Virus record (IMG/VR): IMGVR_UViG_3300045999_011059
Span: 1-28,003 of that record
DNA: 28,003 nucleotides
Direction: 5' to 3' (one strand)
DNA from: a virus
Shown: positions 1-28,003 of the stretch, one piece after another
Numbering within the stretch: the stretch's first letter is position 1
Layout of the letters: each line of letters starts with the position of its first letter
Notes under the pieces: model-generated
What the model saw: the letters and a program-made list of their open reading frames with translations, nothing else
The model's database searches: none
What the model was told of the DNA's origin: nothing
Position numbers and translations under genes: made by a program

Positions 1-32
1 CGATTGTGGCGGCCATGATGATAGGAATATGA

Positions 33-209
33 TCAGTAGTTGTAGGAAGGGAAGTCAGGTTCGGACTCGATAAGTTCTAAGTAGGTGTACACATTCTGCA
101 TACTCCAGGACTTATAGAACTCGTGTTGATCGTTGTCGCGACGATCACACCAGTTAAGTGAGTCGTAATCAATGGCGATTACGTCGGTGAAGTAGTTAGT
201 CAGTGTCAT
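33..209 (-). CDS. Small hypothetical protein, 58 aa
   Basis: I do not recognise a family. The protein is acidic, aromatic-rich and soluble-looking, begins MTLTNYFTDVIAIDYD and ends PDFPSYNY. Its ATG (207-209) overlaps the stop of the upstream gene in an ATGA arrangement, which is strong evidence for translational coupling in the minus-strand operon that starts near 1224. It has no transmembrane segment. A further ATG at 14-16 on the same strand could open another gene that leaves the window after five codons, but that is too short to judge. The role is unknown; such clusters of tiny soluble genes are usually early host-interaction genes in phages. Confidence 0.6.
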   Translation of the reverse strand: MTLTNYFTDVIAIDYDSLNWCDRRDNDQHEFYKSWSMQNVYTYLELIESEPDFPSYNY

Positions 210-370
210 CAGATTTGCAGAGCGAATGTTTGAAATGCGTCTAGGAAGTTGTAGAAGTCTTCCTGCTCTATGGGATCAATCTCGCCAGACTCGGCGAGTC
301 GATTGAGTGCGGCGAGGGTGAACTCAACCTCACGACGATTGACGAAGTTAAAGTGCGGAATCGGTTGCAT
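209..370 (-). CDS. Small hypothetical protein, 53 aa
   Basis: This short minus-strand reading frame begins MQPIPHFNFVNRREVEF and has an acidic middle (ESGEIDPIEQED) that looks helical. It starts two bases after the TAA of the 373-633 gene, and its own stop overlaps the start of the next gene, so it fits exactly between neighbours in one operon. That spacing is the main reason for calling it a gene; no ribosome-binding site is visible beyond the coupled stop and start. I do not recognise the family and cannot assign a function. Confidence 0.6.
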   Translation of the reverse strand: MQPIPHFNFVNRREVEFTLAALNRLAESGEIDPIEQEDFYNFLDAFQTFALQI

Positions 371-372
371 GA

Positions 373-633
373 TTAATCAAGGTAGAGGCTGACAATACGT
401 TCGTTGTATGCGTCGCGATGCTTATCGTCGTCATACCAATCGTCCATAGCTTGCATGTCAGCTTCGAACTGCAATCGTTGCGTGATCTTGTCTTGCTCTT
501 GCTCAAGTGGTCGCATCGTCAGATACAACTCGTTCACAAGATCCCAATCCTGGTTCTTGCGAGCGTTAAGTTGCCGCGTGGCTAACACGTCGAGCTGATC
601 AGTCAGTTCATCCAGGCGAGCTTGAATGTTCAC
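373..633 (-). CDS. Small coiled-coil-like hypothetical protein, 86 aa
   Basis: The protein is highly charged and predicted helical: residues about 1-60 are rich in Q, L, E and R in heptad-like spacing (start MNIQARLDELTDQLDVLATR), followed by an acidic DDWYDDDKHRD patch. It has no Cys and no transmembrane stretch. The ATG overlaps the stop of the 630-887 gene by four bases (ATGA), so the two are translationally coupled. It could be a small dimeric adaptor or host-takeover protein. No family is recognised and the function is not assigned. Confidence 0.65.
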   Translation of the reverse strand: MNIQARLDELTDQLDVLATRQLNARKNQDWDLVNELYLTMRPLEQEQDKITQRLQFEADMQAMDDWYDDDKHRDAYNERIVSLYLD

Positions 634-887
634 TTGATACCTCCGTTGTTGATAAAGTCTTTGCAGTCGCTGACAGTGCTGAACTGTTCGACATCGTACA
701 GAACTTCTATAACACCATCGCTACCTTGCAAGGGTGCGTACTTACGAACTCTGTAGATCTTGTTTGTCGATGTTGATTCGACGGACTCCATAATCTCTCC
801 CACGACCTTGTCGTCCAAGCGGACGAGTTCTCGATACCAGCTGACGTTGTTGGTATAGTGAGCCTGTTGGTAGGTGTAATCAGTCAT
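630..887 (-). CDS. Small hypothetical protein, 85 aa
   Basis: A mixed alpha/beta-looking soluble protein that starts MTDYTYQQAHYTNNVSWYRE and ends DFINNGGIK. The ATG at 885-887 is 31 bases downstream of the stop of the 919-1224 gene, and its stop overlaps the next start. This is the second gene of the minus-strand operon. No catalytic motif is visible and no family is recognised. Confidence 0.65.
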   Translation of the reverse strand: MTDYTYQQAHYTNNVSWYRELVRLDDKVVGEIMESVESTSTNKIYRVRKYAPLQGSDGVIEVLYDVEQFSTVSDCKDFINNGGIK

Positions 888-918
888 TGCAGGATTGCGA
901 TGGTGTTAGTTACAGTTA

Positions 919-1224
919 TCAGGAGAAGTAGCGGCCGACGACAACATCGTTGCCGCACAGTTTGACTACCATTCCTGTGAAATAGGAATCACTGGCGATA
1001 CCGTGCCAACCCTTAAACATACCGTCAGGGTTAGTGTTAGTTAGGAAGTCGGAGAGATTGTAATACTCACCACGGTACTTGAAGAATGAACACTCGTGGT
1101 TGAAGTGATCCTCATCCATCCAGTCAAACTGTTGACGGAGTTTGGCACGTTCGGGCTGCGAAAGTTCGACAGCAAAGAACAACCGGCGTGGTTGGTTGTT
1201 GGTCTTGATGGTCAGTTCAGTCAT
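919..1224 (-). CDS. Conserved phage hypothetical protein, 101 aa
   Basis: This is the first gene of the minus-strand operon. Its C-terminal half reads like a small widespread phage family: 'FFKYRGEYYNLSDFL', then 'GWHGIASDSYFTGMVVKL' and a final 'VVVGRYFS', which gives a pattern of a YRG motif, an SDSYF motif and a terminal VGR strand. I recall this pattern from cyanophage and other phage hypotheticals but know of no assigned function. The leader between 1225 and 1358 carries a hairpin, phased TGATC boxes and a promoter-like sequence. An AGG about ten bases upstream of the ATG may act as a weak ribosome-binding site. Confidence 0.75.
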   Translation of the reverse strand: MTELTIKTNNQPRRLFFAVELSQPERAKLRQQFDWMDEDHFNHECSFFKYRGEYYNLSDFLTNTNPDGMFKGWHGIASDSYFTGMVVKLCGNDVVVGRYFS

Positions 1225-1252
1225 ACGATGTACCTGTGAAACTGTTAGACAA

Positions 1253-1268
1253 GAGGGAAGAATCCCTC
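1253..1268. promoter_or_regulatory. Perfect 6-bp hairpin in the leader of the minus-strand operon
   Basis: GAGGGA and TCCCTC flank the tetraloop AGAA (read on the plus strand). The hairpin lies about 30 bases upstream of the ATG at 1224, inside the presumed 5' untranslated region of the leftward operon. No T-tract follows on the minus strand, so it does not look like an intrinsic terminator. It could stabilise the mRNA or bind a protein. Confidence 0.45.
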
Positions 1269-1308
1269 ACCAAACCATAGGCTTGGGGAGAGAATCACTG
1301 AGAGTCAA

Positions 1309-1334
1309 TGATCAATAATGATCACATCTGATCT
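1309..1334. promoter_or_regulatory. Three TGATC(A/T) boxes at exact 10-bp spacing; candidate operator
   Basis: TGATCA at 1309, TGATCA at 1319 and TGATCT at 1329 begin exactly ten bases apart, so all three lie on the same face of the helix. The third overlaps the candidate -10 hexamer of the leftward promoter (1331-1336). Phased repeats over a -10 box are typical of repressor sites or of clustered GATC methylation sites. The repeats are seen in the sequence; the regulatory role is inferred. Confidence 0.5.
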
Positions 1335-1358
1335 TAGATTGACCCACCCTGCTGACAA
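1331..1358 (-). promoter_or_regulatory. Candidate sigma70-type promoter for the leftward operon
   Basis: On the minus strand, TTGTCA (complement of 1353-1358) is followed by a 16-bp spacer and TAAGAT (complement of 1331-1336). Both are close to the -35 and -10 consensus. It points at the minus-strand operon starting at 1224 and would leave a leader of about 100 bases. Confidence 0.45.
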
Positions 1359-1619
1359 GTTAATGACAATCAGGGCGCTCTCAGATAACAACTATCCGGG
1401 CAAAGCTGAAACAAATTGCCAGGCATACAGTTAGTTACAGCGTACAGAATCAATCTCTGGCAGATAACTAACCCCGCCATCGCTCGGATCGACGCCGACG
1501 TGGGGGGATAGTGTCCAGAGTCCTGCGTACCTGCTCTAAGGACAGATACGCTGGACAAGATTCTGAGGCTGTAGCTAACTGCAACCGGACAAGTTACGGT
1601 GACGACTACCGTTGCGTCG

Positions 1620-1690
1620 CTAGTTGTAGAGCACGACCCTACGGTTCAGTTCTAGTTGTAGGGCACGACCCTACGGTTCAGTTCTAGTTA
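1620..1690. repeat. 32-bp tandem direct repeat, two copies plus 7 bases
   Basis: The unit starts CTAGTTGTAG and ends ACGGTTCAGTT. Copies at 1620-1651 and 1652-1683 differ at a single base (A or G), and a third partial copy (CTAGTTA) follows. The period of 32 bp is close to three helical turns. Confidence 0.85.
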
Positions 1691-1752
1691 CAAACTGCTC
1701 ACCTAGTTAAAGGTGGCAGCTGACAACGTGCCCGCTGACAAGTCGGCATCGT

Positions 1753-1788
1753 GCACACATAGCCGGTCGGGTTGCAACCGTAGTGTGC
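1753..1788. repeat. Inverted repeat GCACAC...GTGTGC enclosing a GGTTGCAACC palindrome
   Basis: GCACAC at 1753-1758 pairs with GTGTGC at 1783-1788, and the interval contains the perfect 10-base palindrome GGTTGCAACC. The element could be a protein-binding site or part of a folded RNA. Confidence 0.5.
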
Positions 1789-2305
1789 TCGGGGGATCGC
1801 TCGCGCCCCTGGTTCCATCTTGTGACGATGCCTGTTATGTAGAACCGTTAGCTATGCCTTAGGCTTTCCGTGCAAACTATCTCAGCACAGCTAACGTATT
1901 CAGTTATCGAGGTTCTCTCACCTAGATACCTTTAAGATCCCGCCGCTCACGTTCCGGCACACCATGCCTGCCCTTGCCTACACTTCGGGGAAGTACTCCC
2001 TACCATCAGCGGCAGACGCGCGGGGCCAGTTCGGCCGTCGCGGGTTCTCTCGGGTTGTCTAGGTGCCCTGGCGGCGTGGCTTGCGCCCCGTTCCTCCAGT
2101 GACCCCAAGATCGCTCAGAACCGGTTCGCCTGTCAACCACCTACAGGGGATTCTCAGCCAGTCTGCGGATTGGCACACAGGGCCAGGGTTCCCACGCAAT
2201 AACAGGAACCGCACGCGGCGCGCGCAAATACCACGAGATCCCTTGCGCTGTCAAGCGTTGAAACGAAACGAAACGCAGGGTGCACCCCAGTACATCTGAA
2301 CTAAT

Positions 2306-2352
2306 ACAACTTCACAAAGATAAATGTACAACTTCACATTGCTAAATGTACA
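2306..2352. repeat. 22-bp tandem repeat, iteron-like
   Basis: Two adjacent 22-base units, 2306-2327 and 2328-2349, share ACAACTTCAC at the left and TAAATGT at the right, with five variable bases between. A third ACA follows. Each junction forms the palindrome TGTACA. A 22-bp period is two helical turns, as in initiator-binding iterons or tandem operators. It lies about 240 bp upstream of the rightward genes. Confidence 0.6.
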
Positions 2353-2594
2353 TCAGCGCAGCGCTAAGTGACACACAGGGCGCGCTTATGTATACGCAAC
2401 GTGCACGCAACCTTCCTTTTTTTTATATAGGCGCCTTACTCGACGGCGCCGGCGAGAACCCTTTATAAATTTTGCTGGCAAATCGGCATGAAACCTTTTG
2501 GAGTGTTAACATAATAACAGGCGCCCAGCGCGCAGCGATGTCAGGTACACGTTTTACCAGGTGTGCCTAGGCTGTAACTATCGGCTTGAGGCTT

Positions 2595-2915
2595 ATGTTG
2601 TCGACAGATGTGCGCCTAAAGGTCGAATTTATCTGCCAGCGCATCGCCAAAGGGCATGATGTTCCCTTTGACGACATGCTGTGGATCCAAAAATGGGCTC
2701 ACTGCAACCACTCAGTCGACGCTTTGCTGCGAAAAGCGCGTCGTACGGCGATCAACGGGGTGCAACCCGCGGATAGTTTGGACGGTTTTATGCAAAATAT
2801 GGACTTAGGCGAGCCAGATCCGTCCGATCAGCTTCAAGGTGCGCAAGATCCGACCACGTTGGCGGAGTGGTTCAGCCAAAAACGTAAATGGTTTAGGGGA
2901 ACTACGGACGGTTAG
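2595..2915 (+). CDS. Conserved phage hypothetical protein, about 106 aa
   Basis: A small soluble helical protein beginning MLSTDVRLKVEFICQRIAKG, with 'DDMLWIQKWA' and 'LLRKARRTAING' helices and an acidic C-terminal third. I recall proteins of this layout in cyanophages, with no known role. The start is uncertain: TTG at 2586, ATG at 2595 or TTG at 2598 are all in frame, and GAGG at 2588-2591 suits 2598 best by spacing. It opens the rightward block that continues with the large probable virion genes. Confidence 0.65.
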   Translation: MLSTDVRLKVEFICQRIAKGHDVPFDDMLWIQKWAHCNHSVDALLRKARRTAINGVQPADSLDGFMQNMDLGEPDPSDQLQGAQDPTTLAEWFSQKRKWFRGTTDG

Positions 2916-2948
2916 CCTTAAAATTGACTAATAACCTAGGCTACGACC

Positions 2949-4625
2949 GTGGATATCAACTCTGAGCGGCTTAAGCGGTCCGAAACGTACGGCAAGCTGC
3001 GCGAGTGGGCGGAACGACTCAAGAAATTTGAAGGTGTTCCGGATATGTACAGGGATATTCCGTCGTATCCTCAAGAATTAACAGAAGAATTTAAAGAAGC
3101 TAGTACTCAGAGAGCTACCGATAGAACTCGTGCTGATTTTTTAGAAAAACATCTTGATTATTTAGACAATGTACGTCGTCAAATTCAATTAAAAGATCCT
3201 GGTTATTTAAAATTACAACAACTTATTGCTGAGAACTCGGATACTTACAATAGCGGACAATTCTCAGTCGGGCTTGATCCGTATAAAGAAATGCGGATGT
3301 TTTCTGAGCGTATAAAAGGTACAGCAAATCCTTTTTTTTCAGGATTAACGTCTCCTGCTCATGAGTTATATGGTCACCTTAGGCCTGCTTTATTAGGTAT
3401 TCAGCCTTCTATAGACCCTGTGACTGTTCCTGGGTTTCCTGGGGTATATAAACCGAGCATAATCTCGCCTACCAACGAATCTCTTGCGCATTTTATGAAT
3501 GAGGCAATTATTCGTAACTTGGGAGCTACTCCGGAAACTATAAAAGCTGACCCTACTCTAAACACTATTAGAGACGAATTAAAAGGTAAGTATTTCCCTC
3601 ATTACTCTACGCGAAGTCCCGGTCGTAACCAAACGGGACTCAGGGATGTAGGTCAGATCGACGACATAAGATCTGCACTTAGTGATCTCACGCAACAGCC
3701 GTTAGACAAATCACCATATACTCCTTACCAAGCAGGTCGTCAGGTATTAAAGCAGCTCCGAGACGCTGCGCCCGGACAAGAGCCTAGACGCCTTCAGAAT
3801 GTGGTTGACGCTCTTCGTCGGTCTAACTACCTGAGTCAATCTGCTTTTCGAAGTGGCGAAGATATCCCAGAAGCCTTCCGGAACGTTATTACTTCTAATT
3901 TAATATCTAAGTATGTGGACCCGAGTTTAAACAATTTTGTTCAGGGCCTCAGGATATCGACACCCGGTTTTGATAAATACGCTAACTCTGCGCTGGGTGT
4001 AGCGCGCGGAATAAGTTCTGTAGACGAGGCGAGCAACGTGGCCGCCTCCCGACTTACAGATTTAGTTGCTCTTGATCCATCCAAGAATTACAGCGAGCTT
4101 GGCATGATGATTTTTGGCAAAGATCCTGTCACTTCAGCAGCCAAAGGCGCCGTGGAGGCCGTCCGCAAAAACCCGACGGGAGTCGCTGGGGGCGCAGCTA
4201 TGACGCTTTTAAATGATGAAGTTGCAAAAGCTCTGGCTAAAGACGATTACAAAACGGCTGCGACAGAGGCAGCTAAAGACATAGCTTTAGGTGCTGCAAC
4301 TGAAACAGGACTCAGGCAGGTTGCTGCACCTTTAGCTCAACGAGTTGCTCCTGCGGCTGCGGCGCGTATAGCTCCCTATGTCACAGGCGCGGCCCGCGTG
4401 GGCATCCCCGCCGCCGTGGGAACCGGGCTTTTTATGCAAGGTAAACCTGGGTCAGCTTTAGACACACTGACTAACAAAGCTGCCACTGTTGTTCCTGGTT
4501 TGAGAGCCAATCCCAAGACTGACGTTGGTCGTCGTGCCGGCCGCACCATCTCCAACGAAGCTCGCTATGTGCTTAACTCCATTTTCCAGAATAAAGTCCC
4601 TTACTTAAAAGGCAGGTTGTTTTAA
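2949..4625 (+). CDS. Large probable virion-associated protein, 558 aa
   Basis: Function is not recognised. The first 350 residues are polar and helical. The last 180 are Ala/Gly-rich with hydrophobic helices (GGAAMTLLNDEVAKAL, residues about 415-430, and a stretch around 480-500), followed by a basic tail. From residue 392 (DPVTSAAKGAVEAVRKNP) it shares a motif with the next gene at its residue 660. The start is GTG at 2949 without a Shine-Dalgarno sequence; CCTAGGCT lies just upstream, as it also does upstream of the 2595 gene. The size, the amphipathic C-terminus and the tandem position with two similar genes suggest an internal or ejected virion protein. That assignment is an inference. 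Confidence 0.7.
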   Translation: MDINSERLKRSETYGKLREWAERLKKFEGVPDMYRDIPSYPQELTEEFKEASTQRATDRTRADFLEKHLDYLDNVRRQIQLKDPGYLKLQQLIAENSDTYNSGQFSVGLDPYKEMRMFSERIKGTANPFFSGLTSPAHELYGHLRPALLGIQPSIDPVTVPGFPGVYKPSIISPTNESLAHFMNEAIIRNLGATPETIKADPTLNTIRDELKGKYFPHYSTRSPGRNQTGLRDVGQIDDIRSALSDLTQQPLDKSPYTPYQAGRQVLKQLRDAAPGQEPRRLQNVVDALRRSNYLSQSAFRSGEDIPEAFRNVITSNLISKYVDPSLNNFVQGLRISTPGFDKYANSALGVARGISSVDEASNVAASRLTDLVALDPSKNYSELGMMIFGKDPVTSAAKGAVEAVRKNPTGVAGGAAMTLLNDEVAKALAKDDYKTAATEAAKDIALGAATETGLRQVAAPLAQRVAPAAAARIAPYVTGAARVGIPAAVGTGLFMQGKPGSALDTLTNKAATVVPGLRANPKTDVGRRAGRTISNEARYVLNSIFQNKVPYLKGRLF

Positions 4626-4658
4626 AATAAGGTCACGTAGACAGCACGAGATCTCCTA

Positions 4659-7196
4659 GTGACCCCCTCCAATCGTGCTGAGTGGCAGAATTTTGTAGGT
4701 TCTCCGGATATTCAACCCCTTGGACGGGCGTACGGTTATCAGCTTGAGCTGCCTTTTGAGGAGAGTGCACTCTTTAATCGGCGAGTAAACCGCTTTTTTG
4801 ACGATCCTAGAAATATTCGAGGTCTTTTTGGCGATATATCGCTGGATGCGTCTGGGCGCACTCGTCCGGTGCCTGAAGCTATTCAACAAGGTATAGAGGT
4901 TAAACGGGGCATTAGGAATACACCCAAGCTCATGCAAGACCTGAGCCGCTTGATGGATACTCCTAATAACAATCCTTACGGCGCAATGGCTGGGCTTGAG
5001 GATGCCTATTCTTTGCGCCAATTGTTTGGCGAAGCGCCTGGGGAATACGGCAACCCCGATCCGTCTACACCCTCTACTGAACGCCGTGGCATTGAGACAC
5101 AACCAGGAATTCGCGCTCGGTTTGGTACTGGAGAGCTTACTTCTGAACTTAGTCCTGCCGAGCGAACTGCTGCTACCTCTGCATCTTTCCGTCCTTCCGT
5201 CTTATCGCGCGACATTGCTTTTTTGGGGACTCCCGAAGTCGTCATTCCTTCTTACCCCACCGGCACTGTCCTGACGGGACGTGATGCACCTGCACCCTTA
5301 CGCGCTCTTGATGTTTTAGATAGAGCTATTTCTGGTTTTGCCGGAGAGGCTTTTAACGAACCAATCCAACTCAATTCGACCCGCAATTCTGCCGATGAGT
5401 GGCTTCGTAGCCAAGTAACTAGAGATCGGAGTGGAATTGTAGAGATAGCCAACCAGTTACCTGGAGAGTTTGCTGAAAACCTGCAAAATCTCTTGCGCGA
5501 GCGTGGGGCGGATCCTGACTACATCTACGATTCTTTACGTGAGTCTGGTGTTTTGCCGAGTGAATCTCGAGCTTCGGATGTGGATTTGGATGAGGATAAA
5601 ACTTCTGGATATTTTGAAGGTCCTAGAAAGACGGAGGAAGACATACGTCGTTTTGCTTCTACGTATCCCGAGCAGCTTGATGTCATTAGAGGATCTTCGG
5701 GCAGCGGTCTTCGTGTCGCTAAAACCGATCTTCTAAATCAGTACGGACGTTATCTTCCAGCTAATTATGAAAAACTTCCTCTTGGTGAGATAAACAAGGT
5801 ACAGAATTACTTTCAAAATTTACAGGATCCAAATGCTTCAGATATCGCTTATGCGTTTCCTCGCGATGTTATCGATTTAGGTCCAGTAAGAGCTGTTGAG
5901 CGGGCTTTCTCTAAAGTTAAAAACAATATACAAAATATAGATAAGAAATACGATGCCGCGGAGTTCTTGTCCGGATTTATTGAGGATCTGCCTAATAAGA
6001 TGGCGGAGGTGCCAACACGTTCGGCAGGCGCGGGCGGCGGTCAATATTTGTCTTCTATGGATCTGGAAGAGTTATATCCTGCGGCTGCTGAGAAGTTAGC
6101 GTTTTTTGATCGCGACAAATCTTATGTGCCTGATGACTTTGAACCCACACTGAGCAAGACGTTTTATTCTTCTTCGAATGTTCCGTATAAGGTTGAGATA
6201 AACAGGGATCCTGCATACGGCGGTTTAGATCCGAGAGATATAAATGAGAATGTGGCTTCTTTGTTAAATGAAAAGCCTTATGCCGGTTTATATAATATAG
6301 ATTTCAGTATAAACGGTAACTACAGTGATGCGGGAGTGCCGGACGAACTAAAACAAGACATTATGAATTTTGTTAAAACAAACGCTAGGGCAGGTATACC
6401 TGCAGGCGCTATCGTGCGTAACGCGCCGTTAAGTAACGAAGGTTCTCGTACAGGCGGAAATAAAGGCAATAAGCGCTCCCTGTGGTATCAGCAGTTAGGC
6501 TTTGGGGCTTCGACGCCTAGCGGTCAGTTTGGTTATATCGATCCAGATACCGGAGCCACGGTTCCCATCCAACCGTATAGGTCGGATCCATACCGGCAAG
6601 GATCGGAAACTTATAAACGTAGTTATTACTCTATGGATCCGGTGTCCGCTGCCGCGCAGGGTGCAGGTGAGTATGTCCGGGCTTTGCGTCGCACTCCCTC
6701 GGCTCTTCTTCCCGGAGCTGCGGATCTAATTCCTAGCCCTGAAGCTGTGCGTACTGGTTATCGACAGGGTCCTGTAGCTATGGGTAAACAGATGGCGCAG
6801 GAGTTTGTACAGGGTTTACCCACTGCTGCAGCTGCTGCTGGTGTGTTAGCCACGCCGCTAGCCGCGCCCTTAGCCCCAGGTATCGGTGCAGGCTTCGTGG
6901 GAACAGCAGGAGCACGGGCGTTGAATGAGGTTGTTCGTCAGGAAACTGGCGAAGGTATCGTTCCTAAGTTGCGTCAGGCTGTTGGCACGGCACCGCGCAC
7001 GGGTGTTGCCAGTCCTTCTCGCACTGGATCGCGTCCGTTGACTGCACAAGTTAAACCGTTGAGTTCTGCGCAGCGGGCTGAACTGACTCGACAGCAGAAC
7101 CGAAACGAGCTTCAGCGTCGTATCGATCTGGCTAAGGAACGTTTTAATCCAGGCAAACTTGAGTTTGGTTTGTCTGAGTTGTTACGCGGTCGTTGA
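4659..7196 (+). CDS. Large probable virion-associated protein, 845 aa
   Basis: The longest open frame in the window, starting with GTG. It is mostly polar and repeat-free, with a C-terminal Ala-rich hydrophobic region (residues about 720-755, TAAAAAGVLATPLAAPLAPG) that could insert in a membrane, followed by a basic Arg/Gln-rich end. At residue 660 it carries MDPVSAAAQGAGEYVRALR, matching a motif in the preceding gene, so the two share a C-terminal module. No enzymatic motif is visible. Its position between two other GTG-start genes, with about 35-40 bp gaps, suggests one transcription unit. It could be an internal, injected or tail-associated protein; homology to a named family was not recognised. 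Confidence 0.7.
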   Translation: MTPSNRAEWQNFVGSPDIQPLGRAYGYQLELPFEESALFNRRVNRFFDDPRNIRGLFGDISLDASGRTRPVPEAIQQGIEVKRGIRNTPKLMQDLSRLMDTPNNNPYGAMAGLEDAYSLRQLFGEAPGEYGNPDPSTPSTERRGIETQPGIRARFGTGELTSELSPAERTAATSASFRPSVLSRDIAFLGTPEVVIPSYPTGTVLTGRDAPAPLRALDVLDRAISGFAGEAFNEPIQLNSTRNSADEWLRSQVTRDRSGIVEIANQLPGEFAENLQNLLRERGADPDYIYDSLRESGVLPSESRASDVDLDEDKTSGYFEGPRKTEEDIRRFASTYPEQLDVIRGSSGSGLRVAKTDLLNQYGRYLPANYEKLPLGEINKVQNYFQNLQDPNASDIAYAFPRDVIDLGPVRAVERAFSKVKNNIQNIDKKYDAAEFLSGFIEDLPNKMAEVPTRSAGAGGGQYLSSMDLEELYPAAAEKLAFFDRDKSYVPDDFEPTLSKTFYSSSNVPYKVEINRDPAYGGLDPRDINENVASLLNEKPYAGLYNIDFSINGNYSDAGVPDELKQDIMNFVKTNARAGIPAGAIVRNAPLSNEGSRTGGNKGNKRSLWYQQLGFGASTPSGQFGYIDPDTGATVPIQPYRSDPYRQGSETYKRSYYSMDPVSAAAQGAGEYVRALRRTPSALLPGAADLIPSPEAVRTGYRQGPVAMGKQMAQEFVQGLPTAAAAAGVLATPLAAPLAPGIGAGFVGTAGARALNEVVRQETGEGIVPKLRQAVGTAPRTGVASPSRTGSRPLTAQVKPLSSAQRAELTRQQNRNELQRRIDLAKERFNPGKLEFGLSELLRGR

Positions 7197-7235
7197 TTCC
7201 TTTAGAATTGACTTTGTAGCAGATCTTGTTTCGAC

Positions 7236-7607
7236 GTGGCGTACGAAAGTAATTTGCAGTATCGCCCGGCTATGGACAAGTCTCGTTACGAGACTATGCC
7301 GTACAACCCGCGCAGCAACCCTCCGCGGTACGAAACTCTGCCTTACCGTCTGCCCAATGATCAGCGCCGCGACCCCGTGGACGCCAGCGGGCTGATGGAG
7401 GAGTTTATTCAGAATATTGTATCTACGCCAGTTGAAGCAATCGCGCAAGGTATCCCTGTTGGCGAAGATCCTAATCTGCCGATGAGCCAGGATCAATTCC
7501 GTGATTGGGTGAATCGGCAGCGTGATCTCCGCGGTGGGCGCCTTGAGGACTTCCTTAAGCAACACGGGAGCATGCGCGATTTTATCAATCGGACTCCCGG
7601 CGTTTGA
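7236..7607 (+). CDS. Small hypothetical protein, 123 aa, probable virion partner
   Basis: The N-terminus (residues 1-45) is rich in Tyr, Arg, Pro and Asn (repeated RYET/YRL-type phrases), then a helical C-terminal part ends in 'DFLKQHGSMRDFINRTPGV'. The GTG start follows a 39-base gap after the 845-aa gene and lacks a Shine-Dalgarno sequence. It shares orientation and start style with the two large genes before it. The function is unknown. Its stop codon lies inside the -35 hexamer of a candidate promoter for the structured RNA region downstream. Confidence 0.65.
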   Translation: MAYESNLQYRPAMDKSRYETMPYNPRSNPPRYETLPYRLPNDQRRDPVDASGLMEEFIQNIVSTPVEAIAQGIPVGEDPNLPMSQDQFRDWVNRQRDLRGGRLEDFLKQHGSMRDFINRTPGV

Positions 7608-7631
7608 TTCTTAGGTTGTTCTTGGTATAGT
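7604..7631 (+). promoter_or_regulatory. Candidate promoter of the structured RNA region
   Basis: TTGATT (7604-7609), a 16-bp spacer and TATAGT (7626-7631) form a plausible sigma70 promoter. It overlaps the stop codon of the preceding gene and would start transcription right at the run of stem-loops beginning at 7641. Confidence 0.5.
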
Positions 7632-7771
7632 GTGCAGGTTCCCGCTCTGCTTCGGCATCGGGCTCAGTGTGTCTCCGGCTAAACGGAGGGGTTGCGTTCG
7701 TTGGCCTTACTGACGAACCCAGCGGGGATGGGACCCGCCGGTTCAGGAGGCGTCCGATAACGTCTCCCCTA
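7632..7771 (+). ncRNA. Candidate structured RNA with five stem-loops
   Basis: Within 140 bases there are five successive stems. They are CCCG(7641)/CGGG(7659) with an inner TGC-UUCG-GCA tetraloop hairpin; CTCCG(7673)/CGGAG(7684) with loop GCTAAA; GTTCGT(7696)/ACGAAC(7713); GCGGG(7722)/CCCGC(7734); and GGAGGCG(7746)/CGTCTCC(7761). No credible gene occupies the interval, and a promoter precedes it. It leads directly into a tRNA-like fold. The stems are seen in the sequence; that they form one RNA is inferred. It could also be the long leader of the membrane-protein gene at 7875. Confidence 0.5.
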
Positions 7772-7872
7772 CACCCTGTGCGAGCCAACGGATAGGACGG
7801 CCCCTCACTCGGTACTGGACGCAGTATTTTGACGTGAGATCGGCGATGCGGGTTCGAATCCTGCCTGGGTGA
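7772..7872 (+). ncRNA. tRNA-like element (degenerate or insertion-bearing)
   Basis: A T-arm is clear: GCGGG-TTCGAAT-CCTGC, then CTGGGTG and A. CACCCTG at 7772 pairs with that acceptor strand at six of seven positions, and AACGGATAGG near 7787 looks like a D-loop. CTCAC (7804-7808) pairs perfectly with GTGAG (7834-7838) where an anticodon stem should be, but the enclosed loop is 25 nt. It contains a small hairpin (TACTG-GACG-CAGTA) followed by TTTTGAC, a possible seven-base anticodon loop reading UUG. Alternatively CACTCGG at 7806 gives a seven-pair acceptor in a 66-nt form. This may be a decayed tRNA, a tRNA-like regulatory RNA or an att-type tRNA fragment. It ends two bases before the next ATG. 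Confidence 0.45.
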
Positions 7873-7874
7873 TT

Positions 7875-8054
7875 ATGAAGAAACGACGTCGGGTTTGGGG
7901 GATCTGGGCTAAAGCGCTTGGCGAGAAGGCGTCGGCGCACGATTCTGAAGCGGACCGTGTGGCAGCAATTCGTACGCTTATCTTTGTGTCGTATTTGGTG
8001 ACGAATATGTTTATTGTCGCAGGCGTCATTCGTCATTGGAACGACGCCTTATAA
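7875..8054 (+). CDS. Small conserved phage membrane protein, 59 aa
   Basis: A basic N-terminus (MKKRRRVWGIWAKALGEK) is followed by one transmembrane helix at residues about 34-53 (TLIFVSYLVTNMFIVAGVI) and a short tail ending HWNDAL. I recall close look-alikes in cyanophage genomes, always small and of unknown role. The ATG at 7875 is preferred over the in-frame GTG at 7869, which lies in the tRNA-like acceptor strand. It abuts the structured RNA and faces the convergent methyltransferase gene only 11 bases away. Confidence 0.75.
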   Translation: MKKRRRVWGIWAKALGEKASAHDSEADRVAAIRTLIFVSYLVTNMFIVAGVIRHWNDAL

Positions 8055-8065
8055 CAATTGGCAGA

Positions 8066-8683
8066 TTACTTTTTAACGCACCAGAGCTGCCAGCCTGTTT
8101 TAAAAGCGCTTTCGATCTCGCCGAATGCGGTGAGTGCGCCGTCCACACCGCGCTGGACGTCCTCGTGACCGTAGTCATCGAGAATTAAAGCGCCCCCTGA
8201 TCGCAGGAGTGGGTAATAAAGTGCGAGGTCGCGGCACACGGCGTTCGATGTGTGCTCTCCGTCGATATACAGGATGTCGATTGGCTGTTTGAGTTCGGCA
8301 TTTAAGGCCGGAAACATGTCCCAGGAGCAGCCTTTGCGGATATCGATCTTGCCTGCGTTCTTGCTTTTGGCTGCGTTGGTCCGCGCAATCAGTTCGATAT
8401 CGTCCAGCGTGGGGAATTTTTCCCGATTTTGTCGATATTCATCGTTTCCGGTGAACGGGTCGATCGAAATCAGGCGGCTAAAGGGGTGATCGAGGAAATT
8501 ATCGGACCACCAGCAGGTCGACGCGCCTTCATAGACTCCAATTTCGACGATCAGGCGGGGTTCGTCGGGCTTGAAGTGCAGTTTTTCGGCTCGGGGCTCG
8601 TTAAACAGCAGCTGAGCGGAGCCCAAAAGCTCGCGATACCATGCGTGTGTGATCTGGTACTTTTTATCTAGCTCGAAAAGCAT
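8066..8683 (-). CDS. Class I SAM-dependent methyltransferase (Methyltransf_24 / CmcI-like), 205 aa
   Basis: A Rossmann-fold methyltransferase. Motif I is EIGVYEGAS (47-55), the acidic residue after strand 2 is D75 (ISID), and DILYIDGEH (136-144) and LILDDYG (166-172) are motifs of the Methyltransf_24/cephalosporin-hydroxylase-like group. Members methylate sugars or small molecules, often in surface-polysaccharide clusters. The substrate cannot be read from sequence. The protein is full length for the family. The gene stands alone on the minus strand between plus-strand genes, as the other sugar-related genes here do. The ATG at 8681-8683 begins MLFELDKKYQ. Confidence 0.8.
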   Translation of the reverse strand: MLFELDKKYQITHAWYRELLGSAQLLFNEPRAEKLHFKPDEPRLIVEIGVYEGASTCWWSDNFLDHPFSRLISIDPFTGNDEYRQNREKFPTLDDIELIARTNAAKSKNAGKIDIRKGCSWDMFPALNAELKQPIDILYIDGEHTSNAVCRDLALYYPLLRSGGALILDDYGHEDVQRGVDGALTAFGEIESAFKTGWQLWCVKK

Positions 8684-8718
8684 GGACCGGGCTCTAGAGT
8701 CACCATAGTACCAGGGCC

Positions 8719-8753
8719 GTCTTGTCTCGGCATGCAGAGTTTTGCGACAAGAC
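8719..8753. repeat. Perfect 8-bp inverted repeat between divergent genes
   Basis: GTCTTGTC (8719-8726) and GACAAGAC (8746-8753) are separated by 19 bases in the 121-base gap between the divergent methyltransferase and 8805 genes. With centres 27 bases apart, it could be an operator for a dimeric regulator or an RNA stem. No T-tract follows. Confidence 0.5.
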
Positions 8754-8804
8754 TCACCTAGTGCTTCCTGTGTGCTACCATATTCATGGAGTTACCTCCA
8801 ATAC

Positions 8805-9119
8805 ATGGCTAACGACATCAAGATCAACCTCAACACCGCCCATCTTCCGCTGGTTGCCGCAGCATGGCAATCCTGGAAAATCATCGCCACGGTCTTTATC
8901 TGCGGATTCATTGGCGTTGGCACCACACTTGCGGCTGTTACAGCTGTTTCGCTTCTGAATAACAGCCTCCCTAAGAACGATACGGATCGAGCACGCCTCG
9001 CGTATCAGAGGCAGTGCCAGGCTCAGTTTGCTTTAGACAACGACGGCATGCGTGGCGACACTGGGCTACTTCTCTGCCAAGCCAAGGCTGAGCAAGAGTA
9101 TCCCAGCGAAGTCAGGTGA
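8805..9119 (+). CDS. Single-pass membrane hypothetical protein, 104 aa
   Basis: A hydrophobic helix spans residues about 25-50 (IIATVFICGFIGVGTTLAAV). It is preceded by a short polar N-terminus and followed by a soluble, Cys-containing C-terminal domain with two Cys residues. The topology would suit a small anchored protein such as a spanin-like or inner-membrane effector, but no family was recognised. I chose ATG 8805 over the upstream in-frame ATG at 8742 because the extra 21 residues fall in the inverted repeat and have no protein character, and GGAG lies upstream of 8805. Confidence 0.6.
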   Translation: MANDIKINLNTAHLPLVAAAWQSWKIIATVFICGFIGVGTTLAAVTAVSLLNNSLPKNDTDRARLAYQRQCQAQFALDNDGMRGDTGLLLCQAKAEQEYPSEVR

Positions 9120-9199
9120 GTCTCATTTAAGATTGTGCGCATCGGCACTTGCACTATCTGCTTTCTTTTGTTTTACTCGTTAAGCACATTCCTCCATCC

Positions 9200-9409
9200 G
9201 TGTCTCATCAATTCCTGCACGCTGTCTGTCCTGTTTGTTCCACGGGGTTTGTTCTGAAGGGCTCGCGGCTACGCACGTGGTTGAAGGCTAAGGAGAAGAA
9301 CCCTGCACGCAAGGGTCCTTACTGCACGTACCATTGTTCTTCGAGGGCTAACGTTGCCTGCGCACCGACCAATCGAAAGGCCGCCGCTCTGGCTTTGACT
9401 GTTAGCTGA
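9200..9409 (+). CDS. Small zinc-finger protein, about 69 aa
   Basis: A CPVC pair near the N-terminus and a GPYCTYHC pair about 35 residues later, separated by a basic linker (LKAKEKNPARKG), make a treble-clef or HNH-type zinc site with four potential ligands (CxxC plus CxxxC). Similar mini-proteins are common in phages and often resemble the zinc half of HNH endonucleases without the catalytic half. GTG 9200 is the preferred start; a TTG at 9149 would add 17 hydrophobic residues. A terminator-like hairpin follows at once. The second half resembles the mini-ORF at 9531-9647. Confidence 0.65.
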   Translation: MSHQFLHAVCPVCSTGFVLKGSRLRTWLKAKEKNPARKGPYCTYHCSSRANVACAPTNRKAAALALTVS

Positions 9410-9418
9410 TTGTTACAA

Positions 9419-9463
9419 GGCTCGCTTTATTTGGCTGTTTCGCCTAGTCTTAGCGAGCCCTTT
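9419..9463 (+). terminator. Terminator-like hairpin before the tRNA genes
   Basis: GGCTCGCT (9419-9426) pairs perfectly with AGCGAGCC (9452-9459). The loop contains a second small hairpin (GGC-TGTTTC-GCC), and CTTTC follows. The U-tract is short, so termination would be partial; the hairpin may instead mark the 5' processing site of the tRNA that starts at 9465. Confidence 0.55.
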
Positions 9464-9464
9464 C

Positions 9465-9537
9465 GCGCATCTAGCAATCTGGTGAATGCAGTCGACTCAT
9501 AATCGACCTTAGGTGAGTTCAATTCTCACGATGCGCA
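9465..9537 (+). tRNA. tRNA with CAU anticodon (Met, or Ile2)
   Basis: A complete 73-nt cloverleaf: acceptor GCGCATC/GATGCGC (7 of 7 pairs), D-arm with GG in the loop, anticodon stem GTCGA/TCGAC with loop CTCATAA (anticodon CAT at 9498-9500), variable loop of five bases, T-arm GTGAG-TTCAATT-CTCAC, discriminator A. No CCA is encoded. The acceptor lacks the initiator-type 1:72 mismatch (G1-C72 is paired). It could be an elongator Met tRNA or an Ile2 tRNA whose C34 is changed to lysidine; sequence alone does not settle this. Confidence 0.92.
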
Positions 9538-9647
9538 TGTTTAGTGTGCGTGGAAACAAAAAGAAGGGCCATCGCGGGCCTTATTGTTCTCGTTCTTGCG
9601 CAGGTAAAGCTGGCCGAGTAGTCCAACGGAAGAGACAGGCGACTTAA
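9531..9647 (+). CDS. Zinc-knuckle mini-ORF or gene remnant overlapping two tRNA genes, 38 aa
   Basis: The frame opens at ATG 9531 in the tRNA-CAU acceptor strand and stops at TAA 9645-9647 in the anticodon loop of the next tRNA. Its centre reads KKKGHRGPYCSRSCAGKAGR, clearly the second half of a zinc-binding knuckle like that of the 9200 gene (GPYCTYHC). Either it is a real 38-aa protein sharing DNA with two tRNAs, or it is the remnant of a zinc-finger gene interrupted by tRNA insertion. It lacks the first CxxC pair. Confidence 0.45.
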   Translation: MRMFSVRGNKKKGHRGPYCSRSCAGKAGRVVQRKRQAT

Positions 9648-9687
9648 AATCGCTCCAGTGTGGGTTCGACTCCCACCTCGGCTACCA
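9612..9687 (+). tRNA. tRNA with UAA anticodon (Leu-type codon UUA) and short variable arm
   Basis: The cloverleaf is acceptor GGCCGAG/CTCGGCT (one G-U pair), D-loop AACGGAAG, anticodon stem GGCGA/TCGCT with loop CTTAAAA (anticodon TAA), variable loop CCAGT, T-arm GTGGG-TTCGACT-CCCAC, discriminator A and an encoded CCA (9685-9687). The anticodon reads UUA, normally Leu, but bacterial Leu tRNAs have a long variable arm and this one has five bases. Similar short-armed UAA tRNAs occur in other phages. The charged amino acid is therefore not certain. Confidence 0.9.
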
Positions 9688-9758
9688 ACTTTGCGTATTT
9701 TTTCCGCAGTTTTACGCATTTACTTTTGTTAAGGAATTCCAGTTACTTCTTACACTCC

Positions 9759-9920
9759 ATGACTGACGAGCAACTAAACGATCTCTTTATTGAGTTTTGG
9801 GCGGAAAGCTATCCGCACGTTAAGCCGGGTGTGCACGCCATCAGTACTCACATCGCTTTTGCGCGTCAAGTACTGGATGTTTACAAACTCATGCAGGTTT
9901 CTGAATCTGTTAGCGAGTAA
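9759..9920 (+). CDS. Small hypothetical protein, 53 aa
   Basis: A soluble, helical peptide beginning MTDEQLNDLFIEFWAESYPH and ending VSESVSE. It lies between the tRNA pair and a strong hairpin that probably ends its transcript. ATG 9759 is chosen because upstream in-frame codons lie inside the tRNA. No family is recognised; no Cys and no membrane segment. Confidence 0.55.
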   Translation: MTDEQLNDLFIEFWAESYPHVKPGVHAISTHIAFARQVLDVYKLMQVSESVSE

Positions 9921-9943
9921 CAAACGGCACATCTTTTCAGCGG

Positions 9944-9980
9944 CAGTTACGTGGGATTTTAAGTCTCACGTAACTGTGTT
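9944..9980 (+). terminator. Long hairpin, probable terminator
   Basis: CAGTTACGTG (9944-9953) is perfectly complementary to CACGTAACTG (9967-9976), and three more pairs extend the stem to a TTTTAAG loop. TGTTTC follows. The stem of 13 pairs is the strongest simple hairpin in the window. The weak U-tract leaves open a processing role. It separates the tRNA/small-gene block from the tail-fibre block. Confidence 0.6.
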
Positions 9981-9992
9981 TCAGTAAGCCCT

Positions 9993-9998
9993 TATAAT
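9993..9998 (+). promoter_or_regulatory. Consensus -10 box TATAAT upstream of the tail-fibre block
   Basis: A perfect TATAAT lies 14 bases upstream of the first fibre-region gene, just after the 9944-9976 hairpin. No good -35 is present at 16-18 bp, so it may need an activator or a phage-modified polymerase. The same TATAATT string recurs at 10534. Confidence 0.35.
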
Positions 9999-10011
9999 TG
10001 ATCTAAGAGTA

Positions 10012-10530
10012 TTGCTGTGCCGGTTCGTGACCGATAGAGCTATTTTTAATCGCCGGTACACGAGCTTCACGCCTGGCGGTCAGCAGGTTTGGTTGGTCAA
10101 CGGCACGAGCGTAACAACAAGCGCATCGACAACTCAGACTTTTACAGCCGGTGCTACCTTGCTGCAAGGCGCTCCTGTGTATGTCAGCGGCACATATGCG
10201 TTACCTGCTTCAGCAGCTAGCGGTATCGCAGCTGTTAATTACAACGTGATTGGTTTTGCAACCGAGTCCGTGTCGAGCGGAAGCGGAGTGGCTGTGGTGC
10301 TGGATGACACTGCGATCATCGGATCGGCCAATTTGGTCGGTGAAACGCAGCTCACTCCCGGCCAGTACTACTACTTAGCTAAGTACACCGGGCAGATCAC
10401 ACAATACGCCACAGCGTCAGGCACTGTCACAGCCTCGGGTGGTTACGGTGCGTTGGTGAATGTTGGTTTAGCTTTAAGTACGACGGAGCTTCAAGTTGAG
10501 ATTGAACCTCCCGTCACTCTCACAGCTTGA
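10012..10530 (+). CDS. Beta-rich virion protein (fibre or decoration type), 172 aa
   Basis: It is almost entirely small-residue beta-strand sequence: alternating T/S/V/A with 'GAPVYVSG', 'VIGFATESVSSGSGVAVVLDD' type phrases, 'LTPGQYYYLA' and a C-terminal 'LSTTELQVEIEPP'. This matches the small beta-sandwich found at the ends of many phage tail and decoration proteins, where a 'gxPVYL...G.a...v..G' pattern recurs. It is followed by two fibre genes. The start is unclear: TTG 10012 with AAGAG just upstream, or GTG 10027. Confidence 0.65.
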   Translation: MLCRFVTDRAIFNRRYTSFTPGGQQVWLVNGTSVTTSASTTQTFTAGATLLQGAPVYVSGTYALPASAASGIAAVNYNVIGFATESVSSGSGVAVVLDDTAIIGSANLVGETQLTPGQYYYLAKYTGQITQYATASGTVTASGGYGALVNVGLALSTTELQVEIEPPVTLTA

Positions 10531-10533
10531 CTG

Positions 10534-10539
10534 TATAAT
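10534..10539 (+). promoter_or_regulatory. Consensus -10 box TATAAT before the second fibre gene
   Basis: TATAAT sits 20 bases upstream of the ATG at 10560 and is followed by a GGGGG ribosome-binding site. No -35 is seen at normal spacing. With the box at 9993 it suggests a shared, -10-centred class of phage promoter. Confidence 0.35.
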
Positions 10540-10559
10540 TAACATACGGGGGTAATGCT

Positions 10560-11273
10560 ATGGCAACACGTCGTCCATTAGTACTTGTTAACGGCGTTAC
10601 CTCGGAGCTGCCTGCTGGCGACGTTGTTGTAGATGCTTCAGGCATCGCGCCAGGCTCAGCTAACCAAGTTCTTCAAACCAACGCTGGCGGCACTGCGACT
10701 GAGTGGCGCAGCAACGTCGTTGTACCTGGCACACTCAACACCGCTGGTGTAGCTGTTTTTGCTAGCGGTGTCGGGATTTCTGGCGCAGCGCAGTTTGGCG
10801 GTACTGCCACCGTGGCCGGCGCAGTCACTCTGCAGGGGGCTGCCGCTGTTTCCGGCGCGGTAACTGTTGCGGGGGCGGTGACCGTTGCTGGGGCGGCCAC
10901 CTTCCGAGGGGCGGCGACCGTCTCCGGTGCTGCAACGTTCGGCGGCGCGGTTGTCGTTAATACTTCCGGTGCTCTGACGCTGCCTGAGGGTACAACGGCC
11001 GAACGGCCTGCGATCCCTGCGTCCGGTGATATTCGGTTTAATACTACCCTTACTCAGTTCGAAGGTTACAACGGTACTGCTTGGGGTGCTTTAGGTGGCG
11101 GCGGCGGCGCCGTGGGCTCCGGCACAAATGCAGTTTTTTATGAAAACGATACGACCGTTACCGGCAGCTACACTATAACTACGGGTAAAAACGCGATGAC
11201 CGCTGGTCCCATCACGGTTGCCAGTGGCGTCACCGTTACCGTTCCCTCCGGTTCTAGCTGGACTGTTGTCTAA
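10560..11273 (+). CDS. Tail-fibre protein with hexapeptide repeats, 237 aa
   Basis: Residues 1-60 resemble the N-terminal attachment part of cyanophage fibres (RRPLVLVNGVTSELPAGD). Residues 63-134 are twelve hexapeptide repeats of form G-A-x-hydrophobic-x-x, such as GAVTVA and GAATFR, which should form a beta-helical or trimeric beta shaft. Residues 135-190 carry 'RPAIPASGDIRFNTTLTQFEGYN', a phrase common in phage fibre needles, and a Gly-rich hinge near 180. The start has a strong GGGGG ribosome-binding site at 10549-10553. The stop overlaps the next ATG by one base (TAATG), so it is coupled to the S74 fibre that follows. Confidence 0.82.
   Translation: MATRRPLVLVNGVTSELPAGDVVVDASGIAPGSANQVLQTNAGGTATEWRSNVVVPGTLNTAGVAVFASGVGISGAAQFGGTATVAGAVTLQGAAAVSGAVTVAGAVTVAGAATFRGAATVSGAATFGGAVVVNTSGALTLPEGTTAERPAIPASGDIRFNTTLTQFEGYNGTAWGALGGGGGAVGSGTNAVFYENDTTVTGSYTITTGKNAMTAGPITVASGVTVTVPSGSSWTVV
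10746..10961 (+). repeat. Twelve in-frame hexapeptide repeats (18-bp period)
   Basis: The protein repeats six residues exactly twelve times without a frame change (GVAVFA, SGVGIS, GAAQFG, GTATVA, GAVTLQ, and so on to GAVVVN). GAVTVA occurs twice in succession. The DNA copies have diverged, so the array is old enough to be under protein-level selection but could still vary in copy number. Confidence 0.85.
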
Positions 11274-12313
11274 TGTCTATCGAAATTAACGGCACTGGTG
11301 TTATTACCGGTGTAGACAGCCTCAGCACTCCTGCTGTTACCAACGCGGCGGGTTCGGCTTCTTCCCCCACTATCACTTTTACTGGAGACACTAATACAGG
11401 TTTATATAGTCCTGGAGCGGATCAGGTCGCTGTAACAACCGGAGGAACAGCGCGGTTATTTGTTGATGCCTCGGGACGCCTTCTAGTTGGTACGTCTACG
11501 AGCCGTGGAGGATGGTTCAATACAAGTGGACAAGATTCGCTTATTCAAACCGAAACAACCACACAGAACGTATTCTCCGGTGTTCAAAACTCAAATAGCG
11601 CTCTTGGTCCTTGGATTCTTTTAGGAAAATCTCGCGGGACAACGGCCGGAGCGGTTACTGTTGTTCAAAATGACGATCCCCTGGGTGGGATTACTTTTCA
11701 GGGTGCAGATGGCACCGAGATGGTTGACGGTTGCCGGATCCAAGCGTTTGTTGATGGAACTCCTGGCGCTAATGATCTTCCGACAAGATTGGTGTTCTCC
11801 ACTACCGCGGATGGGGCGAGTTCTCCGACGGAGCGGATGAGGTTGGCTAGCAATGGAGATTTAACCTGCCCTGGCGTTTATTCAAACACCACCGCAGCAG
11901 CAGCCAATGTGGTTGTATCGACTAGCCCTTATTACATTCTCCGCTCTACTTCCTCAATAAAATACAAAACTAATGTTGAAGACATAGACCCGGCTTATTC
12001 CTCAAAGCTGTTGGATTGCCGTCCGGTTTGGTTCCGATCTACTTGCTCTATTGATAACCCTAACTGGAGCCATTGGGGCTTTATCGCGGAAGAGGTAGCC
12101 AGCATTGATCCACGCTTGGTTCATTGGAAAACAAAAGACAGAATTACGCAAGAAGACGGCACTCAGGTAGAGATCGAACTTGATACTCCAGAGCCTGAAG
12201 GCGTCCAGTACGACCGCTTTGTGCCTCACCTGTTGAACCTGATCAAGCGGCAGGGTGAAGCCATTGCTGATCTGCAGGCTGAAGTAGCAGCTCTAAAAGC
12301 TCAGCCCTCGTAG
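11273..12313 (+). CDS. Tail fibre with C-terminal S74 intramolecular chaperone, 346 aa
   Basis: The N-terminal 70 residues hold a module (GDTNTGLYSPGADQVAVTT, GTARLFVDASGRLLVG) also present in the fibre at 12699. A second shared block lies near residue 180 (FSTTADGASSPTERMRL). From about residue 227 the sequence is a peptidase S74 / endosialidase-type chaperone: the SSIKYKTNV phrase replaces the usual S-D-x-R-x-K, then WGFIAEEV and a final coiled coil. Such domains trimerise the fibre and then cut themselves off at the Ser, here Ser227 or Ser228. The Asp of the usual Ser-Asp site is Ser here. The fibre would bind the host surface. Confidence 0.85.
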   Translation: MSIEINGTGVITGVDSLSTPAVTNAAGSASSPTITFTGDTNTGLYSPGADQVAVTTGGTARLFVDASGRLLVGTSTSRGGWFNTSGQDSLIQTETTTQNVFSGVQNSNSALGPWILLGKSRGTTAGAVTVVQNDDPLGGITFQGADGTEMVDGCRIQAFVDGTPGANDLPTRLVFSTTADGASSPTERMRLASNGDLTCPGVYSNTTAAAANVVVSTSPYYILRSTSSIKYKTNVEDIDPAYSSKLLDCRPVWFRSTCSIDNPNWSHWGFIAEEVASIDPRLVHWKTKDRITQEDGTQVEIELDTPEPEGVQYDRFVPHLLNLIKRQGEAIADLQAEVAALKAQPS

Positions 12314-12328
12314 TCCCCTTCACTTCTC

Positions 12329-12367
12329 TGTCCAGCGTACCTGTGCCTTACGCAGGTGCTCTGGACA
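12329..12367 (+). terminator. Two-tier hairpin after the plus-strand fibre gene
   Basis: TGTCCAG (12329-12335) pairs with CTGGACA (12361-12367), and ACCTG/CAGGT pairs inside it. It begins 16 bases after the fibre stop. No U-tract follows directly, but a perfect 12-base palindrome, GCCCACGTGGGC, lies at 12377-12388. The pair probably slows or ends rightward transcription towards the convergent genes. Confidence 0.5.
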
Positions 12368-12402
12368 CAGGGTCGCGCCCACGTGGGCAGATTAAAGAAC
12401 AT

Positions 12403-12428
12403 AAAAAAGCCCGGTCGTTTGACCGAGC
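12403..12428 (-). terminator. Canonical intrinsic terminator for the leftward fibre/Acb2 unit
   Basis: Read on the minus strand, GCTCGGTC pairs with GACCGGGC around an AAAC tetraloop (eight pairs, one G-U) and is followed at once by TTTTTT. It lies about 20 bases after the stop of the 12450 gene, so the fibre gene and the small gene form one leftward unit with its own terminator. Confidence 0.85.
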
Positions 12429-12449
12429 TCAGGTGAGTAGCGACGTGGA

Positions 12450-12674
12450 CTAAGCCGGCTCAGAGGCTTTCTCGTTGCGAGCAATACCAGCGTTTGCCCA
12501 GAACATTGCCTGTTCCAAATTTGTAAGCGCAAGCGCCTGCTCTCTGGATTGTGGTGTTAAATCGAGGATGAGCTGAGCCAGCGCCTTACTTTGCTGGCGT
12601 AGTTGCTGGTAGCGCTCTTGCTGGTCACCGCCTGGGGGGTGGTGGATGAAGTTGTTTTCGAGGGGGTAGGTCAT
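12450..12674 (-). CDS. Acb2/Tad1 hairpin-type protein, probable anti-CBASS nucleotide sponge, 74 aa
   Basis: The two-helix pattern of the Acb2/Tad1 hairpin family is visible: an N-terminal aromatic/His-Pro-Pro segment (FIHHPPGGDQQERYQQLR), a first helix (SKALAQLILDLTP), the SREQALALTNLEQAM turn and second helix, and the signature FWANAGIARNE. The length of about 70 aa is usual. Known Acb2 proteins are hexamers that bind cyclic di- and trinucleotides and so block CBASS effectors; Tad1 relatives bind gcADPR of Thoeris. That role is inferred here by family. The gene is downstream of, and co-oriented with, the second S74 fibre, which is an unusual place for an anti-defence gene, and precedes a strong terminator. 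Confidence 0.72.
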   Translation of the reverse strand: MTYPLENNFIHHPPGGDQQERYQQLRQQSKALAQLILDLTPQSREQALALTNLEQAMFWANAGIARNEKASEPA

Positions 12675-12698
12675 TAGGAGAGTGACTGGTGAAGGGGA

Positions 12699-14246
12699 CT
12701 ACGCGCTCTCAAGAGCAGCAACTTTGGCCTCAAGGGTTTCGATGCGCTCCATTGCTTCCTGCAGCGCCTTGACCGCTTTCATGTAAAGGACTGAGTACTT
12801 AATTGCTTTAGGAATTTCTGGATCAGGAGTTCCGTCAGCTTGTAATACTTGTTCAATTAAGCCAGGACTTATAGGTTCAACTTCTTGTGCAACTAATCCT
12901 AGCAACGGAGTTTTTGCTGCATCATTTTTAAAATTAAATTTTCGTACTTGAAGCGACTTTATATCCTGCCATTGAGACTCTGCATCTACAATGTTTTCTT
13001 TTAGTCTTAAATCAGAGAGAGAACCATAACTATTGTTTGTATTTTGAACGTTGCCGTTGTGAGAGACCAAGAACTGCAACGTTGCTGTACTCGGTGAGGC
13101 TCCCGCACCACCGTAGCCTTTAATAAGAGGGCATATACCGACAGACTCGCCTGCTCTACTCATTAAAAGCAGCGCAGAAGTAGCTCGTCCTGTATTTGTA
13201 GACGTATATACAGAAGAACACAAAGCAGTATTTTGGTCTGCAAGTGTATCACTATTGGACCCAACATCAAACCTCCAACCGACGTAAGCATTTGCACCCT
13301 GAATGTTGGCACCGTCAGTTAACGAAGTAGCGTTAAGGAAAATCGTGCCGTTATTTGAAATCCTCATCCGCTCCGTCGGAGAACTTGCCCCATCCGCCGT
13401 TGTAGAAAATACGAGGCGGCCTGGCATGTCGTTAGAGCCAGGGGTGCCGTCTACTTCAGCGCGAATTAAAGCTGCTTCAACAAATTCGGTGCCATCGTTA
13501 CCTTGAAAGTAAATATTACCAAGTGCATCGCCGGATGAAACAATTGTGTTTCCTCCAACCGATGCACTTCTACTTTTGTTCAGTGTTACGACGGGACCAC
13601 CAACGCCATTGTCGTTGTAAGTTACAGAAATGCTGGAGCTTGATTGAGTAATGCCTTCTACTTGCAGTTGTGCCGTGCCGGTTGAGTTATAGAAATTTGC
13701 ACGCGCACTAGACGTACCAACTAAGAGCCTGCCGGAGCTGTCGATGCGCACTCGCTCTGCAATCGTCCCACTGTTTCTTGTGGCAAAACCAAGATAAGCG
13801 CTGTTTGTGTCGCTCCATTCCGCCCAGATTGCCGCATTATCGACGATGGCTCCTCCATTGGCTAGCGGCGTCTTGAACACCGCTCCGACTGGGAATCCCC
13901 AGTTTGACGAATTTGTTATTGAGAATTGCGGAGAGCTTAAGAGTGCACTCAGCCCAGTGGCCACGCTCTGCGGCCTGTTGACCTCGAGTTGAGCGCCGTT
14001 GCTCGTAGTCGTCCCCACCAGGAGGCGTCCGGACGAATCAATAAATAGTCGTGCGGTACCCCCGGTTGTTACCGCAATCTGATCCGCCCCTGGACTATAT
14101 AAACCTGTATTAGTGTCTCCAGTCACATAGATCGACGGTGCAGACGCAGATCCGGCTTGGATTGCTACATTGCCGGAAGCATCGAGCGCCAAATTAGTAT
14201 TGGCCGAATCGGGGCTCTTGAGATTGTAAGTATTCAGGGTGCTCAT
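12699..14246 (-). CDS. Tail fibre with C-terminal S74 intramolecular chaperone, 515 aa
   Basis: The N-terminus (MSTLNTYNLKSPDSANTN) is followed by the TGDTNTGLYSPGADQIAVTT and GTARLFIDSSGRLLVG module, repeats of the 'IDSSGRLLVGT' strand near residues 75 and 170, and the FSTTADGASSPTERMRI block near 290. The chaperone begins at SDLRLKENI with Ser411 as the expected self-cleavage residue, then GLVAQEVEPISP and a C-terminal coiled coil (ERIETLEAKVAALESA). It is a paralogue of the 11273 fibre with a longer receptor-facing middle, on the opposite strand. The two may be alternative or joint receptor-binding proteins. The downstream Acb2-like gene begins 24 bases after the stop. Confidence 0.87.
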   Translation of the reverse strand: MSTLNTYNLKSPDSANTNLALDASGNVAIQAGSASAPSIYVTGDTNTGLYSPGADQIAVTTGGTARLFIDSSGRLLVGTTTSNGAQLEVNRPQSVATGLSALLSSPQFSITNSSNWGFPVGAVFKTPLANGGAIVDNAAIWAEWSDTNSAYLGFATRNSGTIAERVRIDSSGRLLVGTSSARANFYNSTGTAQLQVEGITQSSSSISVTYNDNGVGGPVVTLNKSRSASVGGNTIVSSGDALGNIYFQGNDGTEFVEAALIRAEVDGTPGSNDMPGRLVFSTTADGASSPTERMRISNNGTIFLNATSLTDGANIQGANAYVGWRFDVGSNSDTLADQNTALCSSVYTSTNTGRATSALLLMSRAGESVGICPLIKGYGGAGASPSTATLQFLVSHNGNVQNTNNSYGSLSDLRLKENIVDAESQWQDIKSLQVRKFNFKNDAAKTPLLGLVAQEVEPISPGLIEQVLQADGTPDPEIPKAIKYSVLYMKAVKALQEAMERIETLEAKVAALESA

Positions 14247-14305
14247 AATCTGCGAGCCTTAATCGCGGAGAACTGGGTAGCGGCTTGCGTGTTAACGCAG
14301 TCCAC

Positions 14306-14400
14306 GGGGCTACTTATAACTTTAGCAACGCTTACCGATTTAATCGTTGGTCTTTCTAGAGCGCGATCCGCTAATCTAGAAAAACAGCTGTTTTAGCCCC
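14306..14400 (+). promoter_or_regulatory. Leader with flanking inverted repeat and AAAACAGCTGTTTT palindrome
   Basis: GGGGCTA (14306-14312) and TAGCCCC (14394-14400) frame an 81-base stretch. Inside are CGATTTAATCG, two TCTAGA sites 14 bases apart and the perfect 14-base palindrome AAAACAGCTGTTTT (14381-14394). It ends at the base before the GTG of the 14401 gene. This region must carry promoters for two divergent genes. The palindromes are candidate operators, or the stretch may fold as a 5' leader. Confidence 0.5.
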
Positions 14401-14721
14401 GTGGCCACCACTTTTACTTGGCACATTGCTCAGCTTGAGCGCCTAACCGATGATGGTTTTGTTTTTACCGCACACTACACAATCGACGCTAAAGACGACA
14501 CCTACAGCTCTGGTGCATACGGCAGCATCGGATTCGAACGTCCGGAGAATCTGATTCCTTATGCTGACTTAACTGAAGAGCTTTGCATCCAATGGGTGCA
14601 GGAAGCTCTGGGTGCTGAGAAAGTAGCCGAGATTGAAGCGGCCCTTCAGTCTCAGCTGGATCAGCAGCGTCATCCCACGGTTGCTGCCGGTGTTCCGTGG
14701 GCCAGTGCCCCTGTTTCCTGA
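14401..14721 (+). CDS. DUF7936-like phage protein, 106 aa
   Basis: The pattern of this phage family is clear: TFTWHIAQLERLTDDG at the start, then a beta-rich part with 'FTAHYTIDAKDDTYSSGAYGSIGFE', the 'PYADLTEELCIQWVQEALG' helix and a Gln-rich end with 'GVPWAS'. Members are found in many phages and I know of no established activity. It begins with GTG directly after a palindromic leader. Its location next to the fibre gene suggests, but does not show, a virion or assembly role. Confidence 0.7.
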   Translation: MATTFTWHIAQLERLTDDGFVFTAHYTIDAKDDTYSSGAYGSIGFERPENLIPYADLTEELCIQWVQEALGAEKVAEIEAALQSQLDQQRHPTVAAGVPWASAPVS

Positions 14722-14752
14722 TAAATCCGTACTGTCGTAGTTCTTATTGGGT

Positions 14753-14878
14753 CTCGGTTCGCCGCGCGACTCGGCTTGTGAAGTCTTGAGATTGCCTTAA
14801 AAGCCGACTTCGCACCGTCGAACCGAGCCTCGGGCTAGTAGCTTCGACAAGCCCTCGACCGGCTCTAGAACAGGGCCG
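14753..14878 (+). ncRNA. Candidate structured RNA or leader with nested stems
   Basis: CTCGGTTCG (14753) pairs perfectly with CGAACCGAG (14819), enclosing TCGGCTT (14771)/AAGCCGA (14801). A second hairpin GGGCT (14832)/AGCCC (14850) and a third CGGC (14860)/GCCG (14875) follow. The stems fill almost the whole 167-base gap before the AP2-domain gene. It could be an independent small RNA or a structured 5' leader of the AP2 gene. Confidence 0.45.
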
Positions 14879-14888
14879 ACCTTTCTGC

Positions 14889-15170
14889 GTGTCTAGTTAT
14901 CTGTTTAGCAATCGGTCCGATCGCGAGATTTACTTAAGTCTCGCTAACAGACCGCGTAAGCGGGATGCAACGAGTCGATACCGCGGGGTCTCTAAAACCA
15001 CGAATCCAAACAAACCGTTTCGTGCGGCACTAAAGCACAAAGGGCAGCATCACTACCTCGGGTCTTATGAGACTGAGCTTGAGGCTGCGAAGGCCTACAA
15101 CAAAGCCGCGCTGCGGATCGTGGGAGAGTACGCTGTGATCAACGATCTGTCAGACGTTACAGATCGCTAA
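14889..15170 (+). CDS. AP2-domain DNA-binding protein, 93 aa
   Basis: Residues about 30-88 form a single AP2/ERF domain: SRYRGVSKTT, a central KPFRAALKHKG strand, HHYLGSYETELEAAKAYN and an ALRIVGEYAVIND ending. In phages the domain usually accompanies an HNH nuclease as the DNA-recognition part of a homing endonuclease. Here only the AP2 part is present, so a DNA-binding role without cleavage is likely. It starts with GTG and lacks a Shine-Dalgarno sequence. Its position right behind strong RNA stems is noted under findings. Confidence 0.85.
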   Translation: MSSYLFSNRSDREIYLSLANRPRKRDATSRYRGVSKTTNPNKPFRAALKHKGQHHYLGSYETELEAAKAYNKAALRIVGEYAVINDLSDVTDR

Positions 15171-15180
15171 AAACAACAAC

Positions 15181-15543
15181 ATGCTAAATGAATCCAAGTG
15201 CCCCAGCTGCGGCGAGATGGGTCTGGCGACCCGAGAATCGCGCAAAACACGTGAAGCAACCCGTCGTCGGCGCGTTTGTTCGAGCTGCGGGTTTCGTCAC
15301 ACCACCTACGAGGTTTCTCAAGTTTGGTATCGCGAGGCTCAGCGGCATCGCGAAATCGTCGCAAAACTAGAGGAAGTCATGGGTTTGAAATTTGATGGGA
15401 ATTTAAATAAAACCAAATCCTCCAGGGCGTCCTGTTTGATGTGTACTTTTATGACCGACCGCGGGTGCTCCTTTGGTTTCCCTGAGGCAGGTGATGAATT
15501 CGCGACAGAATGTAGTCAGTACGCCCCCGTGAAACATGGCTGA
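15181..15543 (+). CDS. Zinc-ribbon protein with NrdR-like N-terminus, 120 aa
   Basis: Cys7-x2-Cys10 and Cys33-x2-Cys36, with RRRRVCSSCGFRHTTYE between and after them, closely follow the zinc ribbon of the ribonucleotide-reductase repressor NrdR. The ATP-cone that follows in NrdR is missing. Instead there is a second Cys set (Cys85, Cys88, Cys96, Cys111; C-x2-C-x7-C-x14-C). It may bind DNA or simply carry two metal sites. The gene is 10 bases after the AP2 gene and overlaps the next start by eight bases. It lies two genes upstream of dCMP deaminase, so a nucleotide-metabolism link is possible but not shown. Confidence 0.7.
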   Translation: MLNESKCPSCGEMGLATRESRKTREATRRRRVCSSCGFRHTTYEVSQVWYREAQRHREIVAKLEEVMGLKFDGNLNKTKSSRASCLMCTFMTDRGCSFGFPEAGDEFATECSQYAPVKHG

Positions 15544-15757
15544 CATCACGAAGTGCGCCAGCGGGGAGACCTGTCCTTTGCGCACACGGTGCTACCGTTA
15601 TCTTGTTACGCCGAGGTCGCGTCAAAGTTACGCGTATTTCCCCGAAATCGGGTCTAAGTGTACTTACTTTATTCCTAACAACAATGAGTCTGAAATTTCC
15701 AATCGGAACCCGCGTGGGCAAGAAAAAGCCCTCAGCCAATCTGTCGCTGCCGAATAA
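15536..15757 (+). CDS. Small Cys-rich phage protein, 73 aa
   Basis: It begins MADITKCASGETCPLRTRCYR. Cys7, Cys13, Cys19 and Cys42 (in a CTYF phrase) make a four-Cys set typical of a small widespread phage family, probably a metal site. No function is established that I know of. Its ATG overlaps the end of the zinc-ribbon gene, and its last 74 bases overlap the next gene in another frame, so both frames of that stretch appear to be used. Confidence 0.65.
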   Translation: MADITKCASGETCPLRTRCYRYLVTPRSRQSYAYFPEIGSKCTYFIPNNNESEISNRNPRGQEKALSQSVAAE

Positions 15758-15920
15758 GCATGGCGTTGTTGTCGGACACGGCGAACGCCGTAATGCGAAA
15801 GGTGCGCTTATGCGCTTCTACATTGTCGAAACTTCGACATCTTCCCGTACTGAGGAATGGGCTCCTGGGATTACTTATCCCTTGGACTCTGATATCAAAG
15901 ACAACGTTGCATTCGTTTGA
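15684..15920 (+). CDS. Small basic hypothetical protein, 78 aa
   Basis: It begins MSLKFPIGTRVGKKKPSANL, followed by 'KHGVVVGHGERRNAKGALMRFYIV' and 'EEWAPGITYPLDSD'. The layout, a short 'IGTRV...GVVVGxG' barrel and a 'EW.PG...PL' end, is that of a small KOW/SH3-like beta barrel common in phages, possibly nucleic-acid binding. The start is the internal ATG at 15684, not the open frame start at 15603, because family-like sequence begins there. It overlaps the preceding gene by 74 bases and the next TTG start by four. Confidence 0.6.
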   Translation: MSLKFPIGTRVGKKKPSANLSLPNKHGVVVGHGERRNAKGALMRFYIVETSTSSRTEEWAPGITYPLDSDIKDNVAFV

Positions 15921-16360
15921 ACGTGTCCTGGGATCATCGTTTTTTAGACCTTGCGAAGAGCCTCGCAGCCTGGAGCAAGGATCCCTCGACACCTGTCGGC
16001 GCTGTAGCGGTGCGAGATCGCCGCATCTTAGGAACTGGATACAACGGCTTTCCCCACGGTATTGCCGACCTTCCAGGCCGCCTGTCGAATAGGAACGAGA
16101 AGCTGCTGCGCACTGTGCATGCAGAGGCCAACATCATCGCCCATGCGGCACGTAATGGCGTCGCTTTGGACGGCGCCACGGTCTATGTCTGGCCTTTTCT
16201 GCCTTGCAGCAACTGCTGCACGTTGTTGATTCAAGCCGGAATTGAACGCGTGGTTGCTCCGGATTTTCCGATTCCAGATCGCTGGGCTGAGAGTTTTAAA
16301 ATGTCTCAGTCCATGTTTGACGAAGCTAAAGTCGAGTTGACCCTTTTAGAGGTGTCTTAA
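15917..16360 (+). CDS. dCMP deaminase (cytidine/deoxycytidylate deaminase family), 147 aa
   Basis: Converts dCMP to dUMP, the substrate for thymidylate synthesis. The zinc site is complete: His68-Ala-Glu70 (HAE) and Pro96-Cys97-x2-Cys100 (PCSNC). The N-terminal 'SKDPSTPVGAVAV' and 'GTGYNGFPHG' phrases are typical of the dCMP-deaminase branch. The length is normal. The start is TTG 15917, overlapping the upstream stop, or GTG 15923. No thymidylate synthase is in the window, so it may depend on host or distant phage enzymes. It is followed, with a one-base overlap, by a tiny membrane peptide. Confidence 0.92.
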   Translation: MNVSWDHRFLDLAKSLAAWSKDPSTPVGAVAVRDRRILGTGYNGFPHGIADLPGRLSNRNEKLLRTVHAEANIIAHAARNGVALDGATVYVWPFLPCSNCCTLLIQAGIERVVAPDFPIPDRWAESFKMSQSMFDEAKVELTLLEVS

Positions 16361-16464
16361 TGGAACTTGTTGGAGATCCGTTGGGTCTATTTATAAAATT
16401 TTCTATTTTATATATTTGCGTTTGCGCTTTGTTACTTTGGGTTGCTTCTAAAATTCTTCCGTAG
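16360..16464 (+). CDS. Very small membrane peptide, 34 aa
   Basis: The ATG at 16360 overlaps the TAA of the deaminase gene (TAATG), and GAGGTG six to eleven bases upstream fits as a ribosome-binding site. The product is one hydrophobic helix (residues about 9-28, GLFIKFSILYICVCALLLWV) with a short polar start and end. Tiny single-pass peptides of this type serve as holin-like, spanin-like or regulatory proteins in phages. Its last 17 bases overlap the convergent methyltransferase gene. Confidence 0.6.
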   Translation: MELVGDPLGLFIKFSILYICVCALLLWVASKILP

Positions 16465-17164
16465 GTCCATGCACTGCGACATACATATTGTCGTACGGAC
16501 GGATCTCGGCCACATTGTAGCCCAAGCCCCGCAGGTGATTGAACAGCTCTTTCTTCTGCGGGGCAAACCAATTGTCGTTGTTGGCTTCGAAGATGATCGG
16601 CGGATAGTCGCTGCGTTTTAGGGTTAGGGCGGCGCCGCGCAGTGCGGCCAGTTCGTTTCCTTCGATGTCTAGTTTGATAAGGCCGACATCTTCGATATGG
16701 TAGTTATCTAGGTTCATGGCCTCCACCCGCTCCGTGTGGAGTACGGGTTCGCGGGGGATCAGCAGGGTTGAACCGCCGCCATCCTCGGACACGACGGACA
16801 GGGTCACGGTTTGATGAGCGTGGACTTTGTCGGTTACAGCGACGTGCCTGGGGATGATGTTTGTTTTTTCGTTGATGAAGATGTTGCCGCACAGTTGGTA
16901 GAACGTACGGCGTTGTGCTTCAAATGCAAGAACTTCTTTGAAGTGGTCTGCAAGCAGGACGGAGTAGCTGCCCATGTGGGCGCCACAGTCAATGAAGACT
17001 TTGGTTTTGTCGGCAAACCGTTTGGCCCAGTCAATCAGGTGACGCTCAGGGATTCCGACGTTGTGCATCTGACAGCGTCCCGAGTCATCGTCGTGCATCA
17101 GAAAACCGACGGACGGGGTGGGCACAATCAGCGATTCTTTCGGACCCCAGAGATAAGTAGTCAC
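16448..17164 (-). CDS. FkbM-family SAM methyltransferase, 238 aa
   Basis: Motif I is VFIDCGAHMGSYSV (56-69), with AFEAQ (80-84) as the acidic loop, and later LIKLDIEGNELAAL, the hallmark of FkbM O-methyltransferases. Family members methylate sugars and polyketides, and many sit in polysaccharide clusters. The N-terminal 45 residues are extra to the core and contain 'IVPTPSVGF'. The gene is on the minus strand, convergent with the deaminase unit and divergent from the GT2 glycosyltransferase 44 bases away. The substrate is unknown; a phage or host glycan is inferred from context. Confidence 0.85.
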   Translation of the reverse strand: MTTYLWGPKESLIVPTPSVGFLMHDDDSGRCQMHNVGIPERHLIDWAKRFADKTKVFIDCGAHMGSYSVLLADHFKEVLAFEAQRRTFYQLCGNIFINEKTNIIPRHVAVTDKVHAHQTVTLSVVSEDGGGSTLLIPREPVLHTERVEAMNLDNYHIEDVGLIKLDIEGNELAALRGAALTLKRSDYPPIIFEANNDNWFAPQKKELFNHLRGLGYNVAEIRPYDNMYVAVHGPTEEF

Positions 17165-17208
17165 GAGCTCGGACTGAGTGTTAATATAGTAGCAGCTTTA
17201 GGCTGATT

Positions 17209-17991
17209 TTGGATACGACCGCGCCCGCTATACCCGTTATCGGTACGGCCTGTGTTAATGCACCGCACTGGGTGTACAGGTTATTCTACAGCATCGATTA
17301 TCCTGTCGATACGTTTGTCGTCTTCAATAACAATGGGCGCGATCAGATTACAGAGCAACTAGATCTTCTTAAGAACGTTCCGCACCGGTACGTAAAGAAA
17401 GTGGTTGTTTGCCACCTGCCGGCCAACCTCGGGTGCTCTGGAGCGTGGAACCTGATCATTAAGTCATACATGACGGCTCCGTATTGGATGATTGTGAATC
17501 ATGATCTCATGTTTACTCCTGGTTTCCTGAAGGCAGCTGTAGAGCATGCAGCTGACGGGGATACAGGAATCGTGCATGGTGAGAACGGAAGTTGGGATTT
17601 CTTCTTAATCAAGGATTGGGTTGTTCAGCAGTTTGGTTTGTTTGACGAGAACTTATATCCTGCGTACTGCGAGGATATGGACTACGGAATGCGCTTCAAG
17701 CACAAGGAACTGAAGCGTGTGATGTCCGTTGGGGTTCCGTATTATCACGGGGAGACTGCTGGGGATTACCTTGATGGGTCTCAGACCTGGCGCAGCGAGC
17801 CTGAACTAGCGCAAGGTATCCACCGAGCGCATGAATTGAATAAACAGTATCTCCACGCGAAATGGTCACCAGCGTGGCAGCATCACATCGAGGGTGACGT
17901 GTATAAAACTCCTTTCAACAACCCGAGCATTCCGCTGGACTTCACAACGTATGACTTGCATTTTGTCCGCCAGAAAAACCTGGGGTTTTAG
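17209..17991 (+). CDS. GT2-type glycosyltransferase, 260 aa
   Basis: A GT-A fold family 2 pattern is present: VFNNNG (38-43), the NLGCSGAWN donor-site phrase (73-81), NHDLMFTPGF (97-106) in the position of the DxD metal site, and FDENLYPAYCEDMDYGMR (145-162), which matches the 'ED.D...R' acceptor motif. It probably transfers a sugar to a surface glycan or virion protein. The DxD position reads N-H-D, so the first Asp is absent; many GT2 enzymes vary there. The start is TTG 17209 and the stop overlaps the next GTG. It is divergent from the FkbM gene, so the two may act together. Confidence 0.82.
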   Translation: MDTTAPAIPVIGTACVNAPHWVYRLFYSIDYPVDTFVVFNNNGRDQITEQLDLLKNVPHRYVKKVVVCHLPANLGCSGAWNLIIKSYMTAPYWMIVNHDLMFTPGFLKAAVEHAADGDTGIVHGENGSWDFFLIKDWVVQQFGLFDENLYPAYCEDMDYGMRFKHKELKRVMSVGVPYYHGETAGDYLDGSQTWRSEPELAQGIHRAHELNKQYLHAKWSPAWQHHIEGDVYKTPFNNPSIPLDFTTYDLHFVRQKNLGF

Positions 17992-18317
17992 TGATGGAGT
18001 TTCCTTGCACTGGCTGCGGCGGCTGCTGCCGTCTGCTTGGCGGAATTTTAAAAAGCCCTGAAACACAGGAAAATTACGTTATGCGCCGGGCTGCGCTGAC
18101 TTTTCCTTACAAAACCGATGCTTCGGGAGCTTGCGAGAAGCTGGTCGACGGTAAGTGCAGCGTGTACGAAGATAGACCTTTACTGTGCAACGTTAAAGAA
18201 TTAGGAAAGGCTATGCGCGTTGACGAAGCCCAGTGGTTTAGAGCAAACGCGTTGGCTTGTAATCGAATCATCGATTTGCTGAACCTAGATCCTAGTTACA
18301 AAATTACAGATTTTTAA
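17991..18317 (+). CDS. YkgJ-type Cys-cluster protein, 108 aa
   Basis: The N-terminal CTGCGGCC (Cys-x2-Cys-x2-Cys-Cys) and a later 'GACEKL', 'GKCSVYEDRPLLCN' form the CxxCxxCC plus C...C...RP..C pattern of the YkgJ/UPF0153 family, which is thought to bind zinc or an iron-sulfur cluster. In this family the cluster is linked to uncharacterised small-molecule or protein modification. The first codon may be GTG 17991 or ATG 17994. The GTG overlaps the TAG of the glycosyltransferase, so the two are coupled and may work on the same product. Confidence 0.8.
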   Translation: MMEFPCTGCGGCCRLLGGILKSPETQENYVMRRAALTFPYKTDASGACEKLVDGKCSVYEDRPLLCNVKELGKAMRVDEAQWFRANALACNRIIDLLNLDPSYKITDF

Positions 18318-18325
18318 TTAAACTT

Positions 18326-18640
18326 ATGGATCAGCATGTTGTTAGGGAGATGCCGTTCTATTCCTCTCATACAACTCAAGGTTCTCTCGTAAACACCCTC
18401 CGAGAAATCTTGGACAGACGTCAGATAACGTCTTTTAAGTTAAGCAAGTTATCTGATCTATCTCCTACTACAACACGTAAAATATATTACGACCAGTATT
18501 ATATTCCATCTCCAGATGTTCTAGAAAGAATTTGTTTAAGTCTGAATGTCCAACCTGGCGAGATCTTGAAGATTTCGCCTAAACTGGAGTCAACAGTAGC
18601 AATGGTGTTAGGTTCCGGTGTTCTCCCCTCAGGATTATGA
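18326..18640 (+). CDS. XRE-like helix-turn-helix protein, 104 aa
   Basis: Residues about 20-80 (SLVNTLREILDRRQIT, KLSKLSDLSPTTTRKI, PSPDVLERICLSLNVQPGEI) follow the five-helix Cro/C1 pattern, with the SDLSPTTTRKI segment as the turn and recognition helix. It is therefore a probable DNA-binding regulator, possibly of the late transcription units. The ATG at 18326 is eight bases after the previous stop. The final 23 bases overlap the next gene, which suggests one rightward operon. Confidence 0.75.
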   Translation: MDQHVVREMPFYSSHTTQGSLVNTLREILDRRQITSFKLSKLSDLSPTTTRKIYYDQYYIPSPDVLERICLSLNVQPGEILKISPKLESTVAMVLGSGVLPSGL

Positions 18641-19121
18641 ATTAGCTGCTCGCCTGCTCGGGCTCCCGGTTCCTAAGACCCCTGCCGAGTGTGCGGCCGT
18701 AGCTCCGATGACTGCAGCTGTGCTGCGTTCTTACTACAAAGCTCCCGCTCCGATGCCGGGGCTTGAAGGCGACGGCATTTACACTTCTGCGACCCGGTCT
18801 CTAAATCCTCAGCCCCGCGTGGCTCAGCCCGAAGCTAGGGACCAGTTAAATCACCGTCTGACAGCCGGGGTTGTTTCTTCTGAAGACGAGGGAGAGATTG
18901 AACGGCTGATCGAACTGCTTATTAACGATCCCGAGATGCGGGGCATGTTTATGCAGTTCTTGCAGCAGATGATGCAACAAGCTGATGATGGCGGGGAGTA
19001 TTTGAGTCGTCAGCGCCCTCTTGAATACGACATGCCGAATTACGGCGGTCAGTATTCCGTGCTGAATGCACCCTCCAGTTCGACCATCCCTGCTTCCGTG
19101 CGTTATCAGGAGCTTGGCTGA
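18618..19121 (+). CDS. Hypothetical protein, 167 aa, first gene of a putative virion/assembly operon
   Basis: An N-terminal segment with 'FSPQDYELAARLLGLPVPKTPAECAA', a Pro-rich linker, and a helical acidic region (EIERLIELLINDPEMRG) with a Met/Gln-rich end. No family is recognised. It begins with GTG 18618, inside the HTH gene, and ends overlapping the ATG of the next gene by four bases. It heads a chain of overlapping genes up to 22142 that are probably virion or assembly proteins. Confidence 0.65.
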   Translation: MFSPQDYELAARLLGLPVPKTPAECAAVAPMTAAVLRSYYKAPAPMPGLEGDGIYTSATRSLNPQPRVAQPEARDQLNHRLTAGVVSSEDEGEIERLIELLINDPEMRGMFMQFLQQMMQQADDGGEYLSRQRPLEYDMPNYGGQYSVLNAPSSSTIPASVRYQELG

Positions 19122-19354
19122 TGAACACCATCGAGCATCGTCTTCGGGAAAATGACGTCCGGAATGATGCTCCGGATCAAGATCCTGATACATTTCTGAA
19201 GCTTTACTTAGCCTCCAACTTTCCTCAAACAACTGCGTATCTTTCCGAAGAGCAGCGCAATCGTGGAGATCAAATGCAGGCTAAGGACGATACGGTAAAC
19301 TATACGAAGAAGCCTCCGTCCGGGACTTCTTTTGATCGACCGGATCGCTACTAA
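19121..19354 (+). CDS. Small hypothetical protein, 77 aa
   Basis: A charged, disordered-looking protein (MNTIEHRLRENDVRND, DPDTFLKLYLASNF, then a basic end with 'KKPPSGTSFDRPDRY'). The ATG overlaps the TGA of the previous gene and its stop overlaps the next ATG (TAATG), so it is coupled on both sides. It may be a small assembly or scaffold partner; no motif supports a closer call. Confidence 0.65.
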   Translation: MNTIEHRLRENDVRNDAPDQDPDTFLKLYLASNFPQTTAYLSEEQRNRGDQMQAKDDTVNYTKKPPSGTSFDRPDRY

Positions 19355-20112
19355 TGTCTCGATACAGTTACGTTTCTGCTGGTCCCGGACAACCTTTAGT
19401 TCAAGTTCCCTCTTTTGCGGCTCAGACTATGCCCGCACCTATTGCCCCGGCCCTCACTCAGGCGGCTGCTTCGACCGGAGGTCGAGAAATGCTCCGAGGA
19501 GTTATTGCGAATTTAACCGCTGATCTCCTTGGGCAGGGAGCTAATAAGTTATTTTTTAATCCGGCGGAAGGAGCTCTCGGTCCATCTACTTTGCAGAGTG
19601 ATACCGCGTTAGGTCGTAGCACATATTTCACATCTCCCGCGCAGCAGCTAGAAGCGGAACGCTATTTAGCGGGAGAAAGAATTAAACGTGCACTTCTAGG
19701 ATTGATTCCGGGTCTCGGAGATGTTCTCCCTCCGGTTCCCACCCGTGAGGAGCTTGTAGGCGGTTTTCGCGACGGCGAGTTTGTTGGTCAAGCGGCTCTT
19801 ACCGAAGCACAAGCTCGGAGTTTGACTGCTCGCGAGATCGAAAAAATTCGCGCCGAACGGGAGTTTGAACTTCAAGCTCGCTTAGCCGAGGCTCAAGCAA
19901 GCATTCAGCGCGAGAAAATTCGAGCGTTGTCTGAAGCGCAGTCAAAAGTCGAATCTCAGAAAGTTCAATCATTAGGTGAAGTACAGAGTCAACGACTGCA
20001 GTCTCAGTATGGAGCTGCTTCTAATTTGCTTGATTCTGCCATTAAAAACATCGCCTTCCGCGATAGAATCGAGTCAGCGGACACCCTGACTGAGCTAGCG
20101 AGGGCAGTTTGA
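19354..20112 (+). CDS. Coiled-coil probable virion protein, 252 aa
   Basis: The N-terminal part is Pro/Ala/Gly-rich with a hydrophobic stretch. From residue about 150 there is a long charged coiled coil (REIEKIRAEREFELQARLAE, then repeats of 'ALSEAQSKVESQKVQSLGEVQSQ' character) to about residue 220. This resembles internal or tail-shaft-associated proteins of phages. It sits mid-operon with overlaps at both ends. Function is inferred from layout only. Confidence 0.65.
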   Translation: MSRYSYVSAGPGQPLVQVPSFAAQTMPAPIAPALTQAAASTGGREMLRGVIANLTADLLGQGANKLFFNPAEGALGPSTLQSDTALGRSTYFTSPAQQLEAERYLAGERIKRALLGLIPGLGDVLPPVPTREELVGGFRDGEFVGQAALTEAQARSLTAREIEKIRAEREFELQARLAEAQASIQREKIRALSEAQSKVESQKVQSLGEVQSQRLQSQYGAASNLLDSAIKNIAFRDRIESADTLTELARAV

Positions 20113-20915
20113 TGGCTGACATCAGGGACGTTATCCGATTTGCGGGTGCCGCCAATCCTATTCTGTTTGGACCTGCAGCGCTTGCGGCTGAGGTTGGATA
20201 CTCGATGTTTCCGGCTGAAAAGAAAAAGAAGGATAACTTAGAGAAACAGATCGGGTCAGTTCTTTCGTACCTGAACGAACAACCTTACAAGATTTACGCT
20301 GGCGAGGATTACGGCCCTCAATCCGTGGCCAGCTACCTGAAGCTCAGGCAAGGTGATCCTGATCGCTTTCCGCGCCCTGCCGGTTTGAAACCTCCTGTAG
20401 CGCGGACTCCGGCCACTCCGCCTTCTTCCGGCCCTGATTGGCAGGACGGCGGCGGAGCTCCGGGAACTCCTAACGCGCCCTTGCCGGATACCGCAACAGA
20501 CTGGGGCACGGCTCAGGATGTCGAGACCGGCACCTTCCCCGCGGACGTCAAAACTCCGGGTACAGAGCCGGGGTTTGAGCAAATACTAGCTTACTTTGAG
20601 AAAGCCCTTTCTCCGGAACATCGTCGTCTATTAACTGACGAAGGTATCCGTCAGTTTGCGGCCACAACGGCTATTAGCCAAGCGGCAGGAGCCGAGAAAT
20701 CACGTGAAAGGTATAAACGAGAGCTCGCGCTGGAGCGCATAAAATCCTTGACGGATATGTACAAGACAGCTCGACAAACCGACATGCTCTCTCAAGCGTT
20801 ATTGGGGCAAGCTCTGATTTCTTCTCAGCAACCCAATGCCAACGTGGCCGATATACTCAGCAAGGGTATGCAAGCCGCTCAATCTTCACTTGGCGGTTTC
20901 CAACTGAGGACTTGA
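20112..20915 (+). CDS. Hypothetical protein with Pro/Gly-rich linker, 267 aa
   Basis: The N-terminal 40 residues include a hydrophobic segment (RFAGAANPILFGPAALAAEVG). They are followed by a charged part, a disordered linker rich in P, G, T and D (residues about 90-155), and a C-terminal helical domain with 'ERYKRELALERIKSLTDMYK'. The start is ATG 20112, next to the TGA of the previous gene; TTG 20109 would add one residue. It shares its segmented build with its neighbours in the operon. No family is recognised. Confidence 0.65.
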   Translation: MADIRDVIRFAGAANPILFGPAALAAEVGYSMFPAEKKKKDNLEKQIGSVLSYLNEQPYKIYAGEDYGPQSVASYLKLRQGDPDRFPRPAGLKPPVARTPATPPSSGPDWQDGGGAPGTPNAPLPDTATDWGTAQDVETGTFPADVKTPGTEPGFEQILAYFEKALSPEHRRLLTDEGIRQFAATTAISQAAGAEKSRERYKRELALERIKSLTDMYKTARQTDMLSQALLGQALISSQQPNANVADILSKGMQAAQSSLGGFQLRT

Positions 20916-20916
20916 T

Positions 20917-21615
20917 ATGGCCGGTTTCTTAGCTGGTTTAAGCCAGATTGGTACTTTTCTTGGTGAAGCCGGGAGCGCTGCTTCAGGCGCTGGCAGTCTG
21001 ATCGGTGCGCTTCGCGGTGGCGGACAGGTCGATTACGCCACTCTTTATCAGCAGTTAATCCCCGGCCAAACCCAGTTGACTACGCAGCAGTACCTTATGG
21101 GTGCGCAGCTGCAACCCTGGGTACAGGCGATGGGCGCCGAGACCACAGTCCGGGGCCAAAACGCTTACGATCAAACTAAAAGCGCTATCGATAAAGATAA
21201 AACTGCGGCCGGTACGCTTGCTGGTATTTCTTCCCAGTACGCTAGTAGCGCAATTGGTCTTCAGGATTTAGGGGCTAAGAGTCGTTTGGCTGCCGAAACT
21301 CTTGGTGTTGAAACCGCTGGTAATCTTGCGCAAACTTACGCAACTGCTGCCGCGAACCTGGCTAACACCACATTGACCGGGGAAGCGCAGGCTCTGCTGC
21401 CTACTGCGCAGGCGGTTGCAGCTGCAGGCCAAACGGCGCAGCAAGGCAAAAACCAGTTAGCGTCTAGTATTGCTTCGACGAATCTAAACATTCGTCAACA
21501 GCAAGAGCAGACTCGTAATCAAATGGCTTTAAAGCGTGCTGATATTGAAGGTCAGCTGGCTTTAGAGCGTTCTCGCCGGTCTGCGGCCCTAGGTTTGACA
21601 GCCGCTCTCGCCTGA
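20917..21615 (+). CDS. Ala/Gln-rich helical probable virion protein, 232 aa
   Basis: It begins MAGFLAGLSQIGTFLGEAGS, a Gly-rich amphipathic N-terminus, and continues as Ala, Gln and Thr-rich helices (GQTAQQGKNQLASSIASTN, EQTRNQMALKRADIEGQLAL). The composition is that of internal or ejected proteins that line a tail or form channels. GAGGA sits ten bases upstream of the ATG as a ribosome-binding site. The stop overlaps the next ATG (TGATG). Assignment is by composition and neighbourhood. Confidence 0.65.
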   Translation: MAGFLAGLSQIGTFLGEAGSAASGAGSLIGALRGGGQVDYATLYQQLIPGQTQLTTQQYLMGAQLQPWVQAMGAETTVRGQNAYDQTKSAIDKDKTAAGTLAGISSQYASSAIGLQDLGAKSRLAAETLGVETAGNLAQTYATAAANLANTTLTGEAQALLPTAQAVAAAGQTAQQGKNQLASSIASTNLNIRQQQEQTRNQMALKRADIEGQLALERSRRSAALGLTAALA

Positions 21616-22142
21616 TGCTTACGAAAATTGGAGATCCGGCTACCGTCGCTGGGTGGCTGGATTCACTCGACAAATCGCAGAAAGATGCGTTTATCTTTTA
21701 CGCCAAAAACGCTACCAGCGATATCGAGGCTTATCTGTATGCCCGGTTTCTTAAGCCGGGTTACTCAGGCAGCATTTCCGATCTGACCGCGTGGGTTCAG
21801 GAAAAGTACCCCAAAGAGGATCTCAGGAAAATCCTGTTAACCGAAATCGACAGCCTACAAATCGATTTACAGAACGTACGCAGCATGACCCTGAATGGCA
21901 TGCTCGATTACGCCACGGCGGCGACTAAGGTTTCTGCTCTGCAGAAAGAGCTGCGTTCCCACATCCAAGCAGTTCGCGCAATCTCGGACGGGGTGGACCG
22001 CCGAGGTTTGCTGCTCGCTGGAGCGGATCGCTGTCTTCGCGAGCTTATGCAAACGTTCGACGGTCAGCCCGGTATTCAAGCTTTGCTTGAAGATTCGTCG
22101 CTGTTGGTGTGGTCGACGATGGAGCGAGAGGAGAAGTCTTGA
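21615..22142 (+). CDS. Hypothetical protein, 175 aa, last gene of the operon
   Basis: A mainly helical soluble protein (MLTKIGDPATVAGWLDSLDK, a 'LYARFLKPGYSGSISDLTAWVQEKYP' segment and an acidic end). No family is recognised. It starts inside the previous stop and ends convergently, overlapping the GH130-like gene by 67 bases. The plus-strand operon that begins at 18618 thus ends by running into opposing transcription, with no terminator between them. Confidence 0.65.
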   Translation: MLTKIGDPATVAGWLDSLDKSQKDAFIFYAKNATSDIEAYLYARFLKPGYSGSISDLTAWVQEKYPKEDLRKILLTEIDSLQIDLQNVRSMTLNGMLDYATAATKVSALQKELRSHIQAVRAISDGVDRRGLLLAGADRCLRELMQTFDGQPGIQALLEDSSLLVWSTMEREEKS

Positions 22143-23218
22143 TCAGGCTTCTCCATTCGAGCCACGATGTTGTGCAGTGGGCATCGGAAGATTCCCATGA
22201 AAGCATCATTGACGCCTAGCGACATAACGAGTTCTGTGTTCTCGATATATGCGCCAAACGGCAGCATTACAGCAGGTTGGTCAGATACTGGATTGCCTGC
22301 GTAATCGGTCCACACGATCAGGTGATCATTAAGGGAGCCGGTAAAGAGCGGATTTTTATCGATGTAGAGGATCTGGGTGAACTCTCGATCGACGATGTAT
22401 GCGCCCAGGTGGTACAGGAGGAATGTTTTACCGGAAGCTTCCTGCGCCATATGCTTCCAGTGATAAAAAATAAGGTGCCCGTAACCCAGATTGATTGGGG
22501 GTAAAGAGTTGAACGTTGGTGAGCCTTGTGTGACGCTATCCAGAGCGGCCGTATCTACGGTGATTGTTGGATCGTTTTCGCGCTCGATCGTTAGAGGCCG
22601 CGTGGCGTACAGACAGTTCAATTGGCCTTTATGACTAAAGAAACACCAGTTCTTTTCGGCTTCTCCTTTGACTAAGTTCTTGCCGATAGGCGGAATTGCT
22701 GCCTGTACTGCCTCAAATGAGTCATTGATTAGGCAAACGATCACTTTTGGGGTATTAAATAGCTTGTCCGAACGACTGTCGTAGCGACTGGCGTACGTCG
22801 AAGCGACAAACTGTACGTATAGATTGTCGTCTGGGCCTACAAAAAGGCGCGGATCTTCGTAGCTGAGGCGATGTTTCTTTGAGCGCAGCTTCTTAGTTCC
22901 GACGATTGTGTGATCGTCAGCCAGTTCTCCGATATAAATATCGGTTGGTTGGTTGTTTAAATAGAAATACTTCATGTCGTGCCGGAATCCGAAAGGCTCC
23001 GGCTGCGAGCGCCACGCGATGTAGGTTTTACCGTGATGTTTGGCGATGCTGGGGCTGAAGTTGGCGACATTGTGCGCCGGCAGACCCCGCAGGATCCGCG
23101 TAAAGCTGCCCCCTAGGTTCTCAGCCTGTGTATAGACATTGGGTATACCCTCGCGCTCGCGCTTAATTGGGTATACAACATCGCTATTTGCGTGGAAGAA
23201 ACGGTATGTGATGTTCAT
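22076..23218 (-). CDS. GH130/GH43-like beta-propeller protein, 380 aa
   Basis: The landmarks of the five-bladed propeller glycoside hydrolases/phosphorylases are FSPSIAKHHGKTYIAWRS (54-71), YEDPRLFVG (120-128) and GEAEKNWCFFSHKG (185-198). They correspond to the catalytic-blade phrase EDPR and the 'EKNW.pF' phrase of family GH130-type proteins. Such enzymes act on mannosides or related glycans; whether this protein is catalytic is not certain. It is translated after, and coupled to, the GT4 gene (ATGA at 23216). The two form a sugar-processing pair on the minus strand, opposite to the virion genes. Confidence 0.7.
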   Translation of the reverse strand: MNITYRFFHANSDVVYPIKREREGIPNVYTQAENLGGSFTRILRGLPAHNVANFSPSIAKHHGKTYIAWRSQPEPFGFRHDMKYFYLNNQPTDIYIGELADDHTIVGTKKLRSKKHRLSYEDPRLFVGPDDNLYVQFVASTYASRYDSRSDKLFNTPKVIVCLINDSFEAVQAAIPPIGKNLVKGEAEKNWCFFSHKGQLNCLYATRPLTIERENDPTITVDTAALDSVTQGSPTFNSLPPINLGYGHLIFYHWKHMAQEASGKTFLLYHLGAYIVDREFTQILYIDKNPLFTGSLNDHLIVWTDYAGNPVSDQPAVMLPFGAYIENTELVMSLGVNDAFMGIFRCPLHNIVARMEKPDQDFSSRSIVDHTNSDESSSKA

Positions 23219-24393
23219 CAGGCTGCCAGAAGATCGTTAATAGCTGCAGAGAAACCAGCAGAGACTGATTCCCAGCGGTATTCGGGGCGTTGTGTTACAG
23301 CGAAGCACGCTTCTGCGACTTCGTCGTAAATCTTTTTGTCGTAATACAGTTCGTTGAGACGGTCGACAGCTGATTTTACGGAAATGAGACCGCGCTCAAC
23401 CCCGAGATCCTTGTCGACAACCCACGTTGCGATGTCTGCGATCTGCGCAGCTTCGTCCCAGATATCGAGACATGCGGTGTGGGCGGGAACAACTTGCGGT
23501 TTGCGGCAGCTTGCGTGTTCGAAACTCACCAAACCCCAGCCTTCGCCGTCTGCAGTGTTAATGCCGACGTCGCACGCGTTGTAAATCGTGTTCAGCATCT
23601 CATCTGGAGGTGCCTGCATGTAGTTAATGTTTTCTGAAGTCAGAATTAGGCGTTGAGCACCGTCAATTTTGACTCGTTCACACTCACGGCGGAATAGCGG
23701 GATGATGTCCCACCCCATATCTTTCGCGCCCATGTGCAGATACAGCATGGCATCGGGCTTATCTTGCGCGAATTTGACAAAAGTCTGAATCGTTAAGTCG
23801 ATCCGTTTGCGCGGCTGGTTGCGGTTGCCGTTGAAAACGATGAATTTGTCTTTAGGCAGACCCAGTTTGTCCCGTGCTTCGTCACGAGGCATCGGGCTGA
23901 ACTTACTAAGATCCACTCCGTGAGGGAGCACGCCTAACTTCGCCGCTTGCACACCGTGGTCGATGATTCGATGCGCAGATCCGACAGTGAACGTGACCGC
24001 AAGATCCCAGTGAGGGATGTTTCGCAGCATGTCCGGGTAGTAGCGCTCGCTATCAACCGGGAAATACGCGATGAACTTAAATTTGAACTTATCTTTTAGA
24101 AACTGACAGCGTTCCCAAAACTGATTTACAACCCAGATGTCGTTAAGGCAGATGATGACGTCTGGTTGCACTTTCTCGATGACTTCCGGAACACGCGGAA
24201 TCCCAAATCGATCCGGACAGTGCAACGTGGACGCCGGATAAATCTTATAAGGTTTATCGTGAGGGTCCCCGGCGTAGTTAATACCTAGAACAGTCACTTC
24301 GTGTTCTTTACACAGCACATCTAATACACTATGAGTTACACGTGCAAACCCAGTGTTACTACAAATGTCTCCGTACCAGAGAACTTTCGCCAT
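23218..24393 (-). CDS. GT4 (GT-B fold) glycosyltransferase, 391 aa
   Basis: Retaining GT-B glycosyltransferase family 4. The N-terminal acceptor domain starts MAKVLWYGDICSNTGFARV. The C-terminal donor domain has 'FNGNRNQPRKRIDLTIQTF' and the E-x7-E signature in GEGWGLVSFEHASC, where the second Glu contacts the donor sugar phosphate. The start is ATG 24393; a longer frame to 24627 would overlap the terminase gene, while AGAGGA upstream of 24393 fits as a ribosome-binding site. Activated-sugar transfer to a glycan is expected; donor and acceptor are unknown. It shares a divergent region with the terminase gene. Confidence 0.85.
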   Translation of the reverse strand: MAKVLWYGDICSNTGFARVTHSVLDVLCKEHEVTVLGINYAGDPHDKPYKIYPASTLHCPDRFGIPRVPEVIEKVQPDVIICLNDIWVVNQFWERCQFLKDKFKFKFIAYFPVDSERYYPDMLRNIPHWDLAVTFTVGSAHRIIDHGVQAAKLGVLPHGVDLSKFSPMPRDEARDKLGLPKDKFIVFNGNRNQPRKRIDLTIQTFVKFAQDKPDAMLYLHMGAKDMGWDIIPLFRRECERVKIDGAQRLILTSENINYMQAPPDEMLNTIYNACDVGINTADGEGWGLVSFEHASCRKPQVVPAHTACLDIWDEAAQIADIATWVVDKDLGVERGLISVKSAVDRLNELYYDKKIYDEVAEACFAVTQRPEYRWESVSAGFSAAINDLLAA

Positions 24394-24447
24394 TCTTGAG
24401 GTATCCTCTTGATACGGGTAATATAGCAACACTGTCAATTTACTGAC
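24394..24447. promoter_or_regulatory. Divergent promoter gap between the GT4 and terminase genes
   Basis: On the minus strand a perfect TTGACA is followed at 17-18 bp by a poor GTATCA/TATCAA. A 5-bp hairpin GTATC-AAGAG-GATAC overlaps the ribosome-binding site of the GT4 gene, placing AGAGG in its loop and stem. Only 54 bases separate the two starts, so the gap must serve leftward GT4 and rightward terminase expression, unless one is read through. Confidence 0.4.
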
Positions 24448-25968
24448 ATGCCGAGCCGGGAAACTTTCGCTTACCGCCGCGGCGCTCAGATGCGTGCTGT
24501 GCGCGCACAAGAGAGCACAGTAAACTCTCTTGATTCTATTTACTCTAAAGCGGCTGACGATTTTCAGACGTTTTGTACGATTCTGGACAAACCCCCAGCA
24601 AAACACATGCTGGAGTGGCATCACCACCTGATAACGGGAGAATCCAACAAGTACTTATTAGATATTGCTGGACCTAATCTCGATATTCTGAGCCCTCGTG
24701 GCAGCGCTAAGTCTACTGTACTTAACTTATTTACTGCTTGGATCATCGGTAGGCATACAACCGCTCAAAGACCGCTACAGATTATCTATGTTTCTTACAA
24801 CATCGCCACGGCTATTCCTAAAAGCCGAATTATTCGGCAGCTGATCGACTCTCCTGAGTTCCGTAAGATTTTTCCGCGGGTGCAGCTGAAGTCCGGCATG
24901 CAATCGGACATCGGTTGGTCGATTGATTTCGATTATGCGGGTATTCCGCGAATCGGTGATGAGGAATTCACCTTGAGGGCGGCTGGTCTTCGGGGTTCTA
25001 TTACTTCTAAGCGTGCACACCTAGTTATTGTTGATGACCCTATTAAATCCAGTGCTGATATTAAGAACCCGGCTATCCGGGATGAGATGAACAACAACTG
25101 GTCGTCCGTTATTGCACCGATTATCTTCGAAGGCGGTCGTTCTATCTGTCTGGGGACCCGCTTCCACCCTCTGGACATCCATAAAACCATGTTTATCCCT
25201 GCTAAAGGGTGGAAACAGGTGACTCAGGAAGCTATTACATACGATAACAAGGGGGAACCCGTCAGTTACTGGCCTGAACAGTGGTCCGCTGATTATCTAT
25301 TGGGTCAGAAAGAGCTGGACCCCGTGGCTTTTGCGTATCAGTACCAGCAACAGCCCGTGATGACCTCTGATTTGGTCGTTTCGCCTGATTTGCTCGTTAA
25401 AGGAGAGGTTGTTACTGAATTCGACAGCCTTGCAGTCGGTATTGACCTCTCCGCGAGCAAAAATGAGACCAGCGATTACACAGCCTTCGTTTTAGGGGGT
25501 CGTTTAAAGGATAAATATTACATAATCGACGCGCATCAGTGTCGCTCTATAGGAAACCTTGAAAAAATAGATCTTTTGTGCGATATGTTGCTTGAATGGG
25601 GCATTCTGACGCAACACGACGGGCAGTACATGCCTACGTACTCTACGGTTACCCTCGTAGTTGAATCAGTGGCATATCAAGCCTCCCTTGCGGCGGATTT
25701 ACGAAGAGTTTTGATAAACGACAGGGATTTAGGTAATTTACATATCCACGAGGTCAAGGGATTTCGAGGGGACAAGATCGCGCGCTTCCGCGGAACTTTA
25801 GGTTTGCTAGAAAACAAGAAAATTACGTTCAATAAGTACCGGAAGTTCGATGCTTTGTTCGATCAGCTGATCAACGTCGGTGCCACAGCGCATGATGATC
25901 TTTTAGACGCTTACACTTGGTTGATTACTTTCTTGCAGCGTCGAGGGGAGTTTTCAATTGAGTACTGA
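24448..25968 (+). CDS. terL: Terminase large subunit, 506 aa
   Basis: The packaging motor: ATPase plus nuclease. The ATPase has a Walker A-like PRGSAKST (83-90) and Walker B HLVIVDD (191-197). The RNase H-like nuclease has AVGIDLSAS with Asp333, VVESVAYQ with Glu406, and AHDDLLDAY with Asp483, Asp484 and Asp487. All core residues are therefore present. Length is usual for TerL. ATG 24448 is used; ATG 24490 is an alternative. No small subunit gene is recognised beside it. The stop overlaps the following TTG start by 11 bases, so a glycosyltransferase-like gene is coupled to the packaging gene. Confidence 0.93.
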   Translation: MPSRETFAYRRGAQMRAVRAQESTVNSLDSIYSKAADDFQTFCTILDKPPAKHMLEWHHHLITGESNKYLLDIAGPNLDILSPRGSAKSTVLNLFTAWIIGRHTTAQRPLQIIYVSYNIATAIPKSRIIRQLIDSPEFRKIFPRVQLKSGMQSDIGWSIDFDYAGIPRIGDEEFTLRAAGLRGSITSKRAHLVIVDDPIKSSADIKNPAIRDEMNNNWSSVIAPIIFEGGRSICLGTRFHPLDIHKTMFIPAKGWKQVTQEAITYDNKGEPVSYWPEQWSADYLLGQKELDPVAFAYQYQQQPVMTSDLVVSPDLLVKGEVVTEFDSLAVGIDLSASKNETSDYTAFVLGGRLKDKYYIIDAHQCRSIGNLEKIDLLCDMLLEWGILTQHDGQYMPTYSTVTLVVESVAYQASLAADLRRVLINDRDLGNLHIHEVKGFRGDKIARFRGTLGLLENKKITFNKYRKFDALFDQLINVGATAHDDLLDAYTWLITFLQRRGEFSIEY

Positions 25969-26905
25969 TTCTGCCCCCGTGGAAAATACTACAGTGCAAA
26001 AAGTTCTCGGCCCAGCCGAGCCTGATATGACGGGCAAAAAAGTATGGGTTGCTATAACGGCTCACAGTCCTTTAAGTCGTATAGACCCTTTAATTAACGT
26101 TGTTAGAGCTTATAACGCTTTTGTTTGCGATGTTTGCATATACGTTTATATAGATTACGCCTCCCAAGCTTGCGTTGAGGACTTATTAAAAATCCTAGAA
26201 ACAGTCTCAACTAAGACTGTTGAGATAAAAGTCGCTTCTCCTGAATATGAAAATTGGTACCTTACTTGGGCTCACAAAACTGATTTAGCTCTCGCTGTTT
26301 TTAACCGTGCTGCAGACTTTTATATCTACCAAGAGAACGATATGGTTCTCCTTTGGGACAATTTTGTTTACTGGGCTCGCTGGAAGCCGCGTCTCGCTCA
26401 ACTAGGTCTAGAGCCTGGTTTTGTTCGGTATGAAGTATTCGAGAATCAAAAAATAGCTTTTGATAATTACTATCCGTATTCTCTATCAAAAGAAACACCT
26501 AGTATCTGGGGATCTGTCGGGTTCACGGTACCCAAACTTTTAGTTGTTGATCGTGAAGTTCACTTTTTTGTTCAACTAGCTAATCCCTATTACGGGGCAA
26601 TGATCCTCGATCAAAGTGATGCTGAAAGTTACATCCGTTCGGACAGTTTTGATCCGGAGAAAAGCTACGCCAAGGTTGGGATCCGAAATTGGCCCATCGC
26701 GGACCGTAGTTCGTTGGGGTTGACGTTTGAAAGTGTTCCTTCAGGGTATGAGCACAGACGTTGCGTTCCTGTGCGAAAAGAAAACGGAATGTACAAATTA
26801 CACTCCAATGGCTTAATCAGACACGATGATCTCAAATATTCTCCAAAGTTAAAAGAACTTCACGGAAGTTTGTTAGACTGTGATTATCTGTTGAGTCTGG
26901 TTTAA
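25958..26905 (+). CDS. Glycosyltransferase-like protein, 315 aa
   Basis: The layout matches an uncharacterised GT-like family: a nucleotide-fold start (KKVWVAITAHSPLSRIDPL), a second strand (VCIYVYIDYAS), 'NWYLTWAHK' and a metal-site-like FYIYQENDMVLLWDNFVYW (121-139), in which END stands where relatives I recall have EDD, then 'GLEPGFVRYE'. Transfer of a sugar is therefore likely but not proven. It begins with TTG 25958, preceded by AGGGGAG at seven bases, inside the terminase gene. No other nucleotide-sugar gene is adjacent. The position suggests modification of a capsid or head-associated product. Confidence 0.6.
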   Translation: MSTDSAPVENTTVQKVLGPAEPDMTGKKVWVAITAHSPLSRIDPLINVVRAYNAFVCDVCIYVYIDYASQACVEDLLKILETVSTKTVEIKVASPEYENWYLTWAHKTDLALAVFNRAADFYIYQENDMVLLWDNFVYWARWKPRLAQLGLEPGFVRYEVFENQKIAFDNYYPYSLSKETPSIWGSVGFTVPKLLVVDREVHFFVQLANPYYGAMILDQSDAESYIRSDSFDPEKSYAKVGIRNWPIADRSSLGLTFESVPSGYEHRRCVPVRKENGMYKLHSNGLIRHDDLKYSPKLKELHGSLLDCDYLLSLV

Positions 26906-26906
26906 A

Positions 26907-27056
26907 GTGGCTGGCGGAGGCGCTGCCTTTGTGACCGTCGGATACCAACTCCAAGGAAGAATCTTGTATCAAACGCTCAGCAGAGGCGACGCTTACAGGC
27001 TCCGAAAGTTTATCGAGACTCACCGTGGAACGATTTTTTGGTTCAATCCTGCCTGA
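26907..27056 (+). CDS. Small basic protein, 49 aa
   Basis: A frame opening at GTG 26907, two bases after the previous stop, reads through to TGA 27054-27056 and overlaps the next gene by 32 bases. It encodes VAGGGAAFVTVGYQLQGRIL, then 'YQTLSRGDAYRLRKFIETHRG' and ends FWFNPA. The neat fit to the gap and the structured, non-repetitive sequence favour a real gene. No family is recognised. Confidence 0.5.
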   Translation: MAGGGAAFVTVGYQLQGRILYQTLSRGDAYRLRKFIETHRGTIFWFNPA

Positions 27057-27285
27057 AAACGATGCTGTGCATCACCCTAAGCACTATACGCAAGGAGCTA
27101 TCGAGTGCATTGATGCTTTGAAGGCTGCTTTAGGGGCGGAGGGGTTCAAAGCATATTGCCGCGGAGCCTGCCTCAAATACCTGTGGCGCACAGAGCATAA
27201 AAACGGGCTTGAAGATCTTGAAAAGTGTGCGTGGTATTTGAGCAAGTTAATCGAAGAGACGCGAGAATCGACTACACTACACTGA
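27025..27285 (+). CDS. DUF3310 protein, 86 aa
   Basis: The DUF3310 signature is complete: NDAVHHPKHYTQGAIECIDA, a helical middle, then 'CRGACLKYLWRTEHKNGLEDLEKCAWYLSKLI'. This family is spread through phages, sometimes called a nucleotide kinase relative, but no reaction is established that I know of. GTG 27025 is the start. The gene overlaps the preceding small frame by 32 bases. Confidence 0.9.
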   Translation: MERFFGSILPENDAVHHPKHYTQGAIECIDALKAALGAEGFKAYCRGACLKYLWRTEHKNGLEDLEKCAWYLSKLIEETRESTTLH

Positions 27286-27299
27286 GAACTTTTTTTATT

Positions 27300-27587
27300 A
27301 TGGATGTTCGAGCTTTCGGGGGATATTACGGCTTCAGTGCTTCCCTTCCTTACGCAAGCGGTTTTTTAGTTAACGCATCGGGAACTAACGTTAACTTTCC
27401 CGCATGCCGGGGAATTTATGTCGAAACTGCTAACAAGAGTCAGGATAAAACATTGGTTGTAACACTGGCTGACTCCCCAAATAGTCCTATTACTTTTCAG
27501 CATATACGAACTGACGTTCACCTGCCTCTTTCAATTACCTCTATTAGCGGAACTAGCACCATCGATCACGTTTACGTGCTCTACTAA
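27300..27587 (+). CDS. Small beta-rich structural-type protein, 95 aa
   Basis: MDVRAFGGYYGFSASLPYAS is followed by alternating strands (GIYVETANKSQDKTLVVTL) and a closing HVYVLY. It looks like a small jelly-roll or beta-sandwich virion protein, for example a head decoration or connector. The stop overlaps the next ATG by one base (TAATG). The start is ATG 27300, as the upstream in-frame part (27225-27299) lies in the DUF3310 gene. Confidence 0.6.
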   Translation: MDVRAFGGYYGFSASLPYASGFLVNASGTNVNFPACRGIYVETANKSQDKTLVVTLADSPNSPITFQHIRTDVHLPLSITSISGTSTIDHVYVLY

Positions 27588-27814
27588 TGGCTGAAATTGC
27601 TACCAAAAAAGATCCCGAAAAGTGGGCTCGCGCAAAAGCCCGAGCACGCAAGAAATTAGGCGGGCACAGCGCTCGTGCGATGCAGCTTGCGACTAAGTAC
27701 TATAAAGAAGCGGGCGGACGTTACGAAGGTTCTAAATCTTCGTCTAATCGACTTTCTCGTTGGGGAAAGGAAGATTGGCAAACTCGTGAAGAGTACGAAA
27801 AAGGAACTAACTAA
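27587..27814 (+). CDS. DUF5872-like protein, 75 aa
   Basis: The family pattern is evident: ATKKDPEKWARAKARARKK, 'LGGHSARAMQLATKYYKEAGGRYEG', a short Ser-rich turn and 'RLSRWGKEDWQT'. Lys/Arg-rich and helical, it probably binds nucleic acid or the capsid. Longer relatives in large viruses and phages carry more C-terminal sequence; this one ends after the core. Its ends overlap both neighbours by one base. Confidence 0.8.
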   Translation: MAEIATKKDPEKWARAKARARKKLGGHSARAMQLATKYYKEAGGRYEGSKSSSNRLSRWGKEDWQTREEYEKGTN

Positions 27815-28003
27815 TGGCCACTAGCTACAGCAGTTCAGACCTGGCCAAGCTTTTTTCTGGCGGTAAAGACAGTTTCCGAGAAGATGTTCTCGATGAGACT
27901 ACTTCTGAAAAGCTACTTGATCAGCTTTATGCGGATTCTTCAGATGGTATCGGACGTCTAGATTTGTGGAGCCGTGTTTTGGATGCGACCAAGGATGATT
28001 TAT
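27814..28003 (+). CDS. Truncated gene at the window edge, at least 63 aa
   Basis: ATG 27814 overlaps the preceding TAA (TAATG). The open frame continues to the end of the window: MATSYSSSDLAKLFSGGKDS, an acidic helix 'REDVLDETTSEKLLDQLY', then 'GRLDLWSRVLDATKD'. It is the next gene of the packaging/head operon, so portal or another head protein is plausible by position. The visible part is too short to identify. Confidence 0.6.
   Translation, partial: MATSYSSSDLAKLFSGGKDSFREDVLDETTSEKLLDQLYADSSDGIGRLDLWSRVLDATKDDL

Follow-up and report, generated by a model that had tools for sequence, protein, structure and literature searches.

The gene-free interval at 1359-2585 of our window, a viral fragment of 28 kb (28,003 nucleotides), is probably a leftward early control region that encodes a modular, structured early-leader RNA. 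At the onset of infection, host RNA polymerase would start at a sigma70-type promoter motif (2136-2107) and produce a minus-strand leader of ~700-850 nt ahead of the early operon, in the order hairpin D, domain B, a cassette slot with domain C, tandem hairpins, domain A and a GATC tail. Transcription, its extent and the nature of the RNA as a single transcript are inferred from the sequence. Following the predicted transcript from its 5' side, the features are:

2400-2525, no strand assigned: conserved block with CCTTTTTTTTATATA, outside the RNA; a similar block exists in S-EIV1
2107-2136, minus: sigma70-type promoter motif TTGACA-18-GATCTT (TTGACN-18-TACCTT in relatives), from sequence comparison
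2068-2099, minus: hairpin D, predicted 5' end of the RNA, read from the sequences
1920-2064, minus: domain B, 44 predicted pairs, starting with linker ACCTAGACAAC, from covariation
1842-1894, minus: extra hairpin of the window's cassette type, preceded by a second linker, ACCTCGATAACTGAATA, from the minimum-energy fold
1741-1837, minus: domain C, a three-way junction with conserved loops, common to T7-like cyanophages, from a covariance model and covariation
1618-1690, minus: 32-nt tandem repeat forming two hairpins, GTAGGG-TCGTG-CCCTAC/CTCTAC, from repeat finding and folding
1429-1580, minus: domain A, closed by AGTTAGCTACAG/CTGTAACTAACT and including the palindromic hairpin A, from covariation
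1331-1358, minus: second promoter-like site, TTGTCA-16-TAAGAT, conserved in part of the relatives
1310-1333, no strand assigned: conserved cluster of three GATC sites at a regular spacing of exactly 10 bp (1310, 1320, 1330)
1260-1296, minus: hairpin between GATTC direct repeats, directly upstream of the first early gene, from the alignment
919-1224, minus: first gene of the leftward early operon (101 aa, weak match to phrog_1845)

The initial annotation had described the interval as gene-free, placed between a leftward early operon and a rightward virion block and carrying two unrelated tandem repeats. This was borne out, the genes on the leftward side being small. Only short overlapping ORFs of 51-78 aa are present, and the alignment of relatives over the interval (~59-84% identity) contains frame-breaking indels and swapped hairpins, with no common reading frame seen. 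The repeats are a 32-nt unit at 1620-1689 (2.2 copies, score 133), which corresponds to the tandem hairpins within the RNA, and a 22-nt unit at 2305-2352 (2.2 copies, score 75) in a weakly conserved segment (~2150-2400). GC content rises to 0.60 across 1751-2250. Among the palindromes and stems that had also been pointed out, the local stems are real, whereas the long-distance inverted repeats of 12-14 nt are chance-like; a long-distance stem pairing ~2070 with 1411 in the single-sequence fold was dropped, as it is not conserved. The feature also extends to ~1260, to the left of the start first assigned to it.

The terminase of the window (24448-25968) matches phrog_38 and has relatives encoded by 377 stretches of the viral collection; among cultured phages, Synechococcus phage S-EIV1 is the nearest, with a terminase identity of 52%. 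S-EIV1-like cyanophages, ~20 relatives in number, keep the interval as non-coding DNA. It was matched in 12 of 44 records, eight of which showed homology across most of 1200-2520 in blastn searches with short words, and a search for further relatives via a neighbouring protein gave only five loci. In the alignment of relatives, invariant blocks alternate with variable ones. The long relatives (80-87 kb) have the interval as their divergence point, with a leftward block of ~25-30 kb on one side and a rightward block on the other. We presume that the leftward block is early because its counterpart in S-EIV1 holds DNA polymerase A, a single-strand DNA-binding protein and thymidylate synthase. Absence from close relatives, which the initial annotation would have counted against the feature, was found in part: S-EIV1 lacks domains A, B and C but retains the T8 block. 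The RNA thus is a clade feature, dispensable for a virus of the S-EIV1 type. The block at 2400-2525 is probably a rightward control element.

On both strands, the fold of a 666-nt core outperforms 20 of 20 dinucleotide shuffles (z −4.8 minus, −4.3 plus), and the stability of single-sequence folds is alike for the two. The consensus fold of domain B, with double changes at 15 pairs (0 of 500 shuffles), reached −94 on the minus versus −82 on the plus strand, with 12 versus 27 A-C cells. Domain A has 33 pairs, 12 of them with double changes, and by itself leaves the strand undecided (−81.3 versus −79.5). The variable position of the tandem hairpins forms a G-U pair on the minus strand only; when 1618-1690 was folded in isolation, the two repeat copies paired with each other instead. 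A reading as plus-strand RNA, with its end at the T8 run (2417), was rejected, since folding, wobble pairs and promoter all favor the minus strand and the T run is not preceded by a conserved stem. Between the RNA and the early operon we found no intrinsic terminator, but the second promoter-like site instead.

Hairpin A (1508-1562 in the window) is a 39-bp near-palindrome, TGTCCAGMGTAYCTG-N9-CAGRTACKCTGGACA, whose left arm carries an insertion in the window copy. Its center measures 9 nt in all 26 matches, though the pattern allowed 6-11. It stands alone in several phage types (L150:3641-3679, L154:10651-10689, L139:3548-3586), at sites that include the 5' side of a terminase gene and the gap ahead of a tail-fibre gene, and a near match lies by the end-to-start junction of the S-CBP4 record.

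The first link to T7-like phages was a 75-nt piece matching S-CBP1 and DSL-LC07; the latter, a lake metagenome assembly, has been placed in the Autographiviridae beside S-CBP1, 3 and 4 (PMC10611076). Pattern scans found domain C in 94 stretches, hairpin A in 29 and domain B in 26, a few of these being chance matches. Loci with domain C split into a T7-like and a window-type group, and 72 of the T7-like loci have thyX, terminase, RNA polymerase or antirestriction genes in common with DSL-LC07. The stems of the domain are P1 (GGTCGT/ACGACC), P2 (GTAGT/ACTAC, with many compensated versions), P3 (AGGTT/GACCT) and P4 (GCGG/CCGC). In an alignment of 43 T7-like sequences, from which the window family was left out, its 22 pairs are 96.9% paired and 12 of them show double changes (138 cells); covariation was 0.405, whereas slid versions gave at most 0.072 and none of 500 shuffles came near it. 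Only the loop of P4 and some positions in its arms were prescribed by the search pattern, so the covariation of P1-P3 was not built in. One P3 pair (U-G 39, A-U 3, U-A 1) is standard on the minus strand only.

A covariance model trained on T7-like cyanophages, with no window-family sequence in the training set, matched the window copy at 1741-1837 with 77.3 bits (E 2.9e-18) and also six window-family relatives, whereas it found no domain C in S-CBP3, S-CBP4 and S-EIV1. Compensated stems are likewise present in domains A and B.

Both lineages carry a leader unit upstream of their early genes. In T7-like phages, promoter, hairpin, linker, domain C and GATCATGG lie just 5' of the first early gene, and the whole leader comprises only ~200 nt, its end adjoining that gene. 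The ATG annotated inside GATCATGG is possibly not a genuine start, because a stop follows soon after in several relatives. T7-like loci (e.g. L113:4939-4982, L251) also have a hairpin with conserved loop GAGCCACA and a compensated stem, sometimes duplicated, with TTAGATCATGG between it and the first early gene.

The promoter motif at 2136-2107 would start the RNA near 2100; both start and strand are deduced from sequence. Of 21 window-family leaders, 19 have TTGACN-18-(TACCTT or similar) ahead of hairpin D, and shuffles gave no match; this motif was written only after the sequences had been inspected. For the T7-like leaders, the standard consensus T[TA]GACA-17/18-TATNNT was present in 40 of 54 (shuffle mean 0.1), mostly at a similar distance. 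The hexamers stay constant while the spacer between them changes, which is the pattern expected of promoters. The stem of hairpin D shows compensated changes (CTGG/CCAG, CTGAAGC/GCTTCGG, ATCGATC/GATCGAT).

Downstream of hairpin D, the domains behave as exchangeable cassettes between fixed linkers, as judged by comparing leaders. Linker ACCTNGACAAC lies 5' of domain B in the window, in a variant form 5' of the window's C slot, and also 5' of domain C in T7-like phages. Relatives with a 93-97% identical domain B often have unrelated slots, with local scores of 29-38 versus 97-160 for a shared slot, and one relative (G002) is 97% identical to the window right beside the slot, where the match ends. 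Among cultured phages, S-CBP1 carries domain C and S-CBP3 and S-CBP4 carry another cassette, the host of all three being Synechococcus CB0101. S-CBP4 has a promoter at 423 (TTGACA-17-TATGGT) and the linker at 464, then a cassette differing from C, with the GAGCCACA hairpin (568) and GATCATGG (592) after it. The linker is also present in S-CBP3, together with a cassette related to that of S-CBP4. Both cassettes fold as three-way junctions in single-sequence folds, with z-scores of only −1.8 and −0.9. The leader unit of S-CBP4 (423-600) overlaps in part with a minus-strand gene annotated as 'hypothetical protein' (257-652), which may be spurious.

Searches against Rfam at family gathering thresholds yielded only two tRNAs in the window and nothing in 20 related loci, the best weak matches scoring 17.7 bits (threshold 39) and 15.4 bits (threshold 60). 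The tRNAs are a tRNA-Met (9465-9537), which is 100% identical in G029 and 99% in G033, and a tRNA-Leu (9612-9687). Elsewhere in the window, a small protein (14889-15170, SRYRGVSK...) presumably resembles an AP2-type DNA-binding domain. The hairpin A pattern had no matches in 84,980 bacterial genomes and the domain C pattern five in ~85,000, every one without the rest of the domain; on these pattern scans, a host origin of the RNA was rejected. A plasmid search gave no match. We found no paper describing the leader among the open-licence literature, and the genome papers of S-CBP1 and DSL-LC07 (the latter PMC10611076) make no mention of promoters or of intergenic or non-coding elements.

As to function, we tentatively rank first an action in cis, directed at either the transcription machinery of the host or the early transcript as it emerges, by analogy with the anti-pausing and antitermination of HK022 put RNA. 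We place it there because promoter, hairpin, linker, folded domain and tail directly 5' of early genes are constant across two unrelated lineages. In HK022, putL lies just downstream of PL and putR ~270 nt downstream of the PR start (PMC9378689), so that structured RNA stands behind phage early promoters; in the window, structured RNA follows a conserved promoter motif and precedes presumed early genes, both promoter and early timing being predicted. Yet put comprises ~70 nt with two stem-loops, whereas the cyanophage leaders have 200-850 nt, three-way junctions and exchangeable cassettes; and put works by binding RNA polymerase so as to suppress pausing and termination, which for the leader, with its cyanobacterial hosts, would be a putative activity.

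Two close rivals are similarly tentative. The leader might be an abundant early non-coding RNA acting in trans, processed off or separate from the early mRNA and binding a host factor in the style of GOLLD and ROOL. Its length, its ornate multi-domain build and the tail with a second promoter-like site before the first gene would agree with this, and exchangeable cassettes would be apt if the target in the host changes quickly; however, no large phage RNA was matched in Rfam, and the T7-like leader is short and ends beside the early gene. GOLLD and ROOL are, as here, large ornate phage RNAs of unknown function (PMC12286853), but they often occur near tRNA islands, whereas the cyanophage leader lies at an early promoter and has no Rfam match.

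Alternatively, it might act in cis after transcription, shielding the early mRNA from host ribonucleases or gating translation like a riboswitch or thermometer. It adjoins the first early genes, with a further conserved hairpin near the start of the first, but neither an Rfam riboswitch match nor conserved masking of the ribosome-binding site was seen. The structured cyanophage RNAs manA, wcaG and PhotoRC-II are often found in 5' UTRs (PMC2864571), a likeness to the window RNA; they adjoin metabolic, exopolysaccharide and photosynthesis genes, and the window RNA differs in position and architecture and has no Rfam match.

An element acting as DNA, be it a replication origin, a packaging site or an array for protein binding, with inverted repeats that merely resemble RNA stems, is improbable: GATC sites every 10 bp, the T8 block and the palindromic hairpin A, with its fixed spacing and arms varying independently at two positions, would fit one, but wobble pairs specific to one strand and the compensatory changes found within three-way junctions, which are asymmetric, argue against it, as do the GC-skew and the position of the interval in long contigs. 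Of the three readings first offered, a large structured RNA is therefore the one supported, by covariation, strand-specific G-U pairs and the conserved promoter motif. A replication origin, for which GC-skew had been proposed as a check, is disfavored, as six relatives of 80-87 kb have no consistent extremum or switch at the site. Nor is a packaging or genome-end site supported, the interval being internal in the long contigs G013, G029, G030 and G037; G013 has a 127-bp terminal overlap and thus closes on itself away from the interval, while some shorter contigs end in or near it.

The leader unit of promoter, hairpin, linker, three-way junction and tail is common to two cyanophage lineages that otherwise share little, which suggests that both aim at one target in the host and that RNA cassettes are traded between them. 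Conceivably, these promoter-proximal leaders with exchangeable cassettes represent an undescribed class of phage RNA, traded between unrelated cyanophages, that would reprogram host RNA polymerase early in infection. Versions of the leader occur in three phages that are cultured on a single laboratory strain of Synechococcus, so the role of a large structured phage RNA is directly testable.
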